Shown: piece after piece, positions 1 to 64,000 of the stretch
How positions within the stretch are numbered: the stretch's first letter is position 1
Layout: every line of letters begins with the position of its first letter
NCBI RefSeq assembly: GCF_009363755.1
Contig: NZ_CP045417.1
Span: forward strand, 2,046,001 to 2,110,000
DNA: 64,000 nt
Direction of reading: 5' to 3'
From: Halomonas sp. THAF5a
GTDB lineage: Bacteria > Pseudomonadota > Gammaproteobacteria > Pseudomonadales > Halomonadaceae
Program-made: the position numbers and the translations under genes
Notes under the pieces: generated by a model
The model's input: only the letters and a program-made list of their open reading frames with translations
What the model was told of the DNA's origin: nothing
Databases searched by the model: none

Positions 1-57
1 GCACATCCCGCTCTCGCGGATGTACTTGTTGATGCGCTTCGAGAGTTCTTGGGCCAT
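1..57 (-). CDS. rluF: RluF-like 23S rRNA pseudouridine synthase (5' end only)
   Basis: Only the first 19 codons are in the window; the gene runs off the left edge. The peptide starts MAQELSKRINKYIRESGMC, which matches the start of the S4 RNA-binding domain in the RluF/RluB group (pattern RLNKYISESG-C-SRREAD). These enzymes isomerise uridine to pseudouridine in 23S rRNA. The ATG complement lies at 55-57. The S4 assignment is fairly firm, but RluF versus another S4-type synthase cannot be settled from 19 residues. Confidence 0.6.
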   Translation of the reverse strand, partial: MAQELSKRINKYIRESGMC

Positions 58-174
58 GGGATCACTACCGGGCGTGGGAGGATGAAGGGTGAAGGCCGAG
101 ACGACACGGCCGCTGGCCGGGCAGTGTAAGGGCTGCCTCGCCCGGCGGCCAGCCGGTCGACTGGACCGTGACGC

Positions 175-642
175 TCAGCGAAGGCCGCAGCAGGCCTTGA
201 ACTTGCGCCCGCTGCCGCAGGGGCAGGCGTCGTTGCGGCCGGGCTTGAGCCGGCTCACCGAGGGCTCGCCGTCGAGGTAGCGCCAGCGCCCCGCCTCCTT
301 CACGAAGCGCGAGGCCTCCTCCAGCACGCCCCAGCGCCGGCCCTCCTGGAAGGTGGCACGAAAGTGCACCCGGCCGCGATCGCCCTCTCCTTCATGATCG
401 AGGATCTCCAGGCGCCGCCAGCGGGTGGCGTCGTCGCCCGGCAGGCTCGAGGGCCGGGTGCTCGAATGCCAGGTCTCCAGGAGGTAGTCGGTGAGCTCGA
501 GGGCGAAGGCGCTGTAGCGCGAACGCATCAGCGCCTCGGGGCTCGGCGCCGGCTCGTTGCGATGATAGCGGCCGCAGCAGGCGGCGAGGGAGTGGCCGCT
601 GCCGCAGGGGCAGTGTGTATCGGGGGGCCGGGTGGCGGTCAT
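175..642 (-). CDS. ychJ: YchJ-family SEC-C motif protein
   Basis: A 155-residue protein with two SEC-C zinc-binding motifs framing an NTF2-like core: CPCGSGHSLAACCG near the N-terminus and CPCGSGRKFKACCG at the C-terminus. This is the standard YchJ (UPF0225) layout, and the length fits the family. The reading frame is open further upstream, but ATG at 642 is preferred. It has a GGGAG ribosome-binding site at the right distance, and the upstream frame gives low-complexity Arg/Gly/Pro sequence. The biochemical role of the family is not settled; zinc binding is inferred from the cysteines. It is divergent from the downstream P-type ATPase. Confidence 0.9.
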   Translation of the reverse strand: MTATRPPDTHCPCGSGHSLAACCGRYHRNEPAPSPEALMRSRYSAFALELTDYLLETWHSSTRPSSLPGDDATRWRRLEILDHEGEGDRGRVHFRATFQEGRRWGVLEEASRFVKEAGRWRYLDGEPSVSRLKPGRNDACPCGSGRKFKACCGLR

Positions 643-718
643 GGCGAGTCTCCCGTGAAAGGGCGCCATTGTGCCATGTCGGGCGGCGCGGTTCCCGCCC
701 CGCGACGACCGCGACCCT

Positions 719-730
719 TGATCGCGATCA
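719..730. promoter_or_regulatory. 12-bp perfect palindrome between ychJ and the ATPase
   Basis: TGATCGCGATCA is a perfect palindrome in the 158-bp divergent intergenic region, about 70 bp before the ATPase start. It could be an operator, but no known regulator consensus is recognised, and short GC-rich palindromes arise by chance. Confidence 0.25.
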
Positions 731-800
731 CCGCAGGGCCGCACGGCGTGTGGTACACCTGTCGGCATCATCCCCCCATGCCGACGCAAGGAGGACACGG

Positions 801-3641
801 ATGCGCCGCCACGCCCCCGCCCAGGACCGCCCCTGGCACGCCCTCTCGCCCGAGGCGGCCCTGACGGCGCTCGACGCCACGCCGGACGGACTATCGCAGG
901 CCGCCGCCCGCGAGCGCCTGGCACGATACGGGCCGAACCGGCTCCAGCAGGGCCAGGGGCGGCCCGCCTGGCGGCGCCTGGTGGCGCAGTTCAACAACCT
1001 GCTGATGCTAATCCTGGTGGTCGCCGCGGCGGCGAGCCTCGGGCTTGGCCATGGGCTCGACGCCGCGGCCATCGCCGGGGTGGTGCTGATCATCGCGCTG
1101 ATCGGCTTTCTCCAGGAGGGCAAGGCCGAGCAGGCGCTGGAACGCATCCGCGACATGCTCTCGCCCCGCGCCCAGGTGGTGCGCGACGGCCACCGCCACG
1201 AGATCGACGCCGAGGCGCTGGTGCCCGGCGACATCGTGCTGCTGGAGAGCGGCGATAGGGTGCCCGCCGACCTGCGCCTGCTCGAGGCCAGACGGCTGCG
1301 CCACGAGGAGGCGGCGCTGACCGGGGAGTCGACCCCGGTGGACAAGGCGAGCGAGCCGGTCGACGAGGCATGCGAGCTGGCCGAGCGCGGCTCCATGGCC
1401 TTCGCCGGCACCCTGGTGGTCCAGGGCAGCGCCCGGGGGCTGGTGGTGGCTACCGGCGAGGACACCGAGATCGGGCGCATCTCCGAACTGCTGCGCGGGG
1501 TCGAGACGCTGCGCACGCCGCTGCTGCGCCAGCTCGACCGCGCCGGCCGTGTCCTCGGGGTGATCATCACGGCGCTGGCGGTGCTGACCGCGGCCTTCGG
1601 GGTGCTGGTGCATGGCGAGCCCCTCGGCGCGATGTTCATGGCCGCCGTGGGGCTGGCCGTGGCCGCCATCCCGGAGGGCATGCCGGCGATCGTCACCATC
1701 GGCCTGGCGCTGGGGGTCCAGGCCATGGCGCGCCGGCACGCCATCATCCGGCGGCTGCCCGCCGTGGAGACCCTGGGCGCGATCTCCACCATCTTCTCCG
1801 ACAAGACCGGCACCCTGACCCGCAACGAGATGACCGCCCGGGCGATCCGCCTGGCCGAGGCCGAATTCCGCCTCGCCGGCAGCGGCTTCGCCCCCGAGGG
1901 GAGCCTGCACGAGGTGCGCGACGGCGAGACCCTCGAGGCGCCTCTCGACCTCGACGACCACCCGGCCCTGCGCCACTTCCTCGCGGTCGGCGTGCTCTGC
2001 AACGACGCCGAGGTCGCCCGGGACGAGGGCCGCTGGCGGATCCACGGCGATCCCACCGAGGGCGCCCTGGTGGTGGCCGCCGCCAAGGCCGGTCTCGCCG
2101 CCGGCAAGCTGCGCGACCGGCACGACCGCCACGACGCCATCCCCTTCGAGTCCGAGCGCCAGTACATGGCCACCCTCCACGCGATGGACGGCGAGCCGTG
2201 GCTGCTGGTCAAGGGCGCGCCGGACCGCCTGCTGGAGCGCTGCCATCGGGTGCGCACGGCGTCCGGCGACGTCGCCCTCGATCGCGAGGCCTGGCGGGCG
2301 CACCTCCACGCGCTCTCGGCCCAGGGGCTTCGCGTGCTGGCCCTGGCCGAGAAGCCGGCCGGCGAGATCGAGGCGCTGACCGACGAACACGCCGAGGACG
2401 GCCTGGTGCTGCTGGGGCTGGTGGGGCTCGAGGACCCACCCCGGGACGAGGCCGTGGCGGCAGTCACGAACTGCCTCGCCGCCGGCATCCGTCCGGTGAT
2501 GGTGACCGGCGACCATGCCGTCACCGCCCTCGCCATCGCCCGCCGGCTCGGCTTTCGCCATACCGAGCGGGCGCTCTCCGGGCGCGAGATCGAGGCGATG
2601 TCCGACGCCGAGCTCGAGGCGGTGATCCTCGACGTCGACGTCTATGCCCGCGCCTCCCCGGAGCACAAGCTGCGCCTGGTCACCGCCATGCAGGCCCGGG
2701 GCGGCGTCTGCGCCATGACCGGCGACGGCGTCAACGACGGGCCGGCCCTCAAGCGCGCCGACGTGGGCGTGGCCATGGGCGTGCAGGGCACGGAGGCAGC
2801 CAAGGAGGCCGCCGAGATGGTGCTCGCCGACGACAACTTCGCCACCATCGTCGGCGCCATCCGCGAGGGGCGTAAGGTCTACGACAACATCCGCAAGACC
2901 ATCACCTTCCTGCTGCCCACCAACGGCGCCCAGGGGCTCGCCATCCTGATCGCCGTGCTGGCCGGGCAGGTGCTGCCGGTCACGCCGCTGCAGGCGCTGT
3001 GGGTCAACATGGTGGTCGCGGTGACCCTCGGCCTGGCGCTGGCCTTCGAGCCCGGCGAGCGCGACCTGATGCGCCGCCGCCCCCGTGACCCGGGGGCACC
3101 GCTGCTCGACCTCTTCCTGCTGTGGCGGGTGGTGTTCGTCTCGCTCCTGCTGCTGCTCGGGGTGTTCGGGATCTTCTCGTGGCTGGTCCACGACCAGGGC
3201 GAGAGCCTCGCGCTGGCCCGGTCCGGGGCGGTCAACGTGCTGGTCGTCGGCTGCGCGGCCTACCTGCTCAACAGCCGCTTCCTGCACCGCAGCAGCCTCT
3301 CCCTCCGGGGGCTCTTCGGCAGCCGTCCGGTGTGGCTCGCCATCGGCCTGGTGATGCTCCTGCAGCTCGGCTGGACCTACCTGCCGTTCCTGCAGCGGGT
3401 GTTCGGTGGCGCCGCCCTGGGGCTTTCCCACTGGCTGGCGATCCTCGCCGTGGCCGTGGCGATCTTCCTGGCGGTGGAGCTGGAGAAGGGCCTCCGGCGC
3501 TGCCTCTACCGCCGCCGCCACGCCGGGGCGTATGGCGGCCTCGCGCCCGGCGACACGGACGGCGAAGCGGACGGACACCGGACGTCGCCGGAGGCTAGCT
3601 CGGAGGCTACAACGGAGGAGGAGCGCGCCAAGGCGCGCTGA
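801..3641 (+). CDS. Type IIA cation-transporting P-type ATPase (Ca2+-ATPase-like)
   Basis: A 946-residue membrane pump that uses ATP to export a cation. It has the full P-type order: N-terminal cation ATPase domain, actuator motif TGES (174-177), phosphorylation motif DKTGTLT with the phosphorylated Asp334, hinge motif TGDGVND (from 640), and C-terminal membrane helices. The M4 motif PEGMPA and its Glu match SERCA/PMR1-type pumps. In M6 the usual N-x3-D of Ca2+ pumps is N736-MVV-A740, so the second Ca2+-coordinating Asp is missing; the same pattern occurs in the CtpF-like subgroup. Calcium specificity is therefore not certain. The start is the ATG preceded by AGGAGG eight bases upstream. The C-terminal 40 residues are hydrophilic and low-complexity. 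Confidence 0.9.
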   Translation: MRRHAPAQDRPWHALSPEAALTALDATPDGLSQAAARERLARYGPNRLQQGQGRPAWRRLVAQFNNLLMLILVVAAAASLGLGHGLDAAAIAGVVLIIALIGFLQEGKAEQALERIRDMLSPRAQVVRDGHRHEIDAEALVPGDIVLLESGDRVPADLRLLEARRLRHEEAALTGESTPVDKASEPVDEACELAERGSMAFAGTLVVQGSARGLVVATGEDTEIGRISELLRGVETLRTPLLRQLDRAGRVLGVIITALAVLTAAFGVLVHGEPLGAMFMAAVGLAVAAIPEGMPAIVTIGLALGVQAMARRHAIIRRLPAVETLGAISTIFSDKTGTLTRNEMTARAIRLAEAEFRLAGSGFAPEGSLHEVRDGETLEAPLDLDDHPALRHFLAVGVLCNDAEVARDEGRWRIHGDPTEGALVVAAAKAGLAAGKLRDRHDRHDAIPFESERQYMATLHAMDGEPWLLVKGAPDRLLERCHRVRTASGDVALDREAWRAHLHALSAQGLRVLALAEKPAGEIEALTDEHAEDGLVLLGLVGLEDPPRDEAVAAVTNCLAAGIRPVMVTGDHAVTALAIARRLGFRHTERALSGREIEAMSDAELEAVILDVDVYARASPEHKLRLVTAMQARGGVCAMTGDGVNDGPALKRADVGVAMGVQGTEAAKEAAEMVLADDNFATIVGAIREGRKVYDNIRKTITFLLPTNGAQGLAILIAVLAGQVLPVTPLQALWVNMVVAVTLGLALAFEPGERDLMRRRPRDPGAPLLDLFLLWRVVFVSLLLLLGVFGIFSWLVHDQGESLALARSGAVNVLVVGCAAYLLNSRFLHRSSLSLRGLFGSRPVWLAIGLVMLLQLGWTYLPFLQRVFGGAALGLSHWLAILAVAVAIFLAVELEKGLRRCLYRRRHAGAYGGLAPGDTDGEADGHRTSPEASSEATTEEERAKAR

Positions 3642-3657
3642 GGCGCCGGAAACGAGG

Positions 3658-6192
3658 TCAGCCGCGCCGCTTGGTCCGGGCGGTCGCCTCGGCGGCGAGA
3701 GGATCCTCCGGCCAGGGATGCTTGGGGTAGCGGCCGCGCATCTCCCGGCGGACCTCGGGGTAGCCGTTGGCCCAGAAGCTCGCCAGGTCGGCGGTGACCT
3801 GCAGCGGCCGCCGCGCCGGCGAGAGCAGGTGCAGCAGCACCGGCTCGCGGCCGTCGGCCACCCGTGGCGAGCCCTGCCAGCCGAAGCACTCCTGCAGCTT
3901 GACCGCGAGCACCGGCGGCTGGCCCTCGAGGCACGGGGTGTAGTCGAGCCGGTGGTGGGCGCCGCTCGGGACCGCCAGCCGCGACGGCGCGAGCTCGTCG
4001 AGGCGCGCACGCAGTGGCCAGGGCAGCGCGTCGAGGAGGATGCGGGCCAGCGGCAGCTTCTCCACCGCGTCGAGGCGGCTCACCCCGTCGAGGTAGGGCC
4101 CGAGCCACGCCTCCAGGGTCTCGCGCAGGGCCGGCATCGACCAGTCCGGCCAGGCCGCCTCGTGGTCACCCTTGTCGCCGTCATCATCCCGATTCAGGGC
4201 CCGGCGCAGCAGCGCCACCCGACCGCGCAACTGCTCGGCCTCCTCATCGAAGGGCAGCCGCTCGCGGCGCCGCAGGGCCGCCAGCAGGGCGGCCTTCACC
4301 GCCTCCGGCGGCAGCGTCTTGAGCGGCCGGCGCTCGAGCACCACGCCGTCGAGCCCGCGCACCTCCTCGCCGAGCATCCGGCCCTGGGCGTCGGACCACT
4401 CGAGGCTCGCCCGCCACTCACGAGTCTCGGGATAGAGCGCCTCGAGACGCTCCGGCGCCAGGGCCACGGCGCGGAAGATGCGCGCCCCGCTCGCCTCGCC
4501 GTCGAGCTCGGCGGCCACCAGCAGCGGCGCATGGGCCAGGGGGTGCGCCTCGGGCAGGGTCGCGAGCGTCCCGCCCGCCAGGCGAAAGCGCCCGGGCTCG
4601 AGGCGCTGCCCGATACGCTCGGGATAGGCCAGCGCCAGCAGCTCGCCGAGGGGCGACAGGTCGATCCTGCCGCCCTCGCCGAGCGCGACGCCGGCGATGC
4701 GCGCCAGGCGCTCTGCCTCCCGGTGCCACGGGCGATGGTCCTTCGGTGCGGCCAGACGGGCGGCCAGCGCCCGTTCCAGGTCGCGCTCCTGGTCGAGGTC
4801 GCGCCCCTCCAGGGCCGCCACCAGGGCGCAGGCCAGCGGCCGGGCGTCGAGCTCGGCGGCGCGCTCGAGCATGACGGCGAGGCGCGGATGGGTCGGCCAG
4901 CGCACGCAGGCGCGGCCCAGGGCGGTGAGGTGACAGGCGGCGTCGAGCACGCCGAGGCGTGCGAGCAGCGCCCGTCCGGCCGCCAGCGCCCCGGCGGGCG
5001 GCGGCGTCACCCAGGCAAGCTCGCCCGGCTCGGTGATGCCCCAGCGCGCCAGCTCGAAGGCCAGCGGTGCGAGGTCCGCCTGGCGAATCTCCGGCTCGCC
5101 GTGGGGCACCAGCGGCTGCTCCTCGGCCCACAGCCGCAGGCAGCGCCCCGGCCCCTGGCGCCCGGCGCGGCCGCGGCGCTGGTCGGCGCTCGCCCGGTTG
5201 ACGCGGCGGGTCTCGAGCCGGGTCAGGCCGGTGCGGGGCTGGAAGACGGGCACCCGCTCCTGGCCGGCGTCGATCACCAGGCGAACCCCGTCCACGGTGA
5301 CGCTCGACTCGGCGATGGCGGTGGCGAGCACCACCCGCGGCCGCCCCTCGGGGGCGGGGCGCAGGGCGCGCCGCTGGGCCTCCAGCGGCAGACGGCCGTG
5401 CAGCTCCATGACGGCGAGCCCGGGCGCACGGGCCGCGAGCTCCCGGGCCAGGCGGCGGATCTCCCCCACCCCGGGCAGGATCACCAGGGCGTCGCCCGTC
5501 CCGCCGCCACCCTGGGGCGTCTCGTCCAGCGCCTCGCCGAGTGATTCGAGGACCGCCGCGGCCTGCTGGCGGGCGGCGTCCTCGCGGGGACGCAGCGGGC
5601 GATGGCGAGTCTCGACGGGAAAGCTGCGCCCCGGGCAGTCGATCACCGGCGTTTGCTCGCCGAGCACGCCCAGCAGGGCGTCTACGTCCAGGGTCGCCGA
5701 CATCACCAGCAGCCGCAGGTCGTCGCGCAGGCCCTGCTGGGCGTCGAGGGTCAGGGCGAGCCCCAGGTCGGCCTCCAGGCTGCGCTCGTGGAACTCGTCG
5801 AAGATCACGCCCGCCACCCCCTCGAGCATGGGGTCCTCCTGGAGCATGCGGGTCAGCACGCCCTGGGTGACCACCTCGAGGCGGGTCCTGGGCCCCACCC
5901 GGCTCTCGCCGCGCATGCGATAGCCCACCGTCTCGCCGACCCGCTCGCCCAGCGATTCGGCCATGAAGCCGGCGGCCAGCCGCGCCGCCACCCGCCGCGG
6001 CTCCAGCAGCAGGAGCCGGCCCTCGCGGCACCAGTCGGCGTCGAGCAGCGCCAGGGGCACCCGGGTGGTCTTGCCGGCGCCGGGCTCGGCGACCAGCAGC
6101 GCCCGCGACCCGTCGGCCAGGGAGGCCTGGATCTCGTCCAGGCGCGCCTCGATGGGCAGGGCATCGTGGGAAGGGGGATCAACGCGGTTCAT
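3658..6192 (-). CDS. hrpB: ATP-dependent RNA helicase HrpB (DEAH type)
   Basis: An 844-residue DEAH/RHA helicase, close to the usual HrpB length. Visible motifs are Walker A (PGAGKTT, Lys41), motif II DEFH (132-135), motif III SAT (165-167) and the QRRGRAGRQGPG helicase motif VI. The distinctive HrpB C-terminal domain follows, ending with the family-typical YPKHPWPEDP stretch. The cellular role of HrpB is poorly defined; RNA unwinding is inferred from the family. The gene converges on the P-type ATPase with a 16-bp gap. The ATG at 6192 is the only reasonable start before the Walker A motif. Confidence 0.93.
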   Translation of the reverse strand: MNRVDPPSHDALPIEARLDEIQASLADGSRALLVAEPGAGKTTRVPLALLDADWCREGRLLLLEPRRVAARLAAGFMAESLGERVGETVGYRMRGESRVGPRTRLEVVTQGVLTRMLQEDPMLEGVAGVIFDEFHERSLEADLGLALTLDAQQGLRDDLRLLVMSATLDVDALLGVLGEQTPVIDCPGRSFPVETRHRPLRPREDAARQQAAAVLESLGEALDETPQGGGGTGDALVILPGVGEIRRLARELAARAPGLAVMELHGRLPLEAQRRALRPAPEGRPRVVLATAIAESSVTVDGVRLVIDAGQERVPVFQPRTGLTRLETRRVNRASADQRRGRAGRQGPGRCLRLWAEEQPLVPHGEPEIRQADLAPLAFELARWGITEPGELAWVTPPPAGALAAGRALLARLGVLDAACHLTALGRACVRWPTHPRLAVMLERAAELDARPLACALVAALEGRDLDQERDLERALAARLAAPKDHRPWHREAERLARIAGVALGEGGRIDLSPLGELLALAYPERIGQRLEPGRFRLAGGTLATLPEAHPLAHAPLLVAAELDGEASGARIFRAVALAPERLEALYPETREWRASLEWSDAQGRMLGEEVRGLDGVVLERRPLKTLPPEAVKAALLAALRRRERLPFDEEAEQLRGRVALLRRALNRDDDGDKGDHEAAWPDWSMPALRETLEAWLGPYLDGVSRLDAVEKLPLARILLDALPWPLRARLDELAPSRLAVPSGAHHRLDYTPCLEGQPPVLAVKLQECFGWQGSPRVADGREPVLLHLLSPARRPLQVTADLASFWANGYPEVRREMRGRYPKHPWPEDPLAAEATARTKRRG

Positions 6193-6323
6193 GCCGTCAC
6201 TCTGGTATACCGCCCGCGCCCCGGGGCCGCTGGCCTTCGCGGGGCGACGGGCATCGTGGAAAGTCGATTCGTACGGCCGGATTGCGGGCGTCCGCCGCCG
6301 GCACTAGTCTGGACCCTGGCAAC

Positions 6324-6339
6324 TTGACCGATAGGTCAG
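6324..6339. promoter_or_regulatory. RutR-box-like palindrome upstream of the purine permease
   Basis: TTGACCGATAGGTCAG is an imperfect inverted repeat with 13 of 16 agreement, at fixed positions, with the RutR operator TTGACCAnnTGGTCAA. It lies 47 bp before the permease start. A possible promoter just upstream (TTGCGG 6282-6287, 17 bp, TAGTCT 6305-6310) would place the box at about the transcription start, a position suited to repression. The likely ligand-responsive regulator is the TetR/RutR-like protein encoded at the other end of the permease gene. Binding is inferred. Confidence 0.5.
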
Positions 6340-6386
6340 GAAGTGTCAGCGTCGAATCCTCGTACACAACAACAATAGGTTCCGGT

Positions 6387-7757
6387 ATGCAACCCACCTC
6401 CCCGACCCGCGCCGAGGGGCGCGCGCCCTCGGCCTCCGGCGACGGCCTGTCGCGCCTGGATCGCTGGTTCGGCGTCAGCCGCCGCGGCTCGACGCTCAAG
6501 ACCGAGCTTCTGGCCGGCATCGCCACCTTCCTGGCCGGGATGTACATCATCGTGGTCAACCCGGCGGTGCTCTCCGACGCCGGCATCCCCTTCTCCGCGG
6601 CGCTCTCGGCCACGGTGCTGATCAGCTTCCTGAGCAGCCTGACCATGGGGCTCTATGCCCGCAACCCCATCCTGGTGGCACCGGGCATGGGCATGAACGC
6701 GCTCTTCACCTACACCCTGGTGCTGGGTGCCGGCCTCAGCTGGGAGGTGGCGCTGGGCTGCGTCTTCTGGTCCGGGGTGATGTTCGCGGTGCTGGCGATG
6801 TTCAACGTGCGCCGGGCGATCATCGAGGCGATCCCGCTGTCGCTGCGCTACGCCATCACCTGCGGCATCGGGCTCTTCATCACCTTCATCGGCCTGCAGA
6901 ACGCCGGTTTCATCGTCGGCAGCGACGCCACCCTGGTGACCCTCGGCGCCATGGACGCGAGCCTCGCCACCTTCTTCCTCGGCCTGGTGGCCACCGGGGT
7001 GTTCGTGATCCTGCGCTTCAACGGCGCCCTGATCATGGGCATCGCCCTGACCACCCTGCTCGCCGCGCCCATGGGCCGACTGTGGGGCGAGGAGGTGATG
7101 GTGGCCTGGAACGGCCTGGCCGCCTGGCCCGACTTCAGCGCGGTGATGAAGGTCGATATCCTCGGCGCACTCAAGGTCGCCTACCTGCCGTTCATCTTCG
7201 TGATGCTCTTCACCAACTTCTTCGACGCCCTCTCCTGCTTCATGGCGCTCTCGGAGTCGGCGGACCTCAAGGACGAGGACGGCAACCCGCGCAACCTCCA
7301 GCGCTCGATGACGGTGGACGCCTTCGCCTCGATGATCGCCGCACCGCTCGGCACCAGCGCCGCCCAGACCTTCATCGAGTCCGGCGCCGGCGTCGCCCAG
7401 GGCGGGCGCACGGGCCTGGTGGCCGTGGTCATCGCCCTGCTCTTCCTGCCCTTCCTGTTCCTCTCGCCGCTGCTGTCGCTGGTGCCCGGCATCGCCACCG
7501 CCCCGGCGCTGGTGCTGGTGGGGCTCTTCATGATGGCGCCCATCGCCAAGATCGACTGGGCCCACGTCGACCAGGCGCTGCCCGCCTTCCTGGCGATCAT
7601 CCTGATGCCGCTGACCTACTCGATCACCTTAGGGATCGCCTTCGGCTTCACGAGCTTCGTGCTGATCAAGGCCGCCACCGGGCGGATCCATGAGATCAAG
7701 CCGGCGATGTGGGTCTCCGCGGCGCTCTCGGTGCTGATGCTGCTCACCGCCCAGTGA
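6387..7757 (+). CDS. NCS2-family purine (adenine/guanine/hypoxanthine) permease
   Basis: A 456-residue polytopic membrane protein of the AzgA/PbuG branch of NCS2 transporters. Supporting segments are the N-terminal RWFGVSRRGSTLKTELLAG, the MGMNALFTY region, and SAAQTFIESGAGVAQGGRTG in the later half, all typical of proton-coupled purine base importers. About 12 membrane segments are visible. ATG 6387 is chosen over an earlier in-frame ATG because the family N-terminus begins here and the extra sequence spans the operator. The 3' end overlaps the convergent regulator gene by 14 bp. The link to xanthine dehydrogenase and guanine deaminase suggests uptake of purines for catabolism. Confidence 0.9.
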   Translation: MQPTSPTRAEGRAPSASGDGLSRLDRWFGVSRRGSTLKTELLAGIATFLAGMYIIVVNPAVLSDAGIPFSAALSATVLISFLSSLTMGLYARNPILVAPGMGMNALFTYTLVLGAGLSWEVALGCVFWSGVMFAVLAMFNVRRAIIEAIPLSLRYAITCGIGLFITFIGLQNAGFIVGSDATLVTLGAMDASLATFFLGLVATGVFVILRFNGALIMGIALTTLLAAPMGRLWGEEVMVAWNGLAAWPDFSAVMKVDILGALKVAYLPFIFVMLFTNFFDALSCFMALSESADLKDEDGNPRNLQRSMTVDAFASMIAAPLGTSAAQTFIESGAGVAQGGRTGLVAVVIALLFLPFLFLSPLLSLVPGIATAPALVLVGLFMMAPIAKIDWAHVDQALPAFLAIILMPLTYSITLGIAFGFTSFVLIKAATGRIHEIKPAMWVSAALSVLMLLTAQ

Positions 7758-8427
7758 GGGAGGCCGGGGCCCGGTCGCGGGCGGCGGGGTGCTTCACCCC
7801 GCAGCCCTTGATGACCACCCGGGTCAGGAAGCCGGTGATCTGCTCCAGGTCGGCGTCGTCGAGCGCCTCGCGGCCGGTGATGCCCAGCACCTGGGCCTCG
7901 AAGTCGGCGTAGTGCTGGGTGGAGGACCAGATCAAGAAGATCAGCCAGACCGGGTCGACCGGGTCCATCAGGCCCCGGTCGGCCCACTCGCGAAACACCG
8001 CGGCGCGGCTCTGCACCCAGTCGCGCAGCTCGCCGCGGAGGTACTCCTGCAGGAAGGGCGCCCCGCCGAGGATCTCGCTGGCGAAGAGCCGCGAGCCCTC
8101 GGGGTGGCGGCGCGACATCTGCATCTTGGAGCGGATGAAGGCGGCCAGCACCTCGGCCGGATCGTCCTCGGCGGAGATATCGTCGAGCATGGCGTTCCAG
8201 CGCTCCATCATCCGCTCCAGCAGGCGCACATAGAGCGTGCGCTTGCTGCCCATGTAGTAGAGGACATTGGACTTCGGCAGGCCCGCCGCCTCGGCGATCG
8301 CCTGGAGGCTCGCCCCCCGATAGCCGTGCCGGGCGAAGACCCGCTCGGCCGCCGCCAGGATCGCCTGCTCGTTGCGCCGACGGATGGCGCCGCCTTCCTG
8401 CTCGCTGGGGTGTTGTGCCTTGGCCAT
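7744..8427 (-). CDS. RutR-like TetR-family transcriptional regulator
   Basis: A 227-residue TetR-family protein. The N-terminal helix-turn-helix region (ILAAAERVFARHGYRG ... LPKSNVLYYMGSK) closely follows that of RutR. The C-terminal domain has the RutR/YcdC signature, including SRLFASEILGGAPFL and IFLIWSSTQHYADFEAQV. E. coli RutR responds to uracil and thymine and controls pyrimidine and purine catabolism. Here the neighbours (purine permease, xdhABC, guaD) suggest a purine-catabolism repressor. The start is the ATG at 8427 with a GAGGG site. It is divergent from xdhA, with a RutR-box-like palindrome between the genes. The ligand cannot be read from the sequence. Confidence 0.88.
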   Translation of the reverse strand: MAKAQHPSEQEGGAIRRRNEQAILAAAERVFARHGYRGASLQAIAEAAGLPKSNVLYYMGSKRTLYVRLLERMMERWNAMLDDISAEDDPAEVLAAFIRSKMQMSRRHPEGSRLFASEILGGAPFLQEYLRGELRDWVQSRAAVFREWADRGLMDPVDPVWLIFLIWSSTQHYADFEAQVLGITGREALDDADLEQITGFLTRVVIKGCGVKHPAARDRAPASLTGR

Positions 8428-8600
8428 GGGCCCTCGCTGCTGTCGACCGGGACGTGTCGGGCCTGAGCTTGCCTGAGCGGCGCCCACCAGGCAATTCGGC
8501 ATGGGATAACGTCGCCAGGGAAAGACCGAAGGCAAGTCGGCGAGGAGGTCCGACGCCCTGGAGGGCAGAAAAGGAAAAGCCGCGCCAGGACTTGCCAAAG

Positions 8601-8616
8601 CTGACCATCTGGTCAA
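8601..8616. promoter_or_regulatory. RutR-box-like operator between the regulator and xdhA
   Basis: CTGACCATCTGGTCAA matches the RutR consensus TTGACCAnnTGGTCAA at every fixed position except the first. It lies in the 242-bp divergent space, 54 bp before xdhA and 174 bp before the regulator gene. It could control xdhA and possibly autoregulate the regulator. This is the better of the two copies in the window. Confidence 0.65.
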
Positions 8617-8669
8617 GAATTAAGGTATCCCCTGCTGCTTCGGCCATGACAACCACAACGGAGCCGACC

Positions 8670-10160
8670 ATGATCGACTTCCACCTCAACGGCCGGCGCC
8701 AGCGCTGTGCCGACGTGCGCGCCGACGAGAGCGTGCTCGAACTGCTGCGCACGACCCTCGGCCAGACCGGCACCAAGGAGGGCTGCGCCTCCGGCGACTG
8801 CGGTGCCTGCACCGTGGCCATTGGAGAGCCGGACGCCGCCGGCGAGCTCGTCTACCGCAGCGCCAACGCCTGCATCACCCCGGCCCACCAGCTCCAGGGC
8901 TGTCACCTGGTGACCGTGGAGGGGCTGGCCGAGGGCGAGCGGCTGCACCCCGCCCAGGCGGCGATGGTCGACTGCCACGCCAGCCAGTGCGGCTTCTGCA
9001 CCCCGGGCATCGTGATGTCGCTCTTCACCCTCTACGAGGGCCAGCGCCGGGGTGGTGAAGTGCCCCCGCCCCCGCTCACCCAGGAACGCCTGGAGGAGGC
9101 GCTCGGCGGCAATCTCTGCCGCTGCACCGGCTACCGGCCGATCCGCGATGCGGCGCTTACCATGGGCGACTACCCGCCGGTCGACCCAGCCTGGCTCACC
9201 GACGCCACGCTCGGCCATCGCGCCGATGACCAACACGCCGATAGCCAATCCGCCGCCGAGGCCGGCCGCTACGCCGCCCCGCGGACCCTCGAGGCACTGC
9301 GCCGGCTCCGGGCCGAGCGGCCCCAGGCCCGCCTGGTCGCCGGCGCCACCGACCTGTGGCTCGAGACCACCCAGCGGCTCGAGGCGCTGGACGATCTGAT
9401 CGACGTGCGCCGGGTCGCCGAGCTGAATGCCATCGAGGAAACCACCGAGGGCTGGTGGATCGGCGCCGCCGTGCCCCTGGCCCGGCTGATGCCGCTGCTC
9501 GCCGCGCCCTATCCGGCCTTCGAGCACCTGCTGCACCGCTTCGCCTCGTCCCAGATCCGCCACCGCGCGACCCTGGGCGGCAATATCGCCAACGCCTCGC
9601 CCATCGGCGACACCCCGCCGGTGCTGCTGGCCCTGGACGCCCGGCTGCGCCTGGACGGCCCGCGCGGCAGCCGCGAACTGCCCCTCGCCAACTTCTTCCT
9701 CGACTACCGGCAGACGGCGCTGGCCGAGGACGAGTTGATCGCCGCGATCTTCCTGCCCCGGCCCGCCGACGGTCAGCATCTCAAGGTGTGGAAGCTCTCC
9801 AAGCGGCGCGAGGACGACATCTCCGCGGTGCTGGGCGCCTTCGCCTGGCGCCTGGAGGAGGGCCGGATGCGCGACGTCCACCTGGCCTTCGGCGGCATGG
9901 CGGCGATCCCGCGCCGGGCCCCGGCCGCCGAGGCCGCCCTGGAGGGGCGCGTCCCCGATGCCGCGGCCTTCGCCGCCGCCCGCCAGGCGCTGGCCGATGA
10001 GCTCACGCCGATGAGCGACGTGCGCGGCAGCGCCGAGTACCGCCGCCTCGCCGCCGGCAACCTGCTCGAGCGGCTGCGGCTGATGATCGCCGCCGACCAT
10101 GCCACTGCCGACGACACCCCTCCCGCGACCCAGGTGACCCTCGATGCGTACGCTCACTGA
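8670..10160 (+). CDS. xdhA: Xanthine dehydrogenase small subunit (2Fe-2S/FAD)
   Basis: A 496-residue subunit that passes electrons from the molybdenum site through two 2Fe-2S clusters to FAD and NAD+ in hypoxanthine/xanthine oxidation to urate. The plant-type cluster ligands are C39, C44, C47 and C68, and the second cluster ligands are C107, C110, C150 and C152. The FAD domain follows, with LGGNIANASPIGDTPP. The ATG at 8670 has GGAG six bases upstream; another in-frame ATG at 8646 is less well placed. The stop overlaps the xdhB start by 17 bp, indicating translational coupling. It is probably controlled by the RutR-like box upstream. Confidence 0.94.
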   Translation: MIDFHLNGRRQRCADVRADESVLELLRTTLGQTGTKEGCASGDCGACTVAIGEPDAAGELVYRSANACITPAHQLQGCHLVTVEGLAEGERLHPAQAAMVDCHASQCGFCTPGIVMSLFTLYEGQRRGGEVPPPPLTQERLEEALGGNLCRCTGYRPIRDAALTMGDYPPVDPAWLTDATLGHRADDQHADSQSAAEAGRYAAPRTLEALRRLRAERPQARLVAGATDLWLETTQRLEALDDLIDVRRVAELNAIEETTEGWWIGAAVPLARLMPLLAAPYPAFEHLLHRFASSQIRHRATLGGNIANASPIGDTPPVLLALDARLRLDGPRGSRELPLANFFLDYRQTALAEDELIAAIFLPRPADGQHLKVWKLSKRREDDISAVLGAFAWRLEEGRMRDVHLAFGGMAAIPRRAPAAEAALEGRVPDAAAFAAARQALADELTPMSDVRGSAEYRRLAAGNLLERLRLMIAADHATADDTPPATQVTLDAYAH

Positions 10161-12579
10161 CATTCCCCAAGACACCTCACGGCGGAACCAGGGCGACGCG
10201 CCGCTGGCCCGCGAGACCGTCGCGGCCCGGGGCGGCGCCGGCCACTCCCGCGCCCACGAGAGCGCCGTCAAGCACGTCACCGGCCGGGCCGCCTATATCG
10301 ACGACCTGCCGGTGCCGCGGGACTGCCTGCACGTGGTGCCGGGCCTCTCGCCGGTGGCCCACGGCCGGCTGACTCGCCTCGACCTCGAGAAGGTCAAGGC
10401 CGCCCCCGGCGTGGTGGACGTGATCACGCTCGCCGACGTGCCCGGCCACACCGACATCGGCCCGGTCTTTCCCGGCGACCCGCTGTTCGCCGATGACGAG
10501 GTCAGCTACGTCGGCCAGTGCCTGTTCGCCGTGGCCGCCGAGAGCTACCGCGCCGCGCGCCTCGCGGTCAAGGCCGCGGTGGTCGAGATCGACGAGCAGC
10601 CGGCCTGCCTCGACCCGGTGGCGGCCGCCGAGCGCGAGGAGTTCGTGCGCCCGCCCCACACCCACGAGCGCGGCGACTGGCAGCGGGCGCTGCACGAGGC
10701 GGCCCACGTGCTGGAGGGCGAGCAGTTCGTCGGCGGCCAGGAACACTTCTACCTGGAGGGCCAGGCCTGCCTCGCCCAGCCCACCGAGGACGAGGGGGTG
10801 ATGGTCTACACCTCCAACCAGCACCCCAGCGAGACCCAGAAGCTGGTCGCCGAGGTGCTCGGCATCCCCTTCCATGCGGTGACCATGGAGACCCGGCGCA
10901 TGGGCGGCGGCTTCGGCGGCAAGGAGACCCAGGCCTCGCCCTGGGCATGCATCGCCGCCCTCGTCGCCCGGCGCACCGGCCGGGCCGCCAAGGTGCGCCT
11001 GCCCCGCGCCGAGGACACCCGCGCCACCGGCAAGCGCCACCCCTTCCACAACCGCTACCGGCTCGGCGTCGATGAGCGCGGCGTGCTCACCGGCGGCGAG
11101 ATCACGGTGATCGGCGACTGCGGCTACTCGCCGGACCTGTCGGACGCCATCGTCGATCGCGCCATGTTCCACGCCGACAACGCCTACTCGCTGGGCGCCG
11201 CCCGGGTCACCGGCCAGCGCGCCCGCACCCATACCGCCTCCAACACCGCCTTTCGCGGCTTCGGCGGCCCCCAGGGCATGATGATCATCGAGCGGGCCAT
11301 GGACGACATCGCCCGGCACCTGGGCGAGGACCCGCTGACCATCCGCCAGCGCAACCTCTATCGTCCGGATCGCGACGTCACCCACTACGGCCAGCGGGTC
11401 GAACAGCTCTCACTGCTGCAGGACATCGTGTCCCGGCTCGAGGCGAGCAGCGACTACTGGGCGCGCCGGCGCGAGATCACCGCCTTCAATGCGACAAGCC
11501 CGATCATCAAGCGGGGCCTGGCGCTGACGCCGGTGAAGTTCGGCATCTCCTTCACCGTCCAGCACCTCAACCAGGCCGGCGCCCTGCTGCTCGTCTATAC
11601 CGACGGCAGCGTGATGATCAACCACGGCGGCACCGAGATGGGCCAGGGCCTGCACACCAAGGTGTGCCAGGTGGTGGCCCGGGAGCTCGGCCTCGACCTC
11701 GAGCGGGTACGCATCACCGCCACCCGCACCGACAAGGTGCCCAACACCTCGCCCACCGCCGCCTCCAGCGGCGCCGACCTCAACGGCCAGGCCGCCCGGG
11801 ACGCCGCCAGCAAGCTGCGCGAGCGGCTGTTCGACTTCGCCGCGGGCCACTTCGATCGCGAGGCCGGCGGGCTCGACCGCGAGAGCATGCGCCTGGAGGA
11901 TGGCCACCTGGTGGCCGGCATCGGCGAGGCCGAGACGCGCATCCCCTGGGGCGAGCTCATCCAGGCGGCCTACCTGGGCCGGGTCTCGCTCTCCGAGAAG
12001 GGCTTCTACGCCACCCCGCTGATCCACTATGACCGCGCCACCGGCCGCGGCCGCCCCTTCTACTACTACGCCTACGGGGCGGCGGTCGCCGAGGTGGAGG
12101 TCGACACCCTCTCCGGCGAGTACCGGGTCAGCCGCGCCGATATCCTCCACGACGTCGGCGACTCCCTGAACCCGGCCATCGACATCGGCCAGGTCGAGGG
12201 CGCCTTCGTCCAGGGCATGGGCTGGCTGACCAGCGAGGAGCTCAAGTGGAACGACGCCGGCCGGCTCGTGACCGACGGCCCCGCCACCTACAAGATCCCG
12301 GCCTTCGGCGACCTGCCCGAGACCTTCAACGTCGCGCTCCTCGAGGGGCACCCCAACTCCCAGGCCAGCATCTACCGCTCCAAGGCGGTGGGCGAGCCGC
12401 CCTTCATGCTGGCCATCTCTGTGTGGTCGGCGCTGCGCGACGCCCTGGCGAGCCTCGCCGACTACCGGGTCAGCCCGGCGCTCGACACCCCGGCCACCCC
12501 GGAGCGGGTGCTGATGGCCGCCGAGGCGCTGCGCGCCCGCCACGCCGAGCGGCCGCTCGGCCAGGAGGCGCCCGCATGA
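10144..12579 (+). CDS. xdhB: Xanthine dehydrogenase molybdopterin-binding subunit
   Basis: An 811-residue catalytic subunit carrying the molybdenum cofactor. Family motifs are visible: GGGFGGKE (from 254), FRGFGGPQG, GGTEMGQGLHTK, and AVGEPPFML with the catalytic base Glu751. The length and motif order match bacterial XdhB. It overlaps xdhA by 17 bp and its stop shares an ATGA with xdhC, so the three genes form a tight operon. The start at 10144 has an AGGTGA-type ribosome-binding site inside the end of xdhA. Confidence 0.95.
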   Translation: MRTLTDIPQDTSRRNQGDAPLARETVAARGGAGHSRAHESAVKHVTGRAAYIDDLPVPRDCLHVVPGLSPVAHGRLTRLDLEKVKAAPGVVDVITLADVPGHTDIGPVFPGDPLFADDEVSYVGQCLFAVAAESYRAARLAVKAAVVEIDEQPACLDPVAAAEREEFVRPPHTHERGDWQRALHEAAHVLEGEQFVGGQEHFYLEGQACLAQPTEDEGVMVYTSNQHPSETQKLVAEVLGIPFHAVTMETRRMGGGFGGKETQASPWACIAALVARRTGRAAKVRLPRAEDTRATGKRHPFHNRYRLGVDERGVLTGGEITVIGDCGYSPDLSDAIVDRAMFHADNAYSLGAARVTGQRARTHTASNTAFRGFGGPQGMMIIERAMDDIARHLGEDPLTIRQRNLYRPDRDVTHYGQRVEQLSLLQDIVSRLEASSDYWARRREITAFNATSPIIKRGLALTPVKFGISFTVQHLNQAGALLLVYTDGSVMINHGGTEMGQGLHTKVCQVVARELGLDLERVRITATRTDKVPNTSPTAASSGADLNGQAARDAASKLRERLFDFAAGHFDREAGGLDRESMRLEDGHLVAGIGEAETRIPWGELIQAAYLGRVSLSEKGFYATPLIHYDRATGRGRPFYYYAYGAAVAEVEVDTLSGEYRVSRADILHDVGDSLNPAIDIGQVEGAFVQGMGWLTSEELKWNDAGRLVTDGPATYKIPAFGDLPETFNVALLEGHPNSQASIYRSKAVGEPPFMLAISVWSALRDALASLADYRVSPALDTPATPERVLMAAEALRARHAERPLGQEAPA

Positions 12580-13538
12580 GCGCCGCGGAGAGCCAGGCGG
12601 AGAGCTGGCACGCCGCCCTGCACCGCCTGCAGCGCGAGGGGCGGCCCCACGTGCTGGCGACCCAGGTCACCAGCGCCGGCTCCACGCCCCGGGAGCCCGG
12701 CGCGCGCATGGTGATCACGGAGAACGCCGTCTATGACACCCTGGGCGGCGGCACCTTCGAGTGGCAGACCATCGAGGCCGCCCGCGGCCGCCTGGCCGGC
12801 GTCGACGGCCGGGTCGAGGCCGGCATGAGCCTGGAGGCCTTCTCCCTGAGCGGGCGCAGCGGCCAGTGCTGCGGCGGCTTCGTCAACGTGCTGCTCGAGG
12901 TCTTCCCCGGCAGCGCCGCGACGCTCGCGATCTTCGGCGCCGGCCACGTGGGCCAGGCGCTGGTGCGCCTGGCCGCCCCGCTGCCCTGGCGGCTGCTGTG
13001 GCACGACAGCCGCGACGGCGCCTTCCCCGAGTGGGCCGCCGAGATGCCGCGCCTCGAGTGTCGCCCGGCGCCCGATCCGGCCGCGGCCGTGGCCGCCCTG
13101 CCACCGGGGGCCCACGCCCTGGTGCTGACCCACGATCACGCCGAGGACCGCGCCCTGGTGGACGCCCTGCTCGCCCGCGGCGACACGGGATCGCTGGGGC
13201 TGATCGGTTCGCGCAGCAAGTGGGCGAGCTTTCGCCGCCGGCTGGGCGAGGCAGGCCACGGCGAGGCGGCGCTCGCCCAAGTGCGCTGCCCCATCGGCAC
13301 GGCGGCCGGCGGCACGGGCGGCGACAAGACGCCCTACGCCATCGCGCTGGCCGCCATCGCCGAGCTGCTGCCGCTGGTCGAGTCGCCCGAGCGAGGCGAT
13401 CAGCGCGGCCTCGACCCGGCCAAGCTGCGCAGCATGCTCACCGATGAGCCCCACCAACAGGAAAAGACCAGGGGCGCCGGGGAGAGGCCGAAGATCCTCG
13501 CAGGCCTACCCCCGGGTCAGCCCCGGTGTAACGAATAA
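12576..13538 (+). CDS. xdhC: XdhC molybdenum cofactor insertion/sulfuration chaperone
   Basis: A 320-residue XdhC-family protein that binds the molybdenum cofactor and delivers its sulfurated form to the XdhB apoprotein. The N-terminal XdhC/CoxI domain (QVTSAGSTPREPGARMVI, QCCGGFVNVL) is followed by a Rossmann-like domain with FGAGHVGQAL and the GSRSKWASFRRRL segment. It begins in an ATGA overlap with xdhB. The last 30 or so residues are hydrophilic and look like an extension beyond the usual family end. A second XdhC homologue lies at 62.9-64.0 kb. Confidence 0.92.
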   Translation: MSAAESQAESWHAALHRLQREGRPHVLATQVTSAGSTPREPGARMVITENAVYDTLGGGTFEWQTIEAARGRLAGVDGRVEAGMSLEAFSLSGRSGQCCGGFVNVLLEVFPGSAATLAIFGAGHVGQALVRLAAPLPWRLLWHDSRDGAFPEWAAEMPRLECRPAPDPAAAVAALPPGAHALVLTHDHAEDRALVDALLARGDTGSLGLIGSRSKWASFRRRLGEAGHGEAALAQVRCPIGTAAGGTGGDKTPYAIALAAIAELLPLVESPERGDQRGLDPAKLRSMLTDEPHQQEKTRGAGERPKILAGLPPGQPRCNE

Positions 13539-13540
13539 CG

Positions 13541-14887
13541 ATGAGCCCTGACGAGATGACCCACAACGACTCGCGCGTGCTGCGCGCCGACCTGCTGAGC
13601 TTCGATGCCGACCCCGGCGAGGGCGACACCCCCGCCGCGGGGAGCGTACGCCATCTCGAGGATGGCGCCCTCTGGATCGAGAACGGCCGCATCCGCGCCA
13701 TGGAGCCCTGGGCGCGGCTGGCCCCCGAGCTGCCCGAGGGCATCGAGGTGGTCGACCATCGCGGCAAGCTGATCGTGCCCGGCTTCATCGACAGCCACGT
13801 GCACTATGTGCAGCTCGAGATCATGGCCTCCTGGGGCCGCCAGCTGCTCGACTGGCTCAACGACTACACCTTCCCCGAGGAGTGCCGCTTCGCCGCCCAC
13901 GAGCACGCCCGGATTCAGTCGGCGGCCTTCCTCGACGAGATGCTGCGGGTCGGCACCACCACCGCCCAGGTGTTCTGCTCGAGCCACCCGGTCTCGGTGG
14001 ACGCCTTCTTCAGCGCCTGTCGCGAGCGCGGCCTGCGCATGCTCGCCGGCAAGGTGCTGATGGACCGCCACGCCCCCGAGGCGCTCTGCGACGACACCCG
14101 GGGCGGCATCCGCGACAGCGAGCGGCTGATCGCCGACTGGCATGGCCGGGACCGGCTCGGCTACAGCCTGACGCCGCGCTTCGCGCCCACCTCCACCCGG
14201 GCGCAGCTCGATGCCAACGGCGGGCTCCTGCGCACCGACCCAAGCCTTTGGCTGCAGACGCACCTCGCCGAGAACACCGGCGAGCTCGACTGGGTGGCGG
14301 AGCTCTTCCCCGAGAGTCGCGACTACCTCGAGGTCTACGAGCGCTCGGGCCTCGTGGGCCCGCGCAGCACCTTCGCCCACGGCATCCACCTCGACCAGGA
14401 GATGCGCGAACGGCTGGCGGCGCGGGGCGCCAACCTGGCCTTCTGCCCGAGCTCCAACATGTTCCTGGGCAGCGGCCTGTTCGATCGCCTCGCCGCCCGG
14501 GAGGCCGGCCTCGCCGTGAGCTACGCCAGCGACGTGGGCGGCGGCACCGACCTCTCGGGACTGGCCACCCTCAAGGCGGCCTACCAGGTCGGCCAGCTGC
14601 GCGGCCAGCCGCTGACCGCCTGGCAGGGCTTCTACGGGCTGACCCTCGGCAACGCCCGGGCGCTCTCCCTGGACGACCGCGTCGGGCGCCTCGCGCCCGG
14701 CATGGAGGCGGACCTGGTGGTGCTCGACCCCGCCGCCACCCCGCTGATGGCCCGGCGCACGGCCAGAAGCCAGCGCCTCGCCGAGACGCTCTTCGCGCTG
14801 ATGATGCTCGGCGACGACCGCACCGTGGCCGAGACCTGGAGCGGCGGACAGCGCGTGCATCGCCGCGATGCCCCGGCGCCCGGCTGA
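13541..14887 (+). CDS. guaD: Guanine deaminase
   Basis: A 448-residue amidohydrolase that converts guanine to xanthine, feeding xanthine dehydrogenase encoded just upstream. Zinc-site and family motifs are PGFIDSHVHYVQ, the CSSHPVSVDAFF region, HLAEN, AHGIHLD, CPSSNMFLGSGLF and SYASDVGGGTDLS. The length is normal. It starts two bases after the xdhC stop. A second in-frame ATG at 13556 is an alternative start, since neither has a strong ribosome-binding site. The operon xdhABC-guaD ends at a hairpin terminator at 14927. Confidence 0.95.
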   Translation: MSPDEMTHNDSRVLRADLLSFDADPGEGDTPAAGSVRHLEDGALWIENGRIRAMEPWARLAPELPEGIEVVDHRGKLIVPGFIDSHVHYVQLEIMASWGRQLLDWLNDYTFPEECRFAAHEHARIQSAAFLDEMLRVGTTTAQVFCSSHPVSVDAFFSACRERGLRMLAGKVLMDRHAPEALCDDTRGGIRDSERLIADWHGRDRLGYSLTPRFAPTSTRAQLDANGGLLRTDPSLWLQTHLAENTGELDWVAELFPESRDYLEVYERSGLVGPRSTFAHGIHLDQEMRERLAARGANLAFCPSSNMFLGSGLFDRLAAREAGLAVSYASDVGGGTDLSGLATLKAAYQVGQLRGQPLTAWQGFYGLTLGNARALSLDDRVGRLAPGMEADLVVLDPAATPLMARRTARSQRLAETLFALMMLGDDRTVAETWSGGQRVHRRDAPAPG

Positions 14888-14926
14888 CCCCTTGGCGGGC
14901 CCCGCCGAGGCAGACGTCACCCACTA

Positions 14927-14961
14927 TGCAAAGACCCCCGGCGAGGCCGGGGGTCTCTGCA
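14927..14961. terminator. Hairpin between convergent guaD and the deaminase gene
   Basis: An almost perfect inverted repeat, with arms TGCAAAGACCCCCGGC and GCCGGGGGTCTCTGCA around a GAG loop. It is centred in the 113-bp convergent gap and probably ends transcription from both sides. There is no long T-tract on either strand. Confidence 0.7.
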
Positions 14962-15000
14962 TCGGTGTGGGGTCAGGCGCCGGCGAGGGCCAGCGCGCCC

Positions 15001-15996
15001 TCAGCGCGTCTCGTCGAGCCGCTCCAGCAGCGCCTGGCGGCGCTCGTCGCTCATGAAGGCGGCCTCGAGGGCGTTGCGGGCGAGCCCCGTGAAGGTCTCC
15101 TTCGACCAGCCGAAGGCCTCGTGGCAGGCCGCGAAGTTCTCCAGCATGCCGCCGCCGAAGTAGGCGGGATCGTCGGAGTTCAGCGTCAGCGTCAGGCCCG
15201 CTTCCAGCAGCCGCGGCAGCGGGTGGTCGGCCATCTGCTCGACCACGCGCAGGCGCACGTTGGAGAGCGGGCAGACGGTGAGCACGATCTGCTCGTCGCG
15301 CAGCCGGGTCACCAGCGCCGGGTCCTCCAGGCAGCGCACGCCGTGATCGACGCGGCAGACGTCCAGCAGGTCCAGCGCCTCGCGGATGTAGGCCGGCGGC
15401 CCCTCCTCCCCGGCATGGGCCACCCGGGGAATGCCGAGCTCCCGGGCATGGGCGAACACCGCGGCGAACTTCGACGGCGGATTGCCCTGCTCGGCGCTGT
15501 CCAGGCCCACGGCATCGAGCATCTCCCAGTAGGGGGCGGCGCTCTCCAGCAGCTGCATGGCCTCCTCGGCCGGGCGGTCGCGCAGGAAGGCCAGGATCAG
15601 CGCGCTGGACATCCCGAGCTCCCGCCAGGCCTCACGCCGCGCCCTGGAGAGCCCCTCCATCACCACCGGCAGCTCGATGCCGCGCGCCAGGTGCGCCTGG
15701 GGATCGACGTGCATCTCGACGTGCACGACACCCTCGGCGCTGGCGCGACGGAAGTAGTCCATGGCGAGGTCATGGAAGTCCTCGGCGGTGCGCAGCACGC
15801 TCATTCCCTGGTAGTAGAGATCGAGGAAGGACTGCAGGTCGGAGAAGTCGTAGGCCGCGCGCACCTCCTCCACGGAGCCATAGGGCAGGCGGATGCCGTT
15901 GCGCTCGGCCAGGGAGAACATCAGCTCGGGCTCCAGCGAGCCCTCGATGTGCAGGTGGAGTTCGGCCTTGGGCAGGCGCCGGAGGAAGTCACGCAT
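15001..15996 (-). CDS. Adenine deaminase of the adenosine deaminase family
   Basis: A 331-residue zinc aminohydrolase. Metal and catalytic residues are H14 and H16 (HLHIEGSL), H194 and E197 (HAGEEGP), H218 (DHG) and D275-D276 (SDDP). The HAGEEGP and DHGVRCLEDPALV signatures are those of the ADA-family adenine deaminases (fungal Aah1 and Pseudomonas type), rather than classical adenosine deaminases, which have HAGE followed by VG. It would therefore convert adenine to hypoxanthine, a substrate for xanthine dehydrogenase encoded nearby. The start at 15996 has GAGG six bases upstream; the ATG at 16008 would contain that site. It lies only 27 bp after cydC on the same strand, so it may be cotranscribed. 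Confidence 0.85.
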   Translation of the reverse strand: MRDFLRRLPKAELHLHIEGSLEPELMFSLAERNGIRLPYGSVEEVRAAYDFSDLQSFLDLYYQGMSVLRTAEDFHDLAMDYFRRASAEGVVHVEMHVDPQAHLARGIELPVVMEGLSRARREAWRELGMSSALILAFLRDRPAEEAMQLLESAAPYWEMLDAVGLDSAEQGNPPSKFAAVFAHARELGIPRVAHAGEEGPPAYIREALDLLDVCRVDHGVRCLEDPALVTRLRDEQIVLTVCPLSNVRLRVVEQMADHPLPRLLEAGLTLTLNSDDPAYFGGGMLENFAACHEAFGWSKETFTGLARNALEAAFMSDERRQALLERLDETR

Positions 15997-16023
15997 GGCA
16001 CACCTCATGAGGAATCATCGGTC

Positions 16024-17757
16024 CTATCCTGAAACATCCTGGCCATCCGTGCCAAGCACTCCCTCGCGCAGGGTCAGGGCGACATCGATACCCGGCGGAT
16101 CGACCGCCTCGCCGAGCTGGTGCACCAGGTAGACGACGCTGCGTCCGGCCAGCCACTCGTCGAGCCGCGCGGCCAGGCGCGCCGCGGTGGGCGCATCCAG
16201 CCCGGCGAAGGGCTCGTCGAGTATCACCAGGTCCGGCTCGCGCAGCAGCAGCCGGGCCAGGCCGACGCGCCGGGCCTGGCCGCCGGAGAGACGACGGCCG
16301 CCCTCGCCCACCCGAGTCGCGAGGCCCTCGGGCAGCGCCCGCGCCCAGCCGGCGAGTTCGACCATCGACAGCACTCTCCACAGCCGCGCCTCGTCCGCCT
16401 CGGCATCGCCCAGGCGCAGGTTGGCGGCGAGGCTGTCGTCGAAGAGCTCCACCCGCTGGGTCAGGCAGGCCACCCGCTCGCGCAGCGCCGCCTCGTCGAT
16501 GGCCTCGACGGGCGTGCCGCCCAAGGTGATCCGCCCGGCGCTCGGCGCGAGCTGGCGCGTCAAGAGCTGGGCCACGCTCGACTTGCCAGCCCCGGAGGCG
16601 CCGCACAGCGCGAGTCGCCGGCCCGCCGGCAGCGAGAGCGACAGCCCCGAGAGCGCCGGCTGCAGCGCGCCGGGATAGTGCAGGTCGACCCCCTCGAAGA
16701 CGACGCCGAAGGGGCCCCGGGACGGCGCCTGCGTCGGCACGACATCGCTCGGGGGACGGGCGGCCTCCAGGGCGTTGAGCCGCTCGGCGGCGGCCAGGGT
16801 CGCGCCGAGCCGGGTGAAGGCCATGGGCAGCGCGGCCAGCGCCTCGTTGAGCGCCATCACCGACAGCGGCATCAGCACCATCACCGGGCCGGAGAGCGCG
16901 CCGGCCTCCCAGGCCAGCGCCGCCGTCACCAGCACCGCGAACCAGGTGGCGCCGACGGCCAGCCCCGCCAGGGCAGAGCCCAGGGCCGCGACCCGGGCCA
17001 GGCACCACTGTGCGGCCTGCAGGCGTCGCTCGATGGCGTCGAGCCGCGCGCGATGCGGCCCCAGGCTGCCGTAGGCCTCGAGCTCGGCGAGCCCGCCCAG
17101 GTGCTCGAGCAGCCGGCCGCGCAGGGCCTCGAGGGCCTCGACCTGGCCGCGACTCGCCGCCATGCCCCGCCGCGCCTGGCCCGCCGTCAGCCATAGCCAG
17201 GCCGTCAGCAGCATCACGAGGGCGACGAGCCCGGCCCGTGGCAGCCACAGGGCCAGCAGTCCCGAGAGCGCCAGGAGCGCCAGCAGCGCCACGCCGGCCG
17301 GGGCTACGAGGCGCAGGTAGAGGCCGTCCAGGGTATCGATGTCGGCGGTGAGGCGATCGAGCCAGTCGCTGGCCCGGCGCCGCGACAGGGTGCGCCCGTC
17401 GAGGCCGGCCAGCACGGCGAACAGCCGGCCGCGCAGGTCGGCCAGCAGGCGCAGCACGGTGTCGTGGTTGTAGAGCCGCTCGACGTAGCGCGCGACGGTG
17501 CGGGTCACGGCGAAGAAGCGGATCCCGCCGCCGGGCACGTAGACATCCAGGCCCGCCGCGAGCCCGGCGGCAAGCGCCAGGCCGGTCAATGCCGTGGCGG
17601 TGATGAACCAGCCCGAGAGCGCCAGCAGGCCGATCCCCGCGGCCACGGTGAGCAGCAGCAGGCCGGCGCCGGCGAGCAGCCGGCCGCGACGGCGATCGAG
17701 CAGCCGCCACCAGGGGCGCAGGGTGGCGATCAGCGAGGCATTCTTCGCGTCAGGCAT
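16024..17757 (-). CDS. cydC: CydC subunit of the CydDC ABC exporter
   Basis: A 577-residue half-ABC exporter: an N-terminal six-helix membrane domain with the CydC-typical GGGIRFFAVTRTVARYVERL, then a nucleotide-binding domain. The latter has Walker A GASGAGKSS, signature LSGGQARRV and Walker B LVILDEPFAG. CydDC is an inner-membrane transporter needed to assemble cytochrome bd; thiol or heme export has been proposed for the family. The gene overlaps the end of cydD by 8 bp and follows cydAB, so the oxidase and its assembly factor are one operon. Confidence 0.93.
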   Translation of the reverse strand: MPDAKNASLIATLRPWWRLLDRRRGRLLAGAGLLLLTVAAGIGLLALSGWFITATALTGLALAAGLAAGLDVYVPGGGIRFFAVTRTVARYVERLYNHDTVLRLLADLRGRLFAVLAGLDGRTLSRRRASDWLDRLTADIDTLDGLYLRLVAPAGVALLALLALSGLLALWLPRAGLVALVMLLTAWLWLTAGQARRGMAASRGQVEALEALRGRLLEHLGGLAELEAYGSLGPHRARLDAIERRLQAAQWCLARVAALGSALAGLAVGATWFAVLVTAALAWEAGALSGPVMVLMPLSVMALNEALAALPMAFTRLGATLAAAERLNALEAARPPSDVVPTQAPSRGPFGVVFEGVDLHYPGALQPALSGLSLSLPAGRRLALCGASGAGKSSVAQLLTRQLAPSAGRITLGGTPVEAIDEAALRERVACLTQRVELFDDSLAANLRLGDAEADEARLWRVLSMVELAGWARALPEGLATRVGEGGRRLSGGQARRVGLARLLLREPDLVILDEPFAGLDAPTAARLAARLDEWLAGRSVVYLVHQLGEAVDPPGIDVALTLREGVLGTDGQDVSG

Positions 17758-19459
17758 CGACGGCCTCCGGGACGGAGTCGGCCTCGAGCGCCAGCCGGCG
17801 ATCGGCCAGCGCCACCAGCGCCGGATGGTGGGTGGCGATGACCAGGGTGCGCCCCTCGTCGGCCAGCCGCGCCAGGGCCTCGATCACCCTCGCCTCGGTC
17901 CGGGCGTCCAGGCTCGCGGTCGGCTCGTCGAGCAGCACCAGCGGCGCCGGCGAGAGAAACACCCGGGCCAGCGCCAGGCGCTGCACCTGGCCGCCGGAGA
18001 GCCCCTCGCCGCGCTCGCCGAGCGGCGTCTCGAGCCCGTCGGGCAGGCGCTCGAGCAGCGCGGCGAGCCCGGCCTGGGCGAGCGCCTCGCGCAGCTGGTC
18101 GTCGCTGGCCTCGGGCGCGGCCAGGCGCAGGTTGTCGGCGAGGCTCCCCTGGACGATCAGCGGGCGCTGGTCGAGCCAGGCGAAGCGAGCGTCGGCGGCC
18201 TGGCGCCGCTCGCCCCCGCTCGGGGCGAGAAAGCCCGCCAGCAGCTGCAGCAGGCTCGACTTGCCGGCGCCGGAGGGCCCGGTCACCACCAGCGTCTCGC
18301 CGCGCGCCAGGCGAAGGTCCAGCGGCCCGAGCACCCGGCCGCGACCGGCGTGGGCGAGGGTCACGCCCTCGAGCTCGACCAGCAGGCCGGGCGACGCGGG
18401 GAGCGGCGGGGCATCCGCGGCCTCATCGCCGCCGCGCCCGGCCTCGGGCGTCTCCTGGAGCAGCGTCACCAGGCCCGCGGCGGCGCCCAGGGCCGCGGCC
18501 CGGTCATGATAGTGCTGGGCGAGGCTTCGCAGCGGCTGGAAGAACTCCGGCGCCAGCAGCAGCACCAGCAGGCCGGTGAAGAGCGTCAGCTCGTCCGCGG
18601 GCCCGTACGCGATATAGCCCAGCAGACCGAAGCCCACGTAGATCGCCACCACGGCGATGGCCACCGAGGAGAAGAACTCCAGCACCGCCGAGGAGAGGAA
18701 GGCCAGGCGCAGGGTGCGCATGCTGCGCCGCCGGTAGTCGTCGGCCACCGCCTCCACCTCCCGGGTGGCCCGGGCGGTGCGCCCGAAGAGTTGCAGCGTG
18801 GTGATGCCGCGCACCCGGTCGATGAAGTGCCCGGCCAGGCGCGCCACGGCCACGAACTGCTCGCGGTTGAGCCGCTCGGCGCCCATGCCGACCAGGGCCA
18901 TGAAGAGCGGGATCAGCGGGGCGGCGATCAGCAGGAAGAGCGCGGCCAGCCAGTCGAGCCAGGCGACCACGACGAGGATCATCAGCGGCACCGCCACCGC
19001 CAGCGCCTGCTGGGGGCGGTAGCGGGCGACATAGCCGTCCAGGGCCTCGACCTGGTCGACCAGGCGCTGGGCGAGCCCCGCGCCGTGATGGCCGGTGAGG
19101 CGCACCGGCCCCAGGCGCTCCAGGTGATCGAGCAGCTCGGCGCGTGCCCGGCGGCGAACGCCCAGGCTCGCCGCCTGGCCGGCCACCTCCTGGCCCCACT
19201 GGGCCAGCGCCCGCAGGCCAAGCGTGGCCGCCAGGCCCACGAGCCAGGGGACGAGCTCGCCAAGCGCGCGGTCGTCGACCAGCAGGGCGCTGACCAGCGC
19301 GGCGAGCAGCGTCATCTGGACGATGGTCGCGACCCCGACCGCGATGCCGGCGAGCAGCGCCAGGGCGTGGAGGCGCCGCTCGCCGGCGGCGAGCCGGGCG
19401 AGCCACGCCCGGGCCGCCGGCCCCGGCGTGGCGTCCGCGGTCCGCGTCTCGGCCGTCAC
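17750..19459 (-). CDS. cydD: CydD subunit of the CydDC ABC exporter
   Basis: A 569-residue half-ABC exporter and partner of CydC. It has an N-terminal six-helix domain and an ATPase domain with Walker A GPSGAGKSS, signature LSGGQVQRL and Walker B LVLLDEPTAS. It begins one base after the cydB stop and overlaps cydC, so translation is tightly coupled along the operon. The length is normal for CydD. Confidence 0.93.
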   Translation of the reverse strand: MTAETRTADATPGPAARAWLARLAAGERRLHALALLAGIAVGVATIVQMTLLAALVSALLVDDRALGELVPWLVGLAATLGLRALAQWGQEVAGQAASLGVRRRARAELLDHLERLGPVRLTGHHGAGLAQRLVDQVEALDGYVARYRPQQALAVAVPLMILVVVAWLDWLAALFLLIAAPLIPLFMALVGMGAERLNREQFVAVARLAGHFIDRVRGITTLQLFGRTARATREVEAVADDYRRRSMRTLRLAFLSSAVLEFFSSVAIAVVAIYVGFGLLGYIAYGPADELTLFTGLLVLLLAPEFFQPLRSLAQHYHDRAAALGAAAGLVTLLQETPEAGRGGDEAADAPPLPASPGLLVELEGVTLAHAGRGRVLGPLDLRLARGETLVVTGPSGAGKSSLLQLLAGFLAPSGGERRQAADARFAWLDQRPLIVQGSLADNLRLAAPEASDDQLREALAQAGLAALLERLPDGLETPLGERGEGLSGGQVQRLALARVFLSPAPLVLLDEPTASLDARTEARVIEALARLADEGRTLVIATHHPALVALADRRLALEADSVPEAVDA

Positions 19460-19460
19460 C

Positions 19461-20462
19461 TCAGTGATAGCCCTCGCCGGGGCGGACCTTGCCGCGGAAG
19501 ACCCAGTAGGACCAGGCGGTATAGACCAGCACGATGGGAATCACGAACAGCACGCCGATCAGCAGGAAGAGCTGGGAGCCCGGGTCGGAAGCGGCGTCCC
19601 AGATGGTGTAGTCCGGCGGCACGATGACCGGCCACTTGCTCACCACGAGCCCCAGGTAGGTGAAGAGGAAGAGCCCCAGGGTGGCGATGAAGGGCTGCCC
19701 CTCGCGGCGCTGGCGCACGGCGCGCCACAGGAGGCCCGCACAGGCGAGCGCCAGGGCCGGGAAGATCCAGATCAGCTGCAGGTGGCCGAACCAGCGCTCG
19801 CGCACGGCGTCGTCCACGAAGGGCGTCCAGAGGCTGATGATCACGAACACCCCGAGCACCGCCAGCAGCAGCCGCGGCGCGAGCCGGTAGGCCCACTCCT
19901 GGAGCGCCCCCTCGGTCTTCAGGATCAGCCAGGTGGCGCCGAGCAGCGCGTAGCCGGCCATCAGGCCGAGGCCGGTGAGCACGCTGAAGGGCGACAGCCA
20001 GTCGAAGGGGCCGCCGACGTAGACGAAGTCCTCGACGGGGAAGCCCTGGATGTAGGCGCCCACCACCACGCCCTGGGCGAAGGCCGCCACCGCGGACCCC
20101 CAGCAGAAGGCGCGGTTCCACCAGTGGCGGTTGCGGTGGGACTTGAAGCGGAACTCGAAGGCGATGCCGCGGAAGATCAGCCCGGCGAGCATCAGGAAGA
20201 CGCCGAGATAGAGCGCCGGCAGGAACACCGAGTAGACCAGCGGGAAGGCGCCGAGGAGCCCCGCCCCGCCGAGTACCAGCCAGGTCTCGTTGCCGTCCCA
20301 GACCGGCGCCACGGTGTTCATCATCACGTCCCGGGAGGTCTCGTCCGGGGCGAAGGGGAAGAGGATCCCCACGCCCAGGTCGAAGCCGTCCATCAGCACG
20401 TACATCATCACCCCGAAGCCGATGATCAGGGCCCAGATGAGACTCAGGTCGAACATGGCCAT
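19461..20462 (-). CDS. cydB: Cytochrome bd-type quinol oxidase subunit II (CioB-like)
   Basis: A 333-residue membrane protein with about eight helices. It includes MDGFDLGVGILFPF and APVWDGNETWLVLGGAGLLGAFP, hallmarks of subunit II of cytochrome bd. The short length and close fit to the cyanide-insensitive oxidase branch go with the short Q-loop in subunit I. It begins three bases after cydA ends. No CydX-like small subunit is encoded between cydB and cydD, where the gap is a single base. Confidence 0.93.
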   Translation of the reverse strand: MAMFDLSLIWALIIGFGVMMYVLMDGFDLGVGILFPFAPDETSRDVMMNTVAPVWDGNETWLVLGGAGLLGAFPLVYSVFLPALYLGVFLMLAGLIFRGIAFEFRFKSHRNRHWWNRAFCWGSAVAAFAQGVVVGAYIQGFPVEDFVYVGGPFDWLSPFSVLTGLGLMAGYALLGATWLILKTEGALQEWAYRLAPRLLLAVLGVFVIISLWTPFVDDAVRERWFGHLQLIWIFPALALACAGLLWRAVRQRREGQPFIATLGLFLFTYLGLVVSKWPVIVPPDYTIWDAASDPGSQLFLLIGVLFVIPIVLVYTAWSYWVFRGKVRPGEGYH

Positions 20463-20465
20463 GGT

Positions 20466-21875
20466 TCAGCTCCTTCCCGGTTGGCTGGAGGCGTCCTCGA
20501 AGGGCACGTGGGCGGCCGACAGCGGGCGCTTGGGCCGCTCGACCTCATCGTCGTGGGCGGGCTCGGGCAGCATGCCCTGGCGCACCACCCGGGTGAGGTA
20601 GTAGACGCCGCAGAGGAAGACCACCGCGTAGACGGCCATGTAGCCGACCAGCGTGAACAGCGCCATGCCACCGGTCAGCGAGGGCGTCAGCGCCTCGGCG
20701 TGGCTCATCAGGCCGTAGACCACCCAGGGCGCGCGCCCGGCCTCGGTGACCACCCAGCCGGCCAGCACCGCAATGAAGGGGGTCACGGTCATCACGCGCA
20801 TCAGCTGCAGGAAGCCGCGATGCTCGTAGACCCGTCCGCCGCGGCGCAGCCAGAGGCCGGCCAGCGCGGCACCGATCATGGCAAGGCCCAGGGCCACCAT
20901 GATCCGGAATGACCAGAAGACGATCCATACCGGCGGCTGCTCCTCGGGCGGCACCTCGCTGATGCCCGGCACCTCGCCATCGACATGGTGGGTCAGGATC
21001 AGGCTGGCCAGCCCGGGAATGCCGATCTCGAAGCGGTTCTCCTGGGCCTGCTGGTCCGGCCAGGCGAACAGCAGCAGCGGCGTGTTCGCGCTGCGCTCCC
21101 AGTTACCCTCCATGGCGGCCACCTTGGTCGGCTGGTGCTCCAGGGTGTTGAGGCCGTGGAAGTCCCCCACCACCGCCTGGGTCGGCGCCAGCACCAGCAG
21201 CAGCCACAGGCACATGGAGAGCGCCTTGCGGTTGGCCTCGCGGTCGCGGCCGATCAGCAGGTACCAGGCGCTGACCCCGGCCACCACGAAGCCGCCGGTG
21301 AGGAACGACGCCAGCACCATGTGGGTGAAGCGATACGGGAAGGAGGGGTTGAAGATCGCCGCGCTCCAGTCGGTGACGTGGAAGCGCCCGTCGATCAGCT
21401 CGACGCCGGCCGGGGTCTGCATCCAGCTGTTGGCCGAGAGGATCCAGAACGACGAGATGAAGGTGCCGATCGCGACCATGATGGCGGCGAAGAGGTGCAC
21501 GCCCTGGGGCACCTTGCCGCGGCCGAACAGCAGCACCCCGAGGAAGGCCGCCTCCAGGAAGAAGGCCGTGACCACCTCGTAGCTCAGTACCGGACCGAGG
21601 AAGTTCGACGCCGCCAGGGAGAAGTTGCTCCAGTTGGTGCCGAACTGGAAGGACATGACGATGCCCGAGACCACGCCCATGCCGAAGACCACGGCGAAGA
21701 CCTTGGTCCAGAACAGCGCCAGGCGATCCCAGGCGGGATTCTCGGTCCTGTAGAAGAGCCCGTTGAGCAGGGCGATGTAGGACGCCAGACCGATGGTGAA
21801 CACCGGGAAGATGGCGTGAAAGGCCACCACGAAGGCGAACTGCAGCCTCGATAGCAGCAGGGGGTCCAGTTCCAT
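20466..21875 (-). CDS. cydA: Cytochrome bd-type quinol oxidase subunit I (CioA-like)
   Basis: A 469-residue heme-bearing subunit that oxidises ubiquinol and reduces oxygen to water. Expected ligands and proton-path residues are visible: H20 (FHAIFP), E100 and E108, H185 (TH), and the b558 pair H185/M326 within FWSFRIMVALG. The Q-loop carries GLNTLEHQPTK but lacks the long insertion of E. coli CydA, which places it with the cyanide-insensitive (Cio) type. ATG 21875 has a strong GAGGAG site; the frame extends upstream only as low-scoring sequence. First gene of cydABDC. Confidence 0.94.
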   Translation of the reverse strand: MELDPLLLSRLQFAFVVAFHAIFPVFTIGLASYIALLNGLFYRTENPAWDRLALFWTKVFAVVFGMGVVSGIVMSFQFGTNWSNFSLAASNFLGPVLSYEVVTAFFLEAAFLGVLLFGRGKVPQGVHLFAAIMVAIGTFISSFWILSANSWMQTPAGVELIDGRFHVTDWSAAIFNPSFPYRFTHMVLASFLTGGFVVAGVSAWYLLIGRDREANRKALSMCLWLLLVLAPTQAVVGDFHGLNTLEHQPTKVAAMEGNWERSANTPLLLFAWPDQQAQENRFEIGIPGLASLILTHHVDGEVPGISEVPPEEQPPVWIVFWSFRIMVALGLAMIGAALAGLWLRRGGRVYEHRGFLQLMRVMTVTPFIAVLAGWVVTEAGRAPWVVYGLMSHAEALTPSLTGGMALFTLVGYMAVYAVVFLCGVYYLTRVVRQGMLPEPAHDDEVERPKRPLSAAHVPFEDASSQPGRS

Positions 21876-22018
21876 GAGGCACTCCTCGTTCCTGCGGGTC
21901 GTGGTTACGGGATGCGTCGGGCACTGGGCGTGCTCTTGTGCGTGGGGCGCTGGCGCCCTGCCGCATTCGGGTCGTTCGGGGAACGGTCGCTGGATATCCC
22001 TGTCTGGCCGTGCCAGCA

Positions 22019-22047
22019 GGAATAACAAGATCGAATGACCTTATTCC
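22019..22047. promoter_or_regulatory. Dyad in the cydA upstream region
   Basis: GGAATAA and TTATTCC form a 7-bp inverted repeat separated by 15 bp, in an AT-richer part of the 262-bp leader region of cydABDC. It could be an operator or part of the promoter region. It does not match the FNR/ANR box (TTGAT-N4-ATCAA), which I do not see here. Confidence 0.3.
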
Positions 22048-22137
22048 CGAAATCGCCCTCCTATCTTACCCCTCGGACTCGTCCCGCGGGAGAGCGTTCG
22101 GCACGATGCACCGTGTCGTGTTGTCGCAGCCCGCGCC

Positions 22138-23121
22138 TCAGGGCGCGCCGCCCCCGACCACCAGGCTGACCATGTAGGCGGTGTAGCCGAGGAACATCGC
22201 CAGCAGCCCCGCCCCCTCGAGGCGATTGAGGCGCCCCGGCCGGCCTCGCCAGCCGATGGCGAAGAGCGCCATCATCGCGGTCATCAGCGTCATCAGGCTC
22301 CAGTCGCGCAGCAGCACCTCGCCGCCGGCCTGGATGGGCGCGATCACCGCGGCGAGCCCCACCACCCCGAGGGTGTTGAAGAGATTCGAGCCCACCACGT
22401 TGCCGAGCACCAGGTCGTGCTCACCGCGGCGCAGGGCGCTGATCGAGGAGGCGAGTTCCGGCAGCGAGGTGCCGATGGCGACCACCGTCAGGCCGATCAC
22501 CAGGTCGCTGACGCCGAAGCCCTGGGCGATGGCCACCGCCCCCCACACCAGCACCCGGGAGCTTGCCACCAGCAGTACCAGGCCGATGCCGGTCCAGGCC
22601 AGCCCGGCCTTGAGCGACATGGGATGCGCCTCCAGGCTCTCCTCGGCCTCGGTACCCAGCACGTCGCTCCCCTGGCGCAGGCCCAGATAGATGCTGTAGC
22701 CGATGAAGGCGGCCAGCAGCCCCAGCAGCAGCATGCCCTCGAGACGGTCGATCACCCCGCCCCACAGCAGCGCGGCGGAGCCCAGGGTGACCGCCCCCAG
22801 CACCGGCAGCTCGCGGCGCACCACGCCGGAGTGCACCGCCAACGGCGAGATCAGGGCCACCAGCCCCAGGATCAGGCCGATGTTGGCGATGTTGGAGCCG
22901 TAGGCGTTGCCCAGCGCCAGGCCGGGATTGCCCTGGCTGGCGGCCAGGGCCGAGACCACCAGCTCCGGGGCCGAGGTGCCGAAGCCTATCACCAGCATGC
23001 CGATCAGCAACGGCGAGAGCCCCAGTCGCGCCGAGGTCGCCGCGGCGCCGTCGACGAAGCGCTCGGCGCTCCACACCAGCAGGACCAGGCCTGCCACCAC
23101 CGCCATCGCGGGCACTATCAT
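22138..23121 (-). CDS. Calcium/sodium antiporter of the CaCA family (YrbG-like)
   Basis: A 327-residue polytopic protein with the two inverted alpha-repeats of Na+/Ca2+ exchangers. Repeat 1 is GFGTSAPELVVSALAA with GNAYGSNIANIGLI. Repeat 2 is AIGTSLPELASSISAL with GNVVGSNLFNTLGV. About ten membrane segments are visible, and the length is typical of YrbG. It exchanges cations across the inner membrane; which ions it carries here is inferred. It is the last gene before the divergent pqi operon and faces the cyd promoter region at its 3' end. Confidence 0.92.
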   Translation of the reverse strand: MIVPAMAVVAGLVLLVWSAERFVDGAAATSARLGLSPLLIGMLVIGFGTSAPELVVSALAASQGNPGLALGNAYGSNIANIGLILGLVALISPLAVHSGVVRRELPVLGAVTLGSAALLWGGVIDRLEGMLLLGLLAAFIGYSIYLGLRQGSDVLGTEAEESLEAHPMSLKAGLAWTGIGLVLLVASSRVLVWGAVAIAQGFGVSDLVIGLTVVAIGTSLPELASSISALRRGEHDLVLGNVVGSNLFNTLGVVGLAAVIAPIQAGGEVLLRDWSLMTLMTAMMALFAIGWRGRPGRLNRLEGAGLLAMFLGYTAYMVSLVVGGGAP

Positions 23122-23228
23122 GTCATCACCTCGGGTACATTCAGGCGTGCATGTTTGACTATGGTGCCCCCCGCGTCAACGTGACACACTTTCCGGTGAA
23201 GCTTCATCGACAGGAGACCCCCATCCTC

Positions 23229-24578
23229 GTGCCCAGGCCCGTTCTACGCGCCCCCGCCCTGCCCCGGGGCACCCCGCTGGTGGATCGCTCGCCGCCGGAG
23301 ACGCGCACCTCGCGGCGCCGGCTGCGGGCCTGCCACGAGTGTGACTGGATGACGGCCCTGCCACCGCTGCACGGCGGCGAGAAGGCGGAGTGCCCGCGCT
23401 GCGGCCACGTGCTCGCCACCCGCCACCACCGGCCGGCCCAGCGCAGCATGGCGCTCGCGCTCGCCTCGCTGGTCGCCCTGGCCCTGGCCGTCTCGTTTCC
23501 CTTCATCAGCTTCACCGTCAGCGGCATCGGCAATCGCATCGAGCTGACCCAGACCGCCACCACCCTGATCGGCTTTCACCAGCCGCTGGTGGCGATCGCG
23601 GTGGTGCTGACCATCGGCGTGCTGCCCGCCGTCTACCTGGTGGGCGTGGTGTGGCTCCAGGCCGGGCTCTTGCGGGGGGACCCGCTGCCGGCGAGCCGCA
23701 GCATCGCCCGCTCGCTCGCCCACCTGCATCCCTGGATGATGGCCGACGTCTTCATCGTCGGGGCCCTGGTGAGCCTGATCAAGATCGCCGGCATGGCCGA
23801 GGTGGGGCTCGGCATCTCCTTCTGGGCCTTCTGCGCCTTCGCCCTGCTGCTGCTGCTGACCACCCAGTCGCTGGACGCCGACTGGATGTGGTTCTCCCTG
23901 GCCGGCGAGCCCCTGGCCCCGGAGGGCGCACGCACCGGCGAGGCTGCCGCGCCCCAGGGGCTGGCCGGCTGTGCCACCTGCGGCCTGGTCAATCGCCTGG
24001 ATGCCGCCGGGCGTGGCCGCTGCCGCCGCTGCAGCGAGCCCCTGCACGCCCGCAAGCCCGACAGCCTGCAGCGCACCTGGGCGCTGCTGGCCGCCGCCAC
24101 CCTGATGTACCTGCCGGCCAACCTCTATCCGATCATGACCACCACCAGCCTCGGCCACGACAGCCCCTCCACCATCATCGGCGGCGTGGTGCAGCTGCTG
24201 CAGATGGGCTCCTGGCCGGTGGCGGTGGTGATCTTCGTCGCCAGCGTGATCGTGCCGGTGGGCAAGCTGGTGGCCCTGGCCTGGCTCTGCATGGTGGTGA
24301 AGCGCAGCGACGATCTCAACGCGGCGACCCGCACGCGGCTCTACCGCCTCACCGAGTTCATCGGGCGCTGGTCGATGGTCGACGTCTTCGTGGTGGCGAT
24401 CCTGGTGGCGCTGATCCGCGCCGGCGCCCTGCTGTCGATCACCCCCGGCCCCGCCGCCCTGGCCTTCGGCGCCGTGGTGGTCCTCACCATGCTCGCCGCC
24501 ATGACCTTCGACCCCCGCCTGCTCTGGGACGCGCCGCTGCCGCACGATGCCCGCCCCGTCCAAGGACCGACGCCATGA
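23229..24578 (+). CDS. pqiA: PqiA-family intermembrane transport membrane protein
   Basis: A 449-residue inner-membrane protein with two repeated halves. Each begins with a cytoplasmic zinc-ribbon-like CxxC pair (ACHECDWM...CPRCG and CATCGLV...CRRCSE), followed by about four membrane helices. PqiA works with PqiB and PqiC in lipid transport between the membranes. The start is uncertain. ATG 23151 is in frame, but the 26 codons from there have many A/T third positions, unlike the rest. I prefer GTG 23229, which follows AGGAG at 23212-23216 (spacing 12). It overlaps pqiB by ATGA. Confidence 0.88.
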   Translation: MPRPVLRAPALPRGTPLVDRSPPETRTSRRRLRACHECDWMTALPPLHGGEKAECPRCGHVLATRHHRPAQRSMALALASLVALALAVSFPFISFTVSGIGNRIELTQTATTLIGFHQPLVAIAVVLTIGVLPAVYLVGVVWLQAGLLRGDPLPASRSIARSLAHLHPWMMADVFIVGALVSLIKIAGMAEVGLGISFWAFCAFALLLLLTTQSLDADWMWFSLAGEPLAPEGARTGEAAAPQGLAGCATCGLVNRLDAAGRGRCRRCSEPLHARKPDSLQRTWALLAAATLMYLPANLYPIMTTTSLGHDSPSTIIGGVVQLLQMGSWPVAVVIFVASVIVPVGKLVALAWLCMVVKRSDDLNAATRTRLYRLTEFIGRWSMVDVFVVAILVALIRAGALLSITPGPAALAFGAVVVLTMLAAMTFDPRLLWDAPLPHDARPVQGPTP

Positions 24579-26275
24579 CCGAGACTCCCGCTACGCCCGA
24601 GCGCGATCGGCACCGCGCCCGCGCCACGCCCCAGGCCCGGCTGTCGCCGATCTGGATCGTGCCCCTCGTGGCCATCCTGATCGGTGCCTGGCTGGTGTTC
24701 GACAACTACCGCAGCCGCGGCCCCGAGATCACCCTGGTGACCGACAGCGCCGAGGGGATCGAGGCCGGCAACACCCTGATCAAGACCCGCAACGTCGAGG
24801 TCGGGCGGGTCGAGCGGGTGCATCTCTCCGAGGACCTGAGCCGGGCGGTGATCACCGCCCGCATGAGCCCCGACACCGACGACATGCTGGTCGAGGACAG
24901 CCGCTTCTGGGTGGTCAAGCCGCGCATCGGACGCGAGGGGATCAGCGGCCTGGGCACGGTGCTCTCCGGCGCCTACATCCAGCTCGAGCCGGGCCAGAGC
25001 GAGATCGACGCCCGGGAGTTCGAGGTCAGCGACCAGCCGCCGGTCTCCCCGGCCGGCGCCGAGGGACTGCGCATCAACCTGATCAGCCAGCTCGGCAACG
25101 CGCCGAGCGTCGGCGACCCGGTCACCTTCCAGGGCCTCACCGTCGGCCGCGTCGAGGAGGCCAGCTTCGACGGCACCACCCGGCGCATGCACCACCGCCT
25201 CTTCATCGAGAGCCCCTATCACGAGCTGGTCACCGACGGCACCCGCTTCTGGGCGGCCAGCGGCGTCGACCTGCGCCTCGACTCCGAGGGCTTTCGGGTC
25301 AACATCGACTCCGTGGAGTCGCTGATCGGCGGCGGCGTCACCTTCGGCGTGCCCGAGGACCTCCCCCAGGGCCGGCCGGTGGAGCCGGACACCACCTTCA
25401 CCCTCTATGCCGACGAGGAGAGCGCCCGCCAGGGGACCTTCAGCCGCTACCTGGAGTACGTGCTGCTGATCGAGGACACCGTACGCGGCCTCGCCAGGGG
25501 CGCGCCGGTGGAGTTTCGCGGCGTGCGAGTCGGCACCGTGGCCGCCGTGCCCTGGCAGTTCACCGCCCCTCAGCCCGACGCCCGGGACAACTTCGCCATC
25601 CCGGTGCTGATCCGCATCGAGCCCCAGCGCCTGGGCGTCAACGCCGAGTCACTGGACCTCGAGCAGTGGCGAACGCGCTTCGAGCGGCTCTTCGGCCTGG
25701 GACTCACGGCCTCGCTGAAGAGCGGCAGCCTGCTCACCGGGGCGCTGTTCGTCGATCTCAACTTCCAGCGAGGCGAGACGGGAGAACCGGAGGTCGACCA
25801 TGTTGCCGAGACCTTCGCCGAGCGCACCGTCTTCCCCACGACCTCCAGCGGCCTGGCCCAGATCCAGGCCCAGGTGACGGCCCTGCTCGACAAGCTCAAC
25901 GGCCTGGAGCTCGAGTCGCTGCTCGCCGGGCTCGACCGCAACCTCGCGGCCTCCGAGGCCACCCTCGCGGAGGTGCAGTCGCTCACCGCGAGCGTGCGCG
26001 ACCTGGTCGAGGAGCCCGGCCTGCGGGAGCTGCCCGACACCCTCAACGCCACCCTCGAGTCGCTGCGCGCCACCCTCGACGGCGTCTCGCCCCAGTCTCG
26101 CGCCTACCAGGACGTCAGCACGAGCCTCGAGCAGCTCGAGCGGCTGATGCGCGACCTGCAGCCCACCGCGCGCACCCTGCGCGACAACCCCAGCGCCCTG
26201 CTCTTCGATCGCCTGGACACCGAGGACCCGATTCCCCGGGCGCCGACCGCCACCCCGCAAGGAAGCTCGCCATGA
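24575..26275 (+). CDS. pqiB: PqiB-family MCE protein
   Basis: A 566-residue protein with an N-terminal membrane anchor (LSPIWIVPLVAILIGAWLVF, residues about 23-42). Three MCE domains follow, then a C-terminal coiled region (about 420-540) rich in Leu heptads. PqiB forms a hexameric channel spanning the periplasm for lipid movement. The start ATG overlaps the pqiA stop and the stop overlaps the pqiC start. The length is close to E. coli PqiB. Confidence 0.93.
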   Translation: MTETPATPERDRHRARATPQARLSPIWIVPLVAILIGAWLVFDNYRSRGPEITLVTDSAEGIEAGNTLIKTRNVEVGRVERVHLSEDLSRAVITARMSPDTDDMLVEDSRFWVVKPRIGREGISGLGTVLSGAYIQLEPGQSEIDAREFEVSDQPPVSPAGAEGLRINLISQLGNAPSVGDPVTFQGLTVGRVEEASFDGTTRRMHHRLFIESPYHELVTDGTRFWAASGVDLRLDSEGFRVNIDSVESLIGGGVTFGVPEDLPQGRPVEPDTTFTLYADEESARQGTFSRYLEYVLLIEDTVRGLARGAPVEFRGVRVGTVAAVPWQFTAPQPDARDNFAIPVLIRIEPQRLGVNAESLDLEQWRTRFERLFGLGLTASLKSGSLLTGALFVDLNFQRGETGEPEVDHVAETFAERTVFPTTSSGLAQIQAQVTALLDKLNGLELESLLAGLDRNLAASEATLAEVQSLTASVRDLVEEPGLRELPDTLNATLESLRATLDGVSPQSRAYQDVSTSLEQLERLMRDLQPTARTLRDNPSALLFDRLDTEDPIPRAPTATPQGSSP

Positions 26276-26865
26276 CCCCGATCAAGGCCCTCGCCGCCGG
26301 CCTGGCCACGCTGTGGCTGGCCGGCTGCGCCACCGACGCCCCGCCGGCCAATCGCTACACCCTGCCGGACGACGCCCTGGCGGCTCCCGCCCTTTCGGCC
26401 GACGGCGAGGCCGAGCACCGCCTGGTCGTCGCCCGGCCGAGCCTGGCGCGCTTCCTGGCGGTCGACGGCCTGGTGCTGCAGCTCGACGACATCACCGTCA
26501 ACGAGGCGAACCGGCATCGCTGGGCCGAGCCCCTGGGGCTCCAGCTCGAGCGTCGCCTCACGGCACGCCTGGCGGCCCGCCTGCCGGACACCCGGGTCCT
26601 GGGCGAGACCGCCGGCGAGCCCCGGGAGGACGCCGCCACCCTGCGGCTGACGGTCGACCACTTCCAGGGCCGCTTCGATGGCCGGGCCGTGGTGGCGGGC
26701 CAGTGGCAGCTGCGGGACGCCGAGGGCAACCTGCAGGCGCTCTCCCCCTTCTCGGTCGAGGTCCCCCTGGCCCGGGACGGCTATCCGGCCCTGGTGCGCG
26801 CCCTGGGGCGTGGCTGGAACCGGGCGGTCGACGAGATTGCCGGCGAAATCAAACGGCTGCGCTGA
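26272..26865 (+). CDS. pqiC: PqiC-family outer-membrane lipoprotein
   Basis: A 197-residue ABC-type transport auxiliary lipoprotein (PqiC/YmbA, DUF330). The signal peptide ends in the lipobox LAGC, with the lipidated Cys19. The mature part contains the RYTLPD start and LQLDDITVNEANRHRWAEPL, typical of the family. It anchors the PqiB channel to the outer membrane. It is the third gene of pqiABC, coupled to pqiB by an ATGA overlap. Confidence 0.9.
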   Translation: MTPIKALAAGLATLWLAGCATDAPPANRYTLPDDALAAPALSADGEAEHRLVVARPSLARFLAVDGLVLQLDDITVNEANRHRWAEPLGLQLERRLTARLAARLPDTRVLGETAGEPREDAATLRLTVDHFQGRFDGRAVVAGQWQLRDAEGNLQALSPFSVEVPLARDGYPALVRALGRGWNRAVDEIAGEIKRLR

Positions 26866-27000
26866 GCCATCCGCTGTGGCATACTGCTGCCACGCGGCGA
26901 TCGTTGGTCCCACCTGCCGCGATTCCTTTTCCACGCCCTGGCCAGGGACTGACCGCATCGACGCGATGCGGCGCGACCAGGGCGTCTCTGCGGAGACCGC

Positions 27001-28314
27001 ATGACCTTTTCCGACCTCGGCCTGCGTGCCGAACTGCTCCGTGCCGTCGAGGCACAGGGCTACAGCACCCCGACCCCGATCCAGCACCAGGCGATTCCCG
27101 CCGTCCTCAAGGGCGGTGACCTGCTGGCCAGCGCCCAGACCGGCACCGGCAAGACCGCCGGCTTCACCCTGCCGATGCTGCAGCGCCTCGCCGACGGCCC
27201 GCGCCCGGCCCCGCGCCAGATCCGCGCCCTGGTGCTGACCCCGACCCGCGAGCTCGCCGCCCAGGTGGGCGAGAGCGTGGCCGACTACGGCCGCCACCTG
27301 ACCCTCTCCTCCCACGTGATCTTCGGTGGGGTCGGCCAGCAGCCCCAGGTCGACGCCATCCGCAAGGGCCTCGACGTGCTGGTGGCCACCCCGGGCCGCC
27401 TGCTCGACCTGCAGCAACAGAAGCACGTCGACCTCTCGAAGGTCGAGATCCTGGTGCTCGACGAAGCCGACCGCATGCTCGACATGGGCTTCATCCACGA
27501 CATCAAGAAGATCCTGCGCGTGCTGCCAGAGAAGCGCCAGAACCTGCTGTTCTCGGCGACCTTCTCCAGCGAGATCCAGGCGCTCGCCAACAAGCTGCTC
27601 GACGACCCGGCGATGATCGAGGTGGCGCGCCGCAACACCACCGCCGAGACCGTCGATCAGGCGATCTACCGCGTCGACCGCGAGAAGAAGCGCGACCTGC
27701 TGGCGCACCTGATCACCCGCCACGACTGGCAGCAGGTGCTGGTGTTCACCCGCACCAAGCACGGTGCCAACCGCCTGGCCGAGCAGCTCTCCAAGCAGGA
27801 CATCCCGGCCATGGCGATCCACGGCAACAAGAGCCAGTCGGCGCGCACCCGGGCGCTGGCCGCCTTCAAGACCGGCGACCTGCAGGTGCTGGTGGCCACC
27901 GATATCGCCGCCCGCGGCCTGGACATCGAGGAGCTGCCCCACGTGGTCAACTTCGAACTGCCCAACGTGGCCGAAGACTACGTGCACCGCATCGGCCGCA
28001 CCGGCCGCGCCGGCAGCGAGGGCAAGGCGGTGTCGCTGGTCTGCGTCGACGAGCACGGCCTGCTCAAGGGCATCGAGCGGCTGATCAAGCGCGACCTCGA
28101 GAAGCGCATCGAGCCCGGCTTCGAACCCGACCCCAACGCCAAGCCCGAGCCGATCGAGAACGGCCGCGGCAAGCGCGGCGGTGGCGGTCGCGGCGGGCAG
28201 GGGCAGCGCCGCCAGGGCCAGGCCGAGGGCCAGCGCCGCGGCGGTGACGAGGCTCGCGCCCCGCGGCGTCGCCGCGGCGGACGTGGCGGCCGCGGCGGCT
28301 CCCGCCAGGCCTGA
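27001..28314 (+). CDS. rhlE: DEAD-box RNA helicase RhlE
   Basis: A 437-residue DEAD-box helicase. In order: the F residue and Q motif ([11 protein letters not shown]), Walker A AQTGTGKT (Lys51), [26 protein letters not shown] and [10 protein letters not shown]. The C-terminal tail from about 385 is a basic Arg/Gly-rich extension of the kind that binds RNA in RhlE proteins. It unwinds short RNA duplexes, probably in ribosome assembly or RNA decay. The 135-bp gap after pqiC suggests its own promoter. Confidence 0.94.
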
Positions 28315-28337
28315 TCGCCGGCGCGACGGACCCGCCT

Positions 28338-28373
28338 GGCGGACTGCATCATGATATGCGAATGTAGTCCGCC
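28338..28373 (+). other. Inverted repeat after rhlE
   Basis: GGCGGACT and AGTCCGCC form an 8-bp stem around a 20-base interior that contains a second small dyad (GCAT...ATGC). It lies 24 bp after the rhlE stop and 53 bp before the next gene. It may attenuate or terminate rhlE transcription, but lacks a T-tract. Confidence 0.4.
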
Positions 28374-28425
28374 GGGCGCCGCACCCTCGACCGCTCCCGT
28401 CCACTCTCCACGTCAGGTTGACCCC

Positions 28426-28926
28426 ATGGATGACACGACCCTGATCCGCGACTACCGGCGCTGGCTGAGCTTCCAGCACCAGGCCCGGCTCGACCGCGAA
28501 CACCAGGCGGCGAGCCAGCGCCTCGAGGAGGCCAGGGCCTCGGCCACACGCATGACCGAGGCCTACCGCAGCATGGCCGAGAAGGGCGCCGGCGAGGGCG
28601 CCTGCTATCGCACCCTCTTCCTGCGCGACCACGGCGACACGGCGCTGGCCTGCGAGGGCTGGCTGTTCGTGCGCCGCGTGCTGGCCGAAGGCGGCTCCAC
28701 CCGGGTGCGTGCCACCCTGCTGACCACCTTCACCCTCCCCTCGGGGCGCATCGAACCGGGCAGCCAGCCGGCCGAGAAGCTGACCCTCGAGATCTTCGAC
28801 CAGCTCAACATCGAACGCGGCATGAGCAGCGTGGTGCGCGTCGATCGCACCGACGGCGGCCGCGACACGCGCTTCATCACCCTGCTGGACACGGTGCGCG
28901 GCGACCTGCGCCGCCATATGGTGTAG
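28426..28926 (+). CDS. Conserved-looking hypothetical protein
   Basis: A 166-residue soluble protein that I do not recognise. It has no signal peptide or membrane segment. The N-terminal third is charged and probably helical (heptad-like, residues 5-55). The remainder is mixed, including ACEGWLFVRRVL and FTLPSGRIEPG. Codon use matches neighbouring genes, and ATG 28426 follows a CAGG element, so it is very probably coding. The next gene begins five bases after its stop, so the two are likely translated from one message and may act together. Confidence 0.7.
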   Translation: MDDTTLIRDYRRWLSFQHQARLDREHQAASQRLEEARASATRMTEAYRSMAEKGAGEGACYRTLFLRDHGDTALACEGWLFVRRVLAEGGSTRVRATLLTTFTLPSGRIEPGSQPAEKLTLEIFDQLNIERGMSSVVRVDRTDGGRDTRFITLLDTVRGDLRRHMV

Positions 28927-28931
28927 CGGGC

Positions 28932-29459
28932 ATGTTCAAGAAGCTGTTCGGCAAGTCCCCCGTCCGGGTCTGGGTGATCAAGCAGATCGACCCCGATCTG
29001 CTGCACCTGTGCGGCCAGGCCGAACTCCCGCCCGAGGCCAGGCCCAAACAGGTGCTCGACGCGCTCGCCCGCGGCGAGTACGACGGCGCGGTGCACATGG
29101 CCGGCGGCGGGCTGGTCTTTAACGCGCGGCTGTTCGCGGCCCTGGTCCCGCTCGAGGCGCTGACCCTCGACGATGCCGGCGAGGCTTACTGGCAGAATCG
29201 CGCGTGGCGCGTCAGCCAGGTACCCCAGCGCTGCTGGGGCCATGAGGGGCGGCTCGTCGCCGAGCCGTCACACGCCGTCGGCGGCGCGGGGCTGATCAGC
29301 AGCGAGGACGTCTCGGGCATCCGCGCGAGGGTCGACCCCGAGACCCCGACGCCGCCCGGCACGGTCACCTTCCGGGCCGATAACGAGCTCGAGCCGCCGG
29401 ACCCCGACGATCCGCGCGGCGCCCATCGACCGGCGGTGCGCCCCGGGAGGCACCGTTAA
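28932..29459 (+). CDS. Hypothetical protein
   Basis: A 175-residue soluble protein with no recognised domain. It opens MFKKLFGKSPVRVWVIKQID, and the body contains ARGEYDGAVHMAGGGLVFN. The last 40 residues are Pro/Asp/Arg-rich and probably disordered. It follows the preceding hypothetical gene by five bases. The function is unknown. The first 130 residues look like a folded domain, whereas the tail may be extended by lack of selection. Confidence 0.65.
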   Translation: MFKKLFGKSPVRVWVIKQIDPDLLHLCGQAELPPEARPKQVLDALARGEYDGAVHMAGGGLVFNARLFAALVPLEALTLDDAGEAYWQNRAWRVSQVPQRCWGHEGRLVAEPSHAVGGAGLISSEDVSGIRARVDPETPTPPGTVTFRADNELEPPDPDDPRGAHRPAVRPGRHR

Positions 29460-29475
29460 CGCGCGGGGCCCCGGC

Positions 29476-30711
29476 GTGCGGGAGACCGAGGCCTCTCGCC
29501 CCGTGCCCGGTCGGCCCGAGGCCCGCCGGCTGGCCGTGTTCATCGGCCTGATGGTACTGGTCGGGCTCAACCTGCGTCCGGCCCTCTCCAGCCTCGCCCC
29601 GCTGCTGGCCCGCATCCAGCAGGAGACCGGGCTCTCGGCGCTGGCCATCGGCGCCCTGACCACCCTGCCGGTGCTCTGCCTGGGGGCCTTCGCCCCGCTG
29701 GCCCCCTGGCTCGCCCGGCGTCTCGGCCCCGAGAACACCCTCGCCGGTGCCCTGCTGCTGCTGGCCGGCGGCCTGGCGCTGCGCGGGGTGCCGGCGGTGG
29801 TGGCGCTCTATGGCGGCACCCTGATGGTGGGCGCCGCCATCGGCGTGGCCGGCACCCTGCTGCCGGCGCTGGTCAAGCGCGAGCTGCCGGCCGGGGCCGA
29901 CCTGATGACCGGCGTCTACACCATGGCGCTCTGCCTGGGCGGCGCCCTGGGGGCGGGGCTCAGCGTGCCGCTGGCCGATCGCCTGGGCAGCTGGTCGGCG
30001 GGGCTCGCCAGCTGGACGCTGCTGGCCCTGGCCGCGCTCGTCGCCTGGCGCCGGCTGATGCCGCGCCACGCCGCCGCCGCGGCCGCCCCCGAGACCGGCG
30101 GCTCTCTTCGCGAGCTGCTCGGCCAGCCGCTGGCCTGGCAGGTGATGCTCTTCATGGGCAGCCAGTCGTCGCTGGCCTACATCGTCTTCGGCTGGCTGCC
30201 GACCCTGCTGATGGCCCGCGGCTACAGCGAGGCCGAGGCCGGCTGGATGATGGGGGCCTCGGTGATGGTGCAGCTGCTCTCGGCCCTGGCGGCCCCCTGG
30301 CTGGCGCGCCTGGGCCGCGACCAGCGCCCCGCCCTGCTGATCGTGCTGGCCCTGGTCGCCGGCGGCTTCTGGCTGCTGCTCCAGGCGCCGGCGGCGTGGC
30401 GCTGGCCCGGGGCGGTGCTGCTGGGCCTCGGCCAGGGCGGCGGCTTCAGCCTGGCGCTCACCCTGATCGTGCTGCGCACCGCCACCTCGCGCCTGGCCGG
30501 CAAGCTCTCGGGGCTCACCCAGGGCGGCGGCTACGCCCTGGCCGCCCTGGGCCCGCTGGCGGTCGGCGTGATGCTGCAGCTCGACGTCGGGCTCGACATT
30601 GTGACCCGCCTGCTGCTGGGCATCGTCGCTGTCAGCATGGGCTTCGCGCTGTTCGCCGGGCGTAACCGCCGCCTGGAAGTCGACGACGCGGGACGGCTCG
30701 CCACCCGCTAG
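29476..30711 (+). CDS. MFS transporter of the CynX/NimT type
   Basis: A 411-residue carrier with about 12 membrane segments. The N-terminal [14 protein letters not shown] motif and the general layout match the CynX (cyanate transporter) branch of the major facilitator superfamily. The substrate is unknown; members include cyanate and 2-nitroimidazole transporters. The start is a GTG at 29476. A second GTG at 29503, preceded by GGGAG at 29480-29484, is also possible. No cyanase gene lies nearby, so cyanate transport is not supported by context. Confidence 0.8.
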
Positions 30712-30742
30712 ACTCCAGTCGAGAGACGGCGGAGCGCGGCGG

Positions 30743-31459
<717 letters not shown>

Positions 31460-31463
31460 ACCC

Positions 31464-33827
31464 ATGAGGGCCCTGCGGCGCGAGCAGCTGCGCGACCTCG
31501 GGCGCCTGAAGGGGCAGACGCTCGCCATCGCCGTGGTGATCGGCGGCGGGGTGATGACGCTGATCCTCGCGGTGACGATGCTCGACGCCCTGACCCGGGC
31601 CCAGGCCCGCTTCTACGCCAGCCACCACTTCGCCGAGGTGTTCGCCGACGTCACCCGCGCCCCCCGGGGGCTCGTCGAGCGCCTGCAGCGCCTGCCCGGC
31701 GTCAACCTCGTCGACGCCCGGGTGGGCGCTCCGGTGCGCCTCTCGGTGCCGGCCTTCGACGACCCGGTGCGCGGCCAGCTGGTCTCGATTCCCGACGGCC
31801 GCCAACCGACGCTCAATCGCCTGCACCTGCTCGCCGGCCAGCTGCCCACCGCCGGGCGCGAGGCCAAGGTGGTCGCGAGCGACGCCTTCGCCGAGGCCCA
31901 CGGGCTCGTGCCCGGCGATCACGTCGAGGCGATCATCGACGGGCGCCACACCCGCCTGACGCTGAGCGGCATCGCCCTGAGCCCCGAGTTCCTCTACCAG
32001 GCCGGCCCCACCGACCTGGTCCCCGACTACCGGCGCTACGCCATCCTTTGGATGAACGAGACGGCGCTGGCCGACGCCTACGGCATGGAGGGCGCCTTCA
32101 ACCAGCTCTCGCTGACCCTGCAGGCGGGGGCCGACCGGGAGGGCGTGATCGAGGCCCTGGACCTGGCCCTCGCCCGCTACGGCACCACCGGCGCCCGCAC
32201 CCGCCACGACCAGCCGTCGCATCGCTTCCTCGAGGAGGAGCTCGACCAGCAGCGTGCCCAGGCCACGATCCTGCCCACCGTCTTCCTGCTGGTCTCGGCC
32301 TTCCTGCTCCACGTGGTGATGACCCGCCTGATCGGCACCCAGCGCCAGCAGATCGCGCTGCTCAAGGCCTTCGGCTACCGCGACGCCGAGCTGGCTCGCC
32401 ACTACGGCGGCCTCGCCCTGCTGATCGTGCTGCTGGGCTGGGGACTCGGGGTGGGGCTCGGCGCCTGGAGCGCGCGGGGCATGGCCGGCCTCTACGCCGA
32501 GTACTTCCGCTTCCCCGAGATGCGCTTCCCGATCCCGCCCTTGGCGCTGGCCCTCTCGCTGCTGCTGGCCGCCCTGTCGGCGCTGGCCGGCACCGGCCGG
32601 GCGGTCTGGGAGGCGGTCGTCGCCCCGCCCGCCGAGGCGATGCGCCCGCCGGCGCCCCAGCGCTTCCGGCGCACCTGGCTCGAGCGCTCGCCGCTGGGCC
32701 GCGCGCTGGCCGGCGAGGGGCGGATCGTGCTGCGCCACCTGGCCCGCCAGCCGGCCAAGTCGGCGCTGTCGGTGACCGGCATCGCCCTCTCGGCGGGCCT
32801 GTTGATGATGGGGGCCTGGCAGCTCGCCGCGCTGGACCGGATGCTCGACCGCCAGTACCGGGAGATCCTGCGCATGGACATCGAGCTGACCTTCAACGAT
32901 CCCACCCCGCAGCGGGCCCTGGGCGAGCTTCGTCACCTGCCCGGCGTGCTGGCCGTGGAGCCCTGGCGCCGCGTGCCCGCCACCCTGATCCACGGCCACC
33001 GTCGCTACCGCAGCGCCCTCACGGGGCTCGAGGCCCGCCCGCGCCTGCGCCCGATCGTCGATGCACGGGGCCAGGCGCGAGCGCTGCCCCCCGAGGGCGT
33101 GGTGCTGACCCGCTATCTCGGCGAGTGGCTGGGGGTCGAGGTGGGCGATACCCTGGAGGTCGCGGTCATGGAGGGCCATCGCCGCCGGGCCTCGCTGCCG
33201 GTGGCCGCGCTGGTCGACGAGCCGATCGGCATCGGCGCCTACCTGCGTCGCGAGCGGCTCAACCGCCTGATGCGCGAGGGGCCTGCCATCGGCGGCGCCT
33301 GGCTGCTGGTCGACCCGGCCCGCCGCGATGAACTGATCGAGGCCCTCGACGCGCTGCCGGCGGTGGCCGGCATCGGGCTGATGGACGAGGCCGAGCGCGG
33401 CGTGCGCCGCTACCTCGACGAGACGCTGCAGGTCTTCGCCCTGGTGTTCGTGACCCTGGCCGGCTCGATCGCCTTCGGGGTGATCTACAACACCGCGCGG
33501 ATCAGCTTCGCCGAGCGCTCCCGGGAGCTGGCCACCCTGCTGGTGCTGGGCTACACCCGGGCCGAGGTGTCGCGGATCCTGCTCGGCGAGATCCTGCTGC
33601 TGGGGGGACTCGCCACCCTGCCCGGCTGGGCCCTCGGCGCGGGCTTCTGCGCCCTGCTGAGCGAGGCCTTCAGCAGCGAGCTGTTTCGCATCCCGCTGCT
33701 CTTCACGCCGCGCATCTTCGCCGTCTCGGCCCTCGGCGTGATCGTCGCCTCGGTCCTGGTCGCCGGGCTGATGCTGCGCCGCCTGTGGCGCCTGGATCAG
33801 GTCGCCGTGCTCAAGGCACCGGAGTAA
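31464..33827 (+). CDS. ABC transporter permease with two FtsX domains
   Basis: A 787-residue inner-membrane protein. The N-terminal helix (about 18-40) is followed by a periplasmic domain, three helices (about 270-410), a second N-type helix (about 430-455), another periplasmic domain, and three C-terminal helices. This is a duplicated MacB/FtsX-fold permease, as in LolC/E fusions. The segments [20 protein letters not shown] and [20 protein letters not shown] precede the coupling regions. It partners the upstream ATPase (gap of 4 bp) and the downstream adaptor. The substrate is unknown; envelope lipids or small amphiphiles are usual for the class. Confidence 0.88.
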
Positions 33828-33858
33828 GCCCGCCCCCGACGTCGCCACGGAGTCTCCC

Positions 33859-35079
33859 ATGCCTCGCGTTCCCCTCGCCACGCTCGCCACCCCGCGCCGC
33901 CTGCTCTGGGCCCTGGCCGCCCTCGTCGTGCTAGGCCTGCTGCTCTGGGCCCTGCGCCCGGCACCGGTGACCGTGACCACCGCCGCGGTGGTGCGCGCGC
34001 CCTTCGTCGATGCGGTCGACGAGGAGGGGCGCACGCGGCTCCGCGACACCTGGCACGTCACCGCGCCGATCACCGGCTACCTGCGCCGCGTGACGCTGGA
34101 GGTGGGCGATGCGGTGGACCGGGGCCAGGTGCTGTTTGGCCTCGAGCCGAGCCCGGCACCCGCCCTGGACGCCCGCAGCCGCGAGCAGGCCGAGGACGCC
34201 CTGCAAGCCGCCCGGGCGCGGCTCCACGCGGCCGAGGCCCACCTCGAGACGTCCCGCGCCGAGCGGCGCTTCGCGGAGGCCGAGTACCGGCGCTACCAGC
34301 GCCTCCACGGGCGCAACCTGGTCTCCACCGCCGACCTGGAGCATCGCGAGAGCCTGCGCGATCGCCAGCGGGCCCTGGAGCGGGCCGCCGCCTCGAGCGT
34401 CGAGGCGGCCCGCTTCGAGGTGGAGAGCGCCCGGGCGGTGCTGGCGGTGACCAGCGGCCAGCGCAGCCCCGCCGACCAGCCGCTGCTCGAGGTGGCCGCC
34501 CCGGTGGCCGGCGTGGTCCTCGAGCGGTTCCGCTGCTGCGAAGGCACGGTGGAGGCCGGCCAGCCGATCCTCGAGCTCGGCCGCCTGGCGGACATGGAGA
34601 TCCTCGTCGACCTGCTCTCCATGGACGCGGTGCGCCTCACACCGGGCATGGCGGTGCGCATCACTGGCTGGGGCGGGCCGACACTCGATGGCAGGGTGCG
34701 GCGCATCGAGCCCGCCGGCTTCACCCGCACCTCGGCACTGGGCGTCGACGAGCAACGGGTGCCGGTGATCGTCGACTTCGCCCCGGGCACCGACCCCGCC
34801 GCCCTCGGGCTCGGCAGCGGCTTCCGGGTCGAGGTGGAGTTCTTGATCTGGCAGGCCGACGACGTGCTGCAGGTGCCCACCAGCGCGCTCTTCCGCGACG
34901 ACGGCCGCTGGGCGGCCTTCGCGGTCGAGGCCGGCCGCGCCCGGCTTCGCCACCTCGAGATCGGCCGTCAGAGCGGGCTCGCGAGCCAGGTCCTCGATGG
35001 GCTCGAGGCCGGGGAGCGCATCGTGACTCACCCGAGCGAGGCGCTCGCCGACGGCACGGCGATTCGCGAGGACGCCTGA
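33859..35079 (+). CDS. HlyD-family periplasmic adaptor protein
   Basis: A 406-residue protein with an N-terminal membrane anchor (LLWALAALVVLGLLLWALRP, about 14-33). A biotinyl-lipoyl half (VTAPITGYLRRVTLEVGDAV), a long coiled-coil hairpin (about 105-195), the second lipoyl half, and beta-barrel domains follow. It links the ABC permease to the periplasm or an outer-membrane channel. It belongs to the three-gene exporter, 31 bp after the permease. Confidence 0.88.
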   Translation: MPRVPLATLATPRRLLWALAALVVLGLLLWALRPAPVTVTTAAVVRAPFVDAVDEEGRTRLRDTWHVTAPITGYLRRVTLEVGDAVDRGQVLFGLEPSPAPALDARSREQAEDALQAARARLHAAEAHLETSRAERRFAEAEYRRYQRLHGRNLVSTADLEHRESLRDRQRALERAAASSVEAARFEVESARAVLAVTSGQRSPADQPLLEVAAPVAGVVLERFRCCEGTVEAGQPILELGRLADMEILVDLLSMDAVRLTPGMAVRITGWGGPTLDGRVRRIEPAGFTRTSALGVDEQRVPVIVDFAPGTDPAALGLGSGFRVEVEFLIWQADDVLQVPTSALFRDDGRWAAFAVEAGRARLRHLEIGRQSGLASQVLDGLEAGERIVTHPSEALADGTAIREDA

Positions 35080-35158
35080 CGCCCGAGCCCCGGGCTTGCC
35101 TGGCGCCGCGCCGGCCGTATCATGGAGCCCCCGACAGCCCGACCCGCCAGGAGCCCCC

Positions 35159-36211
35159 ATGACCGCCGGACCCGACCTCGACGCCCCCGTACTGGTGATC
35201 TACACCGGCGGCACCCTCGGCATGCTGCCCGGCCCCCAGGGGCTCACGCCGGGCCGCGACATCGAGGCCCGCCTGCGCCGGGCGCTGGCCGCCCTGCCCC
35301 CGGCCCGCCAGGCGAGCCTGCCCGCCTTCGAGGTGCTCGAGACCGAGCGTCCCATCGACTCCAGCAGCGCCACCCCCCGAGACTGGCAGGCGCTGGCCGC
35401 CCTGGTGACCCGCCACTACCGCCGCCACGCCGGCATCGTCATCCTCCACGGCACCGACACCCTGGCCTGGACGGCCTCAAGCCTCGCCTTCCAGCTCCAG
35501 GGGATCGACCGCCCGGTGATCCTCACCGGCGCCATGCGCCCGCTGGAGGCCGAGGGCAGCGACGCCGTCGCCAACGTCGAGGATGCCCTGCGATTCGCCG
35601 TGACGCCGCGCCTGAAGGAGGTGGCGCTCTGCTTCGCCGGCCGGCTGCTGCGCGGCTGTCGCAGCCGCAAGTGGCAGACCCGAGACGCCGCCGCCTTCGC
35701 AAGCCCCAACCTCGCGCCGCTCGGCGAGCGGGTCGATGCGGAGGCGGTGCTCTACCCCGGCCGGGGGCTGGCGGATCACCAGCGCGGCGCGCCGCGCTTC
35801 GAGCTGCCCGACTACGCGCCGCTGGCGGCGGGCGGCGTGGTGCGCCTGGCGCTGTGGCCGGGCCTCTCGGCCTGGCAGGTCGAGGCCTGGCTCGACGACG
35901 AGCGGGTGCGCGGCGCGGTGCTGGAGGTCTGGGGCGGCGGCAACCTGCCCGACGACCCGGCGCTGGCCGGGGCCCTGGCCCGGGCGAGCGGCGAGGGCAA
36001 GCTGCTGGCCGCGCTGAGCCAGTGCCCCCATGGCGCGGTGGCCTTCGGCGGCTACGCCGCGGGCCAGGGGCTCAAGGACGCCGGCGTGCTCTCGGCCGAG
36101 GACATGACCCCCGAGGCGACCTTCACCAAGCTGGTCCACCTGCTCGCCCAGCCCCTCGAGGAGGCCGAGCGTCGGCGGCGCTTCCTGACGCCGCTGGTCG
36201 GCGAGCGTTGA
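35159..36211 (+). CDS. ansA: Type I (cytoplasmic-type) L-asparaginase
   Basis: A 350-residue asparaginase that hydrolyses asparagine to aspartate and ammonia. The two catalytic threonine motifs are VIYTGGTLGM and ILHGTDTLAWTA, and TGAMRP follows. There is no signal peptide, in line with the AnsA (type I) class. The start is the ATG at 35159, with AGGAG seven bases upstream; the open frame extends upstream without support. It stands 79 bp after the exporter adaptor and may have its own promoter. Confidence 0.92.
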   Translation: MTAGPDLDAPVLVIYTGGTLGMLPGPQGLTPGRDIEARLRRALAALPPARQASLPAFEVLETERPIDSSSATPRDWQALAALVTRHYRRHAGIVILHGTDTLAWTASSLAFQLQGIDRPVILTGAMRPLEAEGSDAVANVEDALRFAVTPRLKEVALCFAGRLLRGCRSRKWQTRDAAAFASPNLAPLGERVDAEAVLYPGRGLADHQRGAPRFELPDYAPLAAGGVVRLALWPGLSAWQVEAWLDDERVRGAVLEVWGGGNLPDDPALAGALARASGEGKLLAALSQCPHGAVAFGGYAAGQGLKDAGVLSAEDMTPEATFTKLVHLLAQPLEEAERRRRFLTPLVGER

Positions 36212-36282
36212 CGCGCGGCATGCACGCGGGCGCGGAAATCGCTAAGGTGGAAGGACTCTCACCGGTCAGCAGGAGTCACGCC

Positions 36283-36519
36283 ATGGAACACCCCGACCAC
36301 CCCTTCAGCGAACTCTTCGAGCAGCTCGGCCTCGCCTCGGATCACGCGGCGATCAAGCGCTTCATCGATCGCCACGCGCCGCTCCCCGAGGAGATCGCCC
36401 TGCCGGACGCCCCCTGCTGGAACGAGGGCCAGGCCGAGTTCCTGCGCGAGGCCCTCGACGCGGATGCCGACTGGGCCGAGGTCGTCGATCACCTCGACGC
36501 CTCGCTGCGCAAGGGCTGA
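36283..36519 (+). CDS. DUF2789 small protein
   Basis: A 78-residue acidic protein of the DUF2789 family, with HPFSELFEQLGL at the start, ALPDAPCWNEGQAEFLREAL in the middle, and a D/W-rich end. The family is common in Pseudomonas and Halomonas relatives, and its function is unknown. The ATG has AGGAG upstream. A strong hairpin terminator follows 35 bp after the stop. Confidence 0.85.
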   Translation: MEHPDHPFSELFEQLGLASDHAAIKRFIDRHAPLPEEIALPDAPCWNEGQAEFLREALDADADWAEVVDHLDASLRKG

Positions 36520-36553
36520 GGCGCACGCCCAAGAACGACTCAACGACACAACG

Positions 36554-36588
36554 ACGCCGCCCGTCGCGATGACGGGCGGCGTTGTTTT
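36554..36588 (+). terminator. Rho-independent terminator after the DUF2789 gene
   Basis: A perfect 12-bp stem (ACGCCGCCCGTC/GACGGGCGGCGT) with a 5-base loop, followed by TGTTTTC. It ends the plus-strand transcript just before the convergent SRPBCC gene. Confidence 0.88.
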
Positions 36589-36614
36589 CGTCCCCGAAGA
36601 ACAGCGGCTGCAGG

Positions 36615-37025
36615 CTAGAGCCGGGCCTCGACGCGCTCCAGGATCTGGCGACTCACCTTGCCCACCAGGGGCCGCGCCGCCCGGTTGACGGCCTTCTCCA
36701 GCAGCCGGTTACGGATCGTGTAGGTCAGGGTCAGGGCCACCTTCGTCCCGTCCTCGACCGGGGTCAGGCGGTAGCAGCCCTCGTTGTGGACGCCGTCCAG
36801 CGACTCCCAGGCCAGCACCTCCGGCGCCCGCGCCTCGGTGATGGCGACGTCGAAGGTCCAGTCCATTCCCACCGCGTGCACGTGCCAGCGGTAGCGGTCC
36901 TGGCCCAGCGGCTCGATCGCCCTAATCAGGTCGGAGTAGTCGGCGAAGTCCTCGACCCGCTCGAGCAGGGCGAAGACCCGCTCCGGGGGGGCCTTGAGGA
37001 TCGCGCTGTGTTCGATGGTCGCCAT
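36615..37025 (-). CDS. SRPBCC/START-like (polyketide cyclase) protein
   Basis: A 136-residue protein with the SRPBCC hydrophobic-pocket fold: IEHSAILKAPPERVFALLER at the N-terminus, WHVHAVGMDWTFDVAI in the middle, and an amphipathic C-terminal helix. It resembles the coenzyme-Q-binding (COQ10/RatA) group and general polyketide-cyclase-like proteins. The ligand is not determined. A GGGAG site precedes the ATG. It lies downstream of trhP on the same strand. Confidence 0.8.
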   Translation of the reverse strand: MATIEHSAILKAPPERVFALLERVEDFADYSDLIRAIEPLGQDRYRWHVHAVGMDWTFDVAITEARAPEVLAWESLDGVHNEGCYRLTPVEDGTKVALTLTYTIRNRLLEKAVNRAARPLVGKVSRQILERVEARL

Positions 37026-37128
37026 GACGCTCCCTGTGTGACTGCCAACGGTTCGACGTCTCGCGGTTCGACCGCCAATGCCTTCTACCTTGTCGCCGCC
37101 GGCCGGGGATGTCCAGCCGCGCGTCGCC

Positions 37129-38556
37129 TCAGAGATCCCGCATCAGCAGCGCGAACTCGATGCGCTCGGGGGAGATCGCCTCGCCCGGCACCGGGATGCG
37201 CACCACATGGCCGGAGCCCGGCGCCGCGCCCACCGACTCGCCGCGACGGTTCTCGATGTGCTCGAGGGTGAAGCGGCGGTTGCCACCGGGCAGCATCAGC
37301 TCCATGGAGTCGCCGACCTCGAAGCGGTTCTTGACGTCGATCTCCAGCACGCCGCGATCCGGGTCGTAGGCGGTGACCTCGCCGACGAACTGCTGGTGCA
37401 CGCCAACCGAGTTGCCCTGCTCGTAGTTCTGGTACTCGTCGTGGACGTGGCGGCGGTAGAAGCCCTCCGTATAGCCGCGGTTGGCCAGGTTGTCGAGCTC
37501 GTCCATCAGGCGCATGTCGAAGGGGCGGCCGGCCACGGCGTCGTCGATGGCGCGACGGTAGACCTGGGCGGTGCGCGCCACGTAGTAGGGCGACTTGGTG
37601 CGCCCCTCGATCTTCAGCGAGGTGACGCCCATCTCGGTCAGGCGCGGCACGTGCTGGACCGCACGCAGGTCCTTGGAGTTCATGATGTAGGTGCCGTGCT
37701 CGTCCTCATAGACCGGCATCAGCTCGCCGGGCCGGGTACGGTCCTCGATCAGCGCCGAGAGCTCGTCCTGCCCCTCCACGCCGCCGGCGGTGGCGGTGGC
37801 GGTGTTGATGTCGGCCGCCTCGGCGCTGCCGCCGCCCGAGGCGATCACCCCGCCCTCCTGGCCCGGGGTCCAGATGCCGCTGGCCGCATGGGCGCGGGCC
37901 GAATTGGCCGGCACCAGGTCGCCGGTCTCGTCCTCGGAGGCCGCCACGGTGTTGTACTTCCAGCGGCAGGCGTTGGTGCAGGTACCCTGATTGGGGTCGC
38001 GGTGGTTGAAGTAGCCGGAGAGCAGGCAGCGCCCGGAGTAGGCGATGCAGAGCGCGCCGTGGACGAAGGTCTCGATCTCCAGATCCGGGCACTCGGCGCG
38101 GATCTGGGCGATCTCCTCCAGCGACAGCTCACGCGACAGGATGATCCGGCTGATGCCCTGCTGCTGCCAGAACTTCGCGGCCGCGTAGTTGACCACGTTG
38201 GACTGCACCGAGAGGTGGATCACCTGCTCGGGCCAGCGCTCGCGGATCATCATGATCAGGCCGGGGTCGGACATGATGAGCGCGTCCGGGCCGGCCTCGA
38301 TCACCGGCTCCATGTCGCGCAGGTAGGTCTTGAGCTTGCTGTTGTGCGGCGCGATGTTCGAGGCCACGTAGAACTGCTTGCCCCGCTCGTGGGCGTAGGC
38401 GATGCCCTTGTGCAGGTTGTCGATCTTGAAGTCGTTGTTGCGCACGCGCAGCGAGTAGCGGGGCTGGCCGGCATAGACCGCGTCCGCCCCGTAGGCGAAG
38501 GCGTAGCGCATGTTCTTGAAGGTGCCGGCGGGCGACAGCAGTTCGGGGGCTTTCAT
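37129..38556 (-). CDS. trhP: tRNA hydroxylation protein TrhP (U32 peptidase-like, YegQ)
   Basis: A 475-residue U32-family protein, clearly orthologous to E. coli YegQ/TrhP, which makes 5-hydroxyuridine at tRNA position 34 using prephenate. Matching segments are [59 protein letters not shown] and [12 protein letters not shown]. The peptidase label is historical. The protein is about 20 residues longer than E. coli YegQ because of an Ala/Gly/Thr-rich linker at about residues 215-260. The start is ATG 38556 with GGTGA upstream; an in-frame GTG lies three codons earlier. It diverges from queC. Confidence 0.93.
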
Positions 38557-38657
38557 GGTATTCACCGTTGTCAGGACGATGGCACCGTCGACGGCCGCGG
38601 CCGCGGGGGTGCAAGGGGTGTGGGAAGGCGCGAAAGTCTAGCAATTGGCGCCGATTC

Positions 38658-38686
38658 TGGCCAGATACGGCGGCCTTGCGTACACT
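38658..38686 (+). promoter_or_regulatory. Putative sigma-70 promoter for queC
   Basis: TGGCCA (38658-38663), 17 bp, TACACT (38681-38686), with four of six matches in each box. A start near 38693 would leave an untranslated leader of about 85 bases, containing a hairpin (CCCGCT/AGCGGG at 38731-38746). Confidence 0.4.
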
Positions 38687-38777
38687 GTCGCGCGCCGGAC
38701 CGGACCCCGGCGCCCTCTCCCGCCGCGCGGCCCGCTTCGCAGCGGGGGCGACAAATTCTCCGACCAGAGTCTCCGAC

Positions 38778-39587
38778 ATGACCCACTCCCCCGACCCCGC
38801 CACCGTGGTGATCTACTCCGGCGGCATGGACTCCTTCACCGTGCTGCACCGCGCCCTGCGCGAGGGCCTCGACGTCCACGCCCTCTCCTTCGACTACGGC
38901 CAGCGCCATCGCCGCGAGCTCGAGGTAGCCGCGCGCGTCTGCCGCGAGCTCAGCGTGCCCCACCAGGTGGTCGACATCACCGCCGTCCACGGCCTGATCG
39001 ACGCCTCGGCGCTCACCGACGAGAGCCGCGCGCTGCCCGAGGGCGACTACGCCGAGGACAACCTCGCCGCCACCGTGGTGCCCAACCGCAACATGGTGCT
39101 GCTGTCGTTGGCCATCGCCAAGGCGGTCAACATCGGCGCCGGCCGGGTCGACTACGGCGCCCACGGCGGCGACCACGTGCTCTATCCGGACTGCCGCCCC
39201 GCCTTCGTCGAGGCGATGAACGAGGTGGCCGGCATCGCCAACTTCGCCCCGGTGACGATCCACGCCCCCTACCTGCGTTCGAGCAAGGCCGAGATCCTCG
39301 CCGAGGGGCTGGCCATGGGCCTCGACTACGCCGACACCTGGACCTGCTACCGCGGCGAGGCCTTGGCCTGCGGTCGCTGCGGCAGCTGCCGGGAGCGCCT
39401 GGCGGCCTTCGCCGCCAACGGCGCCGTCGATCCCCTGGGCTATTCACAGCGGCCCGACCCCGCCGCGGATTCACAGCAGCCCGACCACGCCGCGGATTCA
39501 CAGCGGCCCGACCACGCCGCGGATTCACAGCGGCCCGATGATGTCGCTGAAGCAAAGCGGTCCGATACCACCCCGGGAGCACCCTGA
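38778..39587 (+). CDS. queC: 7-cyano-7-deazaguanine (preQ0) synthase QueC with repeat tail
   Basis: A 269-residue enzyme that converts 7-carboxy-7-deazaguanine to preQ0 with ATP and ammonia, in queuosine synthesis. The PP-loop motif SGGMDS is at 14-19 and the zinc ligands are C190, C198, C201 and C204. The normal fold ends near residue 220. A tail of about 48 residues then contains repeats of DSQRPDHAA, encoded by a 27-bp tandem repeat. ATG 38778 fits the family start. It overlaps queE by one base. Confidence 0.93.
39441..39572 (+). repeat. 27-bp in-frame tandem repeat at the 3' end of queC
   Basis: Four units of 27 bp (39441-39467, 39468-39494, 39495-39521, 39522-39548) and a decayed fifth (39549-39572). 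Each encodes nine residues such as DSQRPDHAA. Units 2 and 3 are almost identical, while the outer units have drifted. All keep the reading frame. Confidence 0.9.
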
Positions 39588-40243
39588 TGTACAGCGTCAA
39601 GGAAGCCTTCTACTCGCTGCAGGGCGAAGGCGGCCAGGCCGGGCGCGCCAGCGTCTTCTGCCGCTTCAGCGGCTGCAACCTCTGGTCGGGCCGCGAGGCG
39701 GACCGCGCCAGCGCGGCCTGCCGCTTCTGCGATACCGACTTCATCGGCACCGACGGCCAGAACGGCGGGCGCTTCCGGGATGCCGCGACGCTGGCCGACC
39801 ATCTCACCGCGCTGTGGCCCGATCAGGACGGGATCGCCACGCCCTACGTGGTGTTCACCGGCGGCGAGCCGCTGCTGCAGCTCGACGAGGCCCTGGTCGC
39901 CGCCATGCACGCGCGCGGCTTCGAGGTCGCGGTGGAGACCAACGGCACCCTGCCGCCCCCCGCCGGCATCGACTGGCTCTGCGTGAGCCCCAAGGGCGAC
40001 AACCCGCTGGTGGTCACCGGCGGCGACGAGCTCAAGCTGGTCCACCCCCAGGCCGGCATCCCCCCCGAGCGCTTCGCGCGGCTGGACTTCGCCCACTTCT
40101 TCCTGCAGCCCATGGACACCGCCCCCGGCGGCCCGGCGGGCGACGTCACGCCCGACACACTGGCCGAGACGGTGGCCTACTGCCTGGCCCATCCCCAGTG
40201 GCGGCTGTCGCTGCAGGCCCACAAGATCGCAGGAGTCGACTGA
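39587..40243 (+). CDS. queE: 7-carboxy-7-deazaguanine synthase QueE
   Basis: A 218-residue radical SAM enzyme that contracts 6-carboxytetrahydropterin to 7-carboxy-7-deazaguanine. The 4Fe-4S cluster motif is CX14CX2C (C30, C45, C48), the enlarged spacing known from Burkholderia multivorans QueE, rather than the usual CX3CX2C. TGGEPLLQ and SPKGDNPLVV are family-typical SAM and substrate segments. It shares one base with queC and one with queD, so translation is coupled. Confidence 0.94.
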   Translation: MYSVKEAFYSLQGEGGQAGRASVFCRFSGCNLWSGREADRASAACRFCDTDFIGTDGQNGGRFRDAATLADHLTALWPDQDGIATPYVVFTGGEPLLQLDEALVAAMHARGFEVAVETNGTLPPPAGIDWLCVSPKGDNPLVVTGGDELKLVHPQAGIPPERFARLDFAHFFLQPMDTAPGGPAGDVTPDTLAETVAYCLAHPQWRLSLQAHKIAGVD

Positions 40244-41088
40244 TGACCCTCTTCGTCAACGGCCTGACCCAGCTCGACGCCTCGCTGTGGTGCCCGCGGC
40301 GCGGGCTGGTCGGCGCCAGCTGGCAAGTCGATGCCGAACTCGACGGCGAGCTCGGCGAGGACGGCATGCTCTTCGACTTCGGCGTGGTGAAGCCCTGGAT
40401 CAAGGGTGCGATCGACGGCGGCTTCGACCACACCCTGCTGGTGCCGACCGAGGCCCAGGGCGTGACGCTGCACGACTGTCGAGAGGGCCTCTGCCTGCGC
40501 AGCGACACCCCCTACCCGCTGGAGATGCGCGCCCCGCGCCAGGCCATGAGCCTGCTGCCCTGGCCCGAGATCACCGCGGAGCGCCTCGCTCGCCACCTGG
40601 CCGACGAGCTGATGCGCCGGCCGCCGCCGCGGGTCGACGCCGTGCGCCTGACCCTGCGCGAGGAGGCGATCGACGGCGCCGCCTACGGCTACAGCCACGG
40701 CCTGAAGCGCCACGCCGGCAACTGCCAGCGCATCGCCCACGGCCACCGCTCGCGGCTGCACGTCTGGCAGGCCGGTCAGCGCCAGCCGGCCCTGGAGGCG
40801 CGCTGGGCCGAGTGGCTCAGCGAGCGCTACCTGGTCGACGAGGCCGACATCATCCCGGACGACGACCCGGGCCTCGACGAGCTGCTCACCACCCGCTACC
40901 GCGCCGCCCAGGGCCAGTTCTTCCTGCGCCTGCCCCGGCGCCGCTGCGCCGTGCTGCCCACCCCCACCACCGTCGAGCAGATCGCCGCCTGGCTCGCCGA
41001 GGCCATCGCCCGGGAGAGCGGCCGGGCCACCCGGGTCCAGGCCTTCGAGGGGATCGACAAGGGGGCCATCGCCGAGGCGCGCCCGTGA
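40243..41088 (+). CDS. queD: Two-domain 6-carboxytetrahydropterin synthase (QueD-like)
   Basis: A 281-residue protein made of two PTPS-like halves; single-domain QueD is about 120 residues. The second half has the expected zinc and catalytic residues (H152, C161, H166 and H168 in GNCQRIAHGHRS). The first half keeps the framework (GMLFDFGVVK, FDHTLL), but the zinc histidine motif HGH is replaced by VGASW. It would make 6-carboxytetrahydropterin from dihydroneopterin triphosphate, before QueE. It begins in a one-base overlap with queE and ends in a GTGA overlap with the next gene. Confidence 0.82.
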   Translation: MTLFVNGLTQLDASLWCPRRGLVGASWQVDAELDGELGEDGMLFDFGVVKPWIKGAIDGGFDHTLLVPTEAQGVTLHDCREGLCLRSDTPYPLEMRAPRQAMSLLPWPEITAERLARHLADELMRRPPPRVDAVRLTLREEAIDGAAYGYSHGLKRHAGNCQRIAHGHRSRLHVWQAGQRQPALEARWAEWLSERYLVDEADIIPDDDPGLDELLTTRYRAAQGQFFLRLPRRRCAVLPTPTTVEQIAAWLAEAIARESGRATRVQAFEGIDKGAIAEARP

Positions 41089-41363
41089 GCGCCGCACACG
41101 CGCCGAGCGCCTCCGGCGAGTGCCGCCCGGGCTGCGGCGCCTGCTGCATCGCGCCCTCGATCAGCTCGCCGATCCCCGGCATGCCCGAGGGCAAGCCGGC
41201 GGGGGTGCGCTGCGCCCAGCTCGACGAGGCGAATCTCTGTCGACTGTTCGGCGACCCCCGCCGCCCGGCGGTCTGCGCCCGCTTCGACTTCGATGCCGAG
41301 CTGTGCGGCGAGCACCGCGACGAGGCGCTCGCGCGCATCGCGGTCCTGGAGCTCGCCACCTGA
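41085..41363 (+). CDS. YkgJ-family cysteine cluster protein
   Basis: A 92-residue protein with the CxxCGACC-type zinc/iron-chelating cluster (CRPGCGACCIAPSI) and further Cys in VRCAQLD, LCRLF, VCARF and LCGEH. It matches the YkgJ (UPF0153) family, whose function is unknown. The start is a GTG overlapping the queD stop (GTGA), so it is the last gene of the que operon. The frame and length fit family members. Confidence 0.85.
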   Translation: MSAAHAPSASGECRPGCGACCIAPSISSPIPGMPEGKPAGVRCAQLDEANLCRLFGDPRRPAVCARFDFDAELCGEHRDEALARIAVLELAT

Positions 41364-41386
41364 GCGACGGCGCACCCTGCCCGGCA

Positions 41387-41420
41387 ACGACAGCGGCGCC
41401 CCGAGGGGCGCCGCTGTCGT
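41387..41420. terminator. Bidirectional terminator hairpin
   Basis: A 15-bp perfect stem (ACGACAGCGGCGCCC/GGGCGCCGCTGTCGT) with a CGAG loop in the 84-bp gap between the convergent que operon and the large regulator gene. It lacks a strong T-tract, but its stability and position support termination. Confidence 0.75.
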
Positions 41421-41447
41421 CTGGTGGCCTCGCTGGCGAGCCTCGCC

Positions 41448-44400
41448 TCAGGAGGAGAGGTCCTCGGCCTGGGGCAGGCGCCGGTCGAGCAGGCTGCGCC
41501 AGCGCATCAGCACCGGGGCGTCGCCGTGGCTCACCACGCCCAGCAGGCGGCGGAATTCGGCCCGGGCCGCCTCGTCCCGCGGGTCGATCAGCGTCAGCCA
41601 GAGCTCCAGCGCCGAGAGCTGCTGGTGCAGGTTGCCGTCCTCCCGGGCATGCACCATGGCCTGGTCGGTCAGGCTCTTGACCTCCTCGCGGGCGTGGCCC
41701 AGGCGATGGCGGATCCGCGCCAGGTTGAGCGCCAGCTCCGAGACGAACAGGGTGGTGCGTTCCCGGGCGATCATCAGGCACTGATCGAGGTAGTCCTCGG
41801 CCCGGGAGAGCTCGCCCAGCGCCACGCAGGCATCCACGTACCACAGCGCCGGGCGCTGGTAGGGATCGCGCCCGGTGACCTCGGCCAGCTCCTCCAGGGC
41901 CGCCTCGATCTGCGTCAGGCCGTCGCGATCGCCGGAGAGCGCCCGCTGCCAGCCCAGCACGCAGCGCGAGGCCACCTGCCAGAGGTGCAGGTCCGGCGTG
42001 CCGGTCAGCTCGAAGGCACGCTCGGCGCGCGTGGTGGCCAGGTGCACGTGGCCCAGCTGGCGATAGAGGGCCGCGGCATACATCAGTGCCATGGCGAGGC
42101 TGCCCGGGTGGTTGATGTGCTCGGCCAGGCGAATGGCCGACTCCACCTGCCGCTCCGCCCGCTGGTAGTCGCCGCGCAGGCAGAGCGCCCAGCCCTGGAA
42201 GCAGGCCGCGGCCACCTGGGGGTGATCGGAGAACGGCAGCCATTCGATCATCATCGAGGCGTTCAGCGGATCGATCTCCTCGAGGTGGTCATAGGCCTGG
42301 GAGATGCGGCCCGCCCAGTACTCGCAGCTGGCGCGAGCGAAGTCGGCCAAGCGCCGGTAGCGGGGGTCCTCCAGGCGATCGGCGAGGCCGGCCAGCCTGG
42401 AGGCCAGCGAGAAGGCGTCGGCATGGGCGTGGCGCTGGCTGCAGCCCACCCAGAGTCCCCACTTGACCAGGAACGCCTGTTCCAGGTCGCCGCCCTCCTC
42501 CGGGCTGCCCGGCTGCTGGGCCAGCAGTTCCCGGGCACGCACGAAGCTCTCGTGGGCGGTGGGCGAGCCGTGCCCCTCCAGGGCGAAGGCCGCCTGGCCG
42601 CGCACGGTGAGCAGGCTGATCTCACGCTCCGCCTGGTCCTCGACATGGCGCAGGCTGGCCAGCCCGAAGTCGGCCATCTTCAGCGCCGTGCGGTTGGCGC
42701 TGACCTTGAGCGCCTCCCGGGCGGCCAGCTCGAAGTAGCGCGCGCCGCGGGCATAGTGGCCGCTGCGCCGCAGGTGGGTGGCGAAGTCGCCGGGGTGGCG
42801 ACTGATCCACATCGGGAAGTGCTCCTCGATCAGGCTGACCACCTGGCGATGGATGCTGACCCGCACGTCCCGCGGGCAGGCCAGGTAGGCGGCCTCCTGG
42901 AGCAGCTGATGGGTGAACTGGTACTCGCGCTCGGCCGGCTCCCCCTCGGCGGGCTCGATGATCTCGAGGCGCCGCATGTGCTCCAGCGCCGCGGAGAGGC
43001 GGCTCATCTCCCAGCCGCTGCACTCGGCGAGGAAGTCGAGGCGGAAGCGGCGCCCCAGCACCGCCGCCACATGGGCCACCTCGCGATCGCCATCGAGCTG
43101 GTCGATGCGGCTGGCCAACAGCCCCAGCAGACCGTGGGGCAGCTCGTCGAGCTGCACGCTGCGCCCCTCGCGGCGATCCATGTCGACGCGCCGGCAGATC
43201 TCCTGCAGGTAGAGCGGCACGCCGTCGCAGCGCTCGATGATCTGGCCGCGCAGCCGCGGGCTGAGGTGGATCCGGTAGCGCCGCGCCAGCTGCGAGAGCA
43301 GCCGGGAGGACTGGGTCGGGTCGAGCCGGCCCAGCGAGATCTGCTGGTCCCAGTGCAGCCGCGCCGGCAGCGCCTCGCGGCCGTGGTGGCTGGCCACCAG
43401 CAGGAAGGGACAGTTGATCGGCAGCCGCGCCTGCAGGCCGGCCAGCACCTTGAAGGAGGGCTCGTCGAGCCACTGCAGGTCGTCGATCATCAGCACCAGG
43501 GTGCGCTGGCGGGTCAGCTCGCCGATCAGGCGGTGCAGCAGCCCCACGACGAGCTCCACGGCCTCGCCGCTCTGGGCCAGCACCGCCATCTCGCGGGGCT
43601 CGCGCACGCCGAGCGCCTCCTCGAGCAGGCGCCGCGGCTCGCTCTCCGGCGCCAGCGCCTCGTCATCGGCCAGCAGGAGCGCCAGGGCAGCCTCGTCGAT
43701 GCGGCCGCCCAGGTGCCAGCGCAGCAGCTGGCGAGCCACGCCGTAGGGCTCCTGCACGGAGAGCCGGGTGGTCGGCTGCCAGCAGATCGCCGCCTCGCGG
43801 CTCTGCTCGAGCTGGCGAAAGCCCACCAGCAGCGCCGACTTGCCGAGCCCCGAGGGGCCGCGCACCAGCACGCTCTGGCGCAGGCCGATGCCGGCCCGGG
43901 CCAGGGCGTCGCGCAGGGTGCGCAGCGAGGTCTCGCGCCCCACCAGGCTCGGCGGCAGCGCCTCGCGGCCGCCCTCATTGGTGCCGAGCACCAGGGCCCG
44001 CAGGCGCACGCGGCCGTCGCTCGCCACCAGGCGGGTGGAGAGCCGCGGCTGCAGGTCCAGGGCCGGCGGCATGTGCTGGCTGGCGTCCTGGGAGATCACC
44101 AGCTCGCTGCCGCCGGCCGCGCTCATCAGGTCCAGGGAGCCCTGGGTCACCTGGCCCAGCGGGTCGACCAGGTGACGTTCGGGGAGATAGACCACGCGTC
44201 CGCTGTCGAGGCCCGCCGCCAGTTCGATGCTGGGCGGTTCGCCCTCGCCGCTCCAGTGGCGCAGCGACTCCTCGGGCAGCACCCGGCGACAGTGCTCGTA
44301 GAGCGCGACCAGCTCGGCGAGCTGGTGGGCCGGGCCGTGGGTGCCGAAGCAGGCCAGCCCCAGGCCGCCGGTCGCCCCGGGCAGCCAGAAGCCCCCCAGG

Positions 44401-45362
44401 TGGTGGCACTGCTGCTCGAGCCAGCGCATCAGCTCGACCTGCAGCGCCAGGCAGGCGCGGGCGTCGGCGCGATCCGAGAGGTCGGCCTTGAGCCGCAGAC
44501 GGATGGCCATCACCGAGAGCTGGCGCTGCTCGATCTCGTCCTCGCGCAGCGGTGCGCTGTCGGTGGCCAGGGTCCGCGAGAAGGCGCCGCTGGGCCCCAG
44601 CGGCGAGCCCTCCGCCGGCGCGTCGGACCAGTAGCGGGCGAGCTGCAGGAAGGCGGGTTCGGGCTGCTGGCCGGAGAGCGCCAGCAGCTGCAGGTAGGCG
44701 TTGTACTGCTCGTGGGCGGCGGCCAGCTGACCCTGCTCGGCGAGCTGGCGAACCAGCCGCTCGTGGAAGGGGCCGTAGCCCGAGAAGCGGCTGACCAGGG
44801 CCTCCAGCACCGCGGCGGGCACCGGCTCCTGGCGCTCGAGAACACCCTCGGCGAAGCGGATCACCCGCTGGCGCCACTCGTTGCGCACCTGCACCAGCCA
44901 GCGCTGATATTCGGCGCAGCTGCCAAGCTGCAGCTCCTCGACGAGATCGCCCCGGTAGCAGGCGAGCGCCGCCTCTAGGGTCGCCACGTCGCCGGGGCCA
45001 TCGAGCAGCTCCTGGAGGCGATGCATGTCGAAGCGCCAGGCCTCCGGCAGCCGGAAGGCGATGGTCTGGCGGGACACCGCCAGCACTCGGTCGGCCTCAT
45101 CGCCCAGCGACTGGCGCAGACAGTGAAGGGCGTGACGCAGGTTGGTGCGCCCCGACGACAGGCCCTGGTCGGGCCACAGCAGCTCGGCCAGGGTGGCCCG
45201 GTTGACGGGCTGGTCATGCAGCAGCAGATAGACCAGCAGAGCCTTGACCTTGTCGTAGCTGAACTGGGTCAGGACATCGTCGCCCAGATTCAAGGCAAAG
45301 TGGCCGAAGAGTGCCAGGTGATCCCGGTCGTTATCGTGTACGTCGTCGGCTGCATCCCGCAT
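41448..45362 (-). CDS. Large BTAD/AAA ATPase/TPR transcriptional regulator
   Basis: A 1304-residue protein. Residues about 10-95 form a winged-helix region (LFGHFALNLGDD ... GRTNLRHALHCLRQSLGD), and about 95-245 a bacterial transcriptional activator (BTAD) repeat domain. Residues about 280-465 resemble the degenerate nucleotide-cyclase-like segment of such regulators. An AAA ATPase follows, with Walker A GPSGLGKSA (Lys508) and Walker B LVLMIDDLQW. The C-terminal 450 residues are TPR-like. This is the SARP/MalT/AfsR-type sensor-activator plan. The signal and targets are unknown. ATG 45362 has AGGA nine bases upstream; ATG 45371 would abut that site. miaE lies 33 bp upstream on the same strand. 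Confidence 0.82.
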   Translation of the reverse strand: MRDAADDVHDNDRDHLALFGHFALNLGDDVLTQFSYDKVKALLVYLLLHDQPVNRATLAELLWPDQGLSSGRTNLRHALHCLRQSLGDEADRVLAVSRQTIAFRLPEAWRFDMHRLQELLDGPGDVATLEAALACYRGDLVEELQLGSCAEYQRWLVQVRNEWRQRVIRFAEGVLERQEPVPAAVLEALVSRFSGYGPFHERLVRQLAEQGQLAAAHEQYNAYLQLLALSGQQPEPAFLQLARYWSDAPAEGSPLGPSGAFSRTLATDSAPLREDEIEQRQLSVMAIRLRLKADLSDRADARACLALQVELMRWLEQQCHHLGGFWLPGATGGLGLACFGTHGPAHQLAELVALYEHCRRVLPEESLRHWSGEGEPPSIELAAGLDSGRVVYLPERHLVDPLGQVTQGSLDLMSAAGGSELVISQDASQHMPPALDLQPRLSTRLVASDGRVRLRALVLGTNEGGREALPPSLVGRETSLRTLRDALARAGIGLRQSVLVRGPSGLGKSALLVGFRQLEQSREAAICWQPTTRLSVQEPYGVARQLLRWHLGGRIDEAALALLLADDEALAPESEPRRLLEEALGVREPREMAVLAQSGEAVELVVGLLHRLIGELTRQRTLVLMIDDLQWLDEPSFKVLAGLQARLPINCPFLLVASHHGREALPARLHWDQQISLGRLDPTQSSRLLSQLARRYRIHLSPRLRGQIIERCDGVPLYLQEICRRVDMDRREGRSVQLDELPHGLLGLLASRIDQLDGDREVAHVAAVLGRRFRLDFLAECSGWEMSRLSAALEHMRRLEIIEPAEGEPAEREYQFTHQLLQEAAYLACPRDVRVSIHRQVVSLIEEHFPMWISRHPGDFATHLRRSGHYARGARYFELAAREALKVSANRTALKMADFGLASLRHVEDQAEREISLLTVRGQAAFALEGHGSPTAHESFVRARELLAQQPGSPEEGGDLEQAFLVKWGLWVGCSQRHAHADAFSLASRLAGLADRLEDPRYRRLADFARASCEYWAGRISQAYDHLEEIDPLNASMMIEWLPFSDHPQVAAACFQGWALCLRGDYQRAERQVESAIRLAEHINHPGSLAMALMYAAALYRQLGHVHLATTRAERAFELTGTPDLHLWQVASRCVLGWQRALSGDRDGLTQIEAALEELAEVTGRDPYQRPALWYVDACVALGELSRAEDYLDQCLMIARERTTLFVSELALNLARIRHRLGHAREEVKSLTDQAMVHAREDGNLHQQLSALELWLTLIDPRDEAARAEFRRLLGVVSHGDAPVLMRWRSLLDRRLPQAEDLSS

Positions 45363-45395
45363 GTTGAGCATTCCTGCGTGGCGGAGGTGATGGCC

Positions 45396-46040
45396 TCAGG
45401 CCGGCACACCGCTGTGAAAACGAAAGACCCTGTCCGGCGTGGTGACCAGCTCGGCCTCGCGATCGGTGAAGAAGGCGATGCGCGCGTCGATGGGCGCCGT
45501 GGCCAGGCGGCGCGCCAGCATCAGATAGTCCTCGAAATGACGTCCTTCCGACTTAACCAGACTGCGGTAGAACTTGGCAAGTTCAGCGTCAAGGTGCGGG
45601 ATCAGCCGCGCGAAGCGCTCGCAGCTGCGCGCCTCGATCAGCGCGCCGATGATCAGGATATCGATCAGCCGCTCGGGCTCCTCGGCGCGCACGTGCCGGC
45701 GCAGCCCCTCGGCATAGCGCGAGGCGCTGATGTGGCGATAGGCGATGCCCCGCGCCTCCATGAGCTTGACGACCTGCTCGAAGTGCAGCAGCTCCTCCCG
45801 GGCGAGCTGGCTCATCTTGGTCAGCAGCAGCGGCTGATCCACGTAACGGTAGAGCAGGCTCATGGCCGTGGATGCCGCCTTCTTCTCGCACTGGGCGTGA
45901 TCGATCAGCAGCAGTTCGGGGTTCTCCAGCGCCCAGGTCACCCAGGCGTCCGGGGTGGCACAGGGCAGGAAGGCCAGCAGTTCCGGGGGCAGCAGGTCCT
46001 GGTGGTCGGGCGCGTCGAGGGTAGCGGTCGAGGGCATCAT
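45396..46040 (-). CDS. miaE: tRNA hydroxylase MiaE
   Basis: A 214-residue non-heme diiron monooxygenase that hydroxylates ms2i6A37 to ms2io6A37 in tRNA. Diiron ligands are visible in the ferritin-like bundle: HAQCEKKAAS, REELLHFEQV, IEARSCERF and EGRHFEDY. The length is slightly above average, with the usual N-terminus. Its ATG overlaps the stop of the DUF1289 gene by 4 bp (ATGA). Confidence 0.92.
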   Translation of the reverse strand: MMPSTATLDAPDHQDLLPPELLAFLPCATPDAWVTWALENPELLLIDHAQCEKKAASTAMSLLYRYVDQPLLLTKMSQLAREELLHFEQVVKLMEARGIAYRHISASRYAEGLRRHVRAEEPERLIDILIIGALIEARSCERFARLIPHLDAELAKFYRSLVKSEGRHFEDYLMLARRLATAPIDARIAFFTDREAELVTTPDRVFRFHSGVPA

Positions 46041-46486
46041 GGTGTCGGCAGATCGGTGGCGTCGGAAGAGGTCGGGAGGCGCCGGTCGGCGGCGGCCAGC
46101 AGGTCACGGGCGATCGCCGCGTGCAGGGCGGCCGCGTCCTGGTGCTCGAGGCCGGCCAGGCCGTAGCGCGAGAGCTCCCGGATGCGGCCGCGGCCCACCC
46201 GCAACAGCTCCACGGCGCGGGAGAGCGCCGGCTGCTCCTCGCGGAAGCGGATGCGATGGCGCCGCAGCTGGCTCTCGAGCAGCGCGGCATCCTCGACCAC
46301 CAGGTAGCGCGCGGCGATCTCGCCCCGCAGCCGGTCGATCCGGGCCAGGCGATCGCGGCGCTCGTCGCCGCCATAGGCCGGCCAGTCGCGGATCTCGTCG
46401 TTGGTACGCTGGCAGCCGCGGCAGACCCGGTCACCGAGGGTGGTCGAACAGACGCCGACGCAGGGCGAGACGATGCGCTCTCCCAT
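46037..46486 (-). CDS. DUF1289-domain protein
   Basis: A 149-residue protein. The N-terminal 50 residues are a DUF1289 domain with SPCVGVCSTTLGDRVCRGCQ (four cysteines, probably metal-binding). The remaining 100 are charged and helical, and I do not recognise them. DUF1289 proteins are usually only 55-80 residues, so this one has a C-terminal extension. It is the first gene of the operon with miaE, and diverges from acnB. Confidence 0.85.
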   Translation of the reverse strand: MGERIVSPCVGVCSTTLGDRVCRGCQRTNDEIRDWPAYGGDERRDRLARIDRLRGEIAARYLVVEDAALLESQLRRHRIRFREEQPALSRAVELLRVGRGRIRELSRYGLAGLEHQDAAALHAAIARDLLAAADRRLPTSSDATDLPTP

Positions 46487-46618
46487 GTGACCTCCCGTGA
46501 ACGTTCAGGTGAATGGGCAAACCCTCATGGTACCGCGCGGGGCCTCGCCCTGGCATCCCGAAGTTGCACGCGCCGGCCACCGCCGACCAAAGTTCAAGGC
46601 GTCAACCACGGGCTCAAC

Positions 46619-46647
46619 TTAACATTGTCGACAGTTTCCTCTATCAT
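46619..46647 (+). promoter_or_regulatory. Putative sigma-70 promoter of acnB
   Basis: TTAACA (46619-46624), 17 bp, TATCAT (46642-46647): one mismatch in each hexamer from the consensus, with ideal spacing. Transcription from about 46654 gives a leader of roughly 123 bases before the acnB GTG. Confidence 0.65.
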
Positions 46648-46776
46648 CGCGGCACCGCTGACACCCTGGCCGATCGGGCGGGTCTGACGGACCCGTCTCG
46701 TGCCGACGCGTGCCATTCGTCGAGAGCTCGACGCGCATCGCCGGCCCTGGCCACCACTACCGATGAGGGTCCCATC

Positions 46777-49380
46777 GTGCTTGAAGCCTATCGCCAACAT
46801 GTCGAGGAGCGCGCCGCCGACGGCGTGCCGCCCAAGCCGCTGAACGCCGAGCAGGTCGCCGCCCTGGTCGAGCTGCTGAAGAATCCGCCGGCCGGCGAGG
46901 AGGAGTTCATCCTCGACCTGCTCACCAATCGCGTGCCCCCCGGTGTCGATGAGGCCGCCTACGTCAAGGCCGGCTTCCTCACCGCCATCGCCAAGGGCGA
47001 GGCCGAATCGCCGCTGGTCGATCGCATCCACGCGGTCAAGCTGCTGGGCACCATGCAGGGCGGGTACAACATCGTCTCACTGGTCGAGCTGCTGGACGAC
47101 GACTCGCTGGCCAAGGAAGTGGGCGAACAGCTCAAGCACACCCTGCTGATGTTCGATGCCTTCCACGACGTGGAAGAGCGCGCCAAGGCGGGCAACGCCG
47201 TGGCCAAGGAGATCATCCAGTCCTGGGCCGAGGCCGAGTGGTTCCTCGCCAAGCCCAAGCTGGACGAGAAGATCACCCTCACCGTCTTCAAGGTGCCGGG
47301 CGAGACCAACACCGACGACCTCTCCCCCGCCCCGGACGCCTGGTCCCGCCCGGACATCCCGCTGCACGCCAACGCCATGCTCAAGAACGAGCGCGACGGC
47401 ATCGCCCCGGAAGTCCCCGGCACCACCGGTCCGCTGAAGCAGATCGAGGAGGTCAAGGCCAAGGGCTTCCCGGTCGCCTACGTCGGCGACGTGGTCGGCA
47501 CCGGCTCCTCGCGCAAGTCCGCGACCAACTCCGTGCTGTGGTTCTTCGGCGACGACATCCCCCACGTCCCGAACAAGCGCGCCGGCGGCTTCTGCTTCGG
47601 CGGCAAGATCGCCCCGATCTTCTTCAACACCATGGAAGACTCCGGCGCCCTGCCCGTGGAGATGGACGTCGAGAAGCTCGAGATGGGCGACGTGATCGAT
47701 GTCTATCCCTATGAGGGCAAGGTGTGCAAGCACGGCACCGACGAGGTGCTCACCACCTTCGAGCTCAAGACCCAGCTGCTCCTGGACGAAGTGCGTGCCG
47801 GCGGCCGCATCCCGCTGATCATCGGCCGCGGCCTCACCGCCAAGGCGCGCGAGTCCTTGGGCCTCGCCCCCTCCGACGTCTTCCGCCTGCCCGAGCAGCC
47901 GGCCGACACCGGCAAGGGCTTCACCCTGGCCCAGAAGATGGTCGGCAAGGCCTGCGGCATGGACGGCGTGCGTCCCGGCATGTACTGCGAGCCGAAGATG
48001 ACCACCGTGGGCTCCCAGGACACCACCGGCCCGATGACCCGCGACGAGCTCAAGGACCTGGCCTGCCTGGGCTTCCAGGCCGACCTGGTGATGCAGTCCT
48101 TCTGCCACACCGCGGCCTACCCGAAGCCGGTGGACGTCGACACCCACCACACCCTGCCCGACTTCATCATGAACCGCGGCGGCGTCTCGCTGCGCCCGGG
48201 CGACGGCATCATCCACAGCTGGCTCAACCGCATGCTGCTGCCCGACACCGTGGGCACCGGCGGCGACTCCCACACCCGCTTCCCGCTGGGCATCTCCTTC
48301 CCGGCGGGCTCGGGCCTGGTCGCCTTCGCCGCCGCCACCGGCGTGATGCCGCTGGACATGCCGGAGTCCGTGCTGGTGCGCTTCAAGGGCCAGCGCCAGC
48401 CGGGCGTCACCTTGCGTGACCTGGTCCACGCCATCCCCTACTACGCGATCCAGCAGGGGCTGCTGACCGTCGAGAAGTCGGGCAAGAAGAACGCCTTCTC
48501 CGGTCGCGTGCTGGAGATCGAGGGCCTCGAGGACCTCACCGTCGAGCAGGCCTTCGAGCTCTCCGACGCCTCCGCCGAGCGCTCCGCCGCGGGCTGCACC
48601 ATCACCCTGGGCGATGACTCCGTCGCCGAGTACCTGAAGTCCAACATCACCCTGCTCAAGTGGATGATCGCCAACGGCTACGGCGACCGCCGTACCATCG
48701 AGCGCCGCATCCAGGGCATGGAGGAGTGGCTCGAGAACCCGAGCCTGATGCGCGCCGACAAGGACGCCGAGTACGCCGAGGTCATCGAGATCGACCTCGA
48801 CCAGCTCAAGGAGCCGGTGCTCTGCGCCCCGAACGATCCAGACGACGCTCGCCTGCTCTCCGAGGTCGCCGGCGAGAAGATCGACGAGGTCTTCATCGGC
48901 TCGTGCATGACCAACATCGGTCACTTCCGCGCCGCGGGCAAGCTGCTCGAGAAGCAGCCGGCCGGCAGCCTGAAGACCAAGCTGTGGCTTGCGCCGCCGA
49001 CCAAGATGGACCAGCACCAGCTGACCGAGGAAGGCTACTACGGCATCTACGGCCGCGCCGGCGCGCGCATGGAGATGCCGGGCTGCTCGCTGTGCATGGG
49101 TAACCAGGCGCGCGTCGCCGCCAAGAGCACCGTGGTCTCCACCTCGACCCGCAACTTCCCCAACCGCCTGGGCGACGGCGCCGACGTCTACCTGGCGTCC
49201 GCGGAGCTCGCGGCGGTGGCCGCGGTGGAGGGTCGCCTGCCGAGCGTCGACGAGTATCGCCGCTACATGAGCGAGTTCGACGCCATGGCCGGCGAGATCT
49301 ATCGCTACATGAACTTCCACGAGATCGAGGAGTTCCAGAAGGCCGCCTCCAACGTGATCCCGGTCGCCCAGGAAGCCTGA
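46777..49380 (+). CDS. acnB: Bifunctional aconitase B / 2-methylisocitrate dehydratase
   Basis: An 867-residue TCA-cycle enzyme that interconverts citrate and isocitrate. It has the AcnB order: N-terminal HEAT-like domain (1-160), swivelling domain ([14 protein letters not shown]) and catalytic domains. The 4Fe-4S ligands are C710 ([10 protein letters not shown]), C770 and C773 (GCSLCMGNQ), almost the same numbers as in E. coli. The start is a GTG at 46777 with GAGGG upstream. Its last codons and terminator region are duplicated 4.8 kb downstream. Confidence 0.97.
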
Positions 49381-49476
49381 ACGCCGGTGTCGTGAGACCT
49401 TAAGCTCGACTCCGATGCTCGCACCATCGAAGGCCGCCGCTCGCGGTGGCCGGAGCCGATGACCGAAGCGCCCCTC
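49363..49476. repeat. Direct repeat, copy 1 (acnB 3' end and terminator region)
   Basis: 114 bp covering the last acnB codons, its stop and the following region. It is identical to 54160-54273 except for two T/C changes. The two copies are in the same orientation and bracket the island at 49.5-54.15 kb. Confidence 0.95.
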
Positions 49477-49492
49477 ACGGGGCGCTTTTTTT
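49466..49492 (+). terminator. Rho-independent terminator of acnB
   Basis: AAGCGCCCC and GGGGCGCTT form a perfect 9-bp stem with loop TCAC, ending in seven T residues. Confidence 0.93.
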
Positions 49493-49513
49493 GCGTCGGA
49501 ATACTAACGCCGC

Positions 49514-52500
49514 TCACAGATCGAAATCGACCTCTGGTTTCTCGCTCTCGGTTTGACGCCTGCGCTCATCGGCCAAGGCAGCCATTCGCACCGGATGAGC
49601 TATCGCCTGGCGTAAGCTCAATATCCTGGCATCATTGCCAAAAATGGCGCCGATAACCATCACTTCGCTAACTGGACATTCATCAAGTCCACCGAAAAGC
49701 CCCGGTAGCGAATACGTGCTGGCCAGCGAGGAGACAGCCATAACGTCCTGCTCATCAAACCAGGTCGCCCGATTGTCATCAGGCCTCAAATAACCATTCT
49801 CCCGAGCCTTCTGCCCCAAACCAAATTGGGTTTGAGATACACGAGCGCGCGCACGCAAACCGCGCATGCAAGTCGCCGCTTTCGGGTCCTGCGGCACCGC
49901 CGTTGAAGAGAGTCGACTATCTTGCGCCCATAGCGTCAGCACAATCGATGACTCCTGTTCGGTACCGCTCAGCTGCTCTGGATCGACGGTTGGATAGGTT
50001 TCGAGGAGCTTTTGTCTCAATTGCGGCCAGGAAGGCCCCTTACCGGGGGGGAACAGTTTTGTACGAGAGACTGCCGTAACCTTGTCGTCGAGACTTGGAG
50101 GTTCGCGGTAAATCGCTACAAGTTCATGACGGTGTGTCGATTCGATCAGCACGCCGTTGTGAAAAGCTGCCCAGTCGTTTATTGGCTCTACTCCCGCCTC
50201 GCGCGCGACCCGCTGTCTCGACTCAACGGTGGCCTGATATCGCTGATCGGCCTCGATGGCGTCAGCAAGCCTGTCGACAGCAGAGGTAAAGTCTTCTCCG
50301 AGCCTTACCCCCTTAATGGAAAATTCACTCGGGGTTGCGGCATATCCATCCAACTCCGACCTGGCAGAGAGAGCCTGCCCCTCGGCGCCACTCTCTGCCT
50401 GTTCCGAGAAAACGTGCCTAAGGCGCACGCTGTTGTCGTTGATGATGGCCTGCCCGCGGCCAGCGTCGAAGAGAATCACTTCTCTGGGCTCATAGCGCAG
50501 CGTCATCCTGGCGGCAAGCGTTGCGCCCCTGCCGTATCGGTCGTCCACCCCCGAGATCCGCAGGGCGAGCAGCGCATCGAACGCCAGGTCCTCATCGCTG
50601 GCCTGCTGAAACTCGCGGGCCTGCTCCGGCGACATGGGCAGGAAGAGCCCTCGATCTGACGCCTGGGCACTCAACTGGACCGAAAGGGCACGATCGGCTT
50701 CGGGTGCGTTATCGCTGAACTCCGGCGAAAGACCGGTGACAGGCCAGCCCTGGCGCTCGAAATCATAGGGGGAAAGCCGAATGCGCGCCTTGATCCAGTG
50801 CGCACCGGGTTGCTCGAGCCTCGCCCTGATGCCATCAGCCAGCGCCTGCGCGGCCTCCCTTCGGGCAAAGGCATCCGATCCGGCAAACTGGCGGCTCTCC
50901 AGCTGCCGACGAATGATCTCCTCCGGGTCCTGCTCCGCCAGCCTGGCCCCCTGCCAGAGCAGTTCTCCCCGCCACGCCAGCTCGATACGCTCATGAGCAA
51001 CGGGCATTTGACGCTCGAAAGAGACACCGGCGATGACCGGAGCCTCTTGCCAGGCCTGACTGGGCGAGTAGCGACGCACCACCAGACGCTCGGGGTGTCC
51101 TGCCAGCAGCAGCCGCTCCTGGCCGTCCGGCAGCCTCACGATCCTCTCCGCGGTCACGGCGATCTCGACGGCGGCGAAAGGCCGTCCGCCGTCTCTGGAT
51201 TCGTTGCTGGGCAGTACTTCGTTCACCTCATAGACGCGGGCATCTCGCGGCAGCACCACCGTCGCCTGCTGCATGCCTTGCCGGTGGCCCGCGAGGGGGA
51301 GCGAGATGACCTGGAAGTTCTCTACTGGAAGACCGAGTGCCTGGGAGAGTAGGCTGACGTTTCCGTCTCGGCGGCGCTCCTGCAGGAAGTCCTGGAGGCT
51401 GCGCTCCCCTTTCGCCAAGCCTTCGTCATAACTTGCCCGAAAGGAGAACGTCAAACCTGTTTCTTCACGGAAAAGATCTGTGGCCGGTAGCTCATCCAGC
51501 GCTATTACCTTAGCTCGACTCGCAACTCTCTCTACCTCTTCGTCACTGTCCAGCCACCATGGGCGTTCGAAATCCTCGAGTCTTCGTGTCTCATGGGTAT
51601 CGCTGGCGTCACTTAGATCCTCGTCGCGATAGCGATAGAGTACTTCGGAAAGGTCACGGCCAGAGCGTACCTCCAGCGCGCCCGTGGGATTCGCCACGTA
51701 GCTCAGCAGAGGGTGACCGCGATTATCTTGAGAAACGCTGGCCGTTAGTGTGGCAGGGACAGCCAGAGCAAACCGAGCTCCTCCCAGCCGCTTCACCCAC
51801 TCCTCGGCCATCGCAGGGCTCACTGGAACAGACTTGGGCCTCAGTGGAGTATCGATAAGCACGCGGGCTCGGTGGCCGCGAACATTCTTGATGGCCTCTC
51901 CTCCGCCGCTGAAACAGTTTTCTATCGATTGCTGTTTAATGGGAAAACGCTCGTTCTTGAAGTCATAGTTTTCCATGCTTAAACCACAGATCAGGGTCAT
52001 ATTGGCGGAGGGCGGCTGTGCCTCTCGCTGCAAGGCGGCTCGCGCCTTGCCACGCAGCGCTTCCTGGAGTCGTGCAGCTTCAAACTGATTCATGCGCACC
52101 GTATGGGTCAGCATGCCCAGTGACTGTTGCGAAGGGGAAACTTTGACTCCGTTCCTAAACAGCCTCTCGACGCGCTCGAAGCGCGATACATCGATACCCG
52201 CGTCGGCGAATGCCTGCCGCACCTCTGCTAAGGTAAGCGGCTGGCTGCCTACAAAACGCTGCTCGAGTTCCGAGCCTAGTGCCTGGTCAGCCACCATTGC
52301 GGCCAGCCACTGCCGCTGACGCTCCTGCCAGTCGTCATCGTCTCGCCATTCTCTGGGTAGGTTTCCCCATGATCCAATGCTCACCAAAAGAAGCTTCTCA
52401 TCGGCGGCCTGATCTCCACGGTTTTGCTGTAGAGCGCTATCTGGAAGATCAAACGGGTCGACGGAAGTCTGCTCGTCGACCATATCGGTACGGTGCGCTT

Positions 52501-53083
52501 GATTACTGGTAGCCCCTCGCTGCAGTGCGGACTGCAGAGACAACACGAGAGAGCCGCTCGGCTGCCCAGTCTGGCGCATCCCCTGATCGGACTGAAAGTC
52601 CCGAATCGCTCCCGCCGTTTTTCTTCCCATCAGCCCGTCCACCGGTCCTGCAGGATAGCCCAGGCGATTGAGCATCTCTTGAACGCGAGCAATGGTTTCC
52701 CTCGACTCACCGATCGCGTATGCGGAACGTTGGGAACGGTTGTCCTGGCGCGCTTGGGACGCTCTGGCGCCGGTCATTCGCTGGCCGTCTTGGGCCCGGC
52801 GCTGCTGTTGCTCCTGTAGTCGTCGTTGGCGCTGCAGCTCCGCCTGTCGTCTGTAGGCCTCCTGACGCCTAAGCTCTTCTTCTCTCCGCAACGCTTCTTG
52901 GCGACGATATGCCTCCTGCCTGCGGGCATTCTCTTCTTGCAAAATGGATCGTCCCACCCCTTCGATCACTCCTCTCAACAAGTCTTGCTGCGCGCGGGCA
53001 GGAGATGCCACAGCAACCATGACCACGATGAGATAAATGAAACCTATCGACACCCGTTTACCAAAAACTATTGTAGCGAACAT
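49514..53083 (-). CDS. Large exported protein with a peptidoglycan-binding domain
   Basis: A 1189-residue protein that I do not recognise as a whole. It has a signal peptide (hydrophobic core FIYLIVVMVAVA, likely cut after ARA31) and a Gln/Arg/Glu-rich coiled coil at about 45-105 with repeated EAYRRQ. A PG_binding_1 domain lies at about 128-184 (VQEMLNRLGYPAGPVDGLMG). About 1000 residues of unassigned sequence follow. It is likely periplasmic. Third-position GC is lower than in the flanking genes. It lies on the minus strand inside the repeat-flanked island, with a second exported protein encoded 50 bp upstream. The start is uncertain: ATG 53083 is chosen because it begins the signal peptide, but AAGG is only two bases away. 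Confidence 0.75.
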   Translation of the reverse strand: MFATIVFGKRVSIGFIYLIVVMVAVASPARAQQDLLRGVIEGVGRSILQEENARRQEAYRRQEALRREEELRRQEAYRRQAELQRQRRLQEQQQRRAQDGQRMTGARASQARQDNRSQRSAYAIGESRETIARVQEMLNRLGYPAGPVDGLMGRKTAGAIRDFQSDQGMRQTGQPSGSLVLSLQSALQRGATSNQAHRTDMVDEQTSVDPFDLPDSALQQNRGDQAADEKLLLVSIGSWGNLPREWRDDDDWQERQRQWLAAMVADQALGSELEQRFVGSQPLTLAEVRQAFADAGIDVSRFERVERLFRNGVKVSPSQQSLGMLTHTVRMNQFEAARLQEALRGKARAALQREAQPPSANMTLICGLSMENYDFKNERFPIKQQSIENCFSGGGEAIKNVRGHRARVLIDTPLRPKSVPVSPAMAEEWVKRLGGARFALAVPATLTASVSQDNRGHPLLSYVANPTGALEVRSGRDLSEVLYRYRDEDLSDASDTHETRRLEDFERPWWLDSDEEVERVASRAKVIALDELPATDLFREETGLTFSFRASYDEGLAKGERSLQDFLQERRRDGNVSLLSQALGLPVENFQVISLPLAGHRQGMQQATVVLPRDARVYEVNEVLPSNESRDGGRPFAAVEIAVTAERIVRLPDGQERLLLAGHPERLVVRRYSPSQAWQEAPVIAGVSFERQMPVAHERIELAWRGELLWQGARLAEQDPEEIIRRQLESRQFAGSDAFARREAAQALADGIRARLEQPGAHWIKARIRLSPYDFERQGWPVTGLSPEFSDNAPEADRALSVQLSAQASDRGLFLPMSPEQAREFQQASDEDLAFDALLALRISGVDDRYGRGATLAARMTLRYEPREVILFDAGRGQAIINDNSVRLRHVFSEQAESGAEGQALSARSELDGYAATPSEFSIKGVRLGEDFTSAVDRLADAIEADQRYQATVESRQRVAREAGVEPINDWAAFHNGVLIESTHRHELVAIYREPPSLDDKVTAVSRTKLFPPGKGPSWPQLRQKLLETYPTVDPEQLSGTEQESSIVLTLWAQDSRLSSTAVPQDPKAATCMRGLRARARVSQTQFGLGQKARENGYLRPDDNRATWFDEQDVMAVSSLASTYSLPGLFGGLDECPVSEVMVIGAIFGNDARILSLRQAIAHPVRMAALADERRRQTESEKPEVDFDL

Positions 53084-53133
53084 CACCTTCACCCCGCACA
53101 CTTTATTCTATTTATCACCGAACTACCAAGCTG

Positions 53134-53604
53134 CTATAGTCGGCACACTTCACGAAAGTCTTGCATTGCCCGCGCCGACCCGGCCAAGCCTGTATTAAAG
53201 AAGACTCCGACCCGATCCGAGCTAATCGATAACTCCATACCTTGAGAAAAGAATTGCTTACCCTCTTCACCTAGCATCAACTTCCCGACCAAAGCATTAT
53301 CAAGTCCTCCAAGGTATTCTGTATCAATGGCATAACGCCCCGTACGCCTGTCGGGCAAGGTAATCCAGACGATAATCGAAGGCTGATGACGCAAGCTTTC
53401 ATTCAGGGGGACCTCTCCCCCTATCAGCGTAAAGGAAAGAGCCTCCTGACCGCTGAAGCATCCCAAGATCAGCGACTTCTCATCGCTTTTCGCCTGATAG
53501 AATACGCGATCATCTTGCGTTTCTGGCAACAAACTCCAGTCATCGGCCCACAAAGGAAGCGACAGAAGCAGGATACTAATCCCGTATATAGTATTGTTTT
53601 TCAT
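53134..53604 (-). CDS. Small exported protein of unknown function
   Basis: A 156-residue protein with a clear signal peptide (MKNNTIYGISILLLSLPLWA, cleaved before DDW). The mature part is about 136 residues of predicted beta-rich sequence with two cysteines (GCFSG and VCRL) that could form a disulfide. No family is recognised. ATG 53604 has GAGG seven to ten bases upstream. Codon use is AT-richer than the chromosome, as in the neighbouring island gene, suggesting shared foreign origin and perhaps joint function. Confidence 0.72.
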   Translation of the reverse strand: MKNNTIYGISILLLSLPLWADDWSLLPETQDDRVFYQAKSDEKSLILGCFSGQEALSFTLIGGEVPLNESLRHQPSIIVWITLPDRRTGRYAIDTEYLGGLDNALVGKLMLGEEGKQFFSQGMELSISSDRVGVFFNTGLAGSARAMQDFREVCRL

Positions 53605-54159
53605 ATACTTTTTCCTCAATCATCGTTTATCAGCTGCATAATTTTTCAAACTCTCCACCCCTCTGGTCTCTTCATCATTTGAAAGCTCATCACCACTAGC
53701 ACTAGAGACTTAAGACCCATCCATTAATTATTCAAAGGATCACAATGGGAAACAAAGGCGATATCAAAAAGCCAGAAAAACAAAATACTACTCCCATCAA
53801 CGACCGATGCATCAGAAAGATAAAGCGAAAACAAACCGCAAAACAATATCTCTAAACAAACGGTAGACACGGCTCGTTTATTGTCAACCCACACCAACCA
53901 TAAGCCCGACCTGAAAAAACTGTGGCTAATATTCTTCAGTTAATTCAGAGCGTTCTTCCACCCCCCCCCTGCTTCCCTCCCTGCTTCCCTCCCTGCTTCC
54001 AAAGGACCAGCTGTCAGGCGTGATAGCTTCTCTCCTATGGCTTCGCTCCCGAAGAATCCCGCCAGAGTTGGGCGTGAATTCAGGACAACGGCTACGCCAT
54101 GCAGCTTTGAAAACTCCTTGACAACATCTGGACTGATCGAAGGACGCGAAGATAGCCCT
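53605..54159. other. AT-rich non-coding end of the island
   Basis: About 550 bp with much lower GC than the surroundings, especially 53620-53940, and no convincing gene on either strand. It ends in a C-tract and a pyrimidine repeat (12-bp unit CTGCTTCCCTCC, 53969-54000). It probably holds the promoter of the two island genes. An open minus-strand frame through the repeat is low-complexity and runs into the duplicated terminator. Confidence 0.6.
53969..54000. repeat. 12-bp pyrimidine tandem repeat
   Basis: CTGCTTCCCTCC is present twice, followed by CTGCTTCC and preceded by a run of C residues. It is located between the AT-rich island DNA and the right-hand direct repeat. Confidence 0.85.
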
Positions 54160-54273
54160 GTCGCCCAGGAAGCCTGAACGCCGGCGTCGTGAGACCTTAA
54201 GCTCGACTCCGATGCTCGCACCATCGAAGGCCGCCGCTCGCGGCGGCCGGAGCCGATGACCGAAGCGCCCCTC
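54160..54273. repeat. Direct repeat, copy 2 (right end of island)
   Basis: Matches 49363-49476 at 112 of 114 positions and keeps the last codons and stop of acnB (encoding VAQEA-stop) without the rest of the gene. Its upstream sequence is unrelated to acnB. Confidence 0.95.
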
Positions 54274-54288
54274 TGGGGAGCTTTTTTT
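54263..54288 (+). terminator. Decayed copy of the acnB terminator
   Basis: AAGCGCCCC/GGGGAGCTT with a TCT loop and seven T residues. The stem has one G-A mismatch compared with the perfect copy at 49466. Confidence 0.75.
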
Positions 54289-54404
54289 GTGCGCCTCTTC
54301 CCCGCCGCCTTCTCGGCGTCTGCCACCAAAGGGGACCTGTCGTCGCGCCCCGGGCATGGCATCATCGGCACTCGTCAACCGGATCGACCCCAGGAGCCAT
54401 CATC

Positions 54405-54893
54405 GTGAGCCAGATCGTTACCCCCGATATCTGCGACGCCTACCCCGACGTCCAGGTGCTCGAGCCGCTGTTCGTCAACGTCGGCGGCCAGGAGGCCTTC
54501 TGCGGCCCGGTCCGCACCGTGAAGTGCTTCGAGGACAACTCCCGGGTCAAGGAGGCCGTGGCCGAGCCCGGCGACGGCGCCGTGCTGGTGGTGGACGCCG
54601 GCGGCTCGACCCGCTGTGCCATGCTCGGCGACATGCTGGCCGAACAGGCCGCCGGCAACGGCTGGGCCGGGGTGGTGATGTACGGCTGCGTGCGCGACGT
54701 CGACGTCCTGGCCGAGACCGACCTCGGCATCCAGGCGCTGGGCGCCCATCCGCGCAAGAGCGAGAAGCGCGGCGAGGGCCAACGCGACCTGCCGGTGACC
54801 TTCGCCGGGGTGACGATCGCGCCGGGCCAGTGGCTCTATGCCGACAACAACGGCATCCTGATCGCCGACGAGCGGCTGGACCTCGCGCGCTGA
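54405..54893 (+). CDS. rraA: RraA-family protein (RNase E inhibitor / HMG aldolase-like)
   Basis: A 162-residue protein of the RraA fold. It has the N-terminal [16 protein letters not shown], the metal/active-site region [20 protein letters not shown], and [18 protein letters not shown]. Members either inhibit RNase E or act as 4-hydroxy-4-methyl-2-oxoglutarate aldolases; sequence alone does not decide. The start is a GTG at 54405, with AGGAG eight bases upstream. It lies just beyond the right end of the island. Confidence 0.92.
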
Positions 54894-55049
54894 CCCGCGC
54901 CGCCCCGCCAGGCCCCCGCGGGCGTCCGCGGGCGTCCGCGGGGCGCCTCGCCCCTTCCCCGGGAGCCGGGAGACCGCGCGGCCCCTTTCCTTGCCCGAGC
55001 GGGAGGCGCGATGCCACCCTGAGCGCATCGCCACCACCCGCGAGCGTCC

Positions 55050-56933
55050 ATGCAGCCCCTGTCACGCCTGAGCGGCGACGTGCTGCGCACCCTGCGCGAG
55101 CACCTGCGCCCGCTGATCGCCTACCACCTCTTCTTCACCCTGCTGGCCTCGAGCCTGCTGCTGCCGGCCGCGGGCTGGACGCTGTCGAGCCTGCTCGGCG
55201 AGTTCGGCCGGCCGGTGATCACCAATGCCGAGCTGATCGCCCTGCTGATGAGCCCGGCGGGCCTGCTGTGGCTCCTGGCGGCGCTGGGCCTGACCTTCCT
55301 GGTGCTCTACCTGCAGCAGTCGGGGATGATCCTCGTCGCCGTGCGGCCCCACGGCCGCCACGTGCGCCTGGCCTTCGAGGCGCTCTGGGCGACCCTGCGC
55401 CGCCTGCCGGCGATCGGTGGGCTGGTCGTGCTGCAGGTCGGCACCCAGCTGCTGCTGCTGCTGCCCCCGGCTCTGGCCATCGCCGGGCTGCACGAGCTCT
55501 TCCTCGGGGCGCTGGACCCCTACTTCGTGCAGCGCGTGCGGCCCCCGGCCTTCTGGGCCTTCGTCGCCAGCGCGCTGGTGCCGGCACTCGCCTGGGCACT
55601 GCTCGCGGGCGGACTCTACGTGCGCTGGCACCTGGCGCTGGCGGTGCTGACCCTGGAGGGGCGGTCGCCCCGGGCGGCGTTGGCCCGCAGCGCACGCCTG
55701 ACCCGTGGCGAGGGGCGCCACATCGCCGCGGCGGTGCTGCTGTTGCTGGTCGGTATCGTCGGCCTGCCACTGCTCGCCACCGCGCTGTTCGACCGGGTGG
55801 TCACGCCGCTGCTGTGGTGGCTGCCCGAGCGCAATACGGTGCTGGTACCGGCCATGCTCGCCTACCTCACCGCCTACCTGCTCATCACCCTGGCCATCGC
55901 CTTCGGCGGCATCGCCGCCAATGCTCTGCAGGCGACCTGCCTCTACCTGCGCCTGGCCCATCGCGAGCCGCGCCCCGAGCCGCCCCCGCCGGGCAGTCAT
56001 CCCCACCGCCTGGCCTGGGCCGTGGAGCTCGCGGTGCTGCTCTTCGCCATCGGCCAGGCCTGGATGATCGTCCACCGCTTCGAGATCCGCGACGAGGTCG
56101 AGATCATCGCCCACCGCGGCAGCTCACTGAAGGCGCCGGAGAACACCCTGGCGGCGCTGGACCAGGCCATCCGCGACGGCGCCGACGGCATCGAGATCGA
56201 CGTGCGCCTGACCGCCGACGACCAGGTCGTCCTCTATCACGACGAGAGCCTCCAGCGGCTGACCGGTGACGAACGCCCCCTGGGCAGCCTGCCCCGGGGG
56301 GCCCTGGCGGCCTTCGATGTCGGACGCTGGTTCGACCCCGCCTTCACCGGCGAGCGAATCCCGGGGCTCGACGAGGCGCTGGCCCTGACCCGCGGGCGCG
56401 CCTGGCTGCTGATCGAGCTCAAGCCCGACCCCGGGCGCGAGCTCGACCTGGTCGAGGCGGTGCTCGACGACTTGCGAAAGGAACGGGAAGCGCGCCACGC
56501 CTGCCGGGCAGCGGCCGAGGACCGGATCAACGCCTTGGCCTGCGGCGAGCCCGATGTCATGGGAGAGATGCGCGTGGCCACCCGCTCGCCCTGGCTGCTG
56601 CGCGAGGTGGCGCGGCGCGAGCCGCGCCTGGGCACCACCCTGCTGGCCCAGCTGGTGCTGTCGGGCAGCCTGGAGCGTCGCGGCTTCGATGGCCTGGCGC
56701 TGCGCCACAATCGCATCGACGAGGAGGAGATCCGCCTGGCGGGCCACTACGGCTACGCCCTGCACGCCTGGACCCTCAACGACCGCGACGCCATGTCGCG
56801 CCTGATCGACCTGGGGGTGGATGGCATCATCACCGACCGCCCGGCCCGGCTGGCGGGGCTGATCGCAGAGCGTCGGCGCCTGGGGGACGGCGCCCTGATG
56901 CTGGTCAAGCTGCGTAACTGGCTGAGGAGCTAG
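55050..56933 (+). CDS. Membrane-anchored glycerophosphodiester phosphodiesterase
   Basis: A 627-residue protein. The first 345 residues form a membrane domain with about seven helices (GPDPase_memb type). Residues about 350-620 are a GDPD TIM-barrel with IIAHRGSSLKAPENTLAAL, DGIEIDVRLTADDQVVLYHD and the C-terminal LGVDGIITDRPARL. The catalytic His/Arg and metal Glu/Asp are present. It would hydrolyse glycerophosphodiesters (lipid head groups) to glycerol-3-phosphate. The array of 131-133-bp repeats begins nine bases after its stop. Confidence 0.9.
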   Translation: MQPLSRLSGDVLRTLREHLRPLIAYHLFFTLLASSLLLPAAGWTLSSLLGEFGRPVITNAELIALLMSPAGLLWLLAALGLTFLVLYLQQSGMILVAVRPHGRHVRLAFEALWATLRRLPAIGGLVVLQVGTQLLLLLPPALAIAGLHELFLGALDPYFVQRVRPPAFWAFVASALVPALAWALLAGGLYVRWHLALAVLTLEGRSPRAALARSARLTRGEGRHIAAAVLLLLVGIVGLPLLATALFDRVVTPLLWWLPERNTVLVPAMLAYLTAYLLITLAIAFGGIAANALQATCLYLRLAHREPRPEPPPPGSHPHRLAWAVELAVLLFAIGQAWMIVHRFEIRDEVEIIAHRGSSLKAPENTLAALDQAIRDGADGIEIDVRLTADDQVVLYHDESLQRLTGDERPLGSLPRGALAAFDVGRWFDPAFTGERIPGLDEALALTRGRAWLLIELKPDPGRELDLVEAVLDDLRKEREARHACRAAAEDRINALACGEPDVMGEMRVATRSPWLLREVARREPRLGTTLLAQLVLSGSLERRGFDGLALRHNRIDEEEIRLAGHYGYALHAWTLNDRDAMSRLIDLGVDGIITDRPARLAGLIAERRRLGDGALMLVKLRNWLRS

Positions 56934-56942
56934 CCGTCCGAT

Positions 56943-57336
56943 CAGTCACGACAGCGCCAGGCGGCCAGCAGACTCACCGCGGCCAGGGCCAGCAGCCCGG
57001 CGGCGCCGACACCGAGGATCTCGACGAGGCGATGGAACCCCCCCGGGGCCTCGTGGGGGCGGAAGGTCATGCTGTCAGTCACGACAGCGCAAGGCGGCCA
57101 GCAGACTCACCGCGGCCAGGGCCAGCAGCCCGGCGGCGCCGACACCGAGGATCTCGACGAGGCGATGGCCTCCCCGGGGCCTCGTGGGGGCGGAAGGTCA
57201 TGCTGTCAGTCACGACAGCGCCAGGCGGCCAGCAGACTCACCGCGGCCAGGGCCAGCAGCCCGGCGGCGCCGACACCGAGGATCTCGACGAGGCGATGGA
57301 ACCCCCCCGGGGCCTCGTGGGGGCGGAAGGTCATGC
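56943..57336. repeat. Tandem triplication of the 3' end of the membrane-protein gene
   Basis: Three direct copies: 56943-57075 (133 bp), 57076-57206 (131 bp) and 57207-57336. The third is the genuine 3' end of the minus-strand gene. Copies 1 and 3 are identical over about 130 bp. Copy 2 has a C-to-A change and a two-base-shorter variant of the C-run. Each copy contains an ATG and a stop on the minus strand. Copy 1 (56942-57070) would encode an intact 42-residue version of the tail starting MTFRPHEAPGG, whereas copy 2 is shifted out of frame. Confidence 0.93.
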
Positions 57337-57733
57337 CGTACTCTGCCAGGCGGCTGCCACCGTAGAGCAGCAGGGCCAGGAGCCCCAGCGGCAGCGACGA
57401 GCGCCGCCGGGCCAGCCAGCGGGTCAGCCGCCAGGGCTCGGACGGGGCCTTGGCGGTTCGGCCACGACTCGAGGCCTTGGTCGGGGCCTTGTTCGAGGCC
57501 TTGCTCGAGGTCTTGGGGGCCGGCTTGGGAGAGGCCTTGGCGCGATTCGCCGTCCGTCGCGCCGGCTGCCGAGACGCTCTGCCGCCCCCACCGGGCAGCC
57601 GGCGGGCCAGCCAGCGCCCGGTGACGACCAGCCCCCAGCCCAGGGTGAAGCAGACCGAGAGCGCGAGCGCCCCCATCACCAGCAAGTATGTCATTGCGAT
57701 CGATGTCCGAGTGAGCTCTTCAGGGGGCGCCAT
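57206..57733 (-). CDS. Small membrane protein with a Lys/Ala/Pro-rich linker
   Basis: A 175-residue protein that I do not recognise. There is a membrane helix near the N-terminus (YLLVMGALALSVCFTLGWGL) and a basic Lys/Ala/Ser/Pro linker at about 50-98. Two further helices follow, the last being GVGAAGLLALAAVSLLAAW, ending WRCRD. The final 43 codons form the unit that is repeated twice downstream. The start is unclear: ATG 57733 or ATG 57694 (MTYLLVMG); neither has a strong ribosome-binding site. Confidence 0.65.
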   Translation of the reverse strand: MAPPEELTRTSIAMTYLLVMGALALSVCFTLGWGLVVTGRWLARRLPGGGGRASRQPARRTANRAKASPKPAPKTSSKASNKAPTKASSRGRTAKAPSEPWRLTRWLARRRSSLPLGLLALLLYGGSRLAEYGMTFRPHEAPGGFHRLVEILGVGAAGLLALAAVSLLAAWRCRD

Positions 57734-57770
57734 CTTGCCAAATTCTCGCCGTCCTGTGGGGCGACATCGC

Positions 57771-58556
57771 TCAGGGCACGACGATCACCGGGATCGGCAG
57801 CCGCGCCAGCAGGTCGGGGTCCTGCTCGGCCAGCCGCGCGAGCCGCGGGCGATGCAGCAGCAGTGCCCCGCTGGTCGTGCGCCGCAGCCGCGCCTCGAGC
57901 TCCCGGGCATCGGTCTCCTCGAGGACCTCCACGCCATCGAACAGCCGCGCCAGGAGGTCGGGGACCTCCGGGGCGGCGGGCGGATCGCGCAGGGTGCGCA
58001 GCGGCCCGCGCGCCAGCGGCAGCCGCTCGTCCCAGATGACCACCGTGCAGGGCGCCGACAGCATCAGGGCGCGGCTGGTGGAGCCCAGCCGCACGCCCCA
58101 GTGCCCCGAGAAGCCGGCCTTGCCCAGCACCAGCACGTCCCCCGGCCCGGCCAGGGCCTGCGCCTCGCTGACGACCCCGCCGCGACTGACCCTGAGCTCG
58201 TGGCGCAGCTCCCGCCCGGCCACCGCGACCTCCAGCGCCTCGGTGACGCGGCGCGCCTGGCGCGCCTGACCGGCCAGCAGCGCCTCCCGGCTGAGTCGGC
58301 GCACCCGCCCGGAGACCGCCCCGATCTCCCGGGCGAAGGGGAAGCCGGCGCTGCTGACGAGCTCCTGGTCCTCGACGAACAGCGCCACCAGCTCCGCGTG
58401 GCGCGCCGCCGCGAGCTCCACCGCGGCGCCGAGGGCGGCCAGGCTGTGACGCGAGGCGTCGAGCAGGGTCAGGACCCGCACGACTCGGACATCTCTGCCG
58501 GACGCCCCGGCGCCCGGGGCGTCGCCCGGTGGCGGTTCCAGCCGGTCAGGAGGCAT
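57771..58556 (-). CDS. Universal stress protein-like protein
   Basis: A 261-residue protein of the UspA superfamily. The N-terminal half follows the Usp fold (VVRVLTLLDASRHSLAALGA, LVALFVED, and GKAGFSGHWGVRLGSTSRAL near the nucleotide-binding glycine region). The C-terminal half is a weaker second Usp-like region ending PIPVIVVP. The ATP-binding consensus is partly degenerate. ATG 58556 follows GAGGAGG; an in-frame GTG lies three codons earlier. It overlaps the end of the Lon-like protease gene by 11 bp, so the two are coupled. Confidence 0.75.
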   Translation of the reverse strand: MPPDRLEPPPGDAPGAGASGRDVRVVRVLTLLDASRHSLAALGAAVELAAARHAELVALFVEDQELVSSAGFPFAREIGAVSGRVRRLSREALLAGQARQARRVTEALEVAVAGRELRHELRVSRGGVVSEAQALAGPGDVLVLGKAGFSGHWGVRLGSTSRALMLSAPCTVVIWDERLPLARGPLRTLRDPPAAPEVPDLLARLFDGVEVLEETDARELEARLRRTTSGALLLHRPRLARLAEQDPDLLARLPIPVIVVP

Positions 58557-60972
58557 CACCGTCACCCTCCTCGTCGCTGTCGTTGCCGGTCGCGCCGTCG
58601 GCGGGGCCGTGCTCCGCCCGGCGAGCCTGCTTCACCGCCTCGCGGAACTGCGCGAGGCGCTCGGCCACCCGCGCCTCGAGGCTGCCCTCGGGGAAGCGAC
58701 CCTCGGCGTCGGCCTCGCCGATGGGCAGCCCGGTCAGCAGCGACAGGGCCTCGTCCACCCGGGAGATCGCGAAGACCCGGAACTGCCCCCGCTCGATGGC
58801 CTCGCGCACCTCGCCCTTGAGCATCAGGTGCTCGACGTTGGTGCGCGGCAGGATCACCGCCTGCCCCGAGAGTGGGCCGCGCGAGCGGCAGACGTCGAAG
58901 AACCCCTCGATCTTCTCGTTGACGCCGCCCACCGCCTGGACCCGGCCCTGCTGGTCGATGGAGCCGGTCACGGCGAAGGCCTGGTCGAGCCCCACTCCCG
59001 CGATGGCCGAGACCAGGGCGCAGGCCTCGGCCACCGAGGCGCTGTCGCCCTCGACGCCGCCGTAGGACTGCTCGAAGGCGAGGCTCGCCGAGAGCGACAG
59101 CGGCTCGAGGGCGGCGTAGCGGCTGGCCAGGTAGCGGGAGAGGATCATCACCGCCTTGGCATGGATCCGCCCCCCGGTGCGCGCCTCGCGCTCGATGTCG
59201 ACCACCCGGCCCTCGCCGGGTCGCGCCGTGGCGGTGATGCGCGAGGGCTGGCCGAAGGCCATCTCGCCGAGCTGCACGACCGACAGGCCGTTGACCTGGC
59301 CGACCACCCGCCCCTCGGTGGCGACCATCAGGGTGCCGCGGGTGAAGAGCTCGTGGCTACGCTCGCGCAGGCGCCCCGCCCGCCACAGCTGCTGGGCCAC
59401 CGCCCGCTCGACGTGGCCCCGGCCGATCACCCGGTCCCCCGCCTCGCCGGCCCAGTGATCGGCCTCCAGCAGCAGGTCGTGGAGGTCGCGGTGGCGCGCC
59501 GAGAGCTTGCGCTGGTCGTCGGCCAGGCGGCTGGCGCGCTCGACCACCGCCGCCACGCCCTCCCGATCCAGGGGCCGCAGCGCCGCGGTGCGCGCCAGGG
59601 TCGCCACCATGCGGGCGTAGAAGGCCTCGTGCTCGGGGTCACGATCGAACGCGTCCTCGAGGTCGGCCTGCACCTTGAAGAGCTCCAGGAACTCCGGGTC
59701 GTGCTCGCAGAGCAGGTAGTAGAGCAGCCGTTCGCCGAGCAGCACGATCTTGACGTCCAGGGGGATCGGCTGCGGCTCCAGGGTCACGGTGCTGATCAGG
59801 CCGTAGGCCTGCTCGAGGGACTCGGTGCGAATCTCGCCGGCCCGGAGCACCCGCTTGAGGGTCTCCCAGGCGCCGGGCTGGGTGAGCACGCCGCGCACGT
59901 CGAGCACCAGGTAGCCGCCGTTGGCGCGATGCAGGGCGCCGGGGCGGATCAGCAGGAAATCGGTGACCAGGGTGCCGTTGTGCACCTGGTGCTCGATGCG
60001 CCCCACCAGGTGCTGATGGGTGGGCAGGTCCTGGTGGACCACCGGCGCCCCCTGGGCCTCGGCGTTGTCCACCAGCAGGTTGATCTGGAAGCGGCTGAAC
60101 ACGGCCTCCGCCGGGATATCGGCGTCCTCGTCGGTGAAGGAGTCGGCGTTGAAGAGGATCGCCTCGCGGATCGCCTCGAGGTGGGTGATGACGCCCGACT
60201 GATCGGCGTAACGCTCCTTGAGCTCGTCCAGCGGTGAGCCGATGGCCGATTCGAGCATCTCCGCGTTGAGCTCGTTGGCCTGCTGGCGAAGCTGCTTGGC
60301 GAGGCGCGGCATCTGGCGGATCGCCTGGGTGAGCTGACGCTGCAGTGCCTCGATTTTCTGCTCGATGCGCTGGCGCTCCTCGGGCGGGAGCTTCTCGAAG
60401 GCCTCGGGCGCCATCATCGTGTCGCCATCGGCCGGCGCGAAGGTAAAGCCGTTGGGGGTGGAGAGCAGCAGGATGCCGTGCTCCCGGGCCTCGCGCCGCA
60501 CGGCCTCGACGGCATCGCGCTGGCGCTCGCCCATGGCCTGCTTCAGCTCGTGGAGGCGGTTCTGGTACTCCTCGCTCTCGAAGACCGCGGGGATGGCGCT
60601 GCGCAGCTCCTCGATCAGGCCGTCCAGGTCCTCGCGCAGCGCGCGTCCCATGCCCGCCGGCAGGGCGAGGGCCAGCGGCACGGAGGGGTCCTCGAAGTTG
60701 TAGCGATAGCACCAGTCGCCGGGCGCCGGGCCGCGCTGGGCCTGCTCGGCGAGAAAGCGCCCCACCAGGCTCTCCCGGTCGTGTCCGGGGGTGCCCAGCA
60801 CGAAGAGGTTGAAGCCGTCGCTGCGCATGGCGGTGCCGAAATTCAGCGCGTCCCGGGCCCGTTCGTGCCCGCTCAGCAGGTCCAGCGACTCGAGCTCGCT
60901 GGTGATCTCGAAGGCGAAGGCCTCGGTGGCACAGCGTCGATAGACCTGGGTGACCTCCAGGGGCTCCAGCAT
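58546..60972 (-). CDS. Lon-like ATP-dependent protease (LonB/YcbZ type)
   Basis: An 808-residue protein. The N-terminal AAA region has a degenerate Walker A (LGTPGHDRES in place of GxxGxGKS) and a long coiled insert (about 120-260). The LonB/AAA_32-type middle part is followed by a C-terminal S16 protease domain. The catalytic pair is Ser644 (EGDSASVAEACAL) and Lys687 (GGVNEKIEGFFDVC), 43 residues apart as in Lon. This is the YcbZ/LonH-like group found in gammaproteobacteria. It is preceded by a long purine-rich leader ending in GAGGAGGACGGTC-ATG. The universal stress gene follows with an 11-bp overlap. Confidence 0.88.
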   Translation of the reverse strand: MLEPLEVTQVYRRCATEAFAFEITSELESLDLLSGHERARDALNFGTAMRSDGFNLFVLGTPGHDRESLVGRFLAEQAQRGPAPGDWCYRYNFEDPSVPLALALPAGMGRALREDLDGLIEELRSAIPAVFESEEYQNRLHELKQAMGERQRDAVEAVRREAREHGILLLSTPNGFTFAPADGDTMMAPEAFEKLPPEERQRIEQKIEALQRQLTQAIRQMPRLAKQLRQQANELNAEMLESAIGSPLDELKERYADQSGVITHLEAIREAILFNADSFTDEDADIPAEAVFSRFQINLLVDNAEAQGAPVVHQDLPTHQHLVGRIEHQVHNGTLVTDFLLIRPGALHRANGGYLVLDVRGVLTQPGAWETLKRVLRAGEIRTESLEQAYGLISTVTLEPQPIPLDVKIVLLGERLLYYLLCEHDPEFLELFKVQADLEDAFDRDPEHEAFYARMVATLARTAALRPLDREGVAAVVERASRLADDQRKLSARHRDLHDLLLEADHWAGEAGDRVIGRGHVERAVAQQLWRAGRLRERSHELFTRGTLMVATEGRVVGQVNGLSVVQLGEMAFGQPSRITATARPGEGRVVDIEREARTGGRIHAKAVMILSRYLASRYAALEPLSLSASLAFEQSYGGVEGDSASVAEACALVSAIAGVGLDQAFAVTGSIDQQGRVQAVGGVNEKIEGFFDVCRSRGPLSGQAVILPRTNVEHLMLKGEVREAIERGQFRVFAISRVDEALSLLTGLPIGEADAEGRFPEGSLEARVAERLAQFREAVKQARRAEHGPADGATGNDSDEEGDGDAS

Positions 60973-61030
60973 GACCGTCCTCCTCTCTCCTTATTCTCTC
61001 CCTCTCTCCCTCTCTTCCTCTCTCCCTCTC
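60973..61030 (-). other. Purine-rich leader of the Lon-like gene
   Basis: On the minus strand, almost 50 bases are made of GAGAGGGA-type repeats immediately upstream of the ATG. They contain several Shine-Dalgarno-like GGAG elements. The tract is low-complexity and may slip in replication. Confidence 0.75.
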
Positions 61031-61063
61031 GGCCCTCGAGCGACTCGCCCGTTCGCGGGTCGC

Positions 61064-61247
61064 TCAGCGCAGGATGTCGCGGATCACTTCAAAGATGATG
61101 TCGTTGGTGATATCGACCAGCACGGCATCGGCGCCCACGCGGCGCCACTCGTACCCCTCGTAGTGTGGCAGCTCGCGGCGCGGCGACGAGCGCGAGCCCC
61201 AGGGCAGCGGCGAACGCCAGCGCCGAGGCGTGACCGGTACGTGTCAT
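61064..61247 (-). pseudogene. Frameshifted RcnB-like small exported protein
   Basis: ATG 61247 has a perfect AGGAGG five bases upstream and begins a signal peptide (MTRTGHASALAFAAALGLAL). About 24 codons later the frame stops making sense. In the next frame the sequence reads ELPHYEGYEWRRVG, then ADAVLVDITNDIIFEVIRD, ending at a stop at 61064-61066. That tail resembles the C-terminal part of RcnB/DUF-type periplasmic proteins (YxW-x-RVGxDxVLV). One base in the GC-rich run near 61175 would restore a 60-residue protein. It is either a genuine pseudogene or a sequencing error. Confidence 0.55.
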
Positions 61248-61386
61248 GACGACCTCCTTGAAGAGGAAACGTACTCGCAGTCTAGTCAGACAACGGGCAG
61301 GGCAGGTGCAACAACGGCTTCGTCTTGACGCCAGAACAGGTATCATGGGTATCCGAATCGCTACCCCCCTGCTGGAGATGTTTGAG

Positions 61387-62253
61387 ATGACCTTGCGTAC
61401 GCTGCTCGCTTCCACCGGCCTGCTGCTCGGCGCCGTGAGTCCCCTGGCCCAGGCCGATGCCCTGCGCCTGGGCATCGGCGAGTGGGCCACCGGCCAGGCC
61501 AGCACCTACGTGCTCAAGGCGGTCCTCGAGGACGCCGGACACGAGGTGGAGGTCCGCTCGGTGAGCCTGGCCGCGATCTGGCAGGGGCTCTCCGTCGGCG
61601 AGCTGGACGCCTTCACCGGCGCCTGGCTGCCGGTCACCCAGGCCCCCTACTACGAGGCCGCGGGTGACGCCATCGACGACCTCGGCCCCAACCTCACCGA
61701 TGCCCGCGTCGGCCTGGCCGTGCCCGACTATGCCGAGGCGACCTCGATCGCCGACCTGGCCGCGGCCGGCGATGCCTTCGGCGAGCGTATCCACGGTATC
61801 GATCCGGGCGCCGGCATCATGGCCCTGACCGAGCGGGCCATGGGCGCCTACGGTCTCGATGAGTGGCGCCTGATCGCCGGCAGCGACGCGGCCATGAGCA
61901 AGACCCTGGCGTCCGCGATGGGCCGCCAGGAGCCGATCGTGGTCACCGCCTGGGCCCCGCATCCGGTCTTCTCGTCACGGTCGCTGCGCTATCTGGAGGA
62001 CCCCCAGGGCCTCTACTCCCGGGACGAGCGCATCCACACCGTGACGCGTCAGGGCCTCGCCGAGGAACAGCCGGAAGTCACCGCGATCCTGGATCGCTTC
62101 GCCTGGAGCGCCGACGACGTACAGGGGCTGATGGCCGCCAACCAGGCCAACGGCGACTACGAGGCCAACGCCCGCGCCTGGGTCGAGGCGCACCCGGAGC
62201 TGGTCGCCCGCTGGCTGGGCGAGGCCGAGGGCGACGGCGCCCAGCCCGACTGA
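61387..62253 (+). CDS. Glycine betaine-type ABC transporter substrate-binding protein
   Basis: A 288-residue periplasmic binding protein of the OpuAC family. The signal peptide is MTLRTLLASTGLLLGAVSPL (cut after AQA). The mature part has IGEWATG, AFTGAWLPVTQ, GIDPGAGIM and TAWAPHPVF, which supply the Trp residues that cage quaternary amines. No permease or ATPase gene lies beside it, so it is an orphan partner. The start is the ATG at 61387, with GGAG nine bases upstream; ATG 61378 abuts the site. Confidence 0.9.
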   Translation: MTLRTLLASTGLLLGAVSPLAQADALRLGIGEWATGQASTYVLKAVLEDAGHEVEVRSVSLAAIWQGLSVGELDAFTGAWLPVTQAPYYEAAGDAIDDLGPNLTDARVGLAVPDYAEATSIADLAAAGDAFGERIHGIDPGAGIMALTERAMGAYGLDEWRLIAGSDAAMSKTLASAMGRQEPIVVTAWAPHPVFSSRSLRYLEDPQGLYSRDERIHTVTRQGLAEEQPEVTAILDRFAWSADDVQGLMAANQANGDYEANARAWVEAHPELVARWLGEAEGDGAQPD

Positions 62254-62275
62254 CGCGACGCCAGCCCGGCACTGA

Positions 62276-62310
62276 ACGACGGCGCCCGGCCAGTGGCCGG
62301 GCGCCGTCGT
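62276..62310. terminator. Hairpin between convergent genes
   Basis: A perfect 16-bp stem (ACGACGGCGCCCGGCC/GGCCGGGCGCCGTCGT) with an AGT loop in the 85-bp gap between the binding protein and mocA. It lacks a T-tract; bidirectional termination is likely. Confidence 0.75.
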
Positions 62311-62338
62311 ATCGCAGGGGGTTAGGCCGGGGCCGTCT

Positions 62339-62965
62339 TCAGGGAGAGCGCATCAGGGCCGCGAGGCCCGCCGGCGTGTCGACGTCGCGATGCACGCCGC
62401 CATCGTCGACCTCGATCTCCCGACAGGCCCCGGGATGGTCGAGGATCAGGCCGCGGGCCCCCGCGACGCCGTCCAGCCGGGCCAGGCGCGGCCAGAAGGC
62501 CCGGCCGAAGAGCACCGGATGACCGGCACGGCCGGCATGGCGGGGCCGCACGATGCGCCCCGGCGCGGCGTGTGCCGCCAGGCGCCGACAGGTTGCGGGC
62601 GCGATGGCGGGCATGTCGCCGAGCCATACCGCCGCGGCCTCGATGCCCTCCAGGCCGGGAGCGTCGAGCAGCCGCGTGAAGGCATCGCCGAGGCTCGCCC
62701 CGAGCCCCGCATCGGCCCGCGAGGCGACCAGCAGCCCGGGGGCCCCGGGGCCGGCGTCGAGACCCAGCGTGGCGAGCCCCTCGCCATCCCGCACCACCAG
62801 CAGGCGGCGCGACGACAGGGCCCGGCTCGCCGCGAGGCTCGCCGCCAGCAGGGTGCGGCCATCCGCCAGGCGCGCCAGGCGCTTGTCGGCGGGCCCGAAG
62901 CGGCGCGAGCGCCCCGCCGCCATCACCAGGATGACGACACGCTCGGTATCGGCCGCCGGGGTCAC
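62339..62965 (-). CDS. mocA: MocA/MobA-like molybdopterin nucleotidyltransferase
   Basis: A 208-residue NTP-transferase. It has the N-terminal LVMAAGRSRRFGPADKRLA loop that binds CTP or GTP, followed by VRDGEG, ASLGDAFTRLL, LGDMPAI and GHPVLF. These are typical of MocA, which makes molybdopterin cytosine dinucleotide; MobA-type activity cannot be excluded. It begins in an ATGA overlap with the xdhC-like gene upstream, suggesting a role in maturing a xanthine dehydrogenase family enzyme. Confidence 0.85.
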   Translation of the reverse strand: MTPAADTERVVILVMAAGRSRRFGPADKRLARLADGRTLLAASLAASRALSSRRLLVVRDGEGLATLGLDAGPGAPGLLVASRADAGLGASLGDAFTRLLDAPGLEGIEAAAVWLGDMPAIAPATCRRLAAHAAPGRIVRPRHAGRAGHPVLFGRAFWPRLARLDGVAGARGLILDHPGACREIEVDDGGVHRDVDTPAGLAALMRSP

Positions 62966-63957
62966 AGCGCGTCCCGCCCCTGGCCGCGACGCACCCGCAC
63001 GATATCGGCCATCACCGCCAGGGCGATCTCCGCCGGGGTCTTGCTGCCGAGCCCAAGGCCGATCGGCATCTGGATGCGCGCCAGCTCGGCCTCGGTCAGG
63101 CCGCCGCTGCGCCGCAGGCGTTCGGCCCGGGCCGCCGAGGTCTTCCGCGAGCCCATCACGCCGATGTAGAAGGCCTCGGTGCGGACCGCCTCGATCATCG
63201 CCAGGTCGTCGATGCGCGGGTCGTGGGTCAGCGCCACGACCGCGGTGGCGGCGTGACAGCCGCCACCGGCGATGAAGGCCGAGGGCAGGTTCACCACCCG
63301 CTCCACGCCGGGCACCGTCAGTCCATCCAGCGCCTCGGCACGAGGGTCGCAGAGCATCACCTCGAAGCCGAGGCGCTGGGCGAACTCGGCGCAGGCCTCG
63401 GCCACCGGCGACATGCCCGCCAGCACCAGCCGGGCCACGGGCCCGACACGCAGCCGAACCGTCCCCGCCGCCTCGTCGCCCGCCGGCGGCCAGACCACCC
63501 GATCGCCGAGGCCGCTATCGTCCTCGAGGGTGAGCGCGCCGCTCGCCAGGTCGACCTGGCGAATCCTCGGGCGCTGGCCGGTCAGGGCACGCTCCAGGGC
63601 CGCCAGGTGCGCGAGGGTCGCGGGCCCCGGCTCAAGCCGCTCCACCAGCACCTCGAGGATGCCGCCGCAGGGCAGCGTGACGCGGGGGCCGTTCAGGGCC
63701 TCCTCGGCCTCGCCGTAGCGCACCCGCTGTACCGGCGCCTCGAAGGCGCCCTCGGCCAGACGGTCGAGGAAATCTTCCTCGACGCAGCCGCCGGACAGCG
63801 AGCCGACATGTTCCCCGTCGCGCCGGGCCACCAGCCAGGCCCCCGGCTCCCGAGGCGAGGAGCCGAAGGTCGAGAGCACCGTGCAGAGCCACAGCGTCTC
63901 CCCCGCCCGCGCCCAGGCGAGCGCCTGGCGGATCACCGTCAGATCAAGGTATTGCAT
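62962..63957 (-). CDS. XdhC/CoxI-family protein (second copy)
   Basis: A 331-residue protein with an N-terminal XdhC domain (VLSTFGSSPREPGAWLVA, GSLSGGCVEEDFLDRL) and a C-terminal Rossmann domain (TEAFYIGVMGSRKTSAARAE, LGSKTPAEIALAVMADI). It is a different subtype from the XdhC at 12.6 kb: the CoxI-like GGCVEE cysteine is present, and it is paired with mocA rather than xdhAB. It probably inserts or sulfurates molybdenum cofactor. The start is the ATG at 63957; a GTG four codons upstream is also in frame. Confidence 0.9.
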   Translation of the reverse strand: MQYLDLTVIRQALAWARAGETLWLCTVLSTFGSSPREPGAWLVARRDGEHVGSLSGGCVEEDFLDRLAEGAFEAPVQRVRYGEAEEALNGPRVTLPCGGILEVLVERLEPGPATLAHLAALERALTGQRPRIRQVDLASGALTLEDDSGLGDRVVWPPAGDEAAGTVRLRVGPVARLVLAGMSPVAEACAEFAQRLGFEVMLCDPRAEALDGLTVPGVERVVNLPSAFIAGGGCHAATAVVALTHDPRIDDLAMIEAVRTEAFYIGVMGSRKTSAARAERLRRSGGLTEAELARIQMPIGLGLGSKTPAEIALAVMADIVRVRRGQGRDAL

Positions 63958-64000
63958 GGTAGGTCTCACTCGACAGGCCCCGCCCCGGACCGGCCGGGAC

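What the first reader, a model, noticed from the sequence alone, without database searches (positions are those of the whole stretch)
49363..54273. Island bracketed by 114-bp direct repeats of the acnB 3' end
The last acnB codons, stop and following region occur twice in the same orientation (112 of 114 identical). They enclose about 4.7 kb of AT-richer DNA with two exported proteins. A duplicated gene end at the far side is what integration into a gene's 3' end leaves behind. There is no integrase or transposase, so this may be a remnant, a mobilisable passenger, or the result of unequal recombination. acnB is not a commonly described integration site.
Basis: partly seen in the sequence, partly recalled or inferred. 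Interest (0 to 1): 0.72.

Follow-up and report, generated by a model that had tools for sequence, protein, structure and literature searches.

The report
Foreign genes stacked behind acnB
A two-gene block of foreign-looking DNA sits directly behind a central metabolism gene in this bacterium, bracketed by two copies of that gene's tail, and a few related species show the same bracketing around other genes, so ordinary recombination at that tail is the likeliest way in.

Summary
The repeat is real: 49363-49476 and 54160-54273, 112/114 identical, found at two places in the genome. It is acnB's last five codons, stop, 3'UTR and half a terminator. Close relatives have one copy and no insert: 37 of 87 same-genus loci are empty. 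So this is a 4797-bp insertion that duplicated the acnB end. The insert is AT-richer (57% against 72% G+C) and holds a small and a 1195-aa protein with signal-like N-termini, neighbours in Halomonas alimentaria too; no recombinase was found in it. The acnB-rraA gap is a gene-turnover spot. A second UTR copy occurs in 3 of 87 relatives, each time where two alternative downstream gene blocks stand in series. Best reading (0.55): additive single-crossover homologous recombination with acnB-linked donor DNA. A site-specific element that lost or never carried its integrase (0.22) is not excluded. By-product: the duplicated tail holds a structured RNA element with no Rfam match, found in 205 of 275 family genomes, behind a gene whose E. 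coli protein binds its own 3'UTR.

The parts
46513..49380 (+). acnB (aconitate hydratase B); the listed ORF start is probably upstream of the true start, the family model begins at residue 89
   Evidence: TIGR00117 acnB 1556 bits
49363..49476 (+). repeat copy 1: last five acnB codons, stop, 3'UTR, first half of the terminator
   Evidence: 112/114 identical to copy 2
49404..49491 (+). conserved acnB 3'UTR RNA element (model R1), copy 1, with terminator
   Evidence: 105.9 bits; in the model by construction
49492..54159 (.). inserted DNA, 56.8% G+C
   Evidence: absent from the closest relatives
49514..53101 (-). 1195-aa protein with a peptidoglycan-binding domain and signal-like N-terminus
   Evidence: PF01471 E 9e-12; relatives 37-79% identical over the aligned length
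53134..53619 (-). 161/156-aa protein of no known family, signal-like N-terminus
   Evidence: no Pfam, PHROG, PADLOC, NCBIfam or PDB match; 8 database rows including itself
53940..54161 (-). 73-codon stretch of an open frame that runs into copy 2; possible remnant of a gene cut by the right junction, unproven
   Evidence: no relative in 275 family genomes besides the own one, nor in plasmids or phages
54160..54273 (+). repeat copy 2
   Evidence: its right flank aligns with the acnB-rraA spacer of empty-site relatives
54201..54287 (+). acnB 3'UTR RNA element, copy 2
   Evidence: 97.2 bits; in the model by construction
54405..54893 (+). rraA, the usual downstream neighbour
   Evidence: PF03737, NF006875

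Best explanation
The block is acquired DNA added behind acnB by homologous single-crossover (additive) recombination. A donor molecule carrying the end of an acnB gene, its UTR-terminator and a different downstream gene block entered the cell, was circular or became so, and crossed over within the acnB tail. The product is acnB - tail - new block - tail - old block (rraA). Shown: the insertion, the duplicated tail, the empty sites, no recombinase found in the insert, and three further loci with the same stacked layout. Inferred: the donor, its circular form, the crossover and RecA. Copy 1 leaves acnB complete and terminated, so the insert should cost the host little.
For: Empty sites with one tail in 37 of 87 same-genus loci and window sequence beyond copy 2 aligning with their spacer. 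No target DNA lost: acnB end to rraA is 206-243 bp in the five nearest relatives and 231 bp from copy 2 here. Of 87 loci, the three with a second UTR copy at acnB (L082, L105, L227) are those where two blocks that elsewhere follow acnB singly stand in series: barrel gene + ABC operon twice, phytochrome + barrel gene once. Ordinary genes in the scanned inserts. Precedent: in E. coli, 56 of 60 clones examined by PCR had a duplication of the homologous gene end, 109-950 bp in 14 sequenced, ascribed to one crossover with a circular molecule lacking part of the fragment (PMC3240628, passages).
Against: The donor arrangement (acnB - single tail - these two genes) was not found. The barrel and ABC/phytochrome grouping was made after the second copies had been seen. 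L206 has the barrel gene plus other blocks and no second copy. L105 and L227 may be one event. In L082 and L227 the second copy begins in the P2 stem-loop, which would also fit a fixed crossover core, or decay. Copy 1's flanks look partly unlike the sister species (4 sites in 26 nt just upstream, and the terminator loop), which a simple crossover does not explain without later gene conversion.
Confidence: 0.55

Rival explanations
1. Remnant, or trans-mobilised passenger, of a site-specific element whose tyrosine recombinase uses the acnB tail; the 114-bp copies are attL and attR. Helix P2 of the UTR element (5-bp stem, 7-nt loop) would be the core, like an anticodon arm in tRNA genes (that likeness is recalled, not from a call).
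For: Duplicated gene 3' end and empty sites are what such elements leave. P2 is a near-invariant inverted repeat. Second copies in L082 and L227 begin in P2. The genome has 7 PF00589 matches that could act in trans.
Against: No integrase found in this insert or among the genes scanned in other acnB inserts, apart from one Y1-type transposase in L096; not every ORF was scanned. Nearest PF00589 match about 262 kb away. No such tail in phage, plasmid or IMG/VR records as searched. Left ends of the far copy differ between events (5 codons, 14 codons, or inside P2).
Confidence: 0.22
2. One-sided homologous, one-sided illegitimate recombination of linear donor DNA (HFIR): homology in acnB on the left, random joining on the right, just inside the acnB end.
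For: The right junction cuts an open frame. A tract upstream of copy 1 (49334-49359) matches another clade at 4 sites, as if a donor acnB end had replaced the host's.
Against: PMC3240628 (passages) describes deletions of about the size of the insert as the usual result, and none is seen here. The two tails are 98% alike, so the donor would have to be the same species or the copies later converted.
Confidence: 0.1
3. A tandem duplication of the acnB-rraA region by unequal recombination came first, and the foreign genes entered between the copies later.
For: Cannot be told from the other routes by the present sequence alone.
Against: None of the 87 same-genus loci showed two tails without an insert between them.
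Confidence: 0.08

Closest known systems
Single-crossover (Campbell-type) addition with duplication of the homologous gene end, as seen at lacZ in E. coli (PMC3240628)
   Same: Foreign DNA flanked by direct repeats of a gene end; repeat length of the same order (109-950 bp there, 114 bp here); no recombinase needed
   Different: Natural event, donor unknown; apparently repeated with other cargo at the same gene end in related species
Genomic islands and cis-mobilizable elements (CIMEs) in gene 3' ends
   Same: Duplicated 3' end, empty site in relatives, foreign cargo, no own integrase (as in a CIME)
   Different: No integrase-bearing partner at acnB found; far-copy start differs between events; alternative cargo also occurs singly without a second tail
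E. coli acnB 3'UTR stem-loop bound by apo-AcnB (PMC4150767)
   Same: Structured RNA just behind the acnB stop codon
   Different: The element here is about 88 nt with up to three helices and a terminator and is found across much of the family; AcnB binding is untested. A review says the E. coli acnB 3'UTR is not conserved among close relatives (PMC7821165, passages)

Membership tests
Integrative element in a gene 3' end (island or CIME) | direct repeat of the gene 3' end at both ends | tested here: met
   112/114
Integrative element in a gene 3' end (island or CIME) | empty site with one copy in relatives | tested here: met
   37 of 87 loci
Integrative element in a gene 3' end (island or CIME) | own integrase (island) | tested here: not met
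   none in the insert; nearest PF00589 match about 262 kb away
Integrative element in a gene 3' end (island or CIME) | a related element with integrase at the same site (needed for a CIME) | tested here: inconclusive
   not found in the loci and collections examined; not all ORFs scanned, one genome per species
Integrative element in a gene 3' end (island or CIME) | recombinase-dependent excision | not testable with these tools
   needs experiment
Single-crossover homologous addition | duplication of the homologous stretch, no loss of target DNA | tested here: met
Single-crossover homologous addition | a donor with the same acnB tail and this cargo | tested here: inconclusive
   the gene pair is known from H. 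alimentaria, in a gapped assembly next to a second ABC operon copy; no acnB tail seen on that 5.2-kb contig
Single-crossover homologous addition | RecA dependence | not testable with these tools
   needs experiment
Homology-facilitated illegitimate recombination | deletion at the illegitimate end, usual in the literature | tested here: not met
   spacing to rraA is that of the empty site
AcnB-binding acnB 3'UTR | conserved RNA structure behind acnB | tested here: met
AcnB-binding acnB 3'UTR | binding by iron-free AcnB | not testable with these tools
   needs experiment

The most novel reading that the evidence does not exclude
The conserved acnB 3'UTR element is both a regulatory RNA and a DNA landing pad: its symmetric P2 stem-loop (5+7+5) acts like an anticodon arm for a recombinase supplied elsewhere, so that cargo plus a copy of the UTR behaves as a cassette that can be stacked behind acnB in many species of the family.
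Probability: 0.1. Interest if true: 0.75.

Novelty: new variant of a known kind. Interest (0 to 1): 0.45.

Why it matters
If right, a duplicated gene end around foreign DNA need not mean an integrase: a short conserved UTR-terminator behind a core gene can serve as a homology handle by which alternative gene blocks are stacked. It also exposes a family-wide structured RNA at the end of acnB, so that aconitase autoregulation through the 3'UTR, known in E. coli, becomes testable in another lineage.

Tried and rejected
Dispersed repeat: rejected for this genome. With model R1 most genomes have one strong match; weak further matches (28-32 bits) at other places in 9 of 58 genomes look like terminators only, which was not checked one by one. 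One search gives two matches for G000, G005, G098, G122, G129, G227, G230 and G272; for G098, G227 and G230 the second was not in the stretch fetched, G272 was not fetched.

Phage or plasmid origin of the cargo: matches of the large protein in plasmids, phages and viral contigs are confined to the region of its peptidoglycan-binding domain (query residues 83-299 at the widest). Anti-phage defence: no PADLOC match. Rfam: no match to E 5 in 49200-54500. Fold of the large protein: mean pLDDT 65, pTM 0.33, no PDB match with E <= 0.001; dropped. Junction frame: no relative. The H. alimentaria scaffold has an N run beside one ABC copy, and the other copy is cut short next to what looks like gyrB (named by eye), so its layout is not relied on.

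Literature (PMC library only): one paper held acnB, genomic island and integration site together, with unrelated passages. Searches were seen as listings with abstract starts; passages were read in PMC4235733, PMC4150767, PMC7821165 and PMC3240628; no paper was read whole.

Full report
Observation. The repeat is as described: 49363-49476 and 54160-54273 agree at 112 of 114 positions, same orientation, start-to-start 4797 bp. It comprises the last five acnB codons, the stop, the 3'UTR and the first half of an intrinsic terminator; similarity runs on through the terminator with more differences. A search of the own 3,806,748-bp genome found these two places. The DNA between, 49492-54159, is 56.8% G+C against 72.3% in the rest of the window.

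Empty site. The searches named 89 same-genus relatives (G001-G036, G084-G136); 87 were examined at this locus (not G112 and G118, where neither the repeat nor R1 was found; G086 was read through G296, which from its 5,202-bp contig I take to be the same H. alimentaria genome). In 37 of 87, rraA starts within 400 bp of the acnB end. These include the relatives with the closest repeat: G100 (94%), G020 and G096 (90%) over 125 bases, G133 and G085 (97% and 95% over 86 bases). The window beyond copy 2 aligns with their acnB-rraA spacer, and copy 2 to rraA is 231 bp against 206-243 bp there, so copy 2 with its right flank is the old arrangement and no target DNA was lost. The two copies (98% alike) are closer to each other than copy 1 is to G100 (94%), so the duplication, or a later homogenisation, postdates that split.

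Which copy is native is not settled. Copy 2's terminator loop resembles G100 and G020, copy 1's resembles G133 and G085. Just upstream of copy 1, at 49334-49359, own acnB differs from all five near relatives at 4 sites and there matches G114, G023 and G024 (three of the four also G125, G016 and G130). This may be a short donor or conversion tract, or chance, since these codons vary across the genus.

Cargo. The large gene (49514-53101, minus) encodes 1195 aa with a peptidoglycan-binding domain. A search with residues 200-1195 gave 12 proteins at E <= 0.001 (7988 candidates scored), in Halomonas, Nitratireductor, Roseovarius and unnamed sources; P0004 is a 98%-identical shorter version. The small gene (53134-53619, minus) matches no family model and has 8 database rows including itself. 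At E <= 1e-30, 3 of 275 family genomes matched the large protein: the own one, G086 over nearly the full length, and G017 over residues 29-198 only. In H. alimentaria the pair lies next to a second, divergent copy of an ABC operon that in 9 of 87 loci follows acnB directly. This hints at the same spot, but the assembly there is gapped. The function of both proteins is unknown; their N-termini suggest export, and the large one probably works at the cell wall (inference).

A gene-turnover spot. The 87 loci fall as follows: 37 empty; 19 with an OmpA-like barrel gene before rraA (span 400-1500 bp); 9 with the ABC operon; 2 with barrel gene and ABC operon; 4 with a phytochrome gene; 1 with phytochrome and barrel genes; 1 with barrel gene and others (L206); 7 with other genes before rraA; 4 with neither rraA nor ABC although more than 1500 bp were at hand; 3 with less than 1500 bp. 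Twenty genes were scanned, one of them the window's own junction frame. The other 19 are ordinary: phytochromes with GGDEF domain, heme oxygenases, barrel proteins, a 1701-aa adhesin-like protein, AraC regulators, alcohol dehydrogenases, molybdopterin oxidoreductase, GTP cyclohydrolase, DJ-1 and the like, and one Y1-type transposase (L096). Other ORFs in the inserts were not scanned.

Stacking. A second UTR copy near acnB was found in 3 of 87 relatives. L105: barrel gene between the copies, the second copy with 14 decayed acnB codons, 80% over 183 columns. L227: barrel gene, the second copy starting in P2. L082: heme oxygenase and phytochrome genes between, a degenerate second copy (38 bits) starting in P2, then the barrel gene and rraA. 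These are the three loci in which blocks that elsewhere stand singly are in series; L206 is an exception without a second copy, and the grouping was made after the copies were known. L105 and L227 may share one event. The layout acnB - tail - block A - tail - block B is what one crossover between an acnB-tail-bearing circular molecule and the chromosome gives. PMC3240628 (passages) reports such duplications in 56 of 60 clones of an E. coli experiment, 109-950 bp in 14 sequenced. I therefore prefer additive homologous recombination (0.55). The integrase reading stays open (0.22): the end product is alike, and P2 has the symmetry I recall for integrase targets in tRNA genes.

The RNA element. 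In an alignment of 46 UTR copies from 45 species' loci and the window (A4), the block CGACUCCGAUGCUCGCA-CAUCG is nearly invariant, followed by a variable hairpin and a terminator. For helices P1, P2, P3 and terminator, 92.3% of cells pair (88.1% in shuffles, 33-59% in slid controls) and 48 cells change on both sides against 10.7 in shuffles. Most of that comes from P3 (6 of 8 pairs). P1 and P2 hardly vary, and one P1 pair (columns 6-84) is unpaired in 41 of 46. Folding copy 1 alone gives another pairing, CAUCG with the downstream CGAUG around P3 (z -3.6), which is also conserved. So P3 and the terminator are well supported; P1 and P2, and which pairing prevails, are not settled. Model R1 matches 34 of 36 nearest same-genus relatives and 0 of 21 genomes of other families in the order at E <= 0.01, and 205 of 275 family genomes in 11 of 24 genera at E <= 5e-4. 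The sequences used in the model match by construction; the other genera were not used. Only four loci outside the genus were checked to lie behind acnB, and all four do (L232-L235). Rfam gave nothing. In E. coli, apo-AcnB binds a stem-loop in its own 3'UTR (PMC4150767, passages), and a review states that this UTR is not conserved in close relatives (PMC7821165, passages). Whether AcnB binds R1 is unknown.

Limits. The host's name was not given; the named relatives nearest are mostly Halomonas. Donor, circular form and RecA are inferred. Counts are of one genome per species, not strains.

Noticed in passing
window 49404-49491 and 54201-54287: Structured acnB 3'UTR RNA element, no Rfam match, in 205 of 275 family genomes; possible AcnB target or 3'UTR-derived small RNA.
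   Followed up: partly
window 54405-54893: rraA, named as an RNase E activity regulator, is the usual neighbour of acnB here, while E. coli acnB mRNA is protected from RNase E by AcnB at its 3'UTR. Coincidence or link unknown.
   Followed up: no
window 49334-49359: Four sites in 26 nt just upstream of repeat copy 1 match another clade of the genus and not the nearest relatives: possible conversion or donor tract.
   Followed up: partly
window 56942-57339: Three tandem copies of about 133 nt, the third 99% and the middle one 79% like the first.
   Followed up: no
window 57456-57539: Run of 12-nt repeats inside the minus-strand ORF 57206-57733.
   Followed up: no
L198, L199, L108 (H. alimentaria): Two divergent copies of a 68-aa gene plus ABC ATPase operon, one behind acnB and one next to the small and large genes.
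   Followed up: partly
L096:2113-3325: The acnB-rraA insert of G094 holds a Y1-type transposase gene and frames with recurring short motifs, as if a REP-like array with its transposase (inference).
   Followed up: no
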